Below are positions 1-64,000 of a stretch of 64,000 nucleotides of DNA, one piece after another. The notes beneath the pieces are model-generated. The model had not been told where the DNA came from. It worked only from the letters and a program-made list of their open reading frames with translations, and searched no databases. Within the stretch, counting starts at the first letter, position 1. Every line of letters begins with the position of its first letter. This DNA comes from Rhodopseudomonas pentothenatexigens (GTDB taxonomy: Bacteria; Pseudomonadota; Alphaproteobacteria; Rhizobiales; Xanthobacteraceae): contig NZ_UFQQ01000020.1 of the NCBI RefSeq assembly GCF_900218015.1, positions 1 through 64,000 of the forward strand. Direction: 5' to 3'. Both the position numbers and the translations under genes were made by a program.

Positions 1-95
1 CCGAAGCAGAGCAACGCTACTACGCCATGATGGAACAGCCCGACATGGCGGCATAACTTAAACCAAACGGCCTCCGGCAAACCCGGGGCGGTTCA
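1..95 (+). mobile_element. Right end of an IS3-family insertion sequence
   Basis: Positions 3-56 read EAEQRYYAMMEQPDMAA and stop, which is the usual C-terminus of an IS3-family OrfB (DDE transposase). About 12 bp later the terminal inverted repeat GGCCTCCGGCAAACCC... runs from 69 to 95 and ends GGCGGTTCA. The rest of the element lies before the window. The same C-terminal segment recurs inverted at about 417-459, so at least two copies contributed to this debris. Confidence 0.8.
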
Positions 96-125
96 AATTG
101 AACCGCCCTGGGTTTGCCGGAGGCC
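69..125. repeat. Abutted IS3 terminal inverted repeats (circle-junction-like)
   Basis: A 27-bp right terminal repeat (69-95) is followed by 3 bp (AAT, 96-98) and then by a 27-bp left terminal repeat (99-125, beginning TGAACCGCCCTGGG). The arms are reverse complements with one mismatch. Right end, 3 bp, left end is the arrangement of IS3-family transposition circles and tandem dimers. In known IS3 elements such a junction makes a strong promoter; whether this one does is not visible. Confidence 0.75.
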
Positions 126-459
126 CCACTCCTGTGAGGATGATCGTCTTATGGCGGGTCTCTCGCACGGCGCACGCCGGCTTCGTGCTCGATGCGCTGG
201 AGCAGGCCCTGCACGATCGCCGGCCGGCCCATCGCGGCGGCCTCGTCCACTATAGCGATCGGGGCAGCCAATACGTCTCGATCAAATAGACCGAACGCCT
301 GGCTGAAGCGAGTATCGAACCTTCTGTCGGCAGCATCGGGGGATTCCTACGACAATGCTCTCGCCGAAACCATCAACGGCCTCTTGCAACCATGGCTGGC
401 TGCTCAAGCATGGCTTAGTAGCGTTGCTCGGCTTCGGCCGGCGGGATATGGCCGATCGG
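126..459 (+). pseudogene. Broken and rearranged IS3 OrfB transposase
   Basis: From about 138 the plus strand encodes a central OrfB stretch (RTAHAGFVLDALEQAL, then HYSDRGSQYVSIK). It stops at TAG (287-289) where the family has Tyr, continues as TERLAEASIEPSVGSI, then shifts frame at the GGGGGA run near 340 and resumes as DSYDNALAETINGL, a conserved IS3 motif. At 417-459 the same gene's C-terminal segment (PIGHIPPAEAEQRYY) is present on the opposite strand. OrfA and the OrfB start are missing directly after the left terminal repeat, so this copy is deleted, mutated and partly inverted. It cannot make a transposase. Confidence 0.8.
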
Positions 460-574
460 CTTGCAGATGTCTGGCCACTTCGGAACTGGAGCTTCGTCAC
501 CTGGTTGAGTTGGACGGAAGTAGATTTTCGTAGCCAGGCGGGTCCGAACCGCCACTGACAACCAGGAGATTTGA

Positions 575-751
575 ATGAAGGACAAGCTTGAAGAGCGGGT
601 GGATCATCGCACTAAGGAGATGCAGCAGGCCAAGGGTCTGCCCGAGGAGCGCCGCGAGGAATTCCGGGAACAGGCTGAGCAGGATGTTCGTGGGGAAAAG
701 GAAACCTACGACCGGCTGAAGTCTGACCCGAGCATTACGACCAACAGCTAA
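575..751 (+). CDS. Small charged protein (58 aa), unknown function
   Basis: An ATG at 575 follows the ribosome binding site AGGAG at 564-568. The 58-residue product is strongly charged and probably helical (MKDKLEERVDHRTKEMQQ at the start, ending SDPSITTNS), with no signal peptide and no membrane segment. It stands alone, 100 bp after the transposase debris, and is followed by a good hairpin terminator, which supports it as a real single-gene unit. I do not recognise a family; the regular heptad-like E/K/R pattern suggests a coiled or CsbD-like stress protein, but this is only an impression. Confidence 0.6.
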   Translation: MKDKLEERVDHRTKEMQQAKGLPEERREEFREQAEQDVRGEKETYDRLKSDPSITTNS

Positions 752-766
752 GTTCGTTTTTGCAAC

Positions 767-799
767 GAAGCGCCGCCCGCTGAATGCGGGTGGCGCTTC
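767..799 (+). terminator. Hairpin terminator after the small charged protein
   Basis: A 14-bp stem (767-780 with 786-799, one G-T pair) closes a 5-base loop TGAAT. It starts 16 bp after the stop codon. The T-run after it is weak (GTTGTTT). No gene is seen from 800 to 1003. Confidence 0.7.
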
Positions 800-1003
800 A
801 GTTGTTTCTGGTTGTCGATCGTCACTGCCGAGCGGTAACAATAAACCGCTTGCCACGCCTCTTCGATGCTTCCAATCGATCGCCTGACGGACGAGAGACA
901 TGGCTGCACAAGATATGAGATTGCACCGACGATCTGGCGGACCAGGCCCTGCTTTAGGAATGCGCCCCCGATCGGTGAGCGCTATCCTTGTTGCCCCTTT
1001 CCC

Positions 1004-1237
1004 TTATTGCCCCTCTTCCTTGTTGCTCCTCTTCCAGGCCGACAGGATTTCGGTCAGTCGCTCCCCTGTCAGCAGGATCCAGGGGGCGCCGGGTTCAGCG
1101 GTAACTTCGTAACAATCGGTCTGCCCGCAGCTGCTGCATTCGTAGATCCGCAGTTCGATGGACTGCACCGGAGACACCCGCGCCAGGCCGGTCCGAGAAC
1201 CGCATCGGGTACAACGTGGTCGCTTGTCTTTGCACAT
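1004..1237 (-). CDS. Small zinc-ribbon-like protein (77 aa)
   Basis: Read from the ATG at 1237, the product begins MCKDKRPRCTRCGS and later has YECSSCGQTD. This gives paired Cys motifs, CxxC and CxxC about 26 residues apart, the pattern of a zinc ribbon. A purine-rich site (GAGAAG) lies just before the start. A longer reading from 1267 is possible but has no better site. The tail PWILLTGERLTEILSAWKR is hydrophobic then basic. It is a single gene between the terminator at 767-799 and a divergent HdeD-like gene. Function is unknown; nucleic-acid or metal binding is inference from the Cys pattern. Confidence 0.6.
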   Translation of the reverse strand: MCKDKRPRCTRCGSRTGLARVSPVQSIELRIYECSSCGQTDCYEVTAEPGAPWILLTGERLTEILSAWKRSNKEEGQ

Positions 1238-1539
1238 GACACTTCTCGGCGGAACACGCTGCACCAACCTGCAGCTCCATCAACCACCAATTGCATGAAT
1301 CGTTTTTGCACGCAAAGACCATTCGAAACGCCGGGTCGCCGGCTCGTTTTGAACCCCCGACCCTGCCGTCGCCGTCGCCTGACAAATCCGTCTCAATTGG
1401 CTGCGATCATCCGGGAACGGCGGCCGATTCGATCGAGCGTGAGCCGGCGGAGCCCACCGCAGATTCTGCCGAACCATTAACGCCGCTGTGCGTTTCGCAG
1501 AGTAAGTTCCGGACCGGGAACCATTGAAGGAGAACTCCC
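1238..1539. other. Divergent intergenic region
   Basis: About 300 bp between the zinc-ribbon gene (minus) and the HdeD-like gene (plus). It should carry both promoters, but I see no convincing -35/-10 pair, operator or small RNA. A run of small inverted arms around 1400-1470 is typical of GC-rich DNA. Confidence 0.4.
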
Positions 1540-2130
1540 ATGTCCCTGCCAGACGACAGCCTTCGTCCTGCAGACGTCGAGCAAATTCAAGCGCGCGTCG
1601 AAGCCGCGATCCGCGATCACTGGAAGGCCTACCTGTTCGAAGGCATTTTGCTGCTGGTCATCGGTTTGGCGGCCATCCTGCTGCCGCTGCTCGCCAGCAT
1701 CACCTTCACCATTATGCTCGGCTGGCTGTTCGTGATCGCGGGCGGCGCCGGTGTCGTGTTCTCGATCTGGGCGCGCAAGGCGCCCGGCTTCTGGTGGTCG
1801 CTGATTTCGGCGACGCTGGCGCTGGTCGCCGGCGCGATCCTGATCGCGATGCCGCTGCAGGGCACCTTGACCCTGACCTTCATCGTCGGCGTCTACTTCC
1901 TGGCCGAAGGCGTCGCGACCATCATGTATGCGTTTCAGCACCGCGGCCGGATGTCGGGGCGCTGGGGCTGGATGCTGGCCGCCGGTATCGCCGACATCCT
2001 GGTGGCGTTCATCATCATCTCCGGCTGGCCCGGCACCGTGTGGGCGATCGGCCTGCTGATCGGCATCAACCTGGTATTCGGCGGCACCTCGCTGATCGCG
2101 ATGGCGCTCGCCGCCCGCAAGAGCAGATGA
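1540..2130 (+). CDS. HdeD/DUF308-family membrane protein
   Basis: A 196-residue integral membrane protein starting at an ATG preceded by GAAGGAGAA. It has a short soluble N-terminus (to about residue 28) and then six hydrophobic segments in three pairs, for example FEGILLLVIGLAAILLPLL and WGWMLAAGIADILVAFIII. The repeated pair with G-D/L-G motifs is characteristic of the HdeD (DUF308) family, inner-membrane proteins tied to acid and stress response in enterobacteria; the molecular activity is unknown. Single gene, divergent from the zinc-ribbon protein. Confidence 0.8.
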   Translation: MSLPDDSLRPADVEQIQARVEAAIRDHWKAYLFEGILLLVIGLAAILLPLLASITFTIMLGWLFVIAGGAGVVFSIWARKAPGFWWSLISATLALVAGAILIAMPLQGTLTLTFIVGVYFLAEGVATIMYAFQHRGRMSGRWGWMLAAGIADILVAFIIISGWPGTVWAIGLLIGINLVFGGTSLIAMALAARKSR

Positions 2131-2169
2131 GCCGGCATCCGAGCCGGCCAAGTCTGCCGCGGCTCGCGC

Positions 2170-2427
2170 TCAGCAGCCGCGGCAGATGCTTTTGATCTTG
2201 CGGTCGAGCGCCGCGTCGGCCGGGTCGACCTGGTCGATCCTCTGTTCCGGCGGGGTGTCGTCCCGCCGCGGCTGCCGATGCCCGATCGGCGCCTGCCTGA
2301 TATCGGATCCGCCGATCGAGGCGCCCGGAGCGCTCGTCGAACCGCCCGTGCCGCCGGAGCCGGATTGCGCCAACACCGTTCCGCCGCTCAGCGCCAGGAT
2401 TGCGGCGGCGATCAACACAGTCTTCAT
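2170..2427 (-). CDS. Small secreted Gly/Ser-rich protein (85 aa)
   Basis: The ATG at 2427 follows AAGGAG by a good spacing. The product opens with a signal peptide (MKTVLIAAAILALSGGTVLAQ, cleavage likely after VLA), then a low-complexity GSGGTGGSTSAPGAS stretch, a basic segment, and ends DRKIKSICRGC with two Cys. Small periplasmic proteins of this style are common in Bradyrhizobium and Rhodopseudomonas; no function is known to me. It lies convergent to the HdeD-like gene, 39 bp from its stop. Confidence 0.65.
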   Translation of the reverse strand: MKTVLIAAAILALSGGTVLAQSGSGGTGGSTSAPGASIGGSDIRQAPIGHRQPRRDDTPPEQRIDQVDPADAALDRKIKSICRGC

Positions 2428-2585
2428 CGGAGCTCTCCTTCCATCCACGCTGCGACGCCGGACGTCGAACGCTCCAGCTCGCTGGCAGTCCGCGTCGGCG
2501 GTTGCGGTCCTCGCCCGCCCCCGCATCAACGCATCACACCTGCCCCGGTTGCCCGGGTTCGATCGCGGCGGCAAACCGCCACCGT

Positions 2586-3671
2586 CTATCGCGGCGGATA
2601 CAGATGCACCTCGCCGCAATAGTCGGCGACACGATAGCGCGAATCCGCTTCGGTTCCATCGGCGTCGGACAAATAATTGGGGCCGACCGGCGCCTTGCCG
2701 TAGCCGCCGGGAATGTCGAGCACGTATTCCGGCTGGCACAGTCCGGACACATTGCCACGCAGCGCGCGCATCAAGGCCTGACCTTCCGCCAGCGTGGTGC
2801 GCAGATGCGCAGTGCCGGGCGCCAGATCGCCGTGATGCAGATAATACGGCTTGATCCGGCACTCGACGAAGGCGCGCATCAGCGCCTCGAGCGTCGCCGC
2901 ATCGTCGTTGACGCCGCGGAGCAGCACCGACTGGCTGACCATCGGAATCCCGGCATTGACGATCCGCGCGCACGCCGCGCGAGCGGCGGCGGTGAGTTCG
3001 CGCGGATGGTTGGCATGCAGCGCCAGCCACGTGGTCTTCCCGGCCGCCTGCAGCGCCCGTACCAGCTCCGGCGTGATCCGGGCCGGGTCGGCGACCGGCA
3101 GCCGGGTATGAAACCGAACGATCTTGACGTGCTCGATTCGAGCGAGCTCGGCCATGATCTCGGCGAGCCGGCGCGGCGACAGCATCAGCGGATCGCCGCC
3201 GGTGAAGATCACTTCCCAGATCTCATCATGCGCGCGGATGTAGTCCAGTGCCGCCGCGGTCGCCTCGCGCGACAGCGCGTTGTCCTTGCCGGGCCCGACC
3301 ATCTCGCGGCGGAAGCAGAACCGGCAATACACCGCGCAGACATGCACCGGCTTGAACAGCACCCGGTCGCGATGGCGATGCACGATGCCTTCGACCGGCG
3401 CATGTGCGGCATCGCCGATCGGATCGTCGCGTTCGAACGCCAGCGACGACAGCTCTTCGGCGCGCGGGATGTACTGCCGCGCGATCGGATCGTCGGGATC
3501 ATCGCGATCGATCAGCGCCGCGACCGCCGGCGTCACCGCGACCGCATAGCGCGCAGCGACCTCTTCGAGCATCGCGCGTTGGTCCGCTGTGGCGAGACCT
3601 TCGGCGATCAGCTCGTCGGGCTGCCGCAGCGTCGCCGCCGCGGGGGTGTTCAATCGGGTGACCTCGGTCAT
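2586..3671 (-). CDS. epmB: EF-P lysine 2,3-aminomutase
   Basis: A 361-residue radical SAM enzyme of the lysine 2,3-aminomutase family. The cluster-binding CxxxCxxC is at C112, C116 and C119 (VCAVYCRFCFRR), followed by the SAM-binding stretch FTGGDPL. The short length and the neighbours show EpmB rather than catabolic KamA: it converts lysine to (R)-beta-lysine, which EpmA attaches to elongation factor P. The start ATG overlaps the epmA stop by 4 bp (ATGA), so the two are translationally coupled. Acts in the cytoplasm. Confidence 0.92.
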   Translation of the reverse strand: MTEVTRLNTPAAATLRQPDELIAEGLATADQRAMLEEVAARYAVAVTPAVAALIDRDDPDDPIARQYIPRAEELSSLAFERDDPIGDAAHAPVEGIVHRHRDRVLFKPVHVCAVYCRFCFRREMVGPGKDNALSREATAAALDYIRAHDEIWEVIFTGGDPLMLSPRRLAEIMAELARIEHVKIVRFHTRLPVADPARITPELVRALQAAGKTTWLALHANHPRELTAAARAACARIVNAGIPMVSQSVLLRGVNDDAATLEALMRAFVECRIKPYYLHHGDLAPGTAHLRTTLAEGQALMRALRGNVSGLCQPEYVLDIPGGYGKAPVGPNYLSDADGTEADSRYRVADYCGEVHLYPPR

Positions 3672-4723
3672 GCGTCCTCGCCTGCCGGCGGCGTCCACAC
3701 CACCTGATCGATTGTGGTGGCGCCGGCCGCGAGCATCACCAGCCGGTCGAAGCCGAGCGCGACGCCGCTGGCCTCCGGCATCTCGGCAACCGCCGCCAGA
3801 AATGCCTCGTCGAGCGGATAGCGCTCGCCGTAACGCCGCTCCTTCTCGTCCATCGCCGCGACGAACCGCGCGCGCTGCTCGCCCGCATCGGTGAGTTCGC
3901 CGAAGCCGTTGGCGAGTTCGACGCCGCAGGCATACAGCTCGAACCGTTCGGCCACTCGCGGATCGTCCGGCTTGGTTCGCGCCAGCGCCGCCTCCGGCGC
4001 CGGATATTCGCTTAGCACCGTCAGCCGTCCGTCGCCGAGCCGCGGCTCGACATGCTCGACCAGCACCTTGCTGAAGATGTCCGACCAGGTGTCGTCGTCG
4101 GCAATCCGCACGCATGCAGCAGCGGCGTTTGCCAGCGCCATGCGGTCCCCCTCACCTCCGACAATCGTCGTCAGCAGATCGATGCCGGCAAACCGGGCGA
4201 ACGCGTCGGCCACGGTCAGCCGCTCCGGCTCGGCCTGCGGATCGGCTTGTCGTCCCTTGAACGAGAACACGCCAATCCCGGTCGCGTCGGCCGCCACGCG
4301 GATCAGCGCGACGCAGTCGTCGATCACCTGCTGGTACGGCGCCTCGGCGCGATACCACTCCAGCATGGTGAACTCCGGCAGATGCACCCGGCCGCGCTCG
4401 CGGTCGCGAAACACCCGGGCGAGCTCGAAGATTCGCGCTTCGCCGGCCGCGAGCAGCTTCTTGCAGGCGAATTCCGGCGAGGTCCGCAGATAGCGGGTCC
4501 GCCGTTCGCCGTCAGGCCCCAGCAGTTCGGTGCGCGGCGCATGCAGATGGGTCTCATTGCCCGGGGAGATCTGCAGGATCGCGGTCTCGACCTCGGTGAA
4601 GCCGGCGGCCTCGAACCAAGTCCGAGCGGCCCGGGTCACCGCCCCGCGCGCGCGCAAAAACGGCTGACGGTCCAGATACCTATCCCTGTTCCACCAGGGC
4701 GACGGGCGCGCCTCCGCCTCCAT
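3668..4723 (-). CDS. epmA: EF-P--(R)-beta-lysine ligase
   Basis: A class II lysyl-tRNA-synthetase-like protein without the anticodon-binding domain, 351 residues from the ATG at 4723. Motif 2 is visible as FELARVFRDRERGRVHLPEF with MLEWYRA, and motif 3 as GVALGFDRLVML. It activates (R)-beta-lysine made by EpmB and joins it to a conserved lysine of EF-P. A GTG start at 4771 would add 16 residues; family members begin near SPWWNRDR, so the shorter form is preferred. Divergent from efp, 137 bp apart, completing a three-gene modification locus. Confidence 0.92.
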   Translation of the reverse strand: MEAEARPSPWWNRDRYLDRQPFLRARGAVTRAARTWFEAAGFTEVETAILQISPGNETHLHAPRTELLGPDGERRTRYLRTSPEFACKKLLAAGEARIFELARVFRDRERGRVHLPEFTMLEWYRAEAPYQQVIDDCVALIRVAADATGIGVFSFKGRQADPQAEPERLTVADAFARFAGIDLLTTIVGGEGDRMALANAAAACVRIADDDTWSDIFSKVLVEHVEPRLGDGRLTVLSEYPAPEAALARTKPDDPRVAERFELYACGVELANGFGELTDAGEQRARFVAAMDEKERRYGERYPLDEAFLAAVAEMPEASGVALGFDRLVMLAAGATTIDQVVWTPPAGEDA

Positions 4724-4860
4724 CTCAAGTCGCCCCCGCGCGGCCGCGCAAAACACTGGCATCAACGCCACAAATCAGTATGTTGCGCCCCGAAACCGTT
4801 TCGGCCTCGGGATACCAACGCCCGGATCGGGCCCGGACCTGAACGACAGGAAACATTCCT

Positions 4861-5427
4861 TTGAGAGTCATCGCCAGTTCTATTCGCAAGGGCAACGTCC
4901 TCGAGCAAGATGGGAAGCTGTATGTCGTCCTGTCTGCCGAAAACATCCATCCCGGCAAGGGCACGCCCGTCAGCCAGATCGAAATGCGCCGAATCAGCGA
5001 CGGCGTGAAGATCTCGGAGCGCTACAAGACCACCGATCAGGTCGAAAAGGTCACGATCGAAGAGCGCAACTACAGCTTCCTGTACGAGGACGGCGAAGGC
5101 TTCCACTTCATGGAGCCGGAATCCTACGATCAGGTCCAGGTCGCCAAGGACGTCGTCGGCTCGTCCGCGCCCTACCTGCAGGAAGGCATGGTGGTGAAGC
5201 TGTCGATGCACGACACCACCGCCGTCGCGATCACCCTGCCGCAGCGCGCCACGCTGGAAGTGGTGGAGACCGAGCCGGTGACCAAGGGCCAGACCGCGTC
5301 GTCGTCCTACAAGCCGGCGGTGCTGTCGAACGGCGTCCGCACCCAGGTTCCGCCGCACATCGGCACCGGCACCCGCATCGTCGTGCTGACCGAAGACGGC
5401 TCCTACGTCGAGCGCGCCAAGGACTGA
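4861..5427 (+). CDS. efp: Elongation factor P
   Basis: A 188-residue EF-P starting at TTG (4861), preceded by AGGAAA; the first residues [16 protein letters not shown] match the family start, so TTG is accepted. Domain I carries the loop HPGKGTP with Lys33 as the acceptor of the beta-lysyl group. Domains II/III are OB folds ending [18 protein letters not shown] relieves ribosome stalling at polyproline. It lies back to back with epmA/epmB and is followed by a clear terminator. Confidence 0.97.
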
Positions 5428-5454
5428 TCGGGCTCTGCCTCGTCGATCACCGCC

Positions 5455-5484
5455 AAAGCCCGCCGCATCCCGGCGGGCTTTTTC
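5455..5484 (+). terminator. Rho-independent terminator of efp
   Basis: A perfect 10-bp stem AAGCCCGCCG / CGGCGGGCTT (5456-5465 with 5471-5480), loop CATCC, followed by a T-run (5479-5483). It lies 28 bp after the efp stop and, read on the other strand, has an A-run that would make it usable for the convergent lipid kinase gene. Confidence 0.9.
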
Positions 5485-5506
5485 ATGAGCCCGCCAGGCC
5501 GCCGAT

Positions 5507-6484
5507 TCAGCGGCTCGGCGGGTCTTTCGGGACGAACACGCTGACGGCCTTCCGCAGCAGCTCGAACCGCGCCGGCGTGAAGGTCACCAGTTCGCCGTCG
5601 GCATTGACCGGGCGCGGCTTGCGGGTGCGGATCTCGAACGAGGTGCCACGCGCGGCGCGTACTTCGCTCCACAGGCCGTGGCGGCCTTTGCGGAAGTCGT
5701 AGGCCACCGCCAGCAGCTTCCACACCCGCGCGAATTCCAGCGAGTACAGATCGAACTGCGCGTCGTCGATCTCCGCAGTGTGCTCGACCGCCATGCCGCC
5801 GCCGTAGTAGCGGCCGTTGCCGACCGCGATCTGCATCGTCTTCACCCGCACTTCCTCCTCGGGCGATACGATCACCGCGTGAAACGGCCGCGCCTTGCTC
5901 AGCACCTTGGCCGCAGTCAGCGCGTAGCTGAGCCGACCGAACCGCCGCTTGCTTTCGCCGCTGAGTTCGCGCGCCAGATCGGCGCTCAGCCCGACGCTGG
6001 CGACGTTGAAGAATTTGTGGCCGTTGACTTCGCCGAGATCGATGGTCTTGCGGTGACCGGCGACGATCACGTCGGCCGCGGCTTCCATGTCGAGCGGCAG
6101 GCACAGCGTCCGCGCCAGATCGTTGGCGGTGCCCGCCGGGATGATGCCGAGCGGCAGCCCGGTCTTCACCAGCGCTGGAGCCGCCGCGTTCAGCGTGCCG
6201 TCGCCGCCGGCAACCACCACCCCACCCACGCCTTCGGCATGCGCCTCGATCCAGGGACCGATTTCGTTCGGGCTGCTCGGCGCCGAGACCACCAGATCGA
6301 ATCCCGCCGCGCTGAGCCGTGAGCCGGCCAGACCGACCGCCTGGCTGCCGGACCGGCTGCCGCGATTGATCACCATCAACAGCCGCCGCACGGACGCCTC
6401 CGGGGCGCCACTGCCATCCGGCCCATCGGGGGTGAGGCCGGCAATGCGGTTCGGGTCGGGAGCGACGTCGAGCTCTTGGTCCAC
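5507..6484 (-). CDS. Diacylglycerol/lipid kinase family protein (YegS-like)
   Basis: A 325-residue cytoplasmic protein with the DAG-kinase catalytic fold: VINRGSRSG near the N-terminus, the nucleotide-binding GGDGTLN motif at about residue 95, and GIIPAGTANDLART. The start is taken as GTG at 6484, which has GAGGA nearby. Such kinases phosphorylate lipids such as diacylglycerol or phosphatidylglycerol; the true substrate cannot be told from sequence. Divergent from the transglycosylase gene, convergent with efp. Confidence 0.85.
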   Translation of the reverse strand: MDQELDVAPDPNRIAGLTPDGPDGSGAPEASVRRLLMVINRGSRSGSQAVGLAGSRLSAAGFDLVVSAPSSPNEIGPWIEAHAEGVGGVVVAGGDGTLNAAAPALVKTGLPLGIIPAGTANDLARTLCLPLDMEAAADVIVAGHRKTIDLGEVNGHKFFNVASVGLSADLARELSGESKRRFGRLSYALTAAKVLSKARPFHAVIVSPEEEVRVKTMQIAVGNGRYYGGGMAVEHTAEIDDAQFDLYSLEFARVWKLLAVAYDFRKGRHGLWSEVRAARGTSFEIRTRKPRPVNADGELVTFTPARFELLRKAVSVFVPKDPPSR

Positions 6485-6701
6485 TGCGGTCCTCGATGAG
6501 CGGGCGAGATGCCTCGAACGCAGGAGGCGGGAAAAAGTCGATGGTGACTTCAATTGGGCGCCGACCACCGCGGTACAAGGGCACAGGCGCGGACATCGTG
6601 TCGCTGCCGGGCACCGGAACCATTCCGCATCTGCGTGGCACGCAGTCGGCTTCGCCGGCCCCGCTTTGGTCGTGGCCGCCAATGCCGCTACACTGCCGGC
6701 C

Positions 6702-7931
6702 ATGTCAGATCGCGATTCCCATCGTTCGCCGACCCGCCGTCGCCTGCTGCAGGCTGCGCTCGGCGCCGCCGTGATGCTGCCGGCCGCCGCTGGCGCGGCT
6801 GCGTCGCCCGATTTCGACCGATGGCGCGATGGGTTTCGCGCCAAGGCGCTGGCCAAGGGCATATCGCCCCGGACCTGGGACCGGGTGATGGGCTCGATCG
6901 AGCCCGACATGTCGGTGTTCGCCAAGCTGAAGAAGCAGCCGGAGTTCCACGAGCAGCTCTGGCAGTACATCAACCGCCGGGTGTCGGACTGGCGCGTCAC
7001 CGCCGGCCGCGAGGCGGTGCGCCGGAACGACGCGCTGTTCGCCCGGATCGAGCGTGATTTCGGCGTCGAGCGCGGCACGCTGCTGGCGCTGTGGGGCGTC
7101 GAGAGCGCCTTTGGCGATCCTTTGGTGCAGCAGAACCATATGCGTCCGGTATTCCCGTCGCTGGCGGCGCTGGCGTGGCACGAACCGCGGCGGCGGACCT
7201 ATTGGGAAACCGAACTGATCAACGCGCTACGGATCGTCGACAAGGGCTGGTCGACGCCGGAGGAGATGCGCGGCTCCTGGGCCGGCGCGATGGGCCACAG
7301 CCAGTGGATGCCGGAGGTGTGGCTGAACGTCGGCATCGACTATGACGGCGACGGCCGGGTGTCACCGTTCGGCCGGCCGGACGACGCGCTCGGCTCGACC
7401 GCGAAGTATCTGGTCCGCCGCGGCAAGTATCAACGCGGCGAGCATTGGGGCTACGAGGTCGAAGCCCCCGGCGGCGCAGCCAGCGGCCGCCGCACTTACT
7501 CGGAGTGGTCGCGTTCCGGTGTCACCCGCGCCGACGGCCAGCCGTTTCCCAATTCCTCGGCCAGCGCGACGATGTGGGTGCCGGTCGAGGGCGGCCCGAA
7601 ATTCCTGATCGGGCCCAACTTCTACGCGGTAAAGAGCTACAATCCGTCGATGAACTACGCACTCGCGATCTGCCATCTCGGCGATCGCATTCTCGGCGGC
7701 GGTCCGTTCGTGCATCCGTTCCCCGGCTCGGAGCGCGCGCTGACGCTCGCCGAGGTGCAGGAGATGCAAACGCGGCTGACCCGTGCCGGTTTCGACACCG
7801 GCGGCACCGACGGCCGGGTCGGCAACGACACCATGAAGGCGATCCGCGACTTCCAGCTCAAGACCGGCCTGTTGCCCGCCGATGGCTACGGCGGGCTGAA
7901 GGTGCTGGCACGACTGCGGCAGGGTGGATAG
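6702..7931 (+). CDS. Lytic murein transglycosylase (MltB-like) with peptidoglycan-binding domain
   Basis: A 409-residue exported protein. The N-terminus has a twin-arginine-like signal (PTRRRLLQAALGAAV...AGAAAS). An SLT_2/MltB domain follows, with the catalytic Glu in ALWGVESAFG and the substrate motif GSWAGAMGHSQWMP, then a C-terminal PG_binding_1 domain (LTLAEVQEMQTRLTRAGF...DFQLKTGLLPADGY). It cleaves the glycan strand of peptidoglycan to 1,6-anhydro ends in the periplasm. The start ATG at 6702 gives a normal signal peptide; the open frame continues upstream but has no better start. Confidence 0.9.
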   Translation: MSDRDSHRSPTRRRLLQAALGAAVMLPAAAGAAASPDFDRWRDGFRAKALAKGISPRTWDRVMGSIEPDMSVFAKLKKQPEFHEQLWQYINRRVSDWRVTAGREAVRRNDALFARIERDFGVERGTLLALWGVESAFGDPLVQQNHMRPVFPSLAALAWHEPRRRTYWETELINALRIVDKGWSTPEEMRGSWAGAMGHSQWMPEVWLNVGIDYDGDGRVSPFGRPDDALGSTAKYLVRRGKYQRGEHWGYEVEAPGGAASGRRTYSEWSRSGVTRADGQPFPNSSASATMWVPVEGGPKFLIGPNFYAVKSYNPSMNYALAICHLGDRILGGGPFVHPFPGSERALTLAEVQEMQTRLTRAGFDTGGTDGRVGNDTMKAIRDFQLKTGLLPADGYGGLKVLARLRQGG

Positions 7932-7948
7932 AGACCGCAGGCTCTTCG

Positions 7949-9067
7949 ATGCTTCAACATCATTGGACGTGGCACCGGATCAAGGCGCTGGCGCAGGAGG
8001 AGTGGCGCGCGCTCGTCACCTTCAATCCGAGCGACCGGCCGTGGCAGATGCCGTTCTCGGCGGCGCTGGCGGCCGGCGTGCCGATGCTGATCGGCGCCTA
8101 CTTCGACCATCTCGATTACGGCCTGATCTCGTCGCTCGGCGGCATGGCGTTTCTGTATCTGCCGCGCACGCCGCTGCACCATCGCATGGTGTCGATGATG
8201 GCGGCCGGCTTCGGCTATGCCGCCTGCTACACGCTCGGACTGATCGTGCATCTGCTGCCCTGGCTGTTGGTGCCGGCGCTCACCTTCACGGCGATCCTGG
8301 TGACGATGCTGTGCCGGTTCTATCGGGTCGGCCCGCCCGGCAGCATGTTCTTCGTGATGGCCGCCGCGATCGCCGCCTATACGCCGGGCGATCTGATGCA
8401 GGTGCCGCTGAAGGCGGGGCTGTTCGTGCTCGGCAGCCTGCTCGCCACCCTGATCGCGATGGTCTACTCGGTGGTGGTGCTGCGGATCCGCGATCCGCTG
8501 CCGGTGCCGCCGCTGGCGACCGACGATTTCGAGCACGTCGTGCTCGACGCGGTGGTGATCGGCGTGTTCGTCGGCGGCGCGCTGGCGCTGGCCCAGGCGC
8601 TGCAGCTCGAGCGGCCGTATTGGGTGCCGGTGAGCTGTCTCGCGGTGATCCAGGGCCTGTCGGTCCGCGCGGTCTGGAACCGGCATCTGCACCGTCTGCT
8701 CGGCACCGCGATCGGACTCGGCCTCGCCGCCGTGCTGCTGGCGCTGCCGCTGGAGAAATGGAGCATCGCCTTCGCGGTGATCGCACTGAGCTTCGTCATC
8801 GAGACCGCGGTGATCCGGCACTACGGCTTTGCGGTGATCTTCATCACCCCGCTCACCATCTTCCTCGCCGACGCCGCCACGCTCGGCCAGGAGCCGGTGC
8901 ACCAGATCATCGAGGCGCGATTCATCGATACCGTGATCGGCTGCGTGGTCGGCCTGATCGGCGGCGTCTGCCTGCACAATGCGGCGTTCCGCAAGGCAGC
9001 GGCCGGCTTGATCCGCCGCCTGATCCCGGCCTATCTGATCCCCGCCAAGCACGACCGGGGCGATTGA
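7949..9067 (+). CDS. FUSC-family inner membrane protein
   Basis: A 372-residue membrane protein, 17 bp after the transglycosylase. It has two hydrophobic halves of about five to six segments each, separated by a soluble stretch (RIRDPLPVPPLATDDFEHVV). The repeated motif RPYWVPVSCLAVIQ followed by RHLHRLLGTAIGLGLA is typical of the FUSC superfamily (fusaric-acid-resistance-like, also YccS/AaeB). These are proposed transporters of aromatic acids or other small molecules; the substrate is unknown. Confidence 0.8.
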   Translation: MLQHHWTWHRIKALAQEEWRALVTFNPSDRPWQMPFSAALAAGVPMLIGAYFDHLDYGLISSLGGMAFLYLPRTPLHHRMVSMMAAGFGYAACYTLGLIVHLLPWLLVPALTFTAILVTMLCRFYRVGPPGSMFFVMAAAIAAYTPGDLMQVPLKAGLFVLGSLLATLIAMVYSVVVLRIRDPLPVPPLATDDFEHVVLDAVVIGVFVGGALALAQALQLERPYWVPVSCLAVIQGLSVRAVWNRHLHRLLGTAIGLGLAAVLLALPLEKWSIAFAVIALSFVIETAVIRHYGFAVIFITPLTIFLADAATLGQEPVHQIIEARFIDTVIGCVVGLIGGVCLHNAAFRKAAAGLIRRLIPAYLIPAKHDRGD

Positions 9068-9150
9068 CCGAAAGTCAGGGTTTTGCCCCGGCCGAGCCGT
9101 GGAATAATACCCTTCCGCCGTTTCTTCAGGATGTCTCGCCGGATTGAGCC

Positions 9151-9441
9151 ATGACCGACGTGCGCCCGCAGGCCGAAACCTTCCAAGCTCCGCTGGACGA
9201 AATCGTCTGGAACACCACCTTCCGACGCGGCTTCGCCGAAGCCCGCTCCGGTCGCACGCCGCGCTACGACGACGAGGTGATGTTCCAGGACGGGCTGGCC
9301 TGGGTCTACGAATGGGGCCGGCAGTTCGCCATCCTCGCCCCGCCCGATCTCCCCCTGGTGCTGCCGGACGAAGGCGCGCTCAATCCGAAGGCGGTCGAGC
9401 TGTTTCGCGAACTGGTGATGCAGGGCGAGATCTGCACCTGA
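9151..9441 (+). CDS. Conserved hypothetical protein (96 aa)
   Basis: A 96-residue soluble protein (MTDVRPQAETFQAPLDEIVW...ELVMQGEICT) rich in aromatic and acidic residues with no signal or membrane segment. It follows the FUSC gene by 83 bp in the same direction and is convergent with the chemoreceptor gene. Codon use matches its neighbours. I recognise no domain. Confidence 0.6.
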   Translation: MTDVRPQAETFQAPLDEIVWNTTFRRGFAEARSGRTPRYDDEVMFQDGLAWVYEWGRQFAILAPPDLPLVLPDEGALNPKAVELFRELVMQGEICT

Positions 9442-9503
9442 AGAACCGCACCTTGAAGTCATCCGGGACGCGACCCGCGCGTCCCGGCGTGTCGTCAATC
9501 GCG

Positions 9504-11192
9504 TCAAGCCGCGCGCACGTTGTCGAGGAAGCGGCTGACTTCGCTCTTCAACCGCGTGCTGTCCTTGGCCAACGACTGTGCCGAGGACAGAACCTGCGCG
9601 GAGGCCGAACCGGTCTCGGTGGCGCCGCGCTGGACATCGATCACGTTCGAGGACACCTGCTGGGTGCCCTGCGCGGCCTGCTGCACGTTGCGTGAGATTT
9701 CCTGGGTCGCCGCGCCCTGCTCCTCGACCGCAGCAGCAATCGTCGACGCGATCTCCGACAATTGCTCGATCGTGCCGGTAATCTGCTTGATGGCTGTCAC
9801 CGAGTCGTTGGTCGCCGCCTGGATACCCGAGATCTGCTGACTGATTTCGCCGGTCGCCTTCGCGGTCTGCTCGGCGAGAGCCTTCACCTCGGACGCAACC
9901 ACGGCAAATCCTCGTCCCGCCTCGCCGGCGCGAGCAGCTTCGATCGTCGCATTGAGCGCCAGCAGATTGGTCTGACCGGCGATGGTGTTGATCAGCTCGA
10001 TGATATCGCCGATCCGGGTCGCGGCCTTCGACAGCTCGCTGACGCGGTCGTCGGTGCTGCGTGCCTGATTCACCGCATCCGCAGCGATCCGTGCGGAGTC
10101 CTGCACTTGCCGGCTGATCTCGCTGATCGACGAAGAGAGCTCTTCGGTCGCCGAAGCCACCGACTGCACGTTGGTCGACGCCTCTTCGGAGGCGGCCGCC
10201 ACCGTCGAACTGAGGTGCTGGGCGCGGTCGGCGGCTTGCGTCAGCGTGCTCGCCGATGCTTCGAGCTCGGTCGAGGCGGACGACACCGTGTTGACGATCT
10301 CCCCGACGGCGGCTTCGAACCCGTTCGCCATCGTCATCATTTCGACTCGGCGCTGCTCGGCCTGACGGCGCTCCGCCTCCTGCTGCTCGGCTTCGAGCTG
10401 GCGCACGCGGATGGCGTTGTCCTTGAAGACCTGGACAGCGCCGGCCATCTTGCCGATCTCGTCGCGGCGGTCGGCATGCGGCACATCGACCGTCAGATCG
10501 TTCTGGGCGAGCCGCCCCATCGCCGCCGTCATGTCGACGATGCCGCGTGTCACCGCACGTCCCAGGAACAGCAGGCCGGCGACGATGATCACCACCATCA
10601 CCACGGCGCTGACGACGATCGCCGTGTACGAGGAGGACAGCGCCGTCGCTGCAGCCTCGGCGCGCACCGACAGCAGCGAGGACTCCGCGTCGACGAGCTC
10701 GCGCACCAAGCCACGAATACTGTCCATCGACTTCTTGCCTGCGCCGGACGATTCGAGCCCCCTCGCCTCGTTCACCGTCTGCGGATTTTTCATCAGAGCG
10801 ATCTCTCGCTCGGCGACATTGCTGCGCCATTCGGCGGCCGCGGTGTCGATCTGCTCGAGTCGCTTCTGCTGCGCCGGATTGTCCGATGTCAGTCTCTTCG
10901 TCTCCGCCAGCGACCTGCGAAACTCCTTATCGGACGCTCGGTAGGGCTCGAGGAATTTGTCTTCACCGCTGATCAGGAAGCCGCGAACACCAGTCTCGCC
11001 ATCGACCATCGCCGCGACGATCGACTTGGCTTGCTCCATCACCTGATAGGTGTGGGTGGTCATGTCGTTGTTGCGCGCCAGGATGGCCAGGTTGCGGGCG
11101 ATCAGCGCATTGGCCGCGATCGACACGAAAGCGATCAGGAAGAAGATGCCTGCCAGTTTATAAGACGTTCTCAGGTTGAGCAGTGACGACAT
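9504..11192 (-). CDS. Methyl-accepting chemotaxis protein with CHASE3 sensor
   Basis: A 562-residue chemoreceptor. Order: N-terminal membrane segment ([20 protein letters not shown]), periplasmic CHASE3 domain with the marker [20 protein letters not shown], second membrane segment ([19 protein letters not shown]), HAMP (ITR...[17 protein letters not shown]), a coiled segment and the MCP signalling domain with the hairpin tip [20 protein letters not shown]. The start ATG at 11192 follows AAGGAAAG. It would feed a CheA/CheW pathway, none of which is in the window. The signalling domain is nearly identical in style to that of the receptor at 49582-51267. Confidence 0.93.
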
Positions 11193-11698
11193 TGCTGTAA
11201 TTCTTTCCTTTTTGAGCGAGCTGGCGAGATGCGTCGTACAGCACGCCAATAACCGAAAGATCCGCAACCGCCGCCTCGCCGACACAGCGACAGCGAGGCC
11301 AACGATTACTTGATCGACTCACACGCAAGTCGCGTTCACCCCCGCAGAACACCGATGCGAGCGGCTCCCATCGCTATGCTGAAAATAACTTCCATTCGCA
11401 CACCGAACAATTAGTAAACGAGCACGAATTACTTGCGAGACAAGAAGATTTTCAATTTGGCATTGTGCGAATACATTCAACACAACCAACTAATCGCATC
11501 CCGCACCTCGTACTAATACGGGGCTTTAAACCTGTCGTTTCAACCGCAGATCGACTCCACCAATTCGACGCCATCACAGCGTGAGAGATTTTCGGATGAG
11601 GGCCGCCAGATGATTCGGCGGAGCCGACCGCGGCCGATCAACCGGCGCCATCGGCAATTGCCCGTGAAGCGGAATTCGTCCGAGACGAAATCGCCGAG
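11193..11698. other. Long intergenic region, visibly less GC-rich
   Basis: About 500 bp between the chemoreceptor start and the recJ stop with no open frame worth calling. From about 11360 to 11560 the base composition is much more A/T-rich than the surroundings. It must hold the chemoreceptor promoter; the rest could contain a small RNA or be eroded DNA. No clear hairpin-plus-T-run was found. Confidence 0.4.
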
Positions 11699-13540
11699 CT
11701 AGCGGATCATCGCCGGCCCGGCGTCCGGCACCGCGACGTCGATGACGCGGAGCTGAACGCGCTCGGCGCCTTGCCAGCGGTCGACGCTGAGGCAGCCGGC
11801 GACGTGCAGGGTCTGGCCGCGGTTCTCGGTCAGCGCATTGCCGAGCTTCTGGCCGACGCTGCGGAACGCGATGCCGTTGACGATCGCGCCGTCGCCGGCC
11901 TTGAAGCGCAGCCGCAGATGCGACTGGCCGACCTCGTCGGCATAGACCAGCTGATGCGCCGGCAGCGCCACGATCGGCTCCGGATTGCCGGCGCCGAACG
12001 GCCCTGCCCGGTTCAGCGTCGCCGCCAGTTCCGGCGTGACACCGCGCGCCGACACCGCGCCGTCGACATACAGCTCGTTGACGTGGCGCGACTTGGCGAC
12101 GTCGGCCGCAAGCGTCGTCTCCAGCCAGGCGCGGAATTCGGCGAGCCGCTCCTTCCGCAGCGTCACGCCCGCCGCCATGGCGTGGCCACCGCCCTTCAGC
12201 AGCAGCCCGTCGTGCACCGCCTGGCGCACCGCCTTGCCGAGATCGACGCCGGAGATCGACCGGCCGGAGCCGGTGCCGATGCCGCCGGGCTCCAGCGCGA
12301 TCGCGAACGACGGCCGTCCGAACTTCTCTTTCAGCCGCGACGCGACCAGCCCGACCACGCCGGGGTGCCAGCCTTCCGACGCGGTGACGATCACCGCGCC
12401 CTTGTCCTCGAGGCCGAGCGACGCCATCGCCTCGGCCTCAGCCTGGGCTTCGGCCTTCTGTTCGATCTCGCGGCGCTCGCTGTTGAGCCGATCGAGCTCG
12501 GCGGCGATCCGAGCGGCTTCCGAGACGTCGGATTCCAGCAGCAGCCGGACGCCGAGATCGGCGCGACCGATGCGGCCGCCGGCATTGATCCGCGGCCCGA
12601 GCATGAAGCCGAGATGCCACGCCTCAGGCGGACCATTCAGACGTGCCACATCCATCAGCGCGGTGTGGCCGACATGATCGCGCCGCCGCATCGCGATCAG
12701 GCCCTTCGCCACGAAGGCGCGGTTCAGCCCGATCAGCGGCGCGACGTCCGCCACGGTGCCGAGCGCGACGTGGTGCAGCATGTCCAAGAGATTCGGCTCG
12801 GGCCGCTCGGTGCTCCAGAACCCGCGATGCCGCAACTCGCGATTGACCGCGACCAGCGTCATCAGCACCAGGCCGACCGCGGCGAGATGGCCGAGCCCGG
12901 ACAGATCGTCGGGCCGGTTCGGGTTGATCAGCGCCGCGACTTCGGGCAGCTCGTCACCGCATTGGTGATGATCGATCACCACCACATCCATCCCGAGCCG
13001 CCGCGCTTCCGCCAGCGGCTCCAGGCTGGTTGTGCCGCAGTCGACAGTGACCAGCAGCGTCGCGCCCTTGCCGGCGAGCATGCGGATGGCGTCGATGTTC
13101 GGACCGTAGCCTTCGAAGATCCGGTCCGGAATGTGGATCAACGGATCGAGTCCGCAATGCCGCAGATGCCAGGCGAGCAGCGCCGCGGAAGTCGCGCCGT
13201 CGACATCGTAATCGCCGAAGATCGCCACCTGCTCGCCGCGCACCGCGGCGTCGGCGATCCGCTTGGCGCCTTCCTCCATCTGGGTCAGCGACGCCGGGTC
13301 GGGCATCAGCTTGCGGATGGTCGGGTCGAGAAAGTCCTCGACCTGGTCGATCTCGACGCCGCGCCCGGCCAGTACCCGCGCCAGCATTTCGGGCAATTGA
13401 TAACGCTGCACCATCGCCTGCGCTTTGGCAGTGGCACGGGCGTCGAGCCGGTCGCGCCACGCCTTGCCGGTGGCCGAGCGGGTCACACCGAGAAACGCCG
13501 GCACGATTTCGGGCGGTAAGACGGATACGGGAGGCGTCAT
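11699..13540 (-). CDS. recJ: Single-stranded-DNA-specific exonuclease RecJ
   Basis: A 613-residue DHH-family nuclease. Motif I FGDYDVDGATSAA (about residues 108-120), the DHH motif VVIDHHQCGDELPE (about 188-200), and the DHHA1 motif KGGGHAMAAGVTL are all present, followed by the C-terminal OB-fold region. RecJ degrades single strands 5' to 3' in RecFOR recombination and mismatch and base-excision repair. The ATG at 13540 was chosen because the upstream extension reads into repeat DNA. It stands as a single gene. Confidence 0.95.
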   Translation of the reverse strand: MTPPVSVLPPEIVPAFLGVTRSATGKAWRDRLDARATAKAQAMVQRYQLPEMLARVLAGRGVEIDQVEDFLDPTIRKLMPDPASLTQMEEGAKRIADAAVRGEQVAIFGDYDVDGATSAALLAWHLRHCGLDPLIHIPDRIFEGYGPNIDAIRMLAGKGATLLVTVDCGTTSLEPLAEARRLGMDVVVIDHHQCGDELPEVAALINPNRPDDLSGLGHLAAVGLVLMTLVAVNRELRHRGFWSTERPEPNLLDMLHHVALGTVADVAPLIGLNRAFVAKGLIAMRRRDHVGHTALMDVARLNGPPEAWHLGFMLGPRINAGGRIGRADLGVRLLLESDVSEAARIAAELDRLNSERREIEQKAEAQAEAEAMASLGLEDKGAVIVTASEGWHPGVVGLVASRLKEKFGRPSFAIALEPGGIGTGSGRSISGVDLGKAVRQAVHDGLLLKGGGHAMAAGVTLRKERLAEFRAWLETTLAADVAKSRHVNELYVDGAVSARGVTPELAATLNRAGPFGAGNPEPIVALPAHQLVYADEVGQSHLRLRFKAGDGAIVNGIAFRSVGQKLGNALTENRGQTLHVAGCLSVDRWQGAERVQLRVIDVAVPDAGPAMIR

Positions 13541-13625
13541 GGTCAGCGCAGATAAGCACGAAGCGCGGACGGCGCAAACCGAGGCGGCGCGTCCCAGGGC
13601 GTTCCGCACACAACCGGCACGGTGT

Positions 13626-13726
13626 CGTCATCCTGAAGCGCGAGCGAAGCGAGTCTCGAACGGCGACGACCAACAACTGTGGCCCATCCTTCGAGGCCGC
13701 GCGACGCGCGGCGCCTCAGGATGACG
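13626..13726. repeat. Dispersed palindromic intergenic repeat (GTCATCCTGA type)
   Basis: Outer arms CGTCATCCTGA (13626-13636) and TCAGGATGACG (13716-13726) are perfect inverted repeats. Between them lie ATCCTTCGAGGC and GCGACGCGCGGCGC motifs. Elements of this composition are scattered in intergenic DNA of Bradyrhizobium-like genomes. It separates recJ from the dehalogenase gene. Confidence 0.7.
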
Positions 13727-13740
13727 GAGAGCGCGTGGCG

Positions 13741-14469
13741 TCAGCAGCCGAGCCGATCGGCGACGCCGGCGAGATCGTCGGCAACGATGGTCCAGTCGCC
13801 GGTGGCGTCGAAGTCGAGCGTCTGCAGCGGGCCGTATTCGGTGGGACGCGGGATGAACGCCGTTTTCAAGCCGAGCGCCTGCGCGGCGGCCAGATCGTTG
13901 TTGTGGGCGGCGACCATCATCACCTGCTCGGGCGGCAGATTGAGCAGGCGCGCGGCGCCGAGATAGGTCTGGGGATCCGGCTTGTAGTGTCCGAACACGT
14001 CACCGCCGAGGATCAGATCCCACGGCAGGCCGGCATTCTTCGCCATCCGCGTCAGCAAGCCGACGTTGCCGTTCGACAGCGGCGACAGGATGTACTTGGT
14101 CTTCAGCCGGGTCAGAGCCGGCACCACGTCCGGCCAGGGCTTCAGCCGGTGCCAGCCGGTGACCATGTAGCTGAGATCGTCCTCCGTCAGCCCCCTGATG
14201 CCGAATTCATCGACCAGCCGCTCCAGCGAGCGGCGATGCAGATCGTCGAGAATGATGAAATCGGCCTGCGGGTTTCGGCGTACCGCATCCATCGACGGCA
14301 CGTAAGCCTGGCGCCAGGCGTCGATCAGTGCGGTCCAGTCGCCTTCGATGCCACGACGCGCCGCATAGGCCGTCAGGTCGTCGATCAGGCTGGTGCGCCA
14401 GTCGACCACGGTGCCGAACACGTCGAAGATCAGGGCTTGCACGTTCGTCGGTTCGGCGCTTCCGGCCAT
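13741..14469 (-). CDS. Haloacid dehalogenase, type II
   Basis: A 242-residue HAD hydrolase. The nucleophile motif is LIFDVFGTVVDWRTSL, motif II is LSPLSNGN and motif III/IV VFGHYKPDPQTYLGAARLLNL with MMVAAHNNDLAAAQ. The DVFGTVVDW and SNGN motifs and the AAHNNDL segment fit type II (L-2-haloacid) dehalogenases rather than phosphatases. The ATG at 14469 has GGGAGG before it. Real substrates are often not haloacids. Flanked on both sides by palindromic repeats, so probably a single transcription unit. Confidence 0.85.
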   Translation of the reverse strand: MAGSAEPTNVQALIFDVFGTVVDWRTSLIDDLTAYAARRGIEGDWTALIDAWRQAYVPSMDAVRRNPQADFIILDDLHRRSLERLVDEFGIRGLTEDDLSYMVTGWHRLKPWPDVVPALTRLKTKYILSPLSNGNVGLLTRMAKNAGLPWDLILGGDVFGHYKPDPQTYLGAARLLNLPPEQVMMVAAHNNDLAAAQALGLKTAFIPRPTEYGPLQTLDFDATGDWTIVADDLAGVADRLGC

Positions 14470-14538
14470 CGTTGTCCTCCCTTGCGACGCATTCAGTCGT
14501 CGCTGCCTGCCTGCTTGTTCTTCTCTCGCCTCTCGTGC

Positions 14539-14638
14539 CATTCCGGGGCGCGCAACGCGAGCCCGGAATCTCGATCGGCAAGTAACAGGCTTCAGATTCC
14601 GGGTTCGCCCATAGCTACGCTGTGGGCGCCCCGGAATG
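14539..14638. repeat. 100-bp palindromic intergenic repeat (CATTCCGGGG type), copy 1
   Basis: Outer arms CATTCCGGGGCGC (14539-14551) and GCGCCCCGGAATG (14626-14638) pair perfectly. Inner arms GAGCCCGGAATCT and AGATTCCGGGTTC pair with one mismatch. The whole can fold as a long hairpin. A second copy lies at 26971-27112. Confidence 0.75.
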
Positions 14639-14643
14639 ACGAG

Positions 14644-15087
14644 CTAAAACACCTTCCGATACTGCATGAAGCCGGAATCCTCGGCAATGCGGTCGTAGAG
14701 CAGACGTGCGGTGGCGTTGCCGGTCTGGGTCAGCCAATGCACGCGGCTGCAGCCGTCGGCCTTGGCGCGGGCGTACACCGCTTCGATCAGCTTGCGGCCG
14801 AGGCCGAGCCCGCGGGCGGTGTCGGCGACGAACAGGTCCTGCAGATAGCAGTAATCACCGGCCGTCCAGCACGACCGGTGATAGATGAACTGCACGATGC
14901 CGGTGAGCGTGCCGTCGACATAGGCGCCGAGCAGATGCATCGGCTCGGCGGGATCGTGAAACCGCGCCCAGGTGACGTCGGAGGTGCCGGGCGCGAGAGT
15001 CGCTTTGTAGAACTCCAGGTAGCCGGCCCACAGCGGCTCCCAGGCGGCCCGCTCGTCGGGGCCGACGGGACGAATCTCGACGGCCAT
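14644..15087 (-). CDS. GNAT-family N-acetyltransferase
   Basis: A 147-residue single-domain acetyltransferase. The acetyl-CoA loop is seen as LQDLFVADTARGLGLGRKLI (R/Q-x-x-G-x-G/A) near residues 83-102, followed by the usual beta-bulge region SRVHWLTQTGNATARLLYD. The substrate is unknown. It lies 12 bp downstream of glpX on the same strand and may be co-transcribed with it. Confidence 0.85.
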   Translation of the reverse strand: MAVEIRPVGPDERAAWEPLWAGYLEFYKATLAPGTSDVTWARFHDPAEPMHLLGAYVDGTLTGIVQFIYHRSCWTAGDYCYLQDLFVADTARGLGLGRKLIEAVYARAKADGCSRVHWLTQTGNATARLLYDRIAEDSGFMQYRKVF

Positions 15088-15099
15088 CCGACGATCTCC

Positions 15100-16104
15100 T
15101 TAATCCAGGTGGAATTTTTCGAACTGGCGATGATCGGCCTTGATGTAGCGCACCGTGCCGGTGACCGAACGCATCACCACGGTCTCGGTCTGGATCACGT
15201 CCTTGCGGAACTTGACGCCGGACAGCAGCGAGCCGTCGGTGACGCCGGTCGCGGCGAACAGGCAGTCGCCCTTCACCATGTCCTCGATCTGGTACACGAA
15301 GTTCGGATCTTCGATGCCCATCGACTCGGCGCGGTTGCGCTTGGAATGGGTATCGAGCAGCAGCCGGCACTGCATCTGGCCGCCGATGCAGCGCAGCGCC
15401 GCCGCGGCCAGCACGCCTTCCGGCGCACCACCGGTGCCCATGTAGATGTCGACGCCGGTGTTGTCCGGATCGGCGCAGTGGATCACGCCGGCGACGTCGC
15501 CGTCGGTGATCAGCTGCACGCCGGCGCCGGTGGCGCGGATCTTGGCGATCAGTTCGGCATGGCGGGGCCGGTCGAGCACCAGCACGGTGATGTCGTGCAC
15601 CGACACGTCCTTGGCATTCGCCAGGCGGCGGATGTTGTCTTCGGGCGGCGCATCGATGTCGATCAGGTTCTTGTCGTAGCCCGGGCCGATCGCGATCTTC
15701 TGCATGTAGACGTCGGGCGCGTGCAGCAGCGTGCCGCCTTCGGCCATCGCCATGGTGGCGATCGAGCCCGGCATGTTCTTGGCGCACAGCGTCGTGCCTT
15801 CGAGCGGGTCGACCGCGATGTCGACCTTCGGACCGGCGTCGATGCCGGCGCCGACCTTCTCACCGATGAACAGCATCGGCGCTTCGTCGCGCTCGCCCTC
15901 GCCGATCACGATGGTGCCTTCGATCGGCATCTTGTTGAGTTCGCGGCGCATCGCGTCCACCGCAGCCTGGTCGGCCCCCTTCTCGTTGCCGTGGCCGCGC
16001 AGCCGCGCCGCCGACACCGCTGCACGCTCGGTCACGCGCACGATCTCCAGCGTCAGGATGCGCTCCAGCAGCAATTGCGGCGGAACGGAAATGGTGGTCG
16101 ACAT
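15100..16104 (-). CDS. glpX: Class II fructose-1,6-bisphosphatase
   Basis: A 334-residue GlpX-type phosphatase. Recognisable metal/substrate segments are GTIVIGEGERDEAPMLFIGE, VDIAVDPLEGTTLCA, and VITDGDVAG...GGAPEGVLAAAALRC. It removes the 1-phosphate of fructose 1,6-bisphosphate for gluconeogenesis; in autotrophic relatives similar enzymes also serve the Calvin cycle. It follows hom after a terminator-like hairpin and precedes the acetyltransferase. Family members have about this length, so the gene looks intact. Confidence 0.94.
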   Translation of the reverse strand: MSTTISVPPQLLLERILTLEIVRVTERAAVSAARLRGHGNEKGADQAAVDAMRRELNKMPIEGTIVIGEGERDEAPMLFIGEKVGAGIDAGPKVDIAVDPLEGTTLCAKNMPGSIATMAMAEGGTLLHAPDVYMQKIAIGPGYDKNLIDIDAPPEDNIRRLANAKDVSVHDITVLVLDRPRHAELIAKIRATGAGVQLITDGDVAGVIHCADPDNTGVDIYMGTGGAPEGVLAAAALRCIGGQMQCRLLLDTHSKRNRAESMGIEDPNFVYQIEDMVKGDCLFAATGVTDGSLLSGVKFRKDVIQTETVVMRSVTGTVRYIKADHRQFEKFHLD

Positions 16105-16118
16105 CGGCCCAGCTCCTC

Positions 16119-16152
16119 AAAACAGCGCCCCCGCGCTTGCGGCGGGGGCTGT
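16119..16152 (-). terminator. Terminator of hom
   Basis: Read on the minus strand, CAGCCCCCGC pairs across CGCAAG with GCGGGGGCGCTG (one bulge), followed by TTTTG. It sits just after the hom stop and before the glpX start. Confidence 0.75.
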
Positions 16153-16166
16153 ACGAATGGTCGAAC

Positions 16167-17492
16167 TCAGTTCTTCTCGATCCGGATCACCTGCGGCCTG
16201 CCGCTGATCACCTTGTCGCGCTGCACCGCCTGCAGGGCGCGGCGCACCGCATCCTCGGCGGTGGCGTAGGTGATCAGGATCACCGGCACCGGGACCGACG
16301 ATTTGGCGGCCTTGCCGTTGGCATCGACGCTGCGGTTCGGATGCCGCTGCACGATCGACTCGATCGAGATGTCCTGCTCGGCGAGCCGCTTGGCGATGGT
16401 GGCGGCGGTGCCGGCGTGATCGCGCGCCAACAGCCGCAGATAATAGCCGCCCTCGTGACGCTGCATCGGCGCCTTCCCGGTGGCTTTGAGTCCGGCCACC
16501 GGCCGGCCGAACGGCACCGCGCGGATGCCGCGGGCGACGTCGGCGATATCCGCCACTACTGCGGAGGCAGTCGCAGCGGCGCCGGCGCCGGCGCCGACCA
16601 GGGTGATCGGCGGGATGCCGTCGCCGTCGATCGACACCGCGTTGGTGACGCCCATCACCTGGGCGATCGACGAGGTCTTCGGCACCATGGTGGGGTGCAC
16701 GCGCTGCTCGATGCCCTTGGCGGTGCGGACCGCGACGCCGAGCAGCTTGACGCGGTAGCCGAGATCGTCGGCCGCGCGCAGATCTTCCGGCGTGATCGAG
16801 CGGATGCCTTCGACATAGACCGAGCTCTCCGACACCTTGGTGCCGAACGCGAGGCTGGCGAGGATCGCCAGCTTCTGCGCGGTGTCGTGACCGTCGATAT
16901 CGAAGGTCGGATCGGCTTCGGCGTAGCCGAGCCGCTGCGCATCGGCGAGGCAGTCGTCGAACGACAGCCCCTCCTGCTCCATCCGGGTCAGGATGTAGTT
17001 ACAGGTGCCGTTGAGAATGCCGTAGATGCGGTCGATGTCGGTGCCGGCGAGGCCCTCGCGCAGCGTCTTGATCACCGGGATCGCGGCGCCGACGGCGGCT
17101 TCGTAGTTCAGCGCCGCGTTGTGCTTCTCGGCGAGCGAAGCGAGCTTGAGGCCGTGCTTGGCGATCAGCGCCTTGTTGGCGGTGACCACCGCCTTGCCGG
17201 CGGCGAGCGCCGCCTCGATCGCCGGACCGGCCGGATCGCCGGCGCCGCCGATCAGCTCGACGAAGCAATCGACCTCGGGATCGGTGGCAATCGCCAGCGG
17301 GCTCTTGGCCCATTTGATGCCGGAGAGGTCGAGCCCGCGCTTCTTCGCCTTGGAGCGCGCGGTCACCGCGACCACGCGCACGGGACGACCGCAGCGCGCG
17401 GACAAGGTCCGCTCCTGCCGTTCGATGACACGGACGACTTCGGCACCCACGGTGCCGAGACCCGCAATACCCACTCTGAGTGGCGCGACCAT
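16167..17492 (-). CDS. hom: Homoserine dehydrogenase
   Basis: A 441-residue enzyme with an N-terminal NAD(P)-binding motif (VGIAGLGTVGAEVVRVIE), the catalytic domain with the family signature GILNGTCNYILTRM and the substrate region around KLAILASLAFGTKV, and a C-terminal ACT domain (YYLRLLARDHAGTAATIAKRL). It reduces aspartate semialdehyde to homoserine for threonine, methionine and isoleucine synthesis; the ACT domain suggests feedback control, usually by threonine. It lies 77 bp downstream of an aminotransferase gene on the same strand, an arrangement common in alphaproteobacteria. Confidence 0.95.
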   Translation of the reverse strand: MVAPLRVGIAGLGTVGAEVVRVIERQERTLSARCGRPVRVVAVTARSKAKKRGLDLSGIKWAKSPLAIATDPEVDCFVELIGGAGDPAGPAIEAALAAGKAVVTANKALIAKHGLKLASLAEKHNAALNYEAAVGAAIPVIKTLREGLAGTDIDRIYGILNGTCNYILTRMEQEGLSFDDCLADAQRLGYAEADPTFDIDGHDTAQKLAILASLAFGTKVSESSVYVEGIRSITPEDLRAADDLGYRVKLLGVAVRTAKGIEQRVHPTMVPKTSSIAQVMGVTNAVSIDGDGIPPITLVGAGAGAAATASAVVADIADVARGIRAVPFGRPVAGLKATGKAPMQRHEGGYYLRLLARDHAGTAATIAKRLAEQDISIESIVQRHPNRSVDANGKAAKSSVPVPVILITYATAEDAVRRALQAVQRDKVISGRPQVIRIEKN

Positions 17493-17569
17493 GACGCGCT
17501 GACCTGCTGCCCGGAACGGCTTTTCTTGGGGAAAGACCCGGAGGCCGGCGGGCGGCCTCCAATGAGGGC

Positions 17570-18790
17570 CTATCGCTGAACGGCGAGAGGCACCACGTTG
17601 TGCAACGTTTCGACGCCGCTTTCAAGGAAGCGTCGGACGCCGCGCGCGGCCTGGCGGATGCGCTGCTCGTTTTCCACCATCGCGATGCGGACGAAGCCCT
17701 CGCCGTGCTCGCCGAAGCCGACGCCGGGTGACACCACGACGCCGCACTTCTCCACCATCAGGGTGGCGAACTGCATGGAGCCGATCTCGCGGAAGGCGGG
17801 CGGCAGCGGCGCCCAGGCGAACATCGAGGCGGACGGCGGCGGGATCTCCCAGCCGGCGCGGCCGAAGCTCTCGACCAGGGTGTCGCGGCGCTTCCTGTAG
17901 GTCTCGCGCATTTCCTTGATGCAGTCGTCGGGCCCGTTGAGGGCCGCGGTGGCGGCGACCTGGACCGGGGTAAATGCGCCGTAGTCGAGATACGACTTCA
18001 CCCGCGCCAGCGCCGCGATGATCCGCTCGTTGCCGACCGCAAAGCCCATCCGCCAGCCGGCCATCGAGAACGTCTTCGACATCGAGGTGAACTCGACGGT
18101 GACGTCCATCGCGCCCGGCACCTGCAGCACCGACGGCGGCGGATTGGCGTCGTCGAAATAGACTTCCGCATAGGCCAGATCCGACAGGATCATGATCTCG
18201 TGCTTCTTCGCGAACGCCACCAGATCCTTGTAGAAATCGAGGCTGGCCACATAGGCGGTCGGGTTCGACGGATAGCAGGCGATCAGCGCGATCGGCTTGG
18301 GGATCGAATGGATGATCGAGCGCTCGGCCGCGGCGAAGAAGTCGGGGGTCGGCTCGGCCGGCACCGAGCGGATCACGCCGCCCGCCATCAGGAAGCCGAA
18401 GGCGTGGATCGGGTAGCTCGGGTTCGGGCACAATACGACGTCGCCGGGTGCGGTGATCGCCTGGGCGACGTTGGCGAAGCCTTCCTTGGAGCCGAGGGTC
18501 GCCACCACCTGGGTGTCGGGGTTCAGCTTCACGCCGAAGCGGCGGTCGTAATAGGCGGCCTGGGCCTTGCGCAGGCCGGTGATACCGCGGGAGGCGGAGT
18601 AGCGGTCGGTGCGCGGCTTGCCGAGGGTGTCCTTCAGCTTGTCCAGGACGTGCTGCGGCGCCGGCAGGTCCGGATTGCCCATCCCGAGATCGATGATGTC
18701 GGCGCCGGCATTGCGCGCGGCGGCCTTGGCCCGGTTGACCTGCTCGAACACATAGGGCGGCAGGCGGCGGATGCGGTAGAATTCTTCCAT
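17570..18790 (-). CDS. PLP-dependent aminotransferase (AlaC/LL-DAP aminotransferase-like)
   Basis: A 406-residue fold-type I class I/II aminotransferase. It begins MEEFYRIRRLPPYVFEQVN, typical of the AlaC-like group. The PLP lysine is in the motif SMSKTFSMAGWRMGF; the substrate-binding N is in YPSNPTAY and the C-terminal Arg in EGFVRIAMVENE. This group makes alanine from pyruvate and glutamate, and is often annotated as LL-diaminopimelate aminotransferase; which activity holds here cannot be told. Position just ahead of hom suggests a role in amino acid synthesis. Confidence 0.88.
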   Translation of the reverse strand: MEEFYRIRRLPPYVFEQVNRAKAAARNAGADIIDLGMGNPDLPAPQHVLDKLKDTLGKPRTDRYSASRGITGLRKAQAAYYDRRFGVKLNPDTQVVATLGSKEGFANVAQAITAPGDVVLCPNPSYPIHAFGFLMAGGVIRSVPAEPTPDFFAAAERSIIHSIPKPIALIACYPSNPTAYVASLDFYKDLVAFAKKHEIMILSDLAYAEVYFDDANPPPSVLQVPGAMDVTVEFTSMSKTFSMAGWRMGFAVGNERIIAALARVKSYLDYGAFTPVQVAATAALNGPDDCIKEMRETYRKRRDTLVESFGRAGWEIPPPSASMFAWAPLPPAFREIGSMQFATLMVEKCGVVVSPGVGFGEHGEGFVRIAMVENEQRIRQAARGVRRFLESGVETLHNVVPLAVQR

Positions 18791-18974
18791 GGTCCTCGAC
18801 TCCGGGTAACGGTGGGATCGTTACCGCGTTCTTGATCGGAGGGGAATCCGATAAACGTGCAGCAACGCCCTGATTCGATCGAATTTGCGGCTGTTGGCGG
18901 CAGGGCTGAAATGCAGCCCGCTCGCGATCGTCACCTGCCCCGGCGGCGGGTCGTCGATGGCGGCGTCGGTCCGG

Positions 18975-19316
18975 CTATTTCGACGCCGCCGTTCTGGCGG
19001 CCGCGGTAGCGGCCGGCGGCGTGGCGCTGGCATTGGCGTTCGCCTGCCGTTCGCGGGCCGCGATCAATTCCTGTTCGATCTTGTTGCGCTCGGACGGCGC
19101 CAGAACCGCCTCCTCGCGATCAGCAGGCAGGTCGTTGACGGCCGGAAACGCGTCGGCGCCCTTGGTCTTGGCCGGCGGATCGCTGCTTCCGAGCAGGGGC
19201 ATGTCGGAGAGCGAGACCGAGCAGCCGCCGAGCGCGCAGCCGGCCGCGACCAGCGCGGCGACCAACGTGCCCCGCATGCCGCGTCCCATCCGCCCACCAG
19301 CGTCCGCCACTCGCAT
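18975..19316 (-). CDS. Putative lipoprotein (113 aa)
   Basis: The product has an N-terminal hydrophobic stretch MRGTLVAALVAAGCALGGC with a lipobox-like ALGGC, so the mature protein would be lipid-anchored at Cys. The remainder is short, with a charged helix (NKIEQELIAARERQANA) and an Ala/Thr-rich tail. The start at 19316 has a purine-rich site upstream; in-frame ATGs at 19382 and 19277 are alternatives. Unknown function. It lies between the aminotransferase and phaC and is divergent from phaC. Confidence 0.65.
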   Translation of the reverse strand: MRVADAGGRMGRGMRGTLVAALVAAGCALGGCSVSLSDMPLLGSSDPPAKTKGADAFPAVNDLPADREEAVLAPSERNKIEQELIAARERQANANASATPPAATAAARTAASK

Positions 19317-19604
19317 CACAACCAATTCGCCTTCACGCCGCTCTGCCGTCTCGATCGTCGCCGCTCGCAACAATCGTCGCACTCCGGGATTAAGCCTTAG
19401 CTCATCGCCTGCGACCCGGCCAGCGCCGAGCGGCGACCATACCCGACCGAACCGCCTCAGTGGGATGCCAATGTGGCCAAATCAAGCGCAATTTGTCGCA
19501 CTGCAGCACATCGAAATCAGCGGCGTTTACCGAACTATGACATCATCCCGGGGCGCGACGACAAATCTCAGCGGATTTTCTGCACCGGATTGTAGTGTTA
19601 ATTC

Positions 19605-21410
19605 ATGACCGACATGCTCGCAGAACCCAAGGCGACCCCGAAGTTCGATCCCGACGCGTTCGCCCGCAATCTGGCGCAGGCGATGGAGACCGGCAGCCAG
19701 GCGCTGGCGACGATGATGAAGTCGCAGAACGGTGCCGTGCCACCGGACGGACATCCGCCGGCCGGTCTGACCGAGATGGTGAAGAGCTTTTCCACCGTCG
19801 CCAATTACTGGCTGTCCGACCAGGCACGTGCCAACGAGCTGCAACAGCGGCTCGGCAAATCCTACCTTGAGCTCTGGGGCGCGGCCTCCAAGCGCCTCGC
19901 CGGCGAACAGACGGAGCCCGCGATCGCCCCCTCGCCGCGCGACAAGCGGTTCGCCTCGCCGGAATGGAAGACCAACGCGTTCTACGACTTCCTGATGCAG
20001 GCCTATCTGCTGACCACGCAGTGGGCGGACGAACTGGTGAAGAACGCGGAGATCGATCCGCACACCAAACGCAAGGCGGCGTTCTACATCCAGCAGCTCA
20101 CCACCGCGCTGGCGCCGTCCAACTTCGTGATGACCAATCCGGAACTGACCCGCCACACCCTGGAATGCAGCGGCGACAATCTGGTGCGCGGCATGAAGAT
20201 GCTAGCCGACGACATCCAGTCCGGCCGCGGCCATCTCAAGATCCGGCAATCCGATCCGGCCGGCCTCGAGGTCGGCGTCAACATGGCGGTGACTCCGGGC
20301 AAGGTGATCTTCCAGAACGAGATCATGCAGCTGATCCAGTACGCGCCCGCCACCGAGACGGTGCAGCGCACGCCGCTGCTGATCGTGCCGCCGTGGATCA
20401 ACAAGTACTACATTCTCGACCTGAAGCCCGAGAAGTCGTTCATTAAATGGTGCGTCGACCAGGGCCTCACGGTGTTCGTGATCTCCTGGGTCAACCCGGA
20501 CAAGAGCCTCGCCGACAAGGATTTCGCCGACTACATGAAGCTCGGCCCGCTGACCGCGATGGACGTGGTCGAGAAGGTCACCGGCGAGATGAAGGTGCAT
20601 ACGCTGGGTTACTGCGTCGGCGGCACCCTGCTCGCCTCGACGCTGGCCTGGCTCGCCGAACGCCGCCGGGTGCGGGTCACCTCGGCGACCTTCCTGACCA
20701 CGCAGGTCGATTTCACCCACGCCGGCGACCTGATGGTGTTCGTCGACGAGGAGCAGATTTCAGCGGTCGAGCGCGAGATGAAGGTCACCGGCGTGCTCGA
20801 AGGCGCCAAGATGGCGATGGCCTTCAACATGCTGCGGCCGAACGACCTGATCTGGTCCTACGTCGTCAACAACTACCTGAAGGGCCAGCCGCCGCAGGCG
20901 TTCGACCTGCTGCACTGGAATTCCGACGCCACAAGGATGCCGGCGGCGAACCACTCCTACTACCTGCGCAACTGCTATCTCGACAACAAGCTGTCGGCCG
21001 GCACCATGGTGCTCGACAACACCACGCTCGATCTCGCCAAGGTCAAGGTGCCGATCTACAACCTCGCCACCCGCGAAGACCACATCGCGCCGGCGGAGTC
21101 GGTGCTGTACGGCTCGCAGTTCTTCGGCGGCCCGGTGAAGTTCGTGCTGTCCGGCTCCGGCCACATCGCCGGCGTGATCAATCCGCCGGCGGCGAACAAG
21201 TACCAATTCTGGACCAACCCCGACATCTTCGCCGGCTCGGTCGCCAACTGGCTCAGCGGCGCCGAAGAGCACAAGGGCTCGTGGTGGCCGGACTGGCGCG
21301 GCTGGATCGGCGCGTTCGACGACGAGCAGGTCCCCGCCCGCGCCATCGGCAACGACGTCTACCCGCCGCTCGAAGACGCGCCGGGCAGCTACGTCAAAGT
21401 CCGCTCCTGA
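19605..21410 (+). CDS. phaC: Class I poly(3-hydroxyalkanoate) synthase
   Basis: A 601-residue PHA synthase. The N-terminal PhaC_N domain is followed by the alpha/beta-hydrolase core with the modified lipase box GYCVGGT, catalytic Cys337; the catalytic Asp is in TREDHIAP and the His in SGSGHIAGVINPP. The length of about 600 fits class I. It polymerises 3-hydroxyacyl-CoA into storage granules and acts on the granule surface. No phaA, phaB, phaP or phaR gene is nearby. Closest convergent neighbour is the amidase gene, 41 bp after the stop. Confidence 0.96.
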   Translation: MTDMLAEPKATPKFDPDAFARNLAQAMETGSQALATMMKSQNGAVPPDGHPPAGLTEMVKSFSTVANYWLSDQARANELQQRLGKSYLELWGAASKRLAGEQTEPAIAPSPRDKRFASPEWKTNAFYDFLMQAYLLTTQWADELVKNAEIDPHTKRKAAFYIQQLTTALAPSNFVMTNPELTRHTLECSGDNLVRGMKMLADDIQSGRGHLKIRQSDPAGLEVGVNMAVTPGKVIFQNEIMQLIQYAPATETVQRTPLLIVPPWINKYYILDLKPEKSFIKWCVDQGLTVFVISWVNPDKSLADKDFADYMKLGPLTAMDVVEKVTGEMKVHTLGYCVGGTLLASTLAWLAERRRVRVTSATFLTTQVDFTHAGDLMVFVDEEQISAVEREMKVTGVLEGAKMAMAFNMLRPNDLIWSYVVNNYLKGQPPQAFDLLHWNSDATRMPAANHSYYLRNCYLDNKLSAGTMVLDNTTLDLAKVKVPIYNLATREDHIAPAESVLYGSQFFGGPVKFVLSGSGHIAGVINPPAANKYQFWTNPDIFAGSVANWLSGAEEHKGSWWPDWRGWIGAFDDEQVPARAIGNDVYPPLEDAPGSYVKVRS

Positions 21411-21411
21411 C

Positions 21412-21445
21412 CTCCGCGCGGCGGCTCGACCGCGGCCGCGCGGAG
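21412..21445. terminator. Hairpin between convergent phaC and amidase genes
   Basis: A perfect 11-bp stem CTCCGCGCGGC (21412-21422) with GCCGCGCGGAG (21435-21445). It fills the 40-bp gap between two convergent genes and could serve both, although no T-run follows. Confidence 0.6.
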
Positions 21446-21450
21446 CGGCG

Positions 21451-22728
21451 TCAGTTCGTCAGTTGCGCTTCGACCACCCGCGCGGTGCGCAGCAGCCTGG
21501 CGTCCTCGCCAAAGCCGCCGATCACCTGCAGGCCGAGCGGCAGGCCACGTGCCGACCGGGCGATCGGCATCGTCAGCGCCGGCACGCCGAGCATGGTCCA
21601 TAGAGCGCAGAAGCTGGCGTCACCGGTATAGGTCAGGCCTTCCGGAGCCTCTCCCGGCGCGGGCGCCGTCAGGATGCCGTCGAGACCGCTCAGATGGCGC
21701 GGAAGCTCCTGCTGCAGGGATTCCTGCAACTGACGGGACCAGATGTAGCGCGGCGCGCTGATCGCATTGCCGGCGGCCACCAGCTCCTTGAGCTGCGGGC
21801 TGGTCAGCTCGGGGTATTGCGTGACCAGCGCATCGAAGATCGCGGCCGCCTCTGCCGCCAGGATGATTTCGGCGGCTTCGAAGCCCTGCCAATAGCGATC
21901 GGGAAGCGCCAGCGGCTCGACGCTGGCGCCGGCGCGCCGAAGCTTTTCCAGCGCCGTCTCGAACGCCTGGTTCTGCTCGGCGCTGACCCGATCCCAGATC
22001 GGCGGGCGCACCACGCCGAGGCGGAGCGACGAGGCGGCCGGAAGGACGTCACCCTCGACCGCCTGCGCCGCCGCCGCAGCATCGGCCCCGTCCGCCAGCA
22101 GCCCGAACGCGAACGCCGCGTCCTCGACCGACCGGGTCAGGAAGCCCACGTGGTCGAGCGACTGCGCCAGCGGGTGGACGCCATCGCGCACGATCGCGCC
22201 GAAGCTCGGCTTGAATCCGACCACCCCGCAATAGGCGGCAGGGCGCACGATCGACCCGACCGTCTGGGTGCCGAGCGCCATCGGCACGATGCCGGCCGCC
22301 ACAGCAGCCGCCGACCCGCTCGACGAGCCGCCGGGCGTGTGCTGCGGGTTGTGGGGATTCACCGTCGGCCCGGGGCTGCGCCAGGCGAACTCGGTGCTCA
22401 CCGTCTTGCCGAACACGATGCCGCCGAGCTGCTTGATGCGGGTGACGATCGGCGCGTCGTGATCCGGAACGTGACCTGCGTAGACCCGCGATCCGTTGGT
22501 GGTCGGGATGCCGGCGGTGGCGATGATGTCCTTGACGCCGATCGGGATGCCGGCCAGCGGCCCCTCGCCGCCCGCGAGCCGATCGGCCGGCAGACGATGA
22601 CAGAACGCCTTCAGCCACGGCTCGACCTCGTCGGCGCGCTGGATGCAGGTGGCGAGATAGTCGGCAGGGCTGAGCGTTCCTTCACGAAACGCGCGATGGA
22701 CCGCAAGCAGTCCCAACGGATACGACAT
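21451..22728 (-). CDS. Amidase (amidase-signature family)
   Basis: A 425-residue amidase-signature hydrolase. The Ser-cisSer-Lys triad is visible: Lys66 in GIPIGVKDI, the cis-Ser in TPGGSSSGSAAA (about 135) and the nucleophile in GTQTVGSIVRPAA (about 159). It hydrolyses an amide or ester bond; the substrate is not predictable. It is the last gene of a run with an ABC importer (22798-25498) on the same strand, 69 bp after the binding protein gene, so it probably acts on the imported compound. The start at MSYPLGLL is preferred to one 7 codons upstream. Confidence 0.88.
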   Translation of the reverse strand: MSYPLGLLAVHRAFREGTLSPADYLATCIQRADEVEPWLKAFCHRLPADRLAGGEGPLAGIPIGVKDIIATAGIPTTNGSRVYAGHVPDHDAPIVTRIKQLGGIVFGKTVSTEFAWRSPGPTVNPHNPQHTPGGSSSGSAAAVAAGIVPMALGTQTVGSIVRPAAYCGVVGFKPSFGAIVRDGVHPLAQSLDHVGFLTRSVEDAAFAFGLLADGADAAAAAQAVEGDVLPAASSLRLGVVRPPIWDRVSAEQNQAFETALEKLRRAGASVEPLALPDRYWQGFEAAEIILAAEAAAIFDALVTQYPELTSPQLKELVAAGNAISAPRYIWSRQLQESLQQELPRHLSGLDGILTAPAPGEAPEGLTYTGDASFCALWTMLGVPALTMPIARSARGLPLGLQVIGGFGEDARLLRTARVVEAQLTN

Positions 22729-22797
22729 GGTGGAGATGGTCCTCGGCACGGGAACAAGACGCCGGCGATCTCTCCGATCGCCGGCGTTTCGGCTTCG

Positions 22798-23775
22798 TTA
22801 CTTCAGCGCGAGCGCCGGCTTGACGTAGTCCTGGACGACGAAATCCTCGTACTTCGGCGCCTGCTTCAGATTGCCGAGCGCGATCTGGGTCTGCATCGCG
22901 GTCTCGAACGCCTGCTGGGTCGTCTGAACGCTGCTCGGATAGACGTTCTCCGCCATCATCCGCCGCACCGCCGCTTCGACGATCTTGGGATCGAGCGTCG
23001 GGAATTCCTTCTGGGCGATCGCGACCGTCTCGTCCGGATTGTTCTTCATGAACCGCAACGCCAATTCCATCGCATTGACGACCGCCTGCGCGTCCTTGGG
23101 ATCGACGTTCTTGCGTGCGGTGATCGACGAGAACGCATACGGGCCGTAGGCTTTCGGGAATCCGATCACCACCTTCATGCCCTTGGCCACCACCTGGTCG
23201 AGGCCCGGCTCGTAAAGCACCGCCAGCTTGGCCTGACCGCCGAGGAACGGGCCCGGTTCGGAGCCGATCTGCACCTGCAGCAGGTCGACGTCGGAGTCCG
23301 GCTTCATGCCGTTATCCTTCAAGAGCTTCATGAACAGCGAGGTGCTGGTGGTCGGCATCAGGCCGGCGACGACCTTCTGTCCTTTCAGATCCTGCAGCGT
23401 GTCGTACTTGAAGTCCGGTGTCGCCGCGACCCACACCGCGGCTCCGTTCACGACGTTGCAGATGATGGCGACGTCGGCGCCCTTCGAATTGGCGATCGCG
23501 GTCCACTCCGGGCCGTGGATCGAGAACGCCGCACTGCCTGATAGCACGGCGGACAGCGCCGTGGTCGGCGAGCCGGCGGTTTCCTTGTCGACGTCGAGGC
23601 CCTGCTGCTTGAAGAAGCCCTTATCCAGCGCGACGTAGAACGGCAGGTAGAGCATGGATTGAAAGGCCTGCGAGATCTTGACCTGCTTGGCCATCGCGGC
23701 GGTTGGCACCGCCGTCGAGATCACGAGTGACGCCACGACTGTGGCTGCACCGACGAGTCTTCCGATCGAACGCAT
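22798..23775 (-). CDS. ABC transporter substrate-binding protein (NMT1/SsuA-like)
   Basis: A 325-residue periplasmic binding protein. It starts MRSIGRLVGAATVVASLV with signal peptide to about AMA-KQ, followed by the NMT1/THI5-like fold (QSMLYLPFYVALDKGFFKQQGLDVD...TTALSAVLSGSAAF). This family binds taurine, alkanesulfonates, pyrimidine precursors, nitrate-like and other small solutes. Together with the permease and ATPase it forms a complete importer. Confidence 0.88.
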   Translation of the reverse strand: MRSIGRLVGAATVVASLVISTAVPTAAMAKQVKISQAFQSMLYLPFYVALDKGFFKQQGLDVDKETAGSPTTALSAVLSGSAAFSIHGPEWTAIANSKGADVAIICNVVNGAAVWVAATPDFKYDTLQDLKGQKVVAGLMPTTSTSLFMKLLKDNGMKPDSDVDLLQVQIGSEPGPFLGGQAKLAVLYEPGLDQVVAKGMKVVIGFPKAYGPYAFSSITARKNVDPKDAQAVVNAMELALRFMKNNPDETVAIAQKEFPTLDPKIVEAAVRRMMAENVYPSSVQTTQQAFETAMQTQIALGNLKQAPKYEDFVVQDYVKPALALK

Positions 23776-23831
23776 GAGGTTTCGGCTCCGAGGTTGAGTG
23801 AACAGGATGGTGGTAGTTGGTGCGGCCGGGT

Positions 23832-24710
23832 TTAGGCCTGGATCCGGACGTGTCCGGCGTCCTGCTTCCAAGGTAGCAGGTAGCGCTCCAGCGCATCGAT
23901 CCCGTGGTAGAGCACGAAGCCCATGAACATCAGGACGAACAGGCCGACCCAGACCGAGTTGAGGTCGTAGAGGCTCGATGCGTTGTAGACGAGATGGCCG
24001 AGGCCACGTTTGGACGAGATGAACTCTCCGACCACCGCGCCGACCAGCGCGAAGCCGATGTTGATCCGGAAGGTGGCGATGATCGCCGGCAGCGACGACG
24101 GAACCACCACGCTGTAGAAGATCTGGTGCTTGGAGCCGCCCATCGACAGCATCAGCGACTGCAGGTCCTTGTCGCTGTCCTTGGCGGCCTGATAGGCCGC
24201 GATCAGCGCCACCAGCGCCGTCATCGACACCACCAGCACGACCTTCGACAACAGCCCGGTGCCGAACCACAGCAGGATCACCGGAGCCAGCGCGATCTTC
24301 GGGACGCTGTTCAGCGCCACGATGAACGGCTCGACCATTCGTGCCACGAAGATCGAATACCACATCGCCAATCCGAGAACCGATCCGACGATCGTGCCGA
24401 CGACGAAGCCGATCAGCGCTTCGTAAAGAGTGTAGCCGCTGTCGACGAACAGCGAGCCGTCGAGCAGTTGGGCTTCGAACCGCAACCAGATCCCGCTCGG
24501 CTTGCCGACCAGGAATTCGGAAACCCAGCCCATCCGGACGCCGAACTCCCACAGCAGGAAGAACGCCACCACCGCCAGCGTCTGCAGCGCGGTGCGGCCG
24601 ACATGCGTATCGAGCGCAACGATCAGACGCTGCGTGGCGCTGACCTTTTCGAGAGCGGGTCGGACGGCGGAGCCGCCGGCGCGGGATGCGACTTCTGTGG
24701 CGCTGCTCAT
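23832..24710 (-). CDS. ABC transporter permease (SsuC/TauC-like)
   Basis: A 292-residue inner-membrane permease with about six membrane segments and the EAA loop (GGSKHQIFYSVVVPSSLPAI). The N-terminal 35 residues are cytoplasmic. Its start overlaps the stop of the ATPase gene by one base (TGATG), so it is translationally coupled to it. Pairs with the binding protein downstream. Confidence 0.9.
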   Translation of the reverse strand: MSSATEVASRAGGSAVRPALEKVSATQRLIVALDTHVGRTALQTLAVVAFFLLWEFGVRMGWVSEFLVGKPSGIWLRFEAQLLDGSLFVDSGYTLYEALIGFVVGTIVGSVLGLAMWYSIFVARMVEPFIVALNSVPKIALAPVILLWFGTGLLSKVVLVVSMTALVALIAAYQAAKDSDKDLQSLMLSMGGSKHQIFYSVVVPSSLPAIIATFRINIGFALVGAVVGEFISSKRGLGHLVYNASSLYDLNSVWVGLFVLMFMGFVLYHGIDALERYLLPWKQDAGHVRIQA

Positions 24711-25498
24711 CAGTTGGACTTCACTTTTCGGGTTTGAATGTCGAGCTCGCCGCAGAGCATGTGGAAATACTCCGAGAAGCGGTGATCGCTGCGCGCCTCG
24801 ACCGGTCCGGCGCGCTCGATGTCGATGTGATGAACGTTCTTGACCTTGGTCGGCCGTCCGCTCAACGCCACCACGCGCTTGGACAGCGCCACCGCCTCGT
24901 CGACGTCGTGGGTGATCAGGATGACGGTCTTGTGGAAGGTCTCGACCGCCTCCATCAGCACGCCTTCGAGATACAACCGCGTCTGATAGTCGAGCGCGGA
25001 GAACGGCTCGTCGAGCAGCAGGATGTCGGGGTCCATGATCAGCGTCCGGATCAACGCCACGCGCTGGCGCATGCCGCCCGACAGCGTCTTCGGATAGGCC
25101 TTCTCGAAGCCGGACAGGCCGAAGGTCGACAGATACTCCCGCGCGGTGTCGAGCGCTTCGGCATCGGCGACGCCGCGCACGCGCAGGCCGAGCAGCACGT
25201 TTTCCAGCACCGTCCGCCAGGGAAACAGCAGATCCTTCTGCATCATGTAGCCGATGCGGCCGCGCAGGCTGCTGACCGGCTCACCGCGATAGATCAGGCT
25301 GCCGCTGTCGGCGTTGAGCAATCCGGCGATCACGTTGAAGATCGTCGTCTTGCCGCACCCGCTCGGTCCGATGATGCTGACGAAGTCGCGCTCGTAGATG
25401 TCGAAGGACAGCCCGTCGAGAACCGGCACGGCGCCACCCTTTCCGGGAAACACCTTGCGGACGTCTCGAACGCTGAGTTGGATCTGCGGCTCTGCCAT
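24710..25498 (-). CDS. ABC transporter ATP-binding protein (SsuB/TauB-like)
   Basis: A 262-residue ATPase with Walker A GPSGCGKTT, Q-loop GYMMQKDLLFPW, signature LSGGMRQRVAL, Walker B ILLLDEPFSALD and the switch His in LITHDVDEA. The ATG at 25498 has AAGGAG at a normal distance. First gene of the importer-amidase operon, divergent from the GntR regulator across about 300 bp. Confidence 0.92.
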   Translation of the reverse strand: MAEPQIQLSVRDVRKVFPGKGGAVPVLDGLSFDIYERDFVSIIGPSGCGKTTIFNVIAGLLNADSGSLIYRGEPVSSLRGRIGYMMQKDLLFPWRTVLENVLLGLRVRGVADAEALDTAREYLSTFGLSGFEKAYPKTLSGGMRQRVALIRTLIMDPDILLLDEPFSALDYQTRLYLEGVLMEAVETFHKTVILITHDVDEAVALSKRVVALSGRPTKVKNVHHIDIERAGPVEARSDHRFSEYFHMLCGELDIQTRKVKSN

Positions 25499-25662
25499 GG
25501 ATTTGCTCCTTTGCGAATGCTTAGCAAAGGCCATGCCAGCGCTCCGACCAAAGTCGCAGAAGCGTCAATTTCCGTTGCGCCACAACGATTAGCGCGAGGT
25601 CACCCGCCGTCGCCTCGATCGCCGCCGCTGCGCGCCGGGGTCCGCCACCGGCTGTAATGCAT

Positions 25663-25677
25663 TGTGCATAATGCACA
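25663..25677. promoter_or_regulatory. Candidate GntR operator, perfect 15-bp palindrome
   Basis: TGTGCAT-A-ATGCACA is a perfect inverted repeat in the region between the ABC operon and the divergent GntR/FCD regulator gene. FCD-type regulators commonly bind short palindromes of this type (TNGTNNNACNA-like). Its position fits autoregulation and control of the transporter-amidase operon. The rest of 25499-25798 shows nothing else definite. Confidence 0.55.
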
Positions 25678-25798
25678 GCGATGCGGCAGCGATCCCGGAC
25701 CGATCTGTGATATTGCGGGATTTAACGGCGGCTGCGCGACAACCTGGATGAGCAGCCGGGCGGTCGCGACGAGCCGAAGGCAATCAGGGGAGTGAACG

Positions 25799-26497
25799 AT
25801 GCGGAGACGCGGACAGCCCACGACGGTCCGCCAGCATGTCCTGCTCGATCTGCGGACCAAGATTCTGCAGGGGCGCTACCCGGCCGGGACGCGGCTGCGC
25901 CAGGAGGAGATCGCGCGCCAGCTCGAGGTCAGCACCACGCCGGTGCGGGAAGCGTTTCGGGACTTGCTGTCCGAAGGGCTGATCTCGCTCGACGCGCGGC
26001 GCGGCGCCGTGGTGCGCGGGCTGACGCTGGACGACGTCCAGGAAATTTATCAGATGCGGATCCGGCTGGAGCCGCTGTTGGCCGCGCGCACCTTCGATCG
26101 CATCACCGAAGACGATCTGGCGCGGGCGGAGATCTGCTATCGCAAGATGTGCGGCAAGGTGTCGGCGCAGAGCTGGGCCGGCCTCAACGAGGAGTTTCAT
26201 GCCGCGCTGACCGGCAACACCACCAGCGGCCGGCTCGGCGGCGTCGTCTACAATCTGGCCCACGCGGCCTCGCCTTACGTGGTGCTGTCGCTGTTCGCCG
26301 ATCCCGACATCCGCGACATGAACAATCGCGATCATGCCGAACTGCTGGCGCTGTATCGAGGTCGCGATCGCGACGGCGTGGTGGCGACCACCGAACGCCA
26401 TCTGGCGCAGACGCTGCGGCTGATCGAACAGGAGGCGCAATTGAAGTCCGCGCCTGTGCCGACCGACGACGACGAAATTCTCTCCGCCGCCCGCTGA
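25799..26497 (+). CDS. GntR-family (FCD) transcriptional regulator
   Basis: A 232-residue regulator. The N-terminal winged helix carries LRQEEIARQLEVSTTPVREAFRDL, the GntR recognition region, and the C-terminal half is an all-helical FCD ligand domain with metal-site-like His residues (EEFHAAL, DHAELL, ERHL). Divergent from the ABC importer and amidase, so probably their local regulator responding to the imported compound. No better start is visible than ATG at 25799. Confidence 0.9.
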   Translation: MRRRGQPTTVRQHVLLDLRTKILQGRYPAGTRLRQEEIARQLEVSTTPVREAFRDLLSEGLISLDARRGAVVRGLTLDDVQEIYQMRIRLEPLLAARTFDRITEDDLARAEICYRKMCGKVSAQSWAGLNEEFHAALTGNTTSGRLGGVVYNLAHAASPYVVLSLFADPDIRDMNNRDHAELLALYRGRDRDGVVATTERHLAQTLRLIEQEAQLKSAPVPTDDDEILSAAR

Positions 26498-26534
26498 GGC
26501 CGACGCCGGCGCCGCTGGCCAACGTGCGGGCGCG

Positions 26535-26897
26535 CTACGTCCCCGACACCCAGGCCAGCAGCAGCGCGAAGCCGGCGAGCCCGACGGTGACGTGCGTGCC
26601 GAGCAGGACGTTCGCGCCGACCGGCGAGCGCCGCGCCAGCGCGGCGATGAAGCCGGAGAACGCCGACACCGCGAACAGACCGGCCGCGATCTTGCCGAAA
26701 GATACGCTATCCGTCGTCGCGGCTCCATCGGGCGTGCCGTGCAGCAGCATCACCAGGGTTTCGAGGCCGCCGAAGCCGAGCAGCAAATGCAGCGCCACCA
26801 GCCCCTGCTTCCGCTCGCCGCGCAGATAGAGCAGCCCGAGATACAGCCCCAACGCCGTCGCCGCGCTGAGGATCACCAGCACAGGAGCCACCGTCAT
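26535..26897 (-). CDS. Small integral membrane protein (120 aa)
   Basis: Read from the ATG at 26897 (preceded by GGAGGCGGA), the product has four hydrophobic segments: residues about 3-25, 35-55, 64-86 and 98-118. There is a basic loop RGERKQG after the first. No known domain is recognised. It is convergent with the GntR gene and separated from the radical SAM gene by a palindromic repeat. Confidence 0.7.
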   Translation of the reverse strand: MTVAPVLVILSAATALGLYLGLLYLRGERKQGLVALHLLLGFGGLETLVMLLHGTPDGAATTDSVSFGKIAAGLFAVSAFSGFIAALARRSPVGANVLLGTHVTVGLAGFALLLAWVSGT

Positions 26898-26970
26898 TCC
26901 GCCTCCGAACACTTCGTTGCGAGGCTGGATTTAAGCATGGAGGTCCCAGGTTGAGAACAGTTTCTCTGCC

Positions 26971-27112
26971 CGTCATTCCGGGGCACGCGCGCAGCGCGTG
27001 AATCCGGAATCCCGACGTGCTGGTGCACGGCGCCGCCGCGCACCTTGCGGCATCTTCCTTGGCGATCACCGCGAGATTCCGGGTTCGCGCTGGCGCGCGC
27101 CTCGGAATGACG
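26971..27112. repeat. Palindromic intergenic repeat (CATTCCGGGG type), copy 2
   Basis: Outer arms CGTCATTCCGGGGC (from 26971) and GCGCCTCGGAATGACG (to 27112) and inner arms AATCCGGAATCC and AGATTCCGGGTTCGC match the design of the element at 14539-14638. This copy has a longer loop of about 50 bp. It lies between the small membrane protein and the radical SAM gene. Confidence 0.75.
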
Positions 27113-27129
27113 AGAACAAGCGGCGGCCC

Positions 27130-28926
27130 CTACGCCACCGACTTGGCGTGGGTGAGCTGGTTGATCTTGCGGATGTGCTCCACCGCGTCCTGGGCGGCCT
27201 GGCTGTGGGTGAACAGCTCCAGCTCTTCGACCTCGCGGTCATCGACCGGGGTGATTGCCGTATCGGTGTAGCTGAGCCGGTTCGGGTCGTTGCGGATCTT
27301 GCGGCGCAGGCCGTCGATCCAGAACCAGTGCCGGACGTTCTGCACCAGCTTTCGCGCGCCCCCGGCGACCAGCTTCGGATAGAACACCAGCGCCGGCTCG
27401 ACCGGCAGCGTCGGCCGGCGGTCGAGCCGGTATTTCAGCCGGATGATGCCGCCCTGCAGCGGATGCACCTTCTCGATCCGGACCATCGACGAGAACAGGA
27501 AGATCATCGACGCCAGCCGCGACACGCCGACGCCGGTCGCGGCGGCACGGCGCAGCATCCGCTCGATGTGTTCGGCCGAGTAGTACAGCTCCCACGCCTT
27601 CAAATATGCGCCCTGCCACTGCTCCCGGCTCATCTTCGGATGCGGCGTGACGACGTGCTCGATGTCGAAGCGGTTGAGGTCGCTGTCCATCGCCACGCCC
27701 TGCTTGAACAGGCGCTGGTGATCCTCGGAGCCCGGCAGCGGCGTCAGACAGAAGAACTCCAGGATGTCGAGCGGCAGCTCCTTCTGGATGATCGCGATAT
27801 CCTCGGCGATGCTCTCCGGCGTGTCGTGCGGAAAGCCGAGAATGTAGCCCGCATAGGTGATCACCCCGGCCTTCTTCCAAGCCAGCAGCATCTGGCGATA
27901 TTCGGTGATCTTGTTCTGACGCTTCTTGGCCGAGGCGAGATTCTGCGGGTTGATACTTTCAAGCCCCAGGAAGGTCCGGACCACGCCGGCCGCCCGCGCC
28001 TTGTCGATGAAGCCGTCGATCTTGTGGCACAGCGTATCGACCTGGATCACCAGCTTGATGTCCTTCTGCCCGGTCGCGGCGAATTCGCGGCGCAGCGCAG
28101 CGAGCCGGTCGAGGATCACCTCCCAGTCCTTGTTGCGGGCGAAATTGTCGTCGGTCATGAAGAACCAGTTGACGCCCTGCGCCATGTTGGCGCGCACCAA
28201 GCGCTCGATATCGTCGGCGCTGCGGCCGCGCGACTTGCGGCCCTGCACGTTGATGATGGTGCAGAACGAGCACTGATACGGACAGCCGCGTCCCGCATCG
28301 AACGAGGTCTGCAGGCTGAACGTGCCCTTGAGGAATTTGCGCGGCAGCACCGGGGTCGGCGCGCCTTCCAGGCACGGCAGGTCGTTCAGGTAGTTGTACA
28401 GCGGCTTCAGCGCGCCGCTGGCAGCGTCGCGCAGCAGCTCGTCGCAGCGGCCTTCGAGTTCGCCGGCGTACAAAGTGACACCGAGATCGAGCGCCTCCTG
28501 CAGATCCGGCTGAATGCCCGGCAGCATCGCGATGCAGCCGGAGACGTGGAAGCCGCCGATCGCCACCGGCACCCCGGCGGCCCGTAGCGGGCGGGCGATA
28601 TCCATCGCGCGCGGGAACTGATTGGACTGCACCCCGACGATGAACACCAGCCCGAAGAAGTCATGAGCCCGGAACCGCTCGACGATCTGCGGAATACGCG
28701 TGCGGGTATTGATCTCGTCCGCCGCCGTAATATCGATCTCGACGTCGCCGAGAACGCGGCGCTGCCGGGCGTCTTCCGCGAGACTATAGACCACTGCCAG
28801 CGAGTTCGAAGGTATGAAGGACCTGAACCACTGGATGACGTAGCCGTCGTCGTCGTAGTGCGATGGTTTGATCAGTGCGATCTGGAACCGTTTCGACGGC
28901 CGCGCCGCCGGTTGCACATTCGCCAT
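27130..28926 (-). CDS. B12-binding-domain radical SAM protein
   Basis: A 598-residue enzyme. The N-terminal 200 residues form a cobalamin-binding-like domain (VFIVGVQSNQFPRAMDIARPLRAAGVPVAIGGFHVSG), followed by a radical SAM core with the cluster motif C215-PYQ-C219-SF-C222. The C-terminal 150 residues (PHPKMSREQWQGAYLKAWELYY...) are specific to a subset of these proteins. Class B radical SAM enzymes methylate or rearrange unreactive carbons; relatives include the hopanoid methylases HpnP and HpnR, but I see no hopanoid gene nearby and do not assign that role. Single gene. Confidence 0.85.
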   Translation of the reverse strand: MANVQPAARPSKRFQIALIKPSHYDDDGYVIQWFRSFIPSNSLAVVYSLAEDARQRRVLGDVEIDITAADEINTRTRIPQIVERFRAHDFFGLVFIVGVQSNQFPRAMDIARPLRAAGVPVAIGGFHVSGCIAMLPGIQPDLQEALDLGVTLYAGELEGRCDELLRDAASGALKPLYNYLNDLPCLEGAPTPVLPRKFLKGTFSLQTSFDAGRGCPYQCSFCTIINVQGRKSRGRSADDIERLVRANMAQGVNWFFMTDDNFARNKDWEVILDRLAALRREFAATGQKDIKLVIQVDTLCHKIDGFIDKARAAGVVRTFLGLESINPQNLASAKKRQNKITEYRQMLLAWKKAGVITYAGYILGFPHDTPESIAEDIAIIQKELPLDILEFFCLTPLPGSEDHQRLFKQGVAMDSDLNRFDIEHVVTPHPKMSREQWQGAYLKAWELYYSAEHIERMLRRAAATGVGVSRLASMIFLFSSMVRIEKVHPLQGGIIRLKYRLDRRPTLPVEPALVFYPKLVAGGARKLVQNVRHWFWIDGLRRKIRNDPNRLSYTDTAITPVDDREVEELELFTHSQAAQDAVEHIRKINQLTHAKSVA

Positions 28927-29182
28927 TGCCGCCCTCACCTGCTCTCGCAGCCGAAAGCGGTCCCGCCCTCGGCCTCCCGCATAAGAGCTTGGCTCAGGTC
29001 GCCGGGCGCTGGCAAGGACGCCCGGCGCAACTCACTCAATTATCGCTGCAAACTAATCGCATATGTTGCGGCCGGGGTACTAACCGTACGCTAACTGGCC
29101 AGCGACCGCCCCGATGAGACGCAACTGCAACAGGTGTGTCTCAATTTGCACAGCGGGCTGGGAACTCAGTCGCGGTAAGTCG

Positions 29183-29782
29183 TCACTCCGGCTTCCGCAC
29201 CGTCACGTGCAGGAACCGGGCGAGTTGCTGATCAAATCCCTTGCCTTCACTGGTCTCGACCGCGACCGATGCCCAGGTGCCGGCTTCCGCGTACTGCGCG
29301 CGCAGCCACTCCTCCGACGGATAATTGTAGTAACGCGCGAGCTTGTCGCGCCCCTCGCCGTCGCCGGACTTGTAGCTGGCGTAGAACAGGCCGCCGGGCT
29401 TCAACGACCGCCAGATCAGCTTCAGCACGTCGGCAAGCTCGTCCCTCGGCACGTGCAGCAGGCAGGCGTGAGCCCAAACGGCGCCGTAAACTTCGACCGC
29501 GTCGAGCTGATGGAACAGCATGGTGCGGACCGGTCGTCCGAGCCGGCGCGAGGCTTCGGCCGCCAGTTCCGGAGAGCCGTCGGTCGGGTCCACGTCGAAG
29601 CCGGCCGCGAGCATCGCTTCGGCCTGGTAGCCGGCCCCGCAGCCGAGTTCGAGGATCCTGGCGCCCGCCGGCAGTTCGTCCAGGAACTTGGTCAGCGTCA
29701 CGCTGCGTGGCTGGCGCTCGGCGTAAGCGGTGGCGTTGCCGCGGTAGAACCGCAGCGTGTCGTCGTCGAAAGCTTGGGTCAT
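29183..29782 (-). CDS. Class I SAM-dependent methyltransferase
   Basis: A 199-residue Rossmann-fold methyltransferase. Motif I is ARILELGCGAGYQAEAML (residues about 40-57), the acidic end of strand 2 is GFDVDPTDGS, and motif post-I/III regions are seen at VWAHACLLHVPRDEL and LKPGGLFYASYK. Short, single-domain, with no membrane or signal segment. Substrate unknown. 65 bp downstream of argC on the same strand, so it could be in that unit. Confidence 0.85.
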   Translation of the reverse strand: MTQAFDDDTLRFYRGNATAYAERQPRSVTLTKFLDELPAGARILELGCGAGYQAEAMLAAGFDVDPTDGSPELAAEASRRLGRPVRTMLFHQLDAVEVYGAVWAHACLLHVPRDELADVLKLIWRSLKPGGLFYASYKSGDGEGRDKLARYYNYPSEEWLRAQYAEAGTWASVAVETSEGKGFDQQLARFLHVTVRKPE

Positions 29783-29847
29783 GGCGATTTCCGAGTGACG
29801 CGGCTCCCGGTCGCGAAACCGCGAGCCGCAATGCTGAGAGCGATCCG

Positions 29848-30843
29848 CTAGTCGACCCCACCGGTGTCGGGCAAGCCCAGCATCAGTCGCATGTTCTGCA
29901 CCGCGGCGCCGGAGGCGCCCTTGCCGAGATTGTCGAGCCGCGCCACCAGCACCGCCTGGCGGTGGGCATCGCTGCCGAACACGTAGAGTTCAAGCTGGTT
30001 GGTGTCGTTCAGCGCTTCCGGTTCGATCCGGCCGCCGGCGTAGGGCGCAGCATCGAGCGGCGGCACCGACACATAGATACTGCCGGCATAGCGCTGCGCC
30101 AGCGCGGCGTGCAGGTCGGCGGCCGCCGGCTTGCCCGGCAGCGTGTCGAGATGCAGCGGCACCGACACCAGCATGCCCTGGCGGAAGTTGCCGACCGAGG
30201 GGATGAAGATCGGCCGGCGCGACAACGCCGAATACTTCTGGGTTTCCGGCAGATGCTTGTGCGCGAAGCCGAGGCCGTAAAGCTCGAACGCCGGCGCGGT
30301 GCCGGCTTCGTAGGCCGCGATCATCGACTTGCCGCCGCCGGAATAGCCGCTGACGGCGTTGATCGTCACCGGATAGTCGGCCGGCAGCAGGCCGGCATCG
30401 ACCAGCGGCCGCAGCAGCGCGATGCCGCCGGTCGGATAGCAGCCCGGATTGGCGACCTTCTTGGCGGCACGGATGTTGTCGGCCTGGTCCGGCGCCAGCT
30501 CGGCGAAGCCATAGACCCAGTCCGGCGCGACCCGGAACGCGGTCGAGGCGTCGAGCACCTTCGGGCCTGACGCGCCGAGCTCGTCGATCAGCGCCACCGT
30601 CTCCTTCGCGGCATCGTCCGGCAGGCACAGGATGACGAGATCGACCTCGGCCATCAGCGCACGCTTGGCGGCGGCGTCCTTGCGCTTGTCCTCGGCGATA
30701 TCCTTGACGGTGACCTGGCCGTGGCGGGCCAGCCGCTCGCGGATGCCGAGACCGGTGGTGCCGGCAGCGCCGTCGATGAACACCACCGGCTTGCCGCTCG
30801 CAGCCCGCGTCTGGCCTGGATTGGTGCTGTCGGTCAGGGTCAT
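29848..30843 (-). CDS. argC: N-acetyl-gamma-glutamyl-phosphate reductase (type 2)
   Basis: A 331-residue NADPH-dependent reductase of arginine synthesis. The nucleotide-binding start [19 protein letters not shown] and the catalytic Cys in [18 protein letters not shown] are clear, with the substrate-binding [10 protein letters not shown]. Length and these motifs fit the shorter type 2 ArgC. It reduces N-acetylglutamyl phosphate to the semialdehyde. Starts 14 bp after the PaiB-like gene on the same strand. Confidence 0.93.
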
Positions 30844-30857
30844 TTATCGCTCCTTGA

Positions 30858-31523
30858 TCAAGCGGGTTCGCCGGCGAGTACCGGCACGGTGTAATCCAGA
30901 TGCGGCCGCAGCGCGACCATCTCGGCCGCGATCTCCTGCGAGCCGGGGTCGGGCTGGCGCGCCAGCGCGGCGGCGACCGCGACGTGATCGGCGTCGGACT
31001 TGTGCTGGTTGAGCTTGAAGCTGCCCGCCACCGCATCCACCCGCATCATCACCCCGACGATCGCCTGCTTCATCGCATTGCGCCGGCCGGCCGCCATCTT
31101 GGCCATCGTCCACGGCGGCTTCGGCGCCAGCGCGGTCTCGAACAAGGAGCTGACGTCGTCGAGTTGCGCGTCCAGTTCGCTGGCCGACATCACCGCCGCC
31201 GGACCGGTCAGCTGCACGCTCTTGTACAACCAGGTCGGCACCTGATCCGGCGAAGCGTACCAGTCAGCCGACACATAGGCATGACCGGCGGTCACCGCCA
31301 TCAGCCACGGGGTGCGGGCATCGGCGCAGCGCGCCAGCGGATTGTTGCGCGCAATGTGGAACGACAACAGCGGCGTGCCGTCGCTAGCATATTGGATCGC
31401 GAACGGCAGCGGCGATGCGATCGGCCCGGCGGCGTCATGGGCGCAAGCGAGACCGAAACCCTGCGCCGCCGCGAACGCAAGGCAGGCGGACCGGTCGGGC
31501 TTGAACTGGGGTGGCGCATACAT
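30858..31523 (-). CDS. PaiB-family FMN-binding protein
   Basis: A 221-residue protein beginning MYAPPQFKPDRSACLAF, the typical start of the PaiB family, with the FMN-binding split-barrel features PLPFAIQYASDGTPLLSFHIARNNP and the marker VSADWYASPDQVPTWLYKSV. AGGAG lies 7 bp before the ATG. Bacillus PaiB is a negative regulator of sporulation and protease genes; most homologues are flavin-binding proteins of unknown role. Co-directional with argC. Confidence 0.85.
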   Translation of the reverse strand: MYAPPQFKPDRSACLAFAAAQGFGLACAHDAAGPIASPLPFAIQYASDGTPLLSFHIARNNPLARCADARTPWLMAVTAGHAYVSADWYASPDQVPTWLYKSVQLTGPAAVMSASELDAQLDDVSSLFETALAPKPPWTMAKMAAGRRNAMKQAIVGVMMRVDAVAGSFKLNQHKSDADHVAVAAALARQPDPGSQEIAAEMVALRPHLDYTVPVLAGEPA

Positions 31524-31971
31524 CGAAAGGCTCCTGGTTTGAACGGGAGCCGCCGGATCGAGTGCGCGTAAGGGGGATGTGAAGCTCACCTGCCGCGGAC
31601 CGTAACCGGCGGCAGGGACGACGCTGTCAGACGCGCGCGTCAACCCATGCCGCGGGACTGCGGCGGCGGGCTTTGGCGGTGGTGAGCGCGTTGAGCATGG
31701 CGCGTTGATAGGAGCGGTCGCGGCCCCGGTCAACCCGCGATCCGCGCAGATCTCAGGCTCGATCATGACGACGCTGCCGCCCGCACGGCTTGCCAATCGC
31801 ACTATTGGGCTGTATTCCCCGCGCACTGGTCGGCAGTTCACCAAGGCGTCGCTGTCCCGCATGGGAAGCTAAACCTGCCTGTTTCCTCGATCGGCTGACA
31901 CTTGTCCCGTGCCGCCGTCGTAAGTCAGCGACCAACGACATTCTTCGTTCGGCACGATCGAGGATGAGGTC
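31524..31971. other. Divergent intergenic region of about 450 bp
   Basis: Between the PaiB-like gene (minus) and the DUF2087 gene (plus). Only out-of-frame readings with unnatural composition are open. No clear promoter pair, RNA gene or repeat was seen. The part from 31730 to 31960 is less regular in codon-like periodicity, as expected for non-coding DNA. Confidence 0.4.
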
Positions 31972-32517
31972 ATGACCAGAACTGTTTTCCCGTTCGCCAC
32001 CCAGGATGTCTCCGCGCTGGCGCGTGCGCTCAACCGCGAGCTCGACGCCCAGGGCCACAAGCTCGGCCATGTCGAGATGCTGAACCTGCTGGCGCGCTCG
32101 GCCGGCTACCGCAACTTCCAGCATTTTCGCGCGCAGTTCGACGCCGAGCAGCGGCTGCAACGCCAGCCCGAAACTGAACCGGTGGCCGATCTGCAGAAGG
32201 TCGCGCAGGCGACCCGTTACTTCGACGCCGGCGGCGTGCTCACCCGATGGCCGAAGAAGGCCAGCCATCGCCTGCTCTGCCTGTGGGTGATGTGGTCGCG
32301 GGTGCCGGCGGGACGCGAGCTGAGCGAAAAGCAGCTCAACGAGCTGCTGCTCGGCCATCACGGCTTCGGCGATCACGCGCTGCTGCGCCGCATGATGTGC
32401 GACACCGGCCTGATGACCCGCACCCGCGACGGGCGGGTATATCGCCGGGTCGAGCAGAAGCCGCCGCCGGAAGCGGTGGCGCTGATCCGCCACCTCGCCC
32501 CGCGGCTCGCGGCCTGA
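31972..32517 (+). CDS. DUF2087 domain protein
   Basis: A 181-residue protein. The first 60 residues resemble a small helical module (FATQDVSALARALNREL...MLNLLARSAGYRNFQHFRAQ, reminiscent of toxin-like or glyoxalase-linked helices), and the C-terminal 100 residues are a DUF2087 domain (TRYFDAGGVLTRWPKKASHRLLCLWVMW...MCDTGLMTRTRDGRVYRRVE). DUF2087 is often fused to HTH regulators and probably binds nucleic acid, but this is not proven. 32 bp upstream of the hydrolase. Confidence 0.8.
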   Translation: MTRTVFPFATQDVSALARALNRELDAQGHKLGHVEMLNLLARSAGYRNFQHFRAQFDAEQRLQRQPETEPVADLQKVAQATRYFDAGGVLTRWPKKASHRLLCLWVMWSRVPAGRELSEKQLNELLLGHHGFGDHALLRRMMCDTGLMTRTRDGRVYRRVEQKPPPEAVALIRHLAPRLAA

Positions 32518-32549
32518 TCGCCGGCTAAGCCAGACAAACGAGGCGCATC

Positions 32550-33455
32550 ATGACGACTCCCCAGACCTGGGGCGGCGGCGCGCTGCCGCTCGCCCTGCCC
32601 GCGGCCACGCTCGATCGGACCGCGCGCGGGCCGATCGAACTCGCTCATTGCGGCAATGGTCCGGCCGTGCTCGCTTTGCACGGGGGCATGGGCGGCTATG
32701 ACCAGAGCCTGCTGCTCGGCCGCGCGGTGCTCGGCGACGCGCCGGCGCATCGCGTGCTGGCTCTGTCGCGGCCCGGCTATCTCGGCACGCCGCAATCGAG
32801 CGGTTCGTCCCCTAGCGCGCAGGCCGATCTCTACGCGGCGCTGCTCGACACGCTGGCGATCGAGCGGGCCGCAGTGATCGCCGTCTCGGCCGGCGGCCCG
32901 TCGGCACTGCACTTCGCCCTCCGCCATCCCGACCGCTGTGCAGCCGTAGTTCTTGTATCGTGCTGCACCGGCACTCTGGCTATTCCCCCGGAGGTCCGGT
33001 CACGGCTGCCGATGATGCGCTGGATGGCACGGCTGCCATGGCTGACGAGCTGGCTGGCGCGGCGAGCCGCGCGCCATCCGGACAGGGCCGCAGAGCGGGC
33101 TATTCCGGATCCGGTCGTGCGGGCGCGAACGCTGGCCGATCCGTCGGCCAGCGCGATGCTCGCGGCGCTGCAGACCAGCGTGTTCGTGCGGATGGCGGAG
33201 CGTCTGCCCGGAACGCTCAGCGACACCGCCACCTTCGCCACGATGCCGCCGATCGACGCCGCGCGCCATGTTCCGCCACTACTCGCGATCCACGGCACTG
33301 CGGATCGTGTCGTGCCGTTCGCGCACGGCGAGCGCGTCGCGCGGGAGTCCCCGCGCGGCGAGCTGGTGGCGATCGAAGGCGGCGAACACGTCAGCCTGTT
33401 CACCCATCTCGACGAGGTGCGCGCGCGTGCACGCGCCTTTCTCAGGCAAGCCTGA
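32550..33455 (+). CDS. Alpha/beta hydrolase
   Basis: A 301-residue hydrolase. The oxyanion region is LALHGGMGGYDQS, the nucleophile elbow AVSAGGPS, the catalytic Asp in LAIHGTADRVVPF and the His in EGGEHVSLF. The cap region (residues 140-220) contains RLPMMRWMARLPWLTSW. No signal peptide. It follows the DUF2087 gene by 32 bp and ends 3 bp from the convergent metallo-beta-lactamase-fold gene. Substrate unknown. Confidence 0.85.
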   Translation: MTTPQTWGGGALPLALPAATLDRTARGPIELAHCGNGPAVLALHGGMGGYDQSLLLGRAVLGDAPAHRVLALSRPGYLGTPQSSGSSPSAQADLYAALLDTLAIERAAVIAVSAGGPSALHFALRHPDRCAAVVLVSCCTGTLAIPPEVRSRLPMMRWMARLPWLTSWLARRAARHPDRAAERAIPDPVVRARTLADPSASAMLAALQTSVFVRMAERLPGTLSDTATFATMPPIDAARHVPPLLAIHGTADRVVPFAHGERVARESPRGELVAIEGGEHVSLFTHLDEVRARARAFLRQA

Positions 33456-33458
33456 TCG

Positions 33459-34448
33459 TCAGATCACCGGACTCCACGGCGCTGGCACCAACCGGTAGCC
33501 GTCGCCGTCCTTGGCGACATGCCCCATCGCCGGGAACGGGAAATGGAAGCCCTGCACCCGCATCTTCTCGGCGGCGAGCATGTCGTAGGTCTTGCGCCGG
33601 GTGGTCTCGGCCATCGCCGGATCCTGGTCGAACATCAGGTGCCAGCCGGGGTGCGCGACGAACAGCGCCGGCAGGTTGGTGACATCGGACTGGATGAACA
33701 CCTTGTCGGCGCCGGACGACAGCACGAACGAGGTGTGACCGGGGGTGTGGCCACGGGTCTCGACCGCCAACAGGCCGGGCGCGACGTCCTTGCCCCATTC
33801 GTAGGGCGTAACCTTCTTGTTCAGCCCGGCGTCGAACACTTTTCGCGCGGTCTGGAACACGCTCTGCATCCGCCCCGACGGCGCGCGGCTCATCTCGCCG
33901 TCGTCCATGAAGTATTTCCACTCCGCCGCCGGCACCAGCACCTCGGCGTTCGGGAACGCCGGCTTGCCGGACGCATCGAGCAGGCCATTGATGTGGTCGG
34001 CGTGGAAATGCGAGATCACTACCAGATCGACCGCCTTCGGATCGAACCCGGCGGCGGCCATGTTGCTTCCGAACTGGCCGACATTGCCTTTGCTCGACGC
34101 GAACGCGCCGGGCCCGTTGCCGGTGTCGAGCACCACCAGCTTGCCGCCGGTGTTGATCACCAGCGGCGCGAACTGGATCGAGATCTTGTCCTTCGGCAGG
34201 AACGCGGCCTCCAGCGCTTCGCTGACCTCATCCTTCATCACGTTGGTGACGAAGCCGTCGGACAGCGGGAACGTATTGATGCCGTCGGAAATCACGTTCA
34301 CCTGGGCGTCGCCGACCCGGTAGCGGTAGAAGCTCGGCGCCTGCTTGTCGGCGGCCGGCGCCGCGGCGTGGGCAGGCGCGGCCTTCAGCAACGGTGCCGC
34401 CGCAAGCGCGGCGGTCGCAGTGAGGGCGTGACGTCGGGTCAGATCCAT
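33459..34448 (-). CDS. Exported MBL-fold metallo-hydrolase
   Basis: A 329-residue protein with a twin-arginine-like signal (MDLTRRHALTATAALAAAPLL...AHA), then a metallo-beta-lactamase fold with the metal motif VISHFHADHINGLLD (HxHxDH) and further ligands in ETRGHTPGHTSFVL and FHFPFPAMGH. The family includes quorum-quenching lactonases, alkylsulfatases and others; the Tat signal suggests a folded metal-loaded periplasmic enzyme. Activity not assigned. Confidence 0.87.
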   Translation of the reverse strand: MDLTRRHALTATAALAAAPLLKAAPAHAAAPAADKQAPSFYRYRVGDAQVNVISDGINTFPLSDGFVTNVMKDEVSEALEAAFLPKDKISIQFAPLVINTGGKLVVLDTGNGPGAFASSKGNVGQFGSNMAAAGFDPKAVDLVVISHFHADHINGLLDASGKPAFPNAEVLVPAAEWKYFMDDGEMSRAPSGRMQSVFQTARKVFDAGLNKKVTPYEWGKDVAPGLLAVETRGHTPGHTSFVLSSGADKVFIQSDVTNLPALFVAHPGWHLMFDQDPAMAETTRRKTYDMLAAEKMRVQGFHFPFPAMGHVAKDGDGYRLVPAPWSPVI

Positions 34449-34531
34449 GGCGTGTCCTCGCTGGTGATTTGCGCCGCAGTCTAAGCTGCAACCGATGGCG
34501 CGATCACGTCATGACGCGCATTTGATCGGCG

Positions 34532-35062
34532 CTACACCGACCTCAGCATCCAGCCGAGCCCGATCGAGAGCCCGTCCCCGAACAGCAGCAGCACCGCCGA
34601 CCACACCAGCGCCGACAGCACGTTGGCGATCTGGAACGGCCAGAACGGCATCTCGAAGATCCCGGCCGCGAGCGGCACCGAGGCGCGCAGCGGCCCGAAG
34701 AACCGGCCGATGAAGATGCTCGGCACGCCCCATTTGCGGACGAAATCCTCGCCGCGCAGCAGCAGCCCGGGATATTTCGACAGCGGCCAGATCCGGGTGA
34801 CGTTGTCCTTGTAGCGGTAGCCGAACCAGTACGACACCCAGTCGCCGAGCGCCGCCCCGACGCCCCCCGCCAGCCAGACCGGCCAGAAACTGATGCCGGA
34901 CACCCCGATCAGGGCTCCGATCGCCACCAGCGCGCCCCAGGCGGGGACCAGCAGCGAAACGAACGCGAGCGACTCCCCGAACGCCAGCGCCAGAACCACG
35001 GGCGCCGCCCAAGCCTGATGCTGCCGCACGAACTCGGCAATGTCTTGAATATGAGCTTCCAT
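34532..35062 (-). CDS. DedA-family membrane protein
   Basis: A 176-residue membrane protein starting at the ATG at 35062. It has the DedA/VTT core: ESLAFVSLLVPAWGALVAIGALIG, the conserved GGVGAALGDWVSYWFGYRYK, and FIGRFFGPLRASVPLAAGIFEM with Arg residues important in the family. DedA proteins are thought to translocate undecaprenyl phosphate or phospholipids. Upstream in-frame residues read into non-coding sequence and were excluded. Confidence 0.88.
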   Translation of the reverse strand: MEAHIQDIAEFVRQHQAWAAPVVLALAFGESLAFVSLLVPAWGALVAIGALIGVSGISFWPVWLAGGVGAALGDWVSYWFGYRYKDNVTRIWPLSKYPGLLLRGEDFVRKWGVPSIFIGRFFGPLRASVPLAAGIFEMPFWPFQIANVLSALVWSAVLLLFGDGLSIGLGWMLRSV

Positions 35063-35358
35063 CGTCCTTCTGACCTGCGGGTGCCGGCTGTCACCGCGCT
35101 GTCGCATAGCACGGAGTTCGCGGACACCGACATGCGGTGCCGGCTTTCCGCACCAAACCGTGATGGCCGCAATGCGGCCGGCTGCGCGGCATCTCGCCGC
35201 CGCCCGCAACCGGCCCGTGCGGTGACCGGGCTTTTCGATTGAACCTTCTTGCAGCGCACGCGGCTAAAGCAGGTATCTCGGTAGCCGCCCGTTTGGCTCG
35301 CGCTCTGCCGCTCCATTCCTGGCGACTCCGCCGCCTCCTAGCCTCGAAGGATCTCACG

Positions 35359-35908
35359 ATGATCGGATCGGTAATGATGTGCGCCAGCGCGGCGCTGCTG
35401 GTGCTCGGCATGCTCGGCGGCATTGCGATGGGCATTGCCCATGACTTCACCCTCGGACCGGCGCACGCCCATCTGAATCTGATCGGCGGCGTGATGCTGT
35501 TCCTGTTCGGGCTGTATTACCGCGTGCTCCCTGCGGCTGGCGGCACCTTGCTGGCCCGGGTCCAGGGCGGCCTGCACATCGCCGGCGCGGTGCTGTTCCC
35601 GGCCGGAATTGCCCTTTCCATCACCCAGGGTCCGGCCTATATGCCCGTTCCGATCATCGGCTCGCTGATTGTCACCGCCGCGGTGGTGCTGTTCGGCGTG
35701 GTCGTCGTCCGCACCGCCCGCGCAGAAGCGATGCCGGCGCGGCGCGATGCGGCGCACCCGGTCGACCGCCGCCATGCGCCGCAGACCACCGGGCTGCATC
35801 GGGCGGTCCACCCGGCGTCACATTCGCAAACCTTCCATGGCATAGTCAGCCACAATGATTCGCACGGCGCGTCGCGCCCGCAAGATCTCAGACCAGACTG
35901 CAGGATTC

Positions 35909-35931
<23 letters not shown>
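35359..35931 (+). CDS. Conserved membrane protein overlapping the parE start
   Basis: Starts at ATG 35359 after GAAGGA. Four to five membrane segments are visible (MMCASAALLVLGMLGGIAMGIAHDF, NLIGGVMLFLFGLYYRVLP, VQGGLHIAGAVLFPAG, VPIIGSLIVTAAVVLFGVVVVR). The motif DFTLGPAHAHLNLIGG is shared with small haem-copper-oxidase-subunit-I-like proteins of rhizobia. The hydrophilic C-terminus (about 55 residues) runs into the first codons of parE, an overlap of 23 bp if parE starts at 35909. That tail may not be conserved. Confidence 0.65.
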
Positions 35932-37960
<2,029 letters not shown>

Positions 37961-37972
37961 GGACTCGATCGG

Positions 37973-38259
37973 TCAGGCGGCGTCCGCCGGCCGCACCTGC
38001 CGGTCGATCTCCGCGCCTTATGACGCTCGATGACGGCGATGTCGTACTGGCTCTGCAGATCGAGCCAGAACTGCGGAGCGTTTCCGAAATAACGGCCCAG
38101 CCGCACCGCAGTATCCGCAGTCATCGACCGCCGACCGTTGAGAATGTCGGTGATGCGCCTCGACGGCACGCCGATGTGGAGTGCGAGCTGACTGGCGCCG
38201 AGCTTACGTGCGGCAAGCTCGCGTTTTAGCAGTCGGCCTGGATGCGAGACCGGAGGCAT
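37973..38259 (-). pseudogene. HigA-type antitoxin with a C-terminal frameshift
   Basis: From ATG 38259 the product reads MPPVSHPGRLLKRELAARK..., an XRE helix-turn-helix of the HigA/VapI family (LALHIGVPSRRITDILNGRR) followed by PQFWLDLQSQYDIAVIERHK. There the frame breaks: at about 38011-38018 one base seems missing, because restoring a G gives KGAEIDRQVRPADAA and a stop at 37973-37975, 12 bp from the parE stop. Without it the frame runs antisense deep into parE (to 37579). The DNA-binding half is intact, so the protein may still fold. No intact HigB toxin gene is adjacent. Confidence 0.7.
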
Positions 38260-38438
38260 GTTCGTTTCTTCTCATTTTTTGTGATTATCGACAATCTCAA
38301 CACGGCGAACGGCAAGGCTCAAGGCCATTCGTACCGCTCGGCTTGAGCGGTTGGCGAAGCTGCGGCAGGCTGCCTGACCTTTTGCCTTCGCAACCTTGCC
38401 GTCGCGGTGGCGTTTGCAACGATTGTCGGAGACCGCTG

Positions 38439-38912
38439 ATGACACGACACGCGCTTCTAATCGCCGCCGCTATAGTCCTGATCCCCGGCCTGGGTTACGC
38501 CCAGCCGGGCGCGCTCGACTGGCAGCGCTACAACGTCGCCGCGGGTTCGGCGGCCGCCGACGTGCCGCGTGCGATCTTCAGCGAGGACGGCGGACCGGCG
38601 CAGGACGGCCCGGGCCGGCGATTCGTCTCGGCCGACGGCCGCGCCGATCTCACCGTCCAGGCGGTGCCCAATCCCGACGGCGCCTCCCCGGCCGCGTTCC
38701 TGGCGCGCCGCAATCCGCCGTCCGGAATCATCTATCGCCGCGTCACGCCGCGGTTCTTCGCGGTGTCGAGCATCCGCAACGGCCGCATCTGGTACAACCG
38801 CTGCAACCGCGGCCGTGCCGTGATGAACTGCGTGCTGATCAACTATCCGGCCGCCGAGAAGCGCAAATGGGACGCTATCGTCACCCGGATCAGTCGCTCG
38901 CTCGGCGGCTAG
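38439..38912 (+). CDS. Secreted hypothetical protein (157 aa)
   Basis: Starts MTRHALLIAAAIVLIPGLGYAQ, a signal peptide with cleavage likely after GYA. The mature part has two Cys residues (YNRCNRGRAVMNCVLINYP) that may form a disulfide, and ends RISRSLGG. Such small periplasmic proteins with the segment FVSADGRADLTVQA are frequent in Bradyrhizobium-like genomes. No function is known to me. First of three co-directional genes. Confidence 0.7.
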   Translation: MTRHALLIAAAIVLIPGLGYAQPGALDWQRYNVAAGSAAADVPRAIFSEDGGPAQDGPGRRFVSADGRADLTVQAVPNPDGASPAAFLARRNPPSGIIYRRVTPRFFAVSSIRNGRIWYNRCNRGRAVMNCVLINYPAAEKRKWDAIVTRISRSLGG

Positions 38913-38969
38913 CGCCGTCCGACCTTCGCCGCCCTTGAACGGCCGCGCGAAAAGGTGCCTAATTGTCTT

Positions 38970-39158
38970 ATGCGCACACTGTTTCTCATCATCGGTGTCA
39001 TCGCCCTGCTGGTCGGTCTGGTCTGGACCGGCCAGGGCGCCGGCCTGATCCAGTGGCCGGCCCAGAGCTTCATGATCAACCAGTCGCAGTGGATGTGGTA
39101 CGGCGCCTCGACCGCGTTCGGCGGGCTGCTGCTGATCTTCGTTTCGCGACGGTCGTAG
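38970..39158 (+). CDS. Small membrane protein (62 aa)
   Basis: A 62-residue protein from ATG 38970 with two hydrophobic segments (MRTLFLIIGVIALLVGLVW and WYGASTAFGGLLLIFVSR) separated by a short loop rich in Gln and Trp. Small proteins of this two-helix form are common in the family. 57 bp after the secreted protein gene and 18 bp before the DUF6880-like gene. Confidence 0.7.
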   Translation: MRTLFLIIGVIALLVGLVWTGQGAGLIQWPAQSFMINQSQWMWYGASTAFGGLLLIFVSRRS

Positions 39159-39176
39159 CCGCCGGAAGCGTCGACC

Positions 39177-40613
39177 ATGGCCCCGAAATCGACGTTGACG
39201 GCTCGCCAACTGGAAGCGCTCGGCGCGCCACGTCTGGCCGAACTGCTGTTGGAGATCACCGCCAACGACGCTCCGGCAAAACGGCGGCTCAAGCTGGAGA
39301 TCACGGCCCTCACCTCGCCGAAGGCGGTCGCCGGCGAAATCGGCAAGAGGCTGGGCCAGATCGCCCGCGCGCAAAGCCTGCTGGAAGGGCCCAAAGTCAA
39401 GGAGCTCGCCGCGGACCTGGAGACGCAACGTCGCACGATTGTCGACCATGTCGCCGCCAATGATCCCGCGGCGGCACAGGATCTGATGTGGCAGTTGGTC
39501 GACATGGCCGACGATGTCTTGCAGCGCAGCGACGACAGCAACGGACGCCTGTTCCCGATCTTCGTCGATGCGATCCGCGATCTCGGGCCGCTCGCACAAG
39601 CCGCACAGTGCGATCCGATTGCCTTGGCCGAACGAGCTTTCAAGGCACTCGAACAGAGCCCCTACAGCATGGAGGAGGATCTGATCGAGTCGCTTGGCCC
39701 GGTGCTCGGGAGCGCCGGTCTCGACCATCTGAAACAACGGCTCATCGAGCTGTCCAAACAGCCTGTGCAAGTGCCTGCCGACGAGGACCGGACGGTGATC
39801 GGCTTGGGATCACGGGGCCCGATCTACCTCGATCAGATCATGTCCTCCCGCCGTGAACGGATGATCGCCGCGAGCCTCCGAACCATCGCCGACGTCCAGG
39901 GCGACGTCGACTCCTACATTGCCCAGTACAGCATCGAAGCGCGGAAGAGTCCCGGCATCGCCGCGGAGCTCGCACGGCGCCTGCTGGCGGCCGGTCGCGC
40001 CGACGAGGCGCTGCAGATTGTGAACGATGCCAAGTCACATTCATCCAGATTTCCCAATTTCGATTGGGAGGACGCGCGGATCGAAGTCCTCGACGCGCTG
40101 GGCCGGCACGACCAAGCGCAGACCGCGCGGTGGTCGTGTTTCGAGAGGTTCCTGAGCGTCGACCATCTGCGCGCTCATCTCAAACGCCTGCCGGATTTCG
40201 ACGACGTCGAAGCCGAACGACGCGCGCTGGACCATGTCGAGCGGTTCGATCATTTGCTGCCGGCTCTGGCCTTTCTGGTGGCGTGGCCCGCGCTGGATCG
40301 CGCCGCCCGACTGGTGACCCGGCGTGCCAAAGAACTCGACGGCAATCACTACGAACTTCTCTCCCCGGCCGCCGATGCGCTCGCCGGCAAGTATCCGCTC
40401 GCCGCAACGCTGGCGCTGCGGGCGATGATCGACTTCACTTTGGTCCAGGGCCGCTCAGCCCGCTACCGCCATGCCGCGCGGCATCTGTTGGAATGCGAGA
40501 GCCTGTCCGGCGCGATCTCCGACTTCGGCGGCTTCGACAGCCACATCACCTACAAAACTCGCCTGCGCGTGGAGCACGGCCGCAAGACCGGATTCTGGAG
40601 CCTGCTCTCCTGA
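39177..40613 (+). CDS. DUF6880-like helical-repeat protein (478 aa)
   Basis: A 478-residue soluble protein, almost entirely helical, with TPR-like stretches (AGRADEALQIVNDAKSHSS, YPLAATLALRAMIDFTLVQGRSARYRHAARHL). It begins MAPKSTLTARQLEALGAPRLAELLLEI, the start typical of DUF6880 proteins (some are called zinc-finger SWIM-associated, but no SWIM motif is seen here). Function unknown. Ends 28 bp from the convergent caspase-like gene. Confidence 0.75.
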   Translation: MAPKSTLTARQLEALGAPRLAELLLEITANDAPAKRRLKLEITALTSPKAVAGEIGKRLGQIARAQSLLEGPKVKELAADLETQRRTIVDHVAANDPAAAQDLMWQLVDMADDVLQRSDDSNGRLFPIFVDAIRDLGPLAQAAQCDPIALAERAFKALEQSPYSMEEDLIESLGPVLGSAGLDHLKQRLIELSKQPVQVPADEDRTVIGLGSRGPIYLDQIMSSRRERMIAASLRTIADVQGDVDSYIAQYSIEARKSPGIAAELARRLLAAGRADEALQIVNDAKSHSSRFPNFDWEDARIEVLDALGRHDQAQTARWSCFERFLSVDHLRAHLKRLPDFDDVEAERRALDHVERFDHLLPALAFLVAWPALDRAARLVTRRAKELDGNHYELLSPAADALAGKYPLAATLALRAMIDFTLVQGRSARYRHAARHLLECESLSGAISDFGGFDSHITYKTRLRVEHGRKTGFWSLLS

Positions 40614-40641
40614 GACGAGAACGGCCGCGACAACGTCGCAG

Positions 40642-42156
40642 CTACTTCCTGAACGTCTTGATCTCCGACACGCTGCCGTCGCGATAGGTCAGCTCGACTG
40701 ACACTGATTTCACCCCGGGCGCCAGCTTCAGATACGGCTGTGCGCTGCTCGGGATCGCCACCGGGTCGCGCATGTCGCACGGCGGCATCTTCAGCACCTT
40801 GTCGGGCACCGCGCTGTCGATGCCGATCCGCGCCTCGCGGATCGCGCAGCGATACGACATCAGATGCGTGTAGTAGACCAAGAGGCCGTTGAACTCGCGG
40901 AACGACAGCCAGCTCGTCGCGGTCATGTCGAGGATCTTGCGCTGGTCGCGCAGCAGCGCCGCCTCCGGCTCGAACTTGATCGGAAACGGCCCCTGCATCT
41001 CGCCCTGGGCATCGATGTAGCGCAGCTCGATGATGCCGGCCGGCGCGTCGGCGGGAAGCTGGATCGACGGGTTCGGCATCCGCTTGCGGGTGCGCGGATC
41101 GAGCGCATCGATGAATCCGGTCTCGCGGAATTCGCCGTCGCCGATCCGCCACGAGATCCCGAGCGTCGGATCGGCGATCGAGAACGACACCGTCCAGCCG
41201 CCATTGTGCCGGGAGAAGCTGGCGATCGGCGCATTCAGCGCCTCCGCGGTCGGCGGCTTCAGAGGCGCCACCGGCGGCAGCGCGGCGACCTTCTGCGGCG
41301 GCTCGGCAGCGCCGGCGGCGGCCGTGCCCGGCTGCCGCCGCCCGTTCAGGAACACGTCGTCGACCATCTGGTCGAAATACACCGGCACCTGCTTGTGGCC
41401 GATCTGATCGGCCAACTCGCTGACGGCGCGGCGGGTGCGCTGCGCCACCTGCACCAGGTTCTCGCCGGGATCGAGCAACTGCTTGACGAACACCCGGGTG
41501 AACACCGAGTTCGGATTGCTGTCGCTGTCCGACAGCCGGTCGAGCGCGGTCTGCCGCGGGCCGGCCGAGAAGATCGAGAACACGCCTTCCGGCAGCGTGG
41601 TCATCGGCGCCAGCCCGCCGCGCCCGGCCAACGCGCGCACGCCGCGGCGTTCGAACGGATTGTTGCGGCAGGCGTCGAGCACCAGGATCGCGGTGCGGGC
41701 GCCGCGGTTCTGCAGCCGGTCGACGATGCGGTCCGCCATGATCGAGGCGTCGCGCACCAGTTCCTCCTGGCCCTCGGTGGCGGCCGGCACGTCGGTCGGC
41801 AGCAGGTAGTTCTGTCCGGCGATTTCGAAGCCATGGCCGGCATAGAAGAAGAACGCGGTGTCGCCGGGCTCGATCGTGGTGTCGAAAGCCAGCAGGCTCT
41901 GGCTGAAGGCGGCGCGGGTCTGGTTCTCCGCCACCATCACCTGGAAGCCGAGCCTCTTCAGCGCATCGCCGATCGTGCGCGCGTCGTTGACCGCCTTCTG
42001 CAGCCTCGGCACGTTGCGATAATCATCGTTCCCGATCACCAGCGCGACGCGCTTCGCAGCCCATGCCGGACCGGCGACCAGCAGCGCCAGCATGCAGGCG
42101 ACAGCCGCGAACAATACAGCTCCGTGCCGCGTGCAGGGCCTTTCGATCGGTCGCAT
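40642..42156 (-). CDS. Caspase-like (peptidase C14) exported protein
   Basis: A 504-residue protein with a signal peptide (to about AWA-AKR), then a caspase-fold domain: RVALVIGNDDYRNVPRLQKAV, the catalytic His in AFFFYAGHGFEI and the catalytic Cys in AILVLDACRNNPFERR. A Pro/Ala-rich linker follows at about residues 275-305, and a C-terminal domain of about 200 residues ends ELTYRDGSVSEIKTFRK. Such metacaspase-like proteins are numerous in Rhodopseudomonas; their targets are unknown. Its start lies 102 bp from the first CRISPR repeat. A diverged copy of its last 30 codons is found at 49476-49569, on the other side of the CRISPR-Cas module. Confidence 0.9.
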   Translation of the reverse strand: MRPIERPCTRHGAVLFAAVACMLALLVAGPAWAAKRVALVIGNDDYRNVPRLQKAVNDARTIGDALKRLGFQVMVAENQTRAAFSQSLLAFDTTIEPGDTAFFFYAGHGFEIAGQNYLLPTDVPAATEGQEELVRDASIMADRIVDRLQNRGARTAILVLDACRNNPFERRGVRALAGRGGLAPMTTLPEGVFSIFSAGPRQTALDRLSDSDSNPNSVFTRVFVKQLLDPGENLVQVAQRTRRAVSELADQIGHKQVPVYFDQMVDDVFLNGRRQPGTAAAGAAEPPQKVAALPPVAPLKPPTAEALNAPIASFSRHNGGWTVSFSIADPTLGISWRIGDGEFRETGFIDALDPRTRKRMPNPSIQLPADAPAGIIELRYIDAQGEMQGPFPIKFEPEAALLRDQRKILDMTATSWLSFREFNGLLVYYTHLMSYRCAIREARIGIDSAVPDKVLKMPPCDMRDPVAIPSSAQPYLKLAPGVKSVSVELTYRDGSVSEIKTFRK

Positions 42157-42258
42157 TCCAGTCCCTCAAAACGCAGCGGCCGGATCGCGGCCGCCTGCGC
42201 CATAGTCGGTCAGAACCCGAGCACGGTTCAACCGAAAAGGACGTCGGGCGCGGCTACG

Positions 42259-44405
42259 ATCCGGCTTGGCCCTCAATCACCAGTCCGCTAAACTCAAATG
42301 CTCGAATTCGTGCGGAAGCTCTGCGTTTCGGTTGGCCCTCAATCACCAGTCCGCTAAACTGGGAATGCAGAAGGATTCCATACTTGATTCGTTTCGGTTG
42401 GCCCTCAATCACCAGTCCGCTAAACTTACTTCGACGCGGTGCTGGCCGCCAAGAAGGTTTCGGTTGGCCCTCAATCACCAGTCCGCTAAACTCAGTGCCT
42501 TCTGCGCCTCGGCCATCGCCTTGTTTCGGTTGGCCCTCAATCACCAGTCCGCTAAACTCACGCGGCGAATTCCGCCGAGCCCTGCGGAGTTTCGGTTGGC
42601 CCTCAATCACCAGTCCGCTAAACTGTTTCCGAAGCCGCTGTGCCTCACCGCGCTGTTTCGGTTGGCCCTCAATCACCAGTCCGCTAAACTCCGATCAGCG
42701 CCCATGCATCGAGGCGGTCGTTTCGGTTGGCCCTCAATCACCAGTCCGCTAAACTGTGCTGCGCGCCAATCCGTCCGCGCTCGCCGTTTCGGTTGGCCCT
42801 CAATCACCAGTCCGCTAAACTTCCGCAGCCGATCCTGTTCGACCGCAATACGTTTCGGTTGGCCCTCAATCACCAGTCCGCTAAACTCGCGGCTGGATGG
42901 TCGAGCTTTCGGCTCGCGTTTCGGTTGGCCCTCAATCACCAGTCCGCTAAACTGCATCCTCAGGTTTGCGTCGGCTGCTTTTTGTTTCGGTTGGCCCTCA
43001 ATCACCAGTCCGCTAAACTGACGGCTTCGGCATCAAGGCCGACACGATGGTTTCGGTTGGCCCTCAATCACCAGTCCGCTAAACTCCTGGATAAGCGCAC
43101 CGTGACGTTGCGTGAGTTTCGGTTGGCCCTCAATCACCAGTCCGCTAAACTCACGGACCGCGCCGCGCTCGGCCCGCTTCTGTTTCGGTTGGCCCTCAAT
43201 CACCAGTCCGCTAAACTCTCGGCCGCAGCGGCGCCGACGCCACCGTGGTTTCGGTTGGCCCTCAATCACCAGTCCGCTAAACTATCCGCGCGCCGCGGCC
43301 ATGGCCGCCGCGGGTTTCGGTTGGCCCTCAATCACCAGTCCGCTAAACTATCGAGCCCGACGCTACGGCGCCGGCCGCAGTTTCGGTTGGCCCTCAATCA
43401 CCAGTCCGCTAAACTCGAAGATCAGGGAAGGCGACACGGCGCCACGTTTCGGTTGGCCCTCAATCACCAGTCCGCTAAACTGTCGGCGGCAAGGTGACCG
43501 GCGTCGAAATTGTTTCGGTTGGCCCTCAATCACCAGTCCGCTAAACTCTGCTCGACACCGACGCCCGGATCATTGCCGTTTCGGTTGGCCCTCAATCACC
43601 AGTCCGCTAAACTCTCGTCGGGCGAGACGTCGTATCAAGGCCTGTTTCGGTTGGCCCTCAATCACCAGTCCGCTAAACTCCGATGGCGAATGATGGTCGT
43701 GACTACGTGGTTTCGGTTGGCCCTCAATCACCAGTCCGCTAAACTCTTGTCCGCCATCTCCCGCCCCTCCCCGCTGTTTCGGTTGGCCCTCAATCACCAG
43801 TCCGCTAAACTCACACCCAGGTCTCGCCGTCCGCCTTCACCGTTTCGGTTGGCCCTCAATCACCAGTCCGCTAAACTATCACCAGTTTTGTATTCTTCCG
43901 GTTTCAAGTTTCGGTTGGCCCTCAATCACCAGTCCGCTAAACTTGCCACGGACGAGGTGCGGCGATGACATCAGTTTCGGTTGGCCCTCAATCACCAGTC
44001 CGCTAAACTGCGCCGGGCGCCAGCTTGAAGAAATCCGGCGTTTCGGTTGGCCCTCAATCACCAGTCCGCTAAACTGCGACGCGGCGTCGATAAATCAGTC
44101 TATGAGTTTCGGTTGGCCCTCAATCACCAGTCCGCTAAACTGATGCTTTCGACGCGGAATGTTGGTATATTGTTTCGGTTGGCCCTAAATCACCAGTCCG
44201 CTAAACTGACAACACAATCAGGGAGCAAGCGACATTCGTTTCGGTTGGCCCTCAATCACCAGTCCGCTAAACTTAGATGTAGGTGCCGGCGTTGTAGTCG
44301 ATGGTTTCGGTTGGCCCTCAATCACCAGTCCGCTAAACTTACAGCCGTCTTCACGAAACCGAGCGCTTCGTTTCGGTTGGCCCTCAATCACCAGTCCGCT
44401 AAACT
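42259..44405 (+). CRISPR. Type II-C CRISPR array, 33 repeats and 32 spacers
   Basis: The repeat is 36 bp, beginning GTTTCGGTTGGCCC and ending CCAGTCCGCTAAACT. Repeats start at 42259, 42325, 42391 and then every 66 bp, with spacers of 30 bp; only spacer 7 (42691-42719) is 29 bp. The first repeat (42259-42294) differs at positions 1, 3, 4, 5 and 7 and is otherwise perfect. The repeat at 44172 has one change (CTC to CTA at its positions 14-16). All other copies look identical. Strand is given as plus because the tracrRNA anti-repeat pairs with the plus-strand repeat from its first base and because the 3' end TAAACT resembles the -10 box found in type II-C repeats. The minus direction cannot be excluded. 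72 bp separate the last repeat from the cas2 stop. Confidence 0.98.
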
Positions 44406-44477
44406 GCCTACCGAACCATCCGCTTGCAAATACTGGAGAATTTCTGATCGACGAGGTCCCGAATCGCACCTGACGGG
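44406..44477. other. Array-cas2 junction, candidate acquisition (leader) end
   Basis: These 72 bp lie between the last perfect repeat and the cas2 stop. Because the degenerate repeat is at the opposite end of the array, this side is the likely site where new spacers enter. The sequence is less GC-rich near the array (CAAATACTGGAGAATTTCTG). No protein is encoded. Confidence 0.5.
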
Positions 44478-44834
44478 CTAGAAGAGCGCGTATTGATCCG
44501 GATTTTTCGGGCTCTGTTCGCGATTTCTTCCGCGATAGGTTCGGATGTTCTCATATTGCTTGTCGGTGATGCCGATGATGTGGATCTTCCCGGACGACGG
44601 CATCGCCTGCTCGACCTTTCGGGCATAGGCTTCAGCCTGCTCCTTGCCGGCGCAGAAGCGCAGATAAACAGAAAACTGAGACATTTCGAAGCCGAGATCG
44701 AGCAGCTTTGTGCGAAATCCGGTCGCGCTCTTGCGCTGCTTCTTGGTCCCCACCGGAAGATCGAACAGCACCAACAGCCACATGATTCGATAACCTGACA
44801 GCGCGGGCGGCGCCTGGTGTTCGGCGGTCGCCAT
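44478..44834 (-). CDS. cas2: CRISPR-associated endonuclease Cas2
   Basis: A 118-residue Cas2 with the strand-1 motif MWLLVLFDLPVGTKKQRK (catalytic/metal Asp) and the usual FEMSQFSVYLRFCAGKEQAEAY. The N-terminal 17 residues before MWLL are an extension seen in alphaproteobacterial Cas2. The start lies one base after the cas1 stop, so the two are coupled. It forms the spacer integration complex with Cas1. Last gene of the cas operon. Confidence 0.96.
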   Translation of the reverse strand: MATAEHQAPPALSGYRIMWLLVLFDLPVGTKKQRKSATGFRTKLLDLGFEMSQFSVYLRFCAGKEQAEAYARKVEQAMPSSGKIHIIGITDKQYENIRTYRGRNREQSPKNPDQYALF

Positions 44835-44835
44835 T

Positions 44836-45735
44836 TCAAAAGCCGAGCGGCAGGCCGGGTTTCGGCAGGATCAGGCGATCCGTCTCGCCGGCGCAAGCCT
44901 TGGCAAGCGACGTTGCGAGACGTTCGAGGCAGGTCATCATCGGACTGAGGCCGTCGTCGACCGGCAGGTCGACCACCATCGTGCGAGCCAGCGCGGCCTT
45001 GGCTTCGCTGGTCAGCTCGACGACACCACTCTCCTTCAGCCGATATACTTCGCGATCGACGAGCGGCCGAAACGGCTCCATCAAGTCGTCCACCAGAACC
45101 ATCGGGTTCCCGCGATTGGAATGCATCAGGCCGAGGCTCGGATGAAGGCCGGCCGCCATCACGGCGCGCGCCGTGGCGGCCCGCAGGATCGCATAGCCGT
45201 AGTTCAACAGCGCATTGAGGCCTTCGCCCTCCTGATCGCGACGGAATTCGCGTCCCAGCAGCAACGGCCAATAGCGCCGCGCGGCCTCTGCTTCGACATT
45301 GTCCGGATCGCCGGCGCGAACCTTCCGGGCCAGCAAGCGAAAGCCGCCGGCTTCGGCACCGACCGCATCGAGCGTCGCCCCCTGAGCAAGGATCTTCGCT
45401 TGCACGATCTGCTGCCACAGCCGCTTCTTCAGCGGTGCCGACGCTCTGGCCTGATCGCTCATCCTTCCGGATTGCGCGTGGTGGCCATCCACCGGCCAGA
45501 CCACCGCAGCGGGCCGATGATTGGCTCCGCACAGTACCATCGGCACTCCACGAGCAGCGAGTGTCACGAGGAGATTGTTGGAGTACGTCAGGCCGTGCGC
45601 GTTGGCGACGACTGCGGCAAGATCGTCGAGCGGCACCCGCGCGAGTTCCGCCCCGTTTTCAGCGATGGTCATGAAACCGCGACTGACCGCGAGGTGCCGT
45701 CCATCGGTCGCCACTTCAACCACTCGGCCGACCAT
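44836..45735 (-). CDS. cas1: CRISPR-associated endonuclease Cas1 (type II)
   Basis: A 299-residue integrase read from the ATG at 45735: MVGRVVEVATDGRHLAVSRGF is the normal start of type II-C Cas1, and AGGAG lies 9 bp before it. Frame is open back to a GTG at 45798. Active-site motifs: the Glu in EGEGLNALLNYGYAILRA, the His in LGLMHSNRGNPMVLVDDLMEPFRP and its Asp/Glu. With Cas2 it cuts and joins new spacers at the leader-end repeat. Sits 90 bp after cas9 on the same strand. Confidence 0.96.
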   Translation of the reverse strand: MVGRVVEVATDGRHLAVSRGFMTIAENGAELARVPLDDLAAVVANAHGLTYSNNLLVTLAARGVPMVLCGANHRPAAVVWPVDGHHAQSGRMSDQARASAPLKKRLWQQIVQAKILAQGATLDAVGAEAGGFRLLARKVRAGDPDNVEAEAARRYWPLLLGREFRRDQEGEGLNALLNYGYAILRAATARAVMAAGLHPSLGLMHSNRGNPMVLVDDLMEPFRPLVDREVYRLKESGVVELTSEAKAALARTMVVDLPVDDGLSPMMTCLERLATSLAKACAGETDRLILPKPGLPLGF

Positions 45736-45825
45736 CGCCATCTTCTCCTGCTGGTCCTGCACACGCACCAGAGCAAGAGCATGGGACTCGACCACCACAC
45801 ACGCAACGCGTGTATCGTGACGTAG

Positions 45826-48800
45826 TTAACGCGGGTCGATACGCCAGACCCGTCCGAGCTCGTCGACTCGAACCGGCACGGCCGCCATCTTCTTCAGCGT
45901 ACCGTAGGACGCCATCAACCAACGGAAAGGATCGATGTCGTTGTCCGTCGCATGGCGTTTGTCGAGATTGCCGGTCTCGTTGTGCGCGGCCAACTTGAAC
46001 CGGCCGGCTGCCGCGTCGAGCCGGTGTACCACCATGATCCTGGTCCGGCCTTCGTGTTCGAGCCGTATCAAATCGCCCTTGTGGATGCGCATCACCAATC
46101 GCGCTCCCGCGCTCTCGGTGCGCCACCTCGGCACATGCGGCGTCTTCGGCCCGCAGTTGGACCTGTTGGCATCGAACCGCCGGACCGCTTCGCCGCTCCA
46201 TTTGCCATCGGCGGTCTCGAACACCTCGACGCAGAAATTCTCGCCGGCGCTGTAGGCTTTGTAGGGCCGACCGGTGGCTCGATCGACGACGGGCACGAGA
46301 TAGTCCGTCTTCTCTTTCTTGAGAAGCCGCACATGGCGCAGCCCGTGCCTGAAATGCGGATTGTCGGACGGCTCCGTCAACTGCCGCAGCGCGTCTGCGA
46401 GAGCGACACCGTTCCGTTTCGCGGCATCGACGTGATCGCGGACAATGTCGCGCAGCCGCCGATCCCGGATACGGCCGATCTCGTTCTCGTTCAACGTCTC
46501 CACCGCTTTGCGGTAGACGAGATTCGCGGGTTCACGATCGTCGTCGTCGACAGGCTCGGGTCGGTCGAGCAATCCGTAGGCGCTGTCCTCGTGCAGCTTG
46601 CCCTGCACGCCGTGATCCGGCTTGTGCGACACGACCATCTTGTCGAGCGCCGCCTTGAGATCGTCGCGCATCGACGGCCACGGCAATTCGACGACGAATT
46701 TCTCGCGCTCGTCGTCGTAGGCGTTCGCCATCTTCCACAGCAGCGATCGATCCGTCAGCGCGGCGACCAGACCGTCGATGGCGTGGTGCCGGTGATCGGC
46801 ACGATTCTTCACGCCGGAGAACTCCATGTCGTCGGTGGACGCCAGAAATGCCTCGGCCTTGTCCTGGACGCCGGCGTAGTTGTGGTCCGGTAGCAGCGCG
46901 TTCAGGCCCCATTTGCCACGCAGCAAACCAGTGAGACGGCCGGGGACCACCCAGATCCGGTTCGGATCCGTGACAGCTCCGAGATACTCCTTGGCCAGTC
47001 GCGCCAGCCAGCCGGTCTCGTTGAGCTGTCGCGCCAAAAAGCCGCCGCGCTTGTCGAATTGTTCGCGCGCATCGGCGTCGAACCGCCAACGCTTGTTGCG
47101 CGGTAGCGCTGCCGCCCGCGTTGCGATATCGTCCCAAGCATAGCGGCGGCCCTGGACAAGCGGGCTGGAGCCGAAAGCCTCGAACGGAGTCTGCTTCCGC
47201 TTGTGGCGGTTGGCGTAGCGCATGCAGACGATCTTGTTGGCCGCGCTGTCATCCAACGTCATCGCTACCGGCAGGATGTGATCGATATCGACCTCCTCCG
47301 ACAGCAACCTCTCGATGCCGATCTGCTCGCCCGTGTAGACGCACTTGCGATCCAGTGGATCGCGCAAGTTCAATTCCTCCCACAGCCGCATCTTCAGGAG
47401 GTTGCGCGGATTGGCTGGAAAACCGAGTTGCTCCAGCTCGGCCGCACGGGCACGGTTCTTGTCCTGGTTCTTTCGCTGTTCGCGCTGCACTTGCGCCTTT
47501 TGATCCTCCGACAATCTCAACGCGCGGGTGAACTCGATGGAGATTTCCGTCGGGGGCCCGTAGGTTCGGATCAACTCGTTGACGAGGCGACGCAGTTGCC
47601 CCAACCCGATATGAACGGTCGGATTGGGAAATTGGCCGAACTGCCGTTCCTTGCCGTCGCGTGCATCACCGCTGCCGACCACGGCGTCGGCGAGCCATTT
47701 GCCGTAGTACGGCAGATAGTCGAGATCGCCCCCGGTCGGAAGTTTGGCGTGGTCGTAGCCGATGCGCTTAGCTGCCTCGTAGTAACCGGCGCCGCTGACG
47801 CCGTCGTCCCCAACCTCATTCTGCATCACCGGAACGATCTTCTTGATCGCCCGCAAACCCAAACGGCAGTGGCCCTCCGGCAAGCTGGTGTTCGCCACCC
47901 GCGCGGCAGCTTCCGGACCGAGGCCGCATTCCTGCTCCAGCCAGTCCACCAGTTCGGCCTCGACCTCTACGGTCATCAGCTTCTCGACGATCGCGATCTG
48001 GCGCTCCAAGGGAAATCCCCGCCAAGCTTTGCCGAACCCGTTCTTGTCCGACAGCCGTGCGGCAGTCGCGTCGCCGTCGAGCGCAGCACGGCGATCCGAC
48101 TCGAGGTTGAACTTGGATTCCGCAGGCAACTTCAGAAGCGTCCGCAACTTGTCGAACTTGACCTCCTTGCTGCCCAGCAGAGCGAGGGCGACGGCATCGC
48201 TCTGCGCCTTGGTCAGTTTTCGCGATCCTCTGCCGGTCTCGCGGATCTCCAGATTGCGCGCCTCCGACAGAATTCGAAACCGCTGTGCCAACGGATGCGC
48301 CCACGGCGCCCGATAGCCTTCCGGGTCCTCGTTGAACGGTCGTGTCGCCGGATCGAGCGAGCACTTGCCGACGATCGGGTCCTTCAACGGTCGCTGATAG
48401 AAAATGATCCGCTCGATCTCCCGGCACGCCCCCTCGGTCATCGTCGCATGGTGTGGCGCCTGCGCTCTCCAGATCGCATGAAATTCCTGGAGCAGCAGAT
48501 CGCGGGTCGGATAGAAGTCGTAGGAGGCCTTCGTTCCGGTGATGATCGCACGCGCTCTGACGCTTTCTGGTGCCATGGCCGGATCGAGCACGTCATCTCC
48601 GAATAGGCGCTTGCGCACCTTCGCCCACGCCTTCTTGCGGGCATTGCCGGTCAGATGGTCCTTGCCGATCCGCTGCAGTTCAGCTCGGATCGCGGTCTGC
48701 CGTTCCGCGTAGGTATCCGAGTGACGTCGATCCGCGAAGAACTCGCCGAGGGTTTGTGCGCCTTGGCTCGCCATGCTGTCGCGCAGGCGGGACGCGGCCT

Positions 48801-49269
48801 GCTTGATGGCGCCGTCCTCGCTGTTCTTCTTGTTGTCCGTCTTGCGATTGGAGAGAAAGCCGCGGCGCTGATTGAGATGAAACAGCGCGCGACCGACATG
48901 ATGCGCCGGCAGCCTGTCGACCAGGGCTCTGGCCCTCAACTGATAGGGATCGAGCCCGGCCAGAGCTTTGCGCGCCGCGGTCTCTTCGGGCATCAGGCCG
49001 TGCTTCACCAGCGCATCCATCAGTTGGCTGCGGCGCAGGACGAATCGATCGCGCCGCTTGCGAGCGCCCCGCGCCATCCGGCGGTCGACGGCATTGGACG
49101 CTTTGCTCTGCGGGTCGCGGCCATCGGGAAATATCCGCACCCCGCCGGGCCCGAGGCCGACCGGTTCGAAACGATCGCCGCGTTGTTGGAGAGTGGTGAC
49201 AAACCAGCCGAGCGAATTGGACCCGAGGTCCAGCCCGAGGCGATACGGTTGTGGAAGCCTCTCCAACAT
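45826..49269 (-). CDS. cas9: CRISPR-associated endonuclease Cas9 (type II-C)
   Basis: A 1147-residue Cas9, within the usual type II-C range. Segments in order: RuvC-I LGLDLGSNSLGWFV with Asp14; Arg-rich bridge helix (residues 63-80); REC lobe; RuvC-II PTEISIEFTRAL with Glu579; HNH domain with Asp663, His664 (EEVDIDHILPVAMT) and Asn687 in the NRHKRKQTPFEAF motif; RuvC-III HHAIDGLVAALT with His829 and Asp832; then the PAM-interacting C-terminus, which ends VDELGRVWRIDPR. All catalytic residues are present, so both strands of target DNA should be cut under crRNA:tracrRNA guidance. No Csn2 or Cas4 gene follows, which defines type II-C. The ATG at 49269 has GGAG 7 bases before it. Confidence 0.98.
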   Translation of the reverse strand: MLERLPQPYRLGLDLGSNSLGWFVTTLQQRGDRFEPVGLGPGGVRIFPDGRDPQSKASNAVDRRMARGARKRRDRFVLRRSQLMDALVKHGLMPEETAARKALAGLDPYQLRARALVDRLPAHHVGRALFHLNQRRGFLSNRKTDNKKNSEDGAIKQAASRLRDSMASQGAQTLGEFFADRRHSDTYAERQTAIRAELQRIGKDHLTGNARKKAWAKVRKRLFGDDVLDPAMAPESVRARAIITGTKASYDFYPTRDLLLQEFHAIWRAQAPHHATMTEGACREIERIIFYQRPLKDPIVGKCSLDPATRPFNEDPEGYRAPWAHPLAQRFRILSEARNLEIRETGRGSRKLTKAQSDAVALALLGSKEVKFDKLRTLLKLPAESKFNLESDRRAALDGDATAARLSDKNGFGKAWRGFPLERQIAIVEKLMTVEVEAELVDWLEQECGLGPEAAARVANTSLPEGHCRLGLRAIKKIVPVMQNEVGDDGVSGAGYYEAAKRIGYDHAKLPTGGDLDYLPYYGKWLADAVVGSGDARDGKERQFGQFPNPTVHIGLGQLRRLVNELIRTYGPPTEISIEFTRALRLSEDQKAQVQREQRKNQDKNRARAAELEQLGFPANPRNLLKMRLWEELNLRDPLDRKCVYTGEQIGIERLLSEEVDIDHILPVAMTLDDSAANKIVCMRYANRHKRKQTPFEAFGSSPLVQGRRYAWDDIATRAAALPRNKRWRFDADAREQFDKRGGFLARQLNETGWLARLAKEYLGAVTDPNRIWVVPGRLTGLLRGKWGLNALLPDHNYAGVQDKAEAFLASTDDMEFSGVKNRADHRHHAIDGLVAALTDRSLLWKMANAYDDEREKFVVELPWPSMRDDLKAALDKMVVSHKPDHGVQGKLHEDSAYGLLDRPEPVDDDDREPANLVYRKAVETLNENEIGRIRDRRLRDIVRDHVDAAKRNGVALADALRQLTEPSDNPHFRHGLRHVRLLKKEKTDYLVPVVDRATGRPYKAYSAGENFCVEVFETADGKWSGEAVRRFDANRSNCGPKTPHVPRWRTESAGARLVMRIHKGDLIRLEHEGRTRIMVVHRLDAAAGRFKLAAHNETGNLDKRHATDNDIDPFRWLMASYGTLKKMAAVPVRVDELGRVWRIDPR

Positions 49270-49284
49270 TATCTGCTCCGTCTC

Positions 49285-49325
49285 TTGACGGACGCATTAC
49301 AGCACTGCACAATTCTAACGTGCAA
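49285..49325. promoter_or_regulatory. Interleaved divergent promoters of cas9 and tracrRNA (candidate)
   Basis: Minus strand (cas9): -35 TTGCAC (49320-49325), 18 bp, -10 TGTAAT (49296-49301), giving a leader of about 20 bases before the ATG. Plus strand (tracrRNA): -35 TTGACG (49285-49290), 17 bp, -10 CACAAT (49308-49313), start near 49320. The boxes of the two promoters overlap head to head, so one polymerase would block the other. Box matches are partial; this is inference from sequence only. Confidence 0.45.
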
Positions 49326-49430
49326 TGCTCCTTATCGGCAGACTTACTGGTTTTAGCGGACTGGTGATTGAGGGCCTCCCGTTAACAAGCTTATGCACAA
49401 AATGGGGCATCCTGCGGGATGCCCCTTCCG
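49320..49430 (+). ncRNA. tracrRNA
   Basis: The anti-repeat spans about 49350-49386. It has 25 bases (49352-49376, TTTAGCGGACTGG...GGGCC) perfectly complementary to repeat positions 10-34, and after a 2-base mismatch continues with CCCGTTAAC, which pairs with the first seven repeat bases with one small bulge. This lower stem, bulge, upper stem layout is that of a crRNA:tracrRNA duplex. A 9-bp hairpin (49404-49425) ends the RNA. The reading in the opposite direction (into the cas9 leader) is possible, since hairpins also exist at 49270-49330, but lacks a terminator. Exact ends are not defined. Confidence 0.8.
49404..49425. terminator. Hairpin ending the tracrRNA, possibly bidirectional
   Basis: GGGGCATCC (49404-49412) pairs perfectly with GGATGCCCC (49417-49425), loop TGCG. 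On the minus strand it is followed by ATTTTGTG, so it may also stop transcripts coming from the chemoreceptor gene before they enter the cas operon. On the plus strand only TTCCGTT follows. Confidence 0.65.
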
Positions 49431-49475
49431 TTCGTGATGATGGTTTTTGGCTGCTGCGCGTCGGGACGTAACGGA

Positions 49476-49569
49476 TTACTTCCTGAACGTCTTGATCTCC
49501 GACACGCCGCCGTCGCGATAAGTCAGCTCCACCGAGACCGACGTCGCGTTCGGCGCCAGCTTGATCACA
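49476..49569 (-). pseudogene. 3' remnant of a second caspase-like gene
   Basis: Read on the minus strand, this ends ...LAPNATSVSVELTYRDGGVSEIKTFRK and a TAA (49476-49478). The intact caspase-like protein at 40642 ends LAPGVKSVSVELTYRDGSVSEIKTFRK. Protein identity over the last 27 residues is high, but several silent and replacement differences show that this is not a recent copy. No coding sequence for the rest of the protein exists; on one side is the chemoreceptor stop 13 bp away, on the other the tracrRNA terminator. Confidence 0.85.
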
Positions 49570-49581
49570 ACGGCGCCGTGC

Positions 49582-51267
49582 CTATGCGGCGCGGACGGTC
49601 TCGAGGAATTTGCCGACTTCCATCTTCAGCCGGTTGCTGTCGTTGGCGAGCGACTGCGCCGCGGACAGCACCTGGGTCGAAGCCGAGCCGGTCTCGTTGG
49701 CGCCGCGCTGCACGTCGACCACGCTGGCAGAGACCTGCTGGGTGCCCTGCGCCGCCTGCTGAACGTTGCGGGAGATCTCCTGCGTCGCCGCGCCCTGCTC
49801 TTCCACCGCCGATGCGATCGTCGAGGCGATCTCCGACATCTTCGAAATCGTGGCGCCGATCTCGCGGATCGCGTCCACCGACTCGTGGGTCGCAGCCTGG
49901 ATGCCGCCGATGTGCTGACTGATCTCGCCGGTCGCCTTCGCGGTCTGTTCGGCAAGCGCCTTCACTTCGGCCGCCACCACCGCAAAGCCGCGGCCCGCTT
50001 CGCCGGCACGCGCCGCTTCGATGGTCGCGTTGAGCGCCAGCAGATTGGTCTGGCCGGCGATGGTGTTGATCAGCTCGACCACGTCGCCGATCCGCGTCGC
50101 GGCCTGCGACAGTTCCGCGACCCGCTCGTTGGTCCACTGCGCCTGCGTCACCGCCTCGTGAGCGATGCGCGCGGAGTCCTGAACCTGGCGGCTGATCTCG
50201 GTCACCGACGACGCCATCTCCTCGGTCGCCGACGCCACCGACTGCACGTTCGCCGACGCCTGCTCGGAAGCCGCCGCGACCGACGTGGTGACTTCCTGCG
50301 CACGCTGCGCGCTCGACGTCAGCGTCGTCGCCGACGCTTCGAGTTCGGTCGAGGCGGACGACACCGCGCGGATGACCTCGCCGACCGCAGCCTCGAACTG
50401 GTGCGCGAGCTTCTCCATCTCCTGCTTGCGCTGGACCGCGATGATGCGGTCCTGATCGGCCTTGGCCGCGGCCTCTTGCCGGGCCTTTTCGGCCAGCATC
50501 AGCTTGATGCCGTTGACCGCATTGGCGGTCTGGCCGATTTCATCGCCGCGCTCGGTGCCCGAGACCTCGACGTCCTGCCCGCGCGCCATCGCCTGCAGAT
50601 CGCCGACCAGCCGGCCGATCGGACGGGCGACGCCGAACTGCACGATTGCGAACGCCAGCGCCAGCACGGCGAGGAAGCCGCCGCCGACCAGCATCACGGT
50701 CAATCTGACGGTGCCGGCGACGTCGTCCGACGCCGAACGCGACCGCTCGGCCAGCTCCTTGTCCAACCGATTGCTGATCGAAAATTGCGCCTCACGCACG
50801 GCCTGGTTGTCGCTCGCCATGTCCTTGACCAGACGAAGCGCCAGTTCGTTGTTGTTGGCCATTGTGGCCTTCTCGAGGGGCGGGTACTTCTTGGTCATCA
50901 GATCGTCGAACATCAGACCGATGCGATCGAAGTCCGCCGCATAGGCCGGGAGCCCCTTTTTTGCCAGCGCGACGAAATCGCTGAATTCCTTATGGTTGGC
51001 CGCAATTTCCCGGCTGAGCTTCTGCATTTCGGCCGGATCGGTCTCGGCGATGATCCGCCACGACAGCCGGCCGAAATTGTACAGCCGGGCGTTGGCGCGG
51101 AAGTTCGCTTTCATGCCCTGCACTTCGTTGTCGAGCATCGACGCGTAGGTTCGATTGATCTCCTCCATCTTCGAGGTCGCGAACCACAGTCCGAACCCGA
51201 CCACCACACTGAGCAAAACGAAACACGCGATGATCTTGTAGAGCAATTTGACGTTGGAAAGCTGCAT
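49582..51267 (-). CDS. Methyl-accepting chemotaxis protein
   Basis: A 561-residue receptor from ATG 51267. A first membrane segment ([21 protein letters not shown]) and a second at about 190-212 flank a four-helix-bundle-type sensor (4HB_MCP-like; [30 protein letters not shown]). A HAMP domain ([22 protein letters not shown]) and an MCP signalling domain with [20 protein letters not shown] follow. The signalling domain closely parallels that of the receptor at 9504-11192, but the sensors differ. It lies directly beside the CRISPR-Cas module. Start codons at 51321 and 51267 are both open; the latter gives the usual short cytoplasmic tail. Confidence 0.92.
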
Positions 51268-51592
51268 GGAAGGTACCCCAACCCTTAATGTGCCGATCCG
51301 TCGCACCGAACGTTCGAGCACTGGCCAATGTTGTTAGCGTCGACGGCGCGGACTTCCGATAAACTCACCGCATCACGACATGGTCGCGCGATGCGCAAAT
51401 TGATCAAACAGATCGCTATTCCGACGACGGTGCCCCGAACACACAACATCGATCATCGTCTGTATCAGCGGGCAGCTAAGCGCGAGTAAGTACAAATTCT
51501 GTCAGTTAGGACAAAACCGGGAGACGGGTCGACAAAGCCGTCGCAAGAGTCGAAATAGCGCGACCATCCACTGGAGTCAGCGTGAGCGTCAG
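51268..51592. other. Divergent intergenic region
   Basis: About 325 bp between the chemoreceptor (minus) and the AraC-type regulator (plus). The part 51380-51530 is A/T-richer than its surroundings and should hold both promoters. No palindrome or small RNA stands out. Confidence 0.4.
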
Positions 51593-52615
51593 ATGAGTTC
51601 GGAAGACATCGTTTCATATTCGGGTCAGGAGTTACTTCAGGATTTTCCGCTGGTGCGGAGCCACGATCCGGATGAAGCGAGAGACATCCTGCGCCGCTAC
51701 GGCGTCGAGATGATCGCCTTGAGTCCCAGCGACTTCTTCATGCGGACCAACCTCGCCGAGCTGCCGCATATCGGCTTGTATTTCCTCCACAGCTCCGGAG
51801 CGACCCGGCTGCTGATCCCGGAGCGCGAGATCGCTCTGGTGCATCTTTGCCTGGAAGGCGACGCGCTACTCGTCAGCGGTGATCGCCGCGTCGAACTGTC
51901 GCAAGGCGAAGCTTGTATTTGCTCGCCGGGCGTGAGCGCACAGCTCGAATTCGGCCAGAACTCGCGGCAATTGCTGCTGCGGATGCCGCAGCGGGTGCTG
52001 GAGCGGACGGTCTCGTCGCTGCTCGGCTTCAAGCCGCGCCAGCCGATCCTGTTCGAGCCGGCGATCGCCAACGACGAGCCGCGCTATCTCGGCTTCAGAG
52101 AGCTGACGACCCTGCTCGCCGCGCGGCTGGACTCCGGCTACTCGGTGTGGCCGAAGAACGTGTTGCTCCATCTGGAGCAATCCTGCATCACCGCGCTGCT
52201 GTATTGCAGCCGGCACAATCTCGGCCACCTGCTGGAGAACGCCAACGCGGCGAACGACGACGTGCCGCGCTACGTGCAGACGGCGGAGCACTACGTCGAG
52301 AGCCACCGCGACCAGGACATCAGCGTCGAGGACGTCGCGCGGATCGCCGGCGTCAGCATCTCGACCCTCACCCGCGCCTTCCTCAAGCATCGCGGCTACT
52401 CGCCTTCGGCCTACATCAAGCGCGCCAAACTCAACCACGCCAAGGAACTGCTCGAGACCGGCGCCGCGTCCACGCTGGTCGGCGTCGCGCTGCGCTGCGG
52501 CTTTGCCAATCCGAGCCGGTTCGCCCAGGACTACCGGGAGGCGTTCGGGGAATCACCCACCGAAACGCTGCGCCGCTGCCGCCCAGACCGGGGCCCCGAG
52601 ACGCAAAAACATTAA
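51593..52615 (+). CDS. AraC-family transcriptional regulator
   Basis: A 340-residue regulator. The N-terminal 210 residues form an AraC-binding-like cupin domain (DFFMRTNLAELPHIGLYFLHSSGATRLLIP), and the C-terminus is an AraC/XylS DNA-binding domain with two helix-turn-helix units (ISVEDVARIAGVSISTLTRAFLKHRGYSP and LVGVALRCGFANPSRFAQDYREAFGESP). Such regulators with the large N-terminal domain resemble those of catabolic operons (OruR/FeaR-like). The target genes are not evident; none of the neighbours is an obvious catabolic operon. Confidence 0.88.
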   Translation: MSSEDIVSYSGQELLQDFPLVRSHDPDEARDILRRYGVEMIALSPSDFFMRTNLAELPHIGLYFLHSSGATRLLIPEREIALVHLCLEGDALLVSGDRRVELSQGEACICSPGVSAQLEFGQNSRQLLLRMPQRVLERTVSSLLGFKPRQPILFEPAIANDEPRYLGFRELTTLLAARLDSGYSVWPKNVLLHLEQSCITALLYCSRHNLGHLLENANAANDDVPRYVQTAEHYVESHRDQDISVEDVARIAGVSISTLTRAFLKHRGYSPSAYIKRAKLNHAKELLETGAASTLVGVALRCGFANPSRFAQDYREAFGESPTETLRRCRPDRGPETQKH

Positions 52616-52888
52616 GCTTTTTCAGCCGTTTCATGCGCCGGCGCATTGACTTTGCGCGATTCCGGACTATGTTCCGGCCGTGATGCGGCCCGGTATTGCG
52701 TCCAAGTGATGCCCTGATTGAGCCGCCTGTCCGCGATCCGACTTCCCCGTGCACGATTGCTAGCCGCTCCGGGGTTGAGCGCGACAGTGATTTCCGAAGA
52801 ATCCATGCGGCGGTTCGATTTAGTGGCGTGACCCAGAGTTCCGGCCGAAGGTGTTAGGATCAGGCCGCGCCCCGACAACAGAGGCTCG

Positions 52889-54295
<1,407 letters not shown>

Positions 54296-54392
54296 TGGGC
54301 GATTGGCGGTGTTTACGAGGTCTTCACCACCCGCGCCGTAGCCTTACACCGTTTCAAACACGCGTTGAGAACGCCCGACCGGAGGCTGGCTG

Positions 54393-55460
54393 GTGGCCGC
54401 GCTGCAGGACGACCATGACCGCACCATGGCCTATGCCGAGGTGGCCCTCTCCCAGATCAAGAACCTCCGCCACGGCGCGGTGCCGCGCAATTACGAGATC
54501 TGGTACGTCTACGCCACCGGCTACAATCCGGAACTGAACAAGGCGATCAACGACACGCTGGCGGAGCGCGGCAGCCTCACCGACGCCGACCTCGACCAGC
54601 TTCACGACAGCTATCTGTCGCACGGCCGCACCACCGACCGGATCGACCGGATCGGCGCGCGCGTCGCCAGCGAGATCGACGACATCATGGCGCTGCTCGC
54701 CGAAACCCTCGGCAGCACCGCCAGCTTCGGCGACGATCTGCGCGGCGAAAGTCAGAAGCTGTCGCTGGCGACCGACCACGATCAGATCAAGGCGATCGTC
54801 GAGCGCCTGGTCGCCACCACCCGCGACATGCAGCAGGCCAACAGCGCGCTCGAAGAGCGGCTGTCGACCTCCAAGCAGGAGATCGCCAATCTCCAGGTCA
54901 GCCTGGATGCGATCCGCGCCGAGAGCCTCACCGACCCGCTCACCGGCCTCGGCAATCGCAAGCATTTCGACCGGGCCGTGCACGAAGCCATCCGCACCGC
55001 AAGCACCAGCCAGCAGCCGCTGTCGCTATTGATGATGGACATCGATCACTTCAAGTCGTTCAACGACACCTACGGCCACCTCACCGGCGACCAGGTGCTG
55101 CGGCTGGTCGGGTTGACGCTGAAGCAGAGCATCAAGGGTCAGGACATCACGGCGCGCTACGGCGGCGAGGAATTCGCCGTCGTGCTGCCGAACACGCCGC
55201 TGCGCCAGGCGATCATCGTCGCCGACAACATCCGCCGGCTGGTGATGTCCAAGGAGCTGAAGAAGAAGTCGACCGGCGAAATCCTCGGCCGGGTGACGCT
55301 GTCGGCCGGCGTCTCGACGCTGAAGCCGCACGACGACGCCGAAGCGCTGATCGAGCGCGCCGATTCCTGCCTCTACGCGGCCAAACGCAACGGCCGCAAC
55401 CGGGTGATCTGCGAGAGCGACCCGGAATTCTCCTGCGTGACGCAGGCCGCGGTAGCCTGA
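54393..55460 (+). CDS. Diguanylate cyclase (GGDEF domain)
   Basis: A 355-residue soluble protein. A helical N-terminal region of about 170 residues (YEIWYVYATGYNPELNKAI..., with coiled-coil potential around residues 140-170) precedes a GGDEF domain with the active-site motif RYGGEEFAVV and the substrate motif DPLTGLGNRKHFD. It makes cyclic di-GMP. The inhibitory RxxD site is not canonical: KGQD occupies the place. Start is GTG at 54393 after GGAGG. No PAS, GAF or membrane segment is visible. Confidence 0.9.
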   Translation: MAALQDDHDRTMAYAEVALSQIKNLRHGAVPRNYEIWYVYATGYNPELNKAINDTLAERGSLTDADLDQLHDSYLSHGRTTDRIDRIGARVASEIDDIMALLAETLGSTASFGDDLRGESQKLSLATDHDQIKAIVERLVATTRDMQQANSALEERLSTSKQEIANLQVSLDAIRAESLTDPLTGLGNRKHFDRAVHEAIRTASTSQQPLSLLMMDIDHFKSFNDTYGHLTGDQVLRLVGLTLKQSIKGQDITARYGGEEFAVVLPNTPLRQAIIVADNIRRLVMSKELKKKSTGEILGRVTLSAGVSTLKPHDDAEALIERADSCLYAAKRNGRNRVICESDPEFSCVTQAAVA

Positions 55461-55467
55461 CGCGCGG

Positions 55468-55974
55468 CTAGCGCACGGACCGGCTGCGTTTGGCCGCAGC
55501 GGCTTTGACCGTCTTCGCCTTCTTGGCTGGACCTGCCGCCTTGGCGGCCTTCTTCAGCTTCGGCTGGGCGCCCGTCGGCTTGGTGCGCGTCGACGCCTTG
55601 CTGCTGTCAGGCTTGGCTGTCTTCTTTGCCACTCGCCGCGTCTTTGATGCCTTGTCGAGAGCGGCACGCTCGGCCGCGGCATAGGCGGTTCGGGCCCAGT
55701 CAGCGAGTTCATCCGGATCGTCGAGCAGCCGCTCCGGCAGCAGCCAGTACGAGCCGACCGTCACCGTCTTGGTGCGGGTGTCGTAACAAAACGGGCGGCT
55801 GCCTTCGCCCTCGAATCGCGCCGCACCGTCCGCATCGGTGCGTAGATAAATCGCATCGCGGATCACCAGTGCAAACGTGACGCCGTCCGCCGAGATCCCG
55901 AAGCCGGAGAACATCCGGCGGATCGTCACCGGGCCGAAAGGAGCGAACAGATCGGCGAGGAACTCACGGTCCAT
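55468..55974 (-). CDS. TfoX N-terminal domain protein with Lys/Ala-rich tail
   Basis: A 168-residue protein from ATG 55974: MDREFLADLFAPFGPVTIRRMFSGFGI is the TfoX/Sxy N-terminal domain (about residues 1-105, ending DDPDELADWARTAYAAAERAA). The remaining 60 residues are dominated by Lys, Ala and Pro (SSKASTRTKPTGAQPKLKKA...), like the tail of histone H1. Such a tail suggests DNA binding. TfoX controls competence in gammaproteobacteria; the role in alphaproteobacteria is unknown. A GTG at 56022 could extend it by 16 residues. Confidence 0.85.
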   Translation of the reverse strand: MDREFLADLFAPFGPVTIRRMFSGFGISADGVTFALVIRDAIYLRTDADGAARFEGEGSRPFCYDTRTKTVTVGSYWLLPERLLDDPDELADWARTAYAAAERAALDKASKTRRVAKKTAKPDSSKASTRTKPTGAQPKLKKAAKAAGPAKKAKTVKAAAAKRSRSVR

Positions 55975-56090
55975 GGCTGGCTCATCAGGTTCGGTCGCGG
56001 GCGGAAGCGGCGCCTCCGCCACGCAATCCTACGATAGAACAACAAACGCCGTGAACGCGAGTGCATTTGCCCCCGCCGGATGTGGCGCCG

Positions 56091-57761
56091 CTACATCTTC
56101 ACGCCGAGTTCCTGCAGCCGCTCGGCGGCCTCCTTGAACTGCGGGCTGAGCTTGACGGTCTGCTGAAAGTCGGCGACCGCGCCTTCTTTGTCGCCGGACT
56201 CCAGCCGCGAGTTGCCGCGGTTGAAATACGCCATCGCGTAGTTCGGGCTGATCGCGATCGCACGATCGAAATCGGCGATCGCCTTGGCCAGATCGTTCTT
56301 GTCGCGCCAGACGTTGCCGCGATTGTTGTAGGCGGTGGCGTATTTCGGATCGAGCCGGATCGCTTCGGTGTGATCGGCGAGCGCCTGATCGAGCAGCTTC
56401 AGCCCGCGATAGGCGTTGCCGCGGCCGCTATAGGCCAGCGCCGATTTCGGATCGTAACGCAGCGACTCGCTGAAATCGATCAGAGCGCGCTGATAGTCGC
56501 CCTGCCGGCGATACATGCTGCCGCGCTGCAGGTGCACCAGCGCGCGATTGGCGTCGCTGCCGCCCTGCGAATTGACCAGCAGCGTGCAGACCTTGATGAT
56601 CTGCTTGATGCCCTCCTCACCCGGGCCGAGATCCGTCACCGGGAAGGTGCAGCGCCGATACGCCTGCTGCGCCGCCTCGGGTGACGGCTCCTTGCTACGC
56701 TTCGCCTCACCGAGTTTCTTCAGCACATCGACCGCCGGCGGAAAGCCCGGCGCGAGTAACAATGCCTTGGTCACCGACGCGCGCGCCGCCACCTTGTCCC
56801 CGAGCAGCCTCAGCGTCTCGGCCCGATTGACGTAGGCGAGCGGATGCTGCGGCTCCAGCCGGATCGCCATGTCCTCGTCGGCCAGCGCACGAAGGCTCTG
56901 GTTCTGCAGTTCGAGCGCCGAGGCGCGGTTGAGATACAGGCCGCTCTCGTTCGGCGACAGCCGGATCGCCTCGGTGAAGTCGGCCACCGCTCCTCCGGTG
57001 TCGTGCGTCAGCAGCCGAATGAAGCCGCGCCCCTTGAAGCCCCCGGCATCGGCCGGTGCAAGCTTGATCGCTTCGGTGTAGTCGGCGGCCGCGCCGGCGG
57101 TGTCGCGCAGATTGCGCCGCGCATCGCCGCGATTGAGCAGCGTGCCAACGTCCTCCGGCGCCACTTTCAATGCCTCGGTGTAGTCGGCCACGGCGCGAAC
57201 GTCGTCGCCCTTGCGATGATACGCAAAGCCGCGCACCGCATAAACCTCGCCACTTTCCTTCGGCCGCAGCTCGATGGCGCGCGAATAGTCCGCGACAGCG
57301 CGATCGTAGTGCCCGAGCTTCAGTTCAGCGCTGCCCCGGACGAAATGCGCCAACGGCAGGTTCGGGTCGAGCTTGATCGCGTGATCGGCATCGGCGAGCG
57401 CACGGTTGGGCTTGCCGCTGACGTTCCAGAAATTGGCGCGCGTGGTGTAGGCGTCCGCAGCGTCCGGATTGGCCTCGATCGCCGCGTCGAGATCCGCCTC
57501 GGCGCCCGCGAGATCGCGTCGATGGGTGCGCAGGAAGCCCCGCTTGAGATAGGCACCGGCCAGCGCCTTGCCGCTCAGCGCACCGGAATCGATCGCCGCC
57601 GTGCATGCCGCGAAGCTTGCCTCCACGGAGGTGATCGGCAACTGGCATTTCTGCGCCGCGTCCTCGCTCTGGGCGCGGGCCGACAAACTGATACCAACGT
57701 CCGAGAACCAGCAACAGCTCGCCAGCAAAATCGACGTAAGGGCAAAATACGGCCGGGCCAT
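56091..57761 (-). CDS. TPR-repeat protein (556 aa), exported
   Basis: An N-terminal hydrophobic segment with Cys (ALTSILLASCCWFSDVGISLSA) is probably a signal peptide or lipoprotein anchor. Then come at least ten TPR units of 34 residues, e.g. AYTTRANFWNVSGKPNRALADADHAIKLDPN and DYSRAIELRPKESG. A linker region at about residues 330-390 (GPGEEGIKQIIKVCTLLVNSQGG) divides two TPR blocks. Protein-protein interaction is the expected role; the partner is unknown. Single gene. Confidence 0.85.
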   Translation of the reverse strand: MARPYFALTSILLASCCWFSDVGISLSARAQSEDAAQKCQLPITSVEASFAACTAAIDSGALSGKALAGAYLKRGFLRTHRRDLAGAEADLDAAIEANPDAADAYTTRANFWNVSGKPNRALADADHAIKLDPNLPLAHFVRGSAELKLGHYDRAVADYSRAIELRPKESGEVYAVRGFAYHRKGDDVRAVADYTEALKVAPEDVGTLLNRGDARRNLRDTAGAAADYTEAIKLAPADAGGFKGRGFIRLLTHDTGGAVADFTEAIRLSPNESGLYLNRASALELQNQSLRALADEDMAIRLEPQHPLAYVNRAETLRLLGDKVAARASVTKALLLAPGFPPAVDVLKKLGEAKRSKEPSPEAAQQAYRRCTFPVTDLGPGEEGIKQIIKVCTLLVNSQGGSDANRALVHLQRGSMYRRQGDYQRALIDFSESLRYDPKSALAYSGRGNAYRGLKLLDQALADHTEAIRLDPKYATAYNNRGNVWRDKNDLAKAIADFDRAIAISPNYAMAYFNRGNSRLESGDKEGAVADFQQTVKLSPQFKEAAERLQELGVKM

Positions 57762-57846
57762 CGGCGCCTCCGAAAGGAAATCGTGCTTCCTTCCAGTCGC
57801 GCGATGGCCCGCACCGGTTCAAACGTGAGCCCGCGGGGCGGCGGTG

Positions 57847-58320
57847 TTACTTCGCCGGCGCGTAGAACGTACCGTCGATCTCGGCGATGTCGCCCTGGTC
57901 GAGCGCCGGCACCTGCAGCACGGTGCGCGGCGGATACGGGCCGTCGCCCCAGATGTCCTTCTGCACCTTGTTGACCACCGGCCGATATTTGGCGACGTCG
58001 GTGACGAACACGGTGAGCCGCACCGCGTCGGCCTTGGTGGCGCCGGCAGCTTCGGCCGCCGCCAGCATGTTGTCGAACATCCGCCGGATCCGCGCCTCGT
58101 CGCCGTCGACCATCTTGCCGGTGACGCGGTCGGTGCCCCGCATCCCGCCGATGAACACGAAGTCGCCGGCGCGGGCGCCGATGCTCCAGGTGCCGCTCGG
58201 CGTGATCGTCTTGTCGGTCGGCGCGATGATCTTGACCGCACTGGATTCGGCGGCAGCCACCGCCGGTATCGCGACGGCAAGGGCGGCAGCAGCAAGCAGC
58301 GTTCGCAGAGAGGCGTTCAT
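57847..58320 (-). CDS. Exported RidA-family protein
   Basis: A 157-residue protein. It starts MNASLRTLLAAAALAVAIPAVAAAESS, a signal peptide, followed by a RidA/YjgF domain (SIGARAGDFVFIGGMRGTDRVTGKMVDG, QVPALDQGDIAEIDGTFYAP). RidA proteins hydrolyse reactive enamines and imines released by amino acid and amine enzymes. Most are cytoplasmic; this one is exported. Its start overlaps the stop of the LodB-like gene by 4 bp, so it is part of the oxidase operon. The key catalytic Arg of RidA is not obvious and should be checked. Confidence 0.85.
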   Translation of the reverse strand: MNASLRTLLAAAALAVAIPAVAAAESSAVKIIAPTDKTITPSGTWSIGARAGDFVFIGGMRGTDRVTGKMVDGDEARIRRMFDNMLAAAEAAGATKADAVRLTVFVTDVAKYRPVVNKVQKDIWGDGPYPPRTVLQVPALDQGDIAEIDGTFYAPAK

Positions 58321-59417
58321 GGCGAGGTCTCCTGGTGGGGATGGGAGGATGCATTGGTGCGGCGGCGCTGCCAGAACGGCGCATCGGCGAAGCGCGGCTC
58401 GGCGGCGTACATCGCCTGCTGGGTGACGAGGTGCTGCGCGATCCCCTGCAAGTAATCGCGCTCATAGGCTTCCGCCCGCTCAGACTGGCCATCAGTCAGG
58501 GTCAGCGCCGCCTCGGCGGCCGCCATGCCGCTCCACAGCGCGGTGGCGAGGCCGTTGGCGCCGAGCGGGTCGAGCGCCGCCGCGGCATCGCCGGCGCGCA
58601 AGATCCGCCCCTCGATCAATCGGCTGGCCGTCACGGTGGCGGCAGCCGCGACCTGGGGCGGTTCACGGGCGGCGGTCGCATCCAGCCCCAGGCTGTATAG
58701 CCGCGAAGCGATCGCGATCGTCGACGCTGCCAGGCCGGTCCATGTGGCGCCGTCCTGCGCGGCGCCGGGCGGCAACAGATCGGTGTCGGTGAACAGGCCG
58801 AGCATCATGCGACGGCCCGGCAGCGGCGCCATGTACCACCATCCCAGCGCCACCGCTTCGACCAGCGTCGCGGCGGCGGCCTCGGTCTCGTCAGGCAGGT
58901 CGAGCACACGCCACACCGCCACCAGCCGGTCGGTGCGGCGCCGCCCCGCGGTGGCCCCCGACGACAGCGCGGCGCGACCACTGCAGTCGACGGCCGCGTC
59001 GGCGAACACGACGCGGCCGTCACCGAGTTCGAGCACGACTCCGTCGCAGTGATGTACCAGCATGGTGACGATGATCGGATGGAACTCGATCGCATCACGG
59101 TGCAGCTTGGCCCGCATCCGGCGCTCGAAGCCGGCGCGGTCGAGGTGCCAGCCGCCGTCGCCCTGCGCGGCCCGCCGCAAGGTCGCATCGCCCCACACCG
59201 AAAACCTGCCGTGAGTCGGCAGTGCGGTTGCAGCGTCCAGGAGGTCGGCCCAATCCAGCCGGTCGAGCAATGGCGCGGCCGCCGGCGACAACGTCTCACC
59301 ACGGCTGATCACATCGCGATCCGGCGCAATCAGCAGCGGCCGTCGTCCGGCCAGCACCACAGTGCGGGCGGCGGCAAGCGCCGCCAGCCCGGCGCCGATC
59401 ACGGCAATCCGGCCCAT
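58317..59417 (-). CDS. LodB-like FAD-dependent oxidoreductase
   Basis: A 366-residue flavoprotein. The dinucleotide motif is VIGAGLAALAAARTVVLAGR, with a second FAD motif at ILRAGDAAAALDPLGANGLATAL. Positioned 6 bp after a LodA-like gene and resembling the tryptophan-halogenase/GG-reductase fold, it fits LodB, the flavoprotein needed to form the cysteine tryptophylquinone of LodA. Inference rests on gene pairing plus fold; LodB sequences are diverse. The stop overlaps the start of the RidA-like gene. Confidence 0.75.
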   Translation of the reverse strand: MGRIAVIGAGLAALAAARTVVLAGRRPLLIAPDRDVISRGETLSPAAAPLLDRLDWADLLDAATALPTHGRFSVWGDATLRRAAQGDGGWHLDRAGFERRMRAKLHRDAIEFHPIIVTMLVHHCDGVVLELGDGRVVFADAAVDCSGRAALSSGATAGRRRTDRLVAVWRVLDLPDETEAAAATLVEAVALGWWYMAPLPGRRMMLGLFTDTDLLPPGAAQDGATWTGLAASTIAIASRLYSLGLDATAAREPPQVAAAATVTASRLIEGRILRAGDAAAALDPLGANGLATALWSGMAAAEAALTLTDGQSERAEAYERDYLQGIAQHLVTQQAMYAAEPRFADAPFWQRRRTNASSHPHQETSP

Positions 59418-59422
59418 CGAGA

Positions 59423-61387
59423 TCAGCGCGGCAGCGTCGGCGCCGCGATGTCCATCGAACCGCGCTGGACCTCGACGTAGAGCTGATCGGGCACTCCGGG
59501 CAGCCCCTTCGGACCTGGACGACGCACCACGACGCCCATCTGCGTCCACAGCTCGATCATGCGGCGCAGGCCATCGGTGTAGCCGGCTTCGACGTGCAGA
59601 CCGATGCCCGCGGCGCCGCGCGCCCACGGCACCCGCGTGTGATAGAACCGCAGCCGCTCCTCTTCGGTCAGGTCGGTCCGCATCATCTGCTGATAGAACG
59701 CTTCCGGCAGCACATCGACCGGCAGCAGCGCCGGCCACCACACCGGCGTCGGGAAGCCGCTCGCGGTCAGCACCGCCTGGCAGCTGAAGGCATCGCCCTG
59801 CCACGGCACGCCCATCCAGCGGGTCAGATCGCCCGGCGCCTGCGGGCCGATCGGCTTGCCCTGCTCCGGCTTGTCGGGATTGCCGGCGAACACGTTGACC
59901 GGATTGAGCTGCAGCCCGACGTCCTGCGCCAAACTCTTGCGGTTCGACAGCGCCAGACGGAACGGCAGCTTGGTCTCGTTCGGTCCGCGATACAGCTCCT
60001 TGTGGCGGATCGGCCAGGTGATTTCGACGCCGGGATGGAAGGCTCCGCCCGAGCAGGCGTCGAGCGCGGCGCGCGTCATCGCTTCGGGGCGCAATTCGGT
60101 CGGCAGATCGTCGAGCGTGCGAACCGAGTCCGCGCTCTTGTCGGCGTAGTCCGCCTCGAACTTGCCGTCGGCCCACAGTTCGAGCACGCGATATTGTGTC
60201 GGCGTCAGCGCCAGCCAGGCGTGCGGGCTGTCCTGATAGTTGACGCCGTCGCCGAGCATGATCGGAATCGCGTAGCCGCGCTGATCGCTGCCGTCCGGCT
60301 TGCGGAACGCATCGAACACCTTCTTGCGCTCGGCCTTGGCATCGGCGCCGGGCTTGGCCAGCGTCTCGATCGTCGCCGGGTTGGACAGATCGCCGATGTC
60401 GTTCCAGGCGGCGCCGAGGAACGACGCCGTCGCCACCCACTGCATCGCGCCGGCGCGGCGCAGGATCGGCAACACGTCGCGGCGGAACGACACCTTGTCG
60501 GTGGGGCTCTGCAACTGGCCGAGCGCCACCATCGCTTCGCGCGCAGCATCGTACAACGTCACGATCGGCTCGAGCTGCGGCGCGAATTTCGGCCCACAAC
60601 ACACCACCCAGGCCGGATCGCAATCCAGCTTCCGGCCGTCGACGGTGACGGTCGCCTTGACCCAGCCGTCGGCCCAGTCGTCGTGCCAGCCGTCATTGTT
60701 GGTGAAGTCGCGCACCGGATTCTGCGGCAGTGCCGTGCGCGACACACCGTCGGCGGCGAACACCAACAGGCGCCCCTTGTCGTCGGTGCGCAGATGGCCC
60801 AGCGAGACGTCGAGCGTCTGCCAGAACCGGCCCTTCATCCGATATCGGTCGTCGCCGCCCGTGGGGTTGGTCGAGGCGCCGGCGATCTCCAGCCGGCCGC
60901 CGTCGATGCACAGCATCGCCTCGCGCTTGTCCGCCGCAATGAAGGGATTGCGCTGCGCACCCGGGACGCCGGGCGCGCTGTCGCCACGGTCCATTGCGTT
61001 GACGAAGCCGTACCAAGCCGCCTTGGTGTTGGCGACGTGTACGCTCCAAGTCACGCCATCGGCGCCGTCCAGCTCGCGCACCACGCGGCCCTGGTCGTCG
61101 TAGCCGAACAGCCGGAAACGCTGCACCTGTTTCTTGATCCGGCCCTGCTTGTCCTTGAATCCGCCTTCGGGCTCGTCGAGCAGTCCCGGCACTTCGGGCG
61201 CCAGGAACCACTCCTCGGCATTGCCGACGCGGGAGAAACCGATCGCCGGGAAGATCGCGACCTTGGCGATCTTGGCCCCCTTGGGCGCCGCCGGTTGCGC
61301 GTGCAGCGACGAAATCGCCGCCTTCGCCAGCAGTGGCCCACCCAGCCCGATGGCCGCAGCCCCAAGCAGAAAATCGCGACGCTTCAC
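59423..61387 (-). CDS. LodA/GoxA-like quinoprotein amino acid oxidase
   Basis: A 654-residue protein with a twin-arginine signal (MKRRDFLLGAAAIGLGG). The N-terminal region IAKVAIFPAIGFSRVGNAEEWFLAPE is the hallmark start of LodA/GoxA-type oxidases. Candidate cross-linking residues for cysteine tryptophylquinone are Cys445 (LDACSGGAFHPGVEITW) and Trp550/551 (PTPVWWPALLPV). Characterised members oxidise lysine or glycine to the aldehyde or keto product with H2O2 and ammonia; substrate specificity here is unknown. The export signal implies that the cofactor forms before or during export, with the LodB-like partner. First gene of a three-gene operon. Confidence 0.82.
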   Translation of the reverse strand: MKRRDFLLGAAAIGLGGPLLAKAAISSLHAQPAAPKGAKIAKVAIFPAIGFSRVGNAEEWFLAPEVPGLLDEPEGGFKDKQGRIKKQVQRFRLFGYDDQGRVVRELDGADGVTWSVHVANTKAAWYGFVNAMDRGDSAPGVPGAQRNPFIAADKREAMLCIDGGRLEIAGASTNPTGGDDRYRMKGRFWQTLDVSLGHLRTDDKGRLLVFAADGVSRTALPQNPVRDFTNNDGWHDDWADGWVKATVTVDGRKLDCDPAWVVCCGPKFAPQLEPIVTLYDAAREAMVALGQLQSPTDKVSFRRDVLPILRRAGAMQWVATASFLGAAWNDIGDLSNPATIETLAKPGADAKAERKKVFDAFRKPDGSDQRGYAIPIMLGDGVNYQDSPHAWLALTPTQYRVLELWADGKFEADYADKSADSVRTLDDLPTELRPEAMTRAALDACSGGAFHPGVEITWPIRHKELYRGPNETKLPFRLALSNRKSLAQDVGLQLNPVNVFAGNPDKPEQGKPIGPQAPGDLTRWMGVPWQGDAFSCQAVLTASGFPTPVWWPALLPVDVLPEAFYQQMMRTDLTEEERLRFYHTRVPWARGAAGIGLHVEAGYTDGLRRMIELWTQMGVVVRRPGPKGLPGVPDQLYVEVQRGSMDIAAPTLPR

Positions 61388-61546
61388 CTGTTGCCCTCCC
61401 CGACATCGATATGACGGAGATGGTATTGGCTTACTGGTGATTAAAGAGCGTTTAATGAGCGATTTGTACGCTCAGGCAGCAGGTATGCAGCGGGAGCGCC
61501 ACCGGATGGCCCCAGCTCGCCGGTGGGGCTGCCGGTCAGCCCGCGA

Positions 61547-61918
61547 TCAACCGTCGATCGAAGCCGGCTTGAGCTCCACCGACTCGCCGCAGCCGCAGGC
61601 GGAGATCTGGTTCGGGTTGTTGAAGACGAACTGCGCCTGCATCCTGTCGGCCTTGTAGTCCATCTCGGTGCCGAGCAGGAACAGCACCGCCTTGGGATCG
61701 ACCAGGATCTTGACGCCCTTGTCTTCGATCACTTCGTCGTTCGGCTTGACGTCGTGTGCGTACTCGACCGTGTAGGACTGCCCGGCGCAGCCGCCGTTCT
61801 TGATCCCGACGCGCAGGCCGAGGATCTCGCTGTCGGCGCGGCCCATCAGTTCCTTGACGCGGCCGGCCGCCGCGTCGGTGAGGCGCATCACTTGAGGCCG
61901 AGGACGTGCCGTAGCCAT
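61547..61918 (-). CDS. sufA: A-type Fe-S carrier protein (SufA/IscA-like)
   Basis: A 123-residue protein with the three conserved Cys of A-type carriers: GIKNGGCAGQSY and a C-terminal CGCGES. From the ATG at 61918 the ribosome site CAGGAG is 11-12 bases upstream; a GTG four codons earlier is less likely. It accepts and passes on Fe-S clusters. Downstream end of the suf gene run, 129 bp after the VOC gene. Confidence 0.9.
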   Translation of the reverse strand: MATARPRPQVMRLTDAAAGRVKELMGRADSEILGLRVGIKNGGCAGQSYTVEYAHDVKPNDEVIEDKGVKILVDPKAVLFLLGTEMDYKADRMQAQFVFNNPNQISACGCGESVELKPASIDG

Positions 61919-62047
61919 GGTGTTTCCCACTCCTGTTGCCGGGCCTGCCCGGAGACGTTCGCCGCTTCACCGGCGACCAGCCGGACCTTCAGATAGTCAC
62001 GCAAATGCCAGTTCGAAAGGTGTTACCACGTCGTCGCCGTATGCGGC

Positions 62048-62464
62048 CTAATGGATCGGCCAGACACCCGGCGTCACAAGTTCCAACAGATGGCGGTCCG
62101 GGTCGCGGAAGTAGATACTCGACCCGCCGCGCGGCCACTCCGTGCGGCCTTCGATCGCCACGCCATGCTCCGAAAGGCGCGCTTCCCATTCGCCGAGCCG
62201 GTCGCGATCGACCGACAGGCCCATGTGGACCGGTCCGCTGCCGTCGTGCGGCGGGATCGTGCCGCCCGGCAGTTCGACCGTCTCCAGCGTGCTCCCCCGC
62301 CTGAACAACAGCAGCACGCTGCGGCCGCCCACATCGAAAGCACAGAACCGCTGGTCGCTCGACATCGGACTCAGCAGCAGGACGTCCTGGTAGAAGCTTC
62401 GGGCGCGATCGAGGTCATCGACATACAGCGCCGTCTCGATCACGCCGTTCAGACGCAGACCCAA
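62048..62464 (-). CDS. VOC-family (glyoxalase/bleomycin-resistance-like) protein
   Basis: A 138-residue two-module VOC domain: VIETALYVDDLDRARSFYQDVLLL at the start and IYFRDPDRHLLELVTPGVW at the end. Likely metal ligands are the His of PVHMGL and the Glu in LLELV. It lies between the SufT-type gene (7 bp) and the sufA gene. Its reaction is unknown, and its placement in a suf operon is unusual. Confidence 0.85.
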   Translation of the reverse strand: MGLRLNGVIETALYVDDLDRARSFYQDVLLLSPMSSDQRFCAFDVGGRSVLLLFRRGSTLETVELPGGTIPPHDGSGPVHMGLSVDRDRLGEWEARLSEHGVAIEGRTEWPRGGSSIYFRDPDRHLLELVTPGVWPIH

Positions 62465-62471
62465 TCCGTCC

Positions 62472-62840
62472 TCACCACATGTTCAGCACGAGCCGGGCCT
62501 CGTCGCTCATCCGCTCCGGCGTCCACGGCGGCTCCCAGACGATGTTGACGTTGACCACCCCGACGCCGGGAACGCTGGCGACCGCGTTCTCCACCATGGT
62601 CGGCAGTTCGGCCGCAGCCGGGCAGTTCGGCGTCGTCAGCGTCATGTCGAGATCGACGGTGCGGTCGTCCTTGATCTCGACCTTGTAGATCAGCCCGAGC
62701 TCGTAGATGTCGGCCGGAATTTCCGGGTCGAACACCGTCTTCAGGGCGCCGACGATCTCGGTGCCGAGCCGCTCGGTCTCCTCCGGCGGCAGAGCCGAGA
62801 CGGTCTGCATGTTGGCTTTGGCTTCGATCGTATCGGTCAT
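62472..62840 (-). CDS. sufT: SufT-type (MIP18/DUF59) Fe-S assembly protein
   Basis: A 122-residue DUF59 protein. The family signature is KTVFDPEIPADIYELGLIYKVEI and LTTPNCPAAAELP with a conserved Cys, ending in the typical WTPERMSDEARLVLNMW. SufT helps maturation of Fe-S proteins in bacteria. Its start overlaps the sufS stop by 4 bp (ATGA), so it is translationally coupled. Confidence 0.9.
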   Translation of the reverse strand: MTDTIEAKANMQTVSALPPEETERLGTEIVGALKTVFDPEIPADIYELGLIYKVEIKDDRTVDLDMTLTTPNCPAAAELPTMVENAVASVPGVGVVNVNIVWEPPWTPERMSDEARLVLNMW

Positions 62841-64000
62841 GCGAACAGATCCCGCGCCTTGATCAGCGCACTGACGAGTTGGTCCACTTCCTCACGGGTA
62901 TTATACATGCCGAACGACGCCCGGCACGTCGCAGTGACTTGGAACCGCTCCAGCAGCGGCATCACGCAATGGGTGCCGGCGCGGACGGCGATCCCCTGGC
63001 GGTCGATCACGGTGGCGATGTCGTGCGGGTGAGCGCCCTTCATTTCGAAGGAAATCACCGGCCCCTTGTCCCTGGCGGAGCCGATGATCCGCAACGAATT
63101 GATCTCGCGCAGCCGCTCCTGGGCGTAGGTCAAAAGATCGTGTTCATGGGCGGCGATCCGCTCCTTGCCGATCGAATTGACGTAGTCGATCGCCGCGCCG
63201 AGCCCGACCGCCTCGACGATCGCCGGCGTGCCGGCCTCGAATCGATGCGGCGGATCGCCATAGGTCACCCAGTCCTGCGCGACCTCGCGGATCATCTCGC
63301 CGCCGCCGTTGAAGGGCCGCATCTTGGCGAGCACATCGTACTTGCCGTACAGCGCGCCGATCCCGGTCGGACCGTAGATCTTGTGGCCGGTCATCACATA
63401 GAAATCGCAATCGATGTCCTGGACATCGATGGTGAGGTGCACCGCTGCCTGGCTGCCGTCGACCAGCACCGGAATGCCGCGGGCATGGGCGATCCTCACG
63501 ACCTCTTTGACCGGAACGACGGTGCCCAGCGCGTTCGACATCTGGGTGATCGCGACCAGTTTCGTCCGGGCGCTCAGCAGCTTCTCGAACTCGTCGAGCA
63601 GGAAGTTGCCCTCGTCGTCGACCGGCGCCCATTTGATCACCGCACCCTGGCGCTCGCGCAGGAAGTGCCACGGCACGATGTTGGAATGGTGCTCCATGAT
63701 CGAGAGCACGATCTCGTCGCCCTCGCCGATGTTCGGCGCACCCCACGACGACGCCACCAGATTGATCGCCTCGGTGGCGTTGCGGGTGAAGATGATCTCT
63801 TCTGGCCGCTTGGCGTTCAGCAGATGCTGCACGCGGGTGCGACCGCCCTCATAGGCCTCGGTCGCGGCGTTGGCGAGATAGTGCAGGCCGCGATGCACGT
63901 TGGCGTATTCGCTCTCGTAGGCCTGCGTCATCCGCGTCAGCACCTGACGCGGCTTCTGCGCCGAGGCGGCGTTGTCGAGATACACCAGCTTCTTGCCGTA
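62837..64000 (-). CDS. sufS: Cysteine desulfurase SufS (5' end outside the window)
   Basis: At least 387 residues are encoded; the frame is open to the window edge, where it reads YGKKLVYLDNAASAQKP. The PLP lysine is in FYVMTGHKIYGPTGIGALYGK, the substrate-binding region is MEHHSNIVPW, and the catalytic Cys is in VRAGTHCVMPLLERF. It takes sulfur from cysteine as persulfide for the SUF scaffold. The gene order sufS-sufT-VOC-sufA suggests that sufB, sufC and sufD lie just beyond the edge. Confidence 0.95.
   Translation of the reverse strand, partial: YGKKLVYLDNAASAQKPRQVLTRMTQAYESEYANVHRGLHYLANAATEAYEGGRTRVQHLLNAKRPEEIIFTRNATEAINLVASSWGAPNIGEGDEIVLSIMEHHSNIVPWHFLRERQGAVIKWAPVDDEGNFLLDEFEKLLSARTKLVAITQMSNALGTVVPVKEVVRIAHARGIPVLVDGSQAAVHLTIDVQDIDCDFYVMTGHKIYGPTGIGALYGKYDVLAKMRPFNGGGEMIREVAQDWVTYGDPPHRFEAGTPAIVEAVGLGAAIDYVNSIGKERIAAHEHDLLTYAQERLREINSLRIIGSARDKGPVISFEMKGAHPHDIATVIDRQGIAVRAGTHCVMPLLERFQVTATCRASFGMYNTREEVDQLVSALIKARDLFA

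Follow-up and report, generated by a model that had tools for sequence, protein, structure and literature searches.

The window, by which we mean the whole 64,000-nucleotide stretch of Rhodopseudomonas pentothenatexigens DNA analyzed here, comes from a genome of 5.38 Mb in 69 contigs and contains three cas genes on the minus strand, each a single open frame. The cas2 gene (positions 44478..44834, 118 aa) matches TIGR01573 at 60 bits (curated cut-off 24.5) and PADLOC Cas2_II; cas1 (44836..45798, 320 aa) matches the type II family TIGR03639 at 231 bits (curated cut-off 120) and PADLOC Cas1_II; and cas9 (45826..49269, 1147 aa) matches TIGR01865 at 551 bits against a curated cut-off of 100, with domain matches to HNH_4 and RuvC_III. 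Family matches and aligned residues indicate that both nuclease domains of Cas9 are intact: D14, E579, H664, H829 and D832, the five catalytic residues that the original prediction had placed in a protein of this length, are all found at those places and are invariant in an alignment of the window with seven relatives, as is N687 of the HNH motif.

A Cas9 with RuvC and HNH motifs, a type II Cas1 and a Cas2 encoded next to cas9, and a tracrRNA with an antirepeat, as read from the sequence, assign the locus to type II. PMC3936727 defines subtype II-C by a three-gene cas operon lacking csn2 and cas4, and this is the arrangement found here, with no match to csn2 or cas4 among the three cas genes and the neighboring genes tested (DUF6880, caspase, MCP and AraC genes). 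The type II-C anatomy that had been claimed for this locus, namely cas9-cas1-cas2, tracrRNA and a CRISPR array, is complete.

The array occupies positions 42259..44405, with the crRNA sense on the plus strand as judged from the strand of the antirepeat and the side of the 3' motif described below. Its 33 repeats are 36 nt long; 31 are identical, one (44172) has a single mismatch, and the first has five, because its 5' end, the opening 7-8 nt, is host DNA. By alignment, the seemingly degenerate first repeat is a repeat truncated at the junction between an island and host DNA, so that the predicted count of 33 repeats and 32 spacers stands, with the qualification that it comprises 32 whole repeats and a truncated one. 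Spacers are 30 nt long in 31 cases and 29 nt in one (spacer 7); judging from their families, Cas1 and Cas2 would insert the 30-nt spacers into the array.

Rhodopseudomonas palustris XCP encodes the closest Cas9 found (98% identity), followed by R. rhenobacensis (83%), a Hyphomicrobiales MAG and Nitrobacter winogradskyi (79% each), a Tardiphaga MAG (75%) and two Xanthobacteraceae MAGs (68%). By this measure, the locus belongs to a type II-C lineage that is also present in Nitrobacter and related MAGs. Within the genus, this Cas9 is found in 2 of 16 genomes, including that of the window. A third genome of the genus encodes a different Cas9, with 30% identity over 330 residues (L012, G012:C12:42477-43466).

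The tracrRNA gene of the original prediction is supported by an antirepeat at 49350-49385 on the plus strand, with seven mismatches to the complement of the repeat, and by conservation of the gene in the window and seven relatives; its predicted ends are at about 49320..49432. Across these eight aligned loci, the block from the antirepeat to a 3' hairpin (49404-49425, plus strand) is highly conserved, and the sequence between cas9 and this block drifts, save for TTGAC and, 17-18 nt further on, CAC..T. These conserved letters belong to a promoter-like pair, TTGACG-N17-CACAAT (49285..49313, plus strand; 9 of 12 consensus letters), which occurs once, with 0.1 occurrences expected, and is the sole such pair detected by a promoter scan of the gap between cas9 and tracrRNA. 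Positions 22 and 26 of the repeat covary with their antirepeat partners, both sides having changed in the two Xanthobacteraceae MAGs, and compensated changes are also seen in the 3' hairpin among the aligned loci. Such compensatory changes support a crRNA:tracrRNA duplex, although the independent events are few and those in the duplex probably fall on one branch. Given this covariation, the repeat part of each crRNA would pair with the antirepeat, and the duplex would then load Cas9. In the scan, the hairpin is called as a minus-strand terminator but not as a plus-strand one, because few T follow it on the plus strand; the 3' end of the tracrRNA is therefore a predicted one. Elsewhere in the window, at 31827-31880, there is another RNA element, a COG3860 RNA motif (RF02940) that scores 75.7 bits (gathering score 42.5).

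The array appears to be transcribed in the plus-strand sense, opposite to the cas operon, a direction on which the antirepeat strand, the side of the 3' motif and a terminator at the cas2 end of the array agree. This terminator, a hairpin followed by a T run between array and cas2 on the strand of the array, is present in 6 of the 8 aligned loci and thus supports transcription towards cas2. It is absent from the remaining two, the window (44406-44477) and XCP, and without it, array transcripts in the window may run antisense into cas2.

Each repeat holds a possible weak promoter, TTGGCC-N17-TAAACT (for example, 42332..42360, plus strand), with 8 of 12 consensus letters. TTGGCC, the 17-nt spacing and TANNNT are present in all eight loci (the window and seven relatives). 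As in Neisseria, whose repeats bear promoters (PMC7038990 and PMC5006608), crRNAs may thus start at each repeat, with their 5' ends inside the spacers. It is also plausible, though we consider it the less probable account, that crRNAs derive from a single external promoter followed by RNase III processing, with no promoters in the repeats. At 8 of 12 letters the repeat pair is a weak match, and TTGGCC lies mostly within the paired part of the repeat and may be kept for pairing alone. The promoter scan of 42150-44480 called no promoter at all, the repeat pair included, which argues against a single external promoter in this region. Moreover, repeat letters 33-35 vary mostly without compensation (7, 6 and 2 of 8, respectively, are paired with the antirepeat), and the last hexamer of the repeat changes among TAAACT, TAGAAT and TATAGT mostly without antirepeat change, yet T1, A2 and T6 are constant. 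We accordingly prefer repeat-borne promoters, as a possibility.

The span originally assigned to the system is 42259..49430, but the island that contains it extends to approximately 49581. Alignment with empty sites in three genomes (G004, G005 and G006), in which the caspase and MCP genes are about 180 bp apart and which share the flanks of the window, delimits the island to 42267..49581, the right end being approximate. On the left, the window matches the empty sites up to ...CGATCCGG, after which the repeat begins from about its 8th base. At the right edge, before the MCP stop codon, there is an 86-bp fragment of the 3' end of a caspase gene (49477..49562, minus strand), which is closer to the genes of other species, G005 (79/86 identical) and G004 (78/86), than to the resident caspase gene at 40642-42156 (73/86). 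We infer that the module, inserted here between the MCP and caspase genes, probably arrived by recombination from a strain that carried it beside a caspase gene. XCP has the same island junction as G000, the genome of the window, and none of its few spacers visible at contig ends matches any of the 32 in the window; given the shared junction and the lack of common spacers, the spacers have probably changed after insertion. The conserved unit across the loci is tracrRNA-cas9-cas1-cas2-array. This module moves as a unit: its neighbors differ among the clade loci examined, one copy is on a plasmid, and the empty sites are clean. The adjoining caspase gene was considered as a CRISPR accessory and rejected. 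It is present in 16 of 16 genomes of the genus, 14 of which lack this Cas9, and tblastn finds no caspase in the flanks of six other clade loci (L003-L008), several of which end at contig ends.

The original prediction held that the targets and the PAM could not be known from sequence; both are partly readable from public genomes of relatives. Searching the spacers against phage and prophage sequences and aligning the flanks of the hits, as had been suggested, matched five spacers and yielded a candidate motif. The array was searched against 391 genomes of the family, with two candidate stretches scored per genome, so that the matches are a lower bound. Spacer 24 (43812..43841, plus strand, as are all spacers given here) has a perfect match in a prophage primase gene of G006, with the 3' flank TCGAAC, and spacer 20 (43548..43577) matches the same genome with two mismatches near the putative right end of the prophage (3' flank GAAGAC). 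The 87% GC spacer 16 (43284..43313; three mismatches, GCGGAC) and spacer 2 (42361..42390; five mismatches, CAAGAC) match one replication gene of a G002 prophage, and spacer 21 (43614..43643), found together with spacer 16 on one G002 contig, matches head maturation protease genes of the prophage family with four to five mismatches and the 3' flanks GCAGAC, GCAGAT and GCAAAC. The target regions in both genomes encode terminase, portal, tail sheath and baseplate proteins and are prophages. Thus, five window spacers, one of them without a mismatch, match a contractile-tailed prophage family of two other Rhodopseudomonas genomes, which suggests that the known targets of the system are contractile-tailed prophages of other members of the genus.

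For the other 27 of the 32 spacers, no convincing target was found in genome searches that scored two stretches per genome, and an order-wide search of 397 genomes (again two candidate stretches each) added none. Queried with the array, collections of phages and plasmids returned no more than weak matches, apart from the array of Nitrobacter hamburgensis, and scans of viral contigs with the primase and replication genes yielded one locus each. Among the 16 genomes of the genus, the terminase of the prophage family (at least 88%) is found in two, G002, which supplied the query, and G006, both without this Cas9; G013 has a distant terminase (32%), and there is no match to the prophage terminase in G000 and G007, the two genomes with this Cas9. 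This distribution fits immunity, in numbers too small for a test.

Several candidate targets were discarded. Spacer 4 has a match with five mismatches and a flank that fits the motif (GTTGAT), in a housekeeping gene that we take to be yqeY-like, and spacer 1 has one with three mismatches and a fitting flank (GGAGAT) in G208, in a gene without a PHROGs match; both spacers were excluded from the PAM counts. Self-targeting was rejected as well: from 42 matches in the own genome, the eight with new loci were checked, and they include five matches with five to six mismatches (spacers 3, 12, 14, 15 and 16), none followed by RAY.

The motif was first read from the flanks of the window-spacer matches, and the spacers of relatives were examined afterwards. 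We predict the PAM to be 5'-NNNRAY-3' directly 3' of the protospacer, with a firm A at +5 and a likely R and Y at +4 and +6, respectively. In the full scan, 138 spacers (32 from the window and 106 from relatives) were compared with 108 phage loci totaling 1.69 Mb. Counting the best match per spacer, NNNRAY follows 7 of 7 protospacers with up to four mismatches, 9 of 11 with up to five, and 0 of 4 with six, the last figure being as expected if those matches are due to chance. The background frequency of RAY in the same loci is 5.9% per position. With decoys, matches with up to five mismatches numbered 0 for 138 reversed spacers, 0 for 138 complemented spacers, and 1 (at five mismatches) for 20 sets of 138 shuffled spacers, and RAY was absent from all best decoy matches. 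Five of six window spacers have RAY (tail value 4e-6), the motif having been chosen on these, and NNNRAY is also seen for 4 of 5 spacers of R. rhenobacensis, a set from which the motif had not been derived (tail value 6e-5). When all listed matches with up to five mismatches are considered, each homologous or overlapping locus being counted on its own, RAY follows 33 of 37. The phage set was picked because window spacers match its founders, and the number of window matches is therefore not an independent count; the flank played no part in the choice.

Position by position, A at +5 is found in 6 of 6 matches with up to four mismatches in a smaller first set (2.43 bits) and in 8 of 9 with up to five. 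At up to four mismatches, +4 (1.00 bits) and +6 (1.15 bits) do not rise above the noise of the 5' flank, the best column of which reaches 1.02 bits at -3. A purine at +3 is also common (8 of the 9 RAY spacers of the full scan). The exceptions in the phage set are spacer 8 (five mismatches, GCGGCG) and R. rhenobacensis spacer p10 (five mismatches, GCCGAG); in addition, 2 of the 14 matches of R. rhenobacensis spacer m13 with up to five mismatches lack the motif (TGGTGG in L075 and TGATAC in L159). Off-motif matches outside the phage set involve spacer 23 (two mismatches, CAGGCC), spacer 15 (three, GCGGTC), spacer 16 (four, GTCCCC) and spacer 19 (four, GCCAAG and TCGAAA), and some or all of these may be chance matches in GC-rich DNA. 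The PAM-proximal third is not spared from mismatches and contains 13 of the 27.

The well-supported protospacers all come from one phage family, and several matches of one spacer are at homologous positions, so NNNRAY might conceivably reflect, instead of a PAM, the codon usage of conserved phage genes in which the matches happen to lie. We consider this very improbable. The motif was counted once per spacer, across different genes and on both strands, with spacer 24 and m13 running against the gene and spacers 21, 16 and 2 along it; RAY is infrequent in the same loci, at the 5.9% given above; no 5'-flank column is as strong as A at +5; and the five chance matches in the own genome at up to six mismatches (eight loci checked) have no RAY. 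Read as a PAM, the motif implies that Cas9 would cut spacer-matching DNA with 5'-NNNRAY-3' on the 3' side of the protospacer. A literature search retrieved no paper giving the PAM of this Cas9, and a word search for Nitrobacter and Rhodopseudomonas in the main texts of PMC7606464 and PMC9617884 finds neither.

The locus is thus very probably a complete type II-C CRISPR-Cas immune system, ordinary in kind and predicted to be active. The earlier description of it as apparently functional finds indirect support in the open frames, the intact catalytic residues, the conserved RNA parts with their compensatory changes and the motif-flanked phage matches. A system intact in sequence could nonetheless be silent, its array an archive of old infections against which protection has been lost. 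The array terminator of the other six aligned loci is absent from the window and from XCP, and most phage matches carry one to five mismatches, some of them near the PAM. We regard this as unlikely: each of the three cas genes is an open frame, and Cas9 shares 98% identity with its XCP counterpart; spacers have probably changed since insertion, as XCP shares the junction, yet its few visible spacers match none of those in the window; and spacer 24 has an exact match with a motif-bearing flank.

Beyond the locus itself, our confidence is evenly divided over a broader proposal, that a Cas9 lineage of Nitrobacteraceae combines a short, relaxed PAM, 5'-NNNRAY-3', with a short tracrRNA, in which about 80 nt run from the antirepeat to the end, and with repeats that double as pairing partner and promoter. 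With a predicted PAM, a short RNA pair and named targets, the system is testable at once. Should these readings hold, the mid-sized Cas9s gain a member with a predicted PAM, and the study of type II-C immunity in purple bacteria gains a phage-host pair.

Among known systems, that of Nitrobacter hamburgensis X14 (cas9 NHAM_RS20800) has a Cas9 78.6% identical over 99% of the length, and the plasmid that encodes it also bears an array with similar repeats; unlike the locus in the window, this system resides on a mobilizable plasmid, plasmid 1, together with RuBisCO and carboxysome genes. R. rhenobacensis DSM 12706 (L008) shares the main repeat in addition to the 83% identical Cas9, its tracrRNA block is 98% identical over 92 nt, and its spacers, too, match the prophage family found here, next to the same 3' motif, whereas it has two arrays on opposite strands, other neighbors and a terminator-like hairpin of its own between array and cas2. 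The second of these arrays (L008 14549-15309), with 12 repeats of which the last is degenerate, lies on the opposite strand beside the first, with 21.

The PAM of Neisseria meningitidis is longer than NNNRAY and different from it. In gene order and orientation, the type II-C system of that species is like the one described here, with cas9-cas1-cas2 and an array read against the cas genes (PMC3936727), a direction that is predicted in the present case; likewise, promoters within the repeats are known in N. meningitidis, whereas in the present locus they are predicted.
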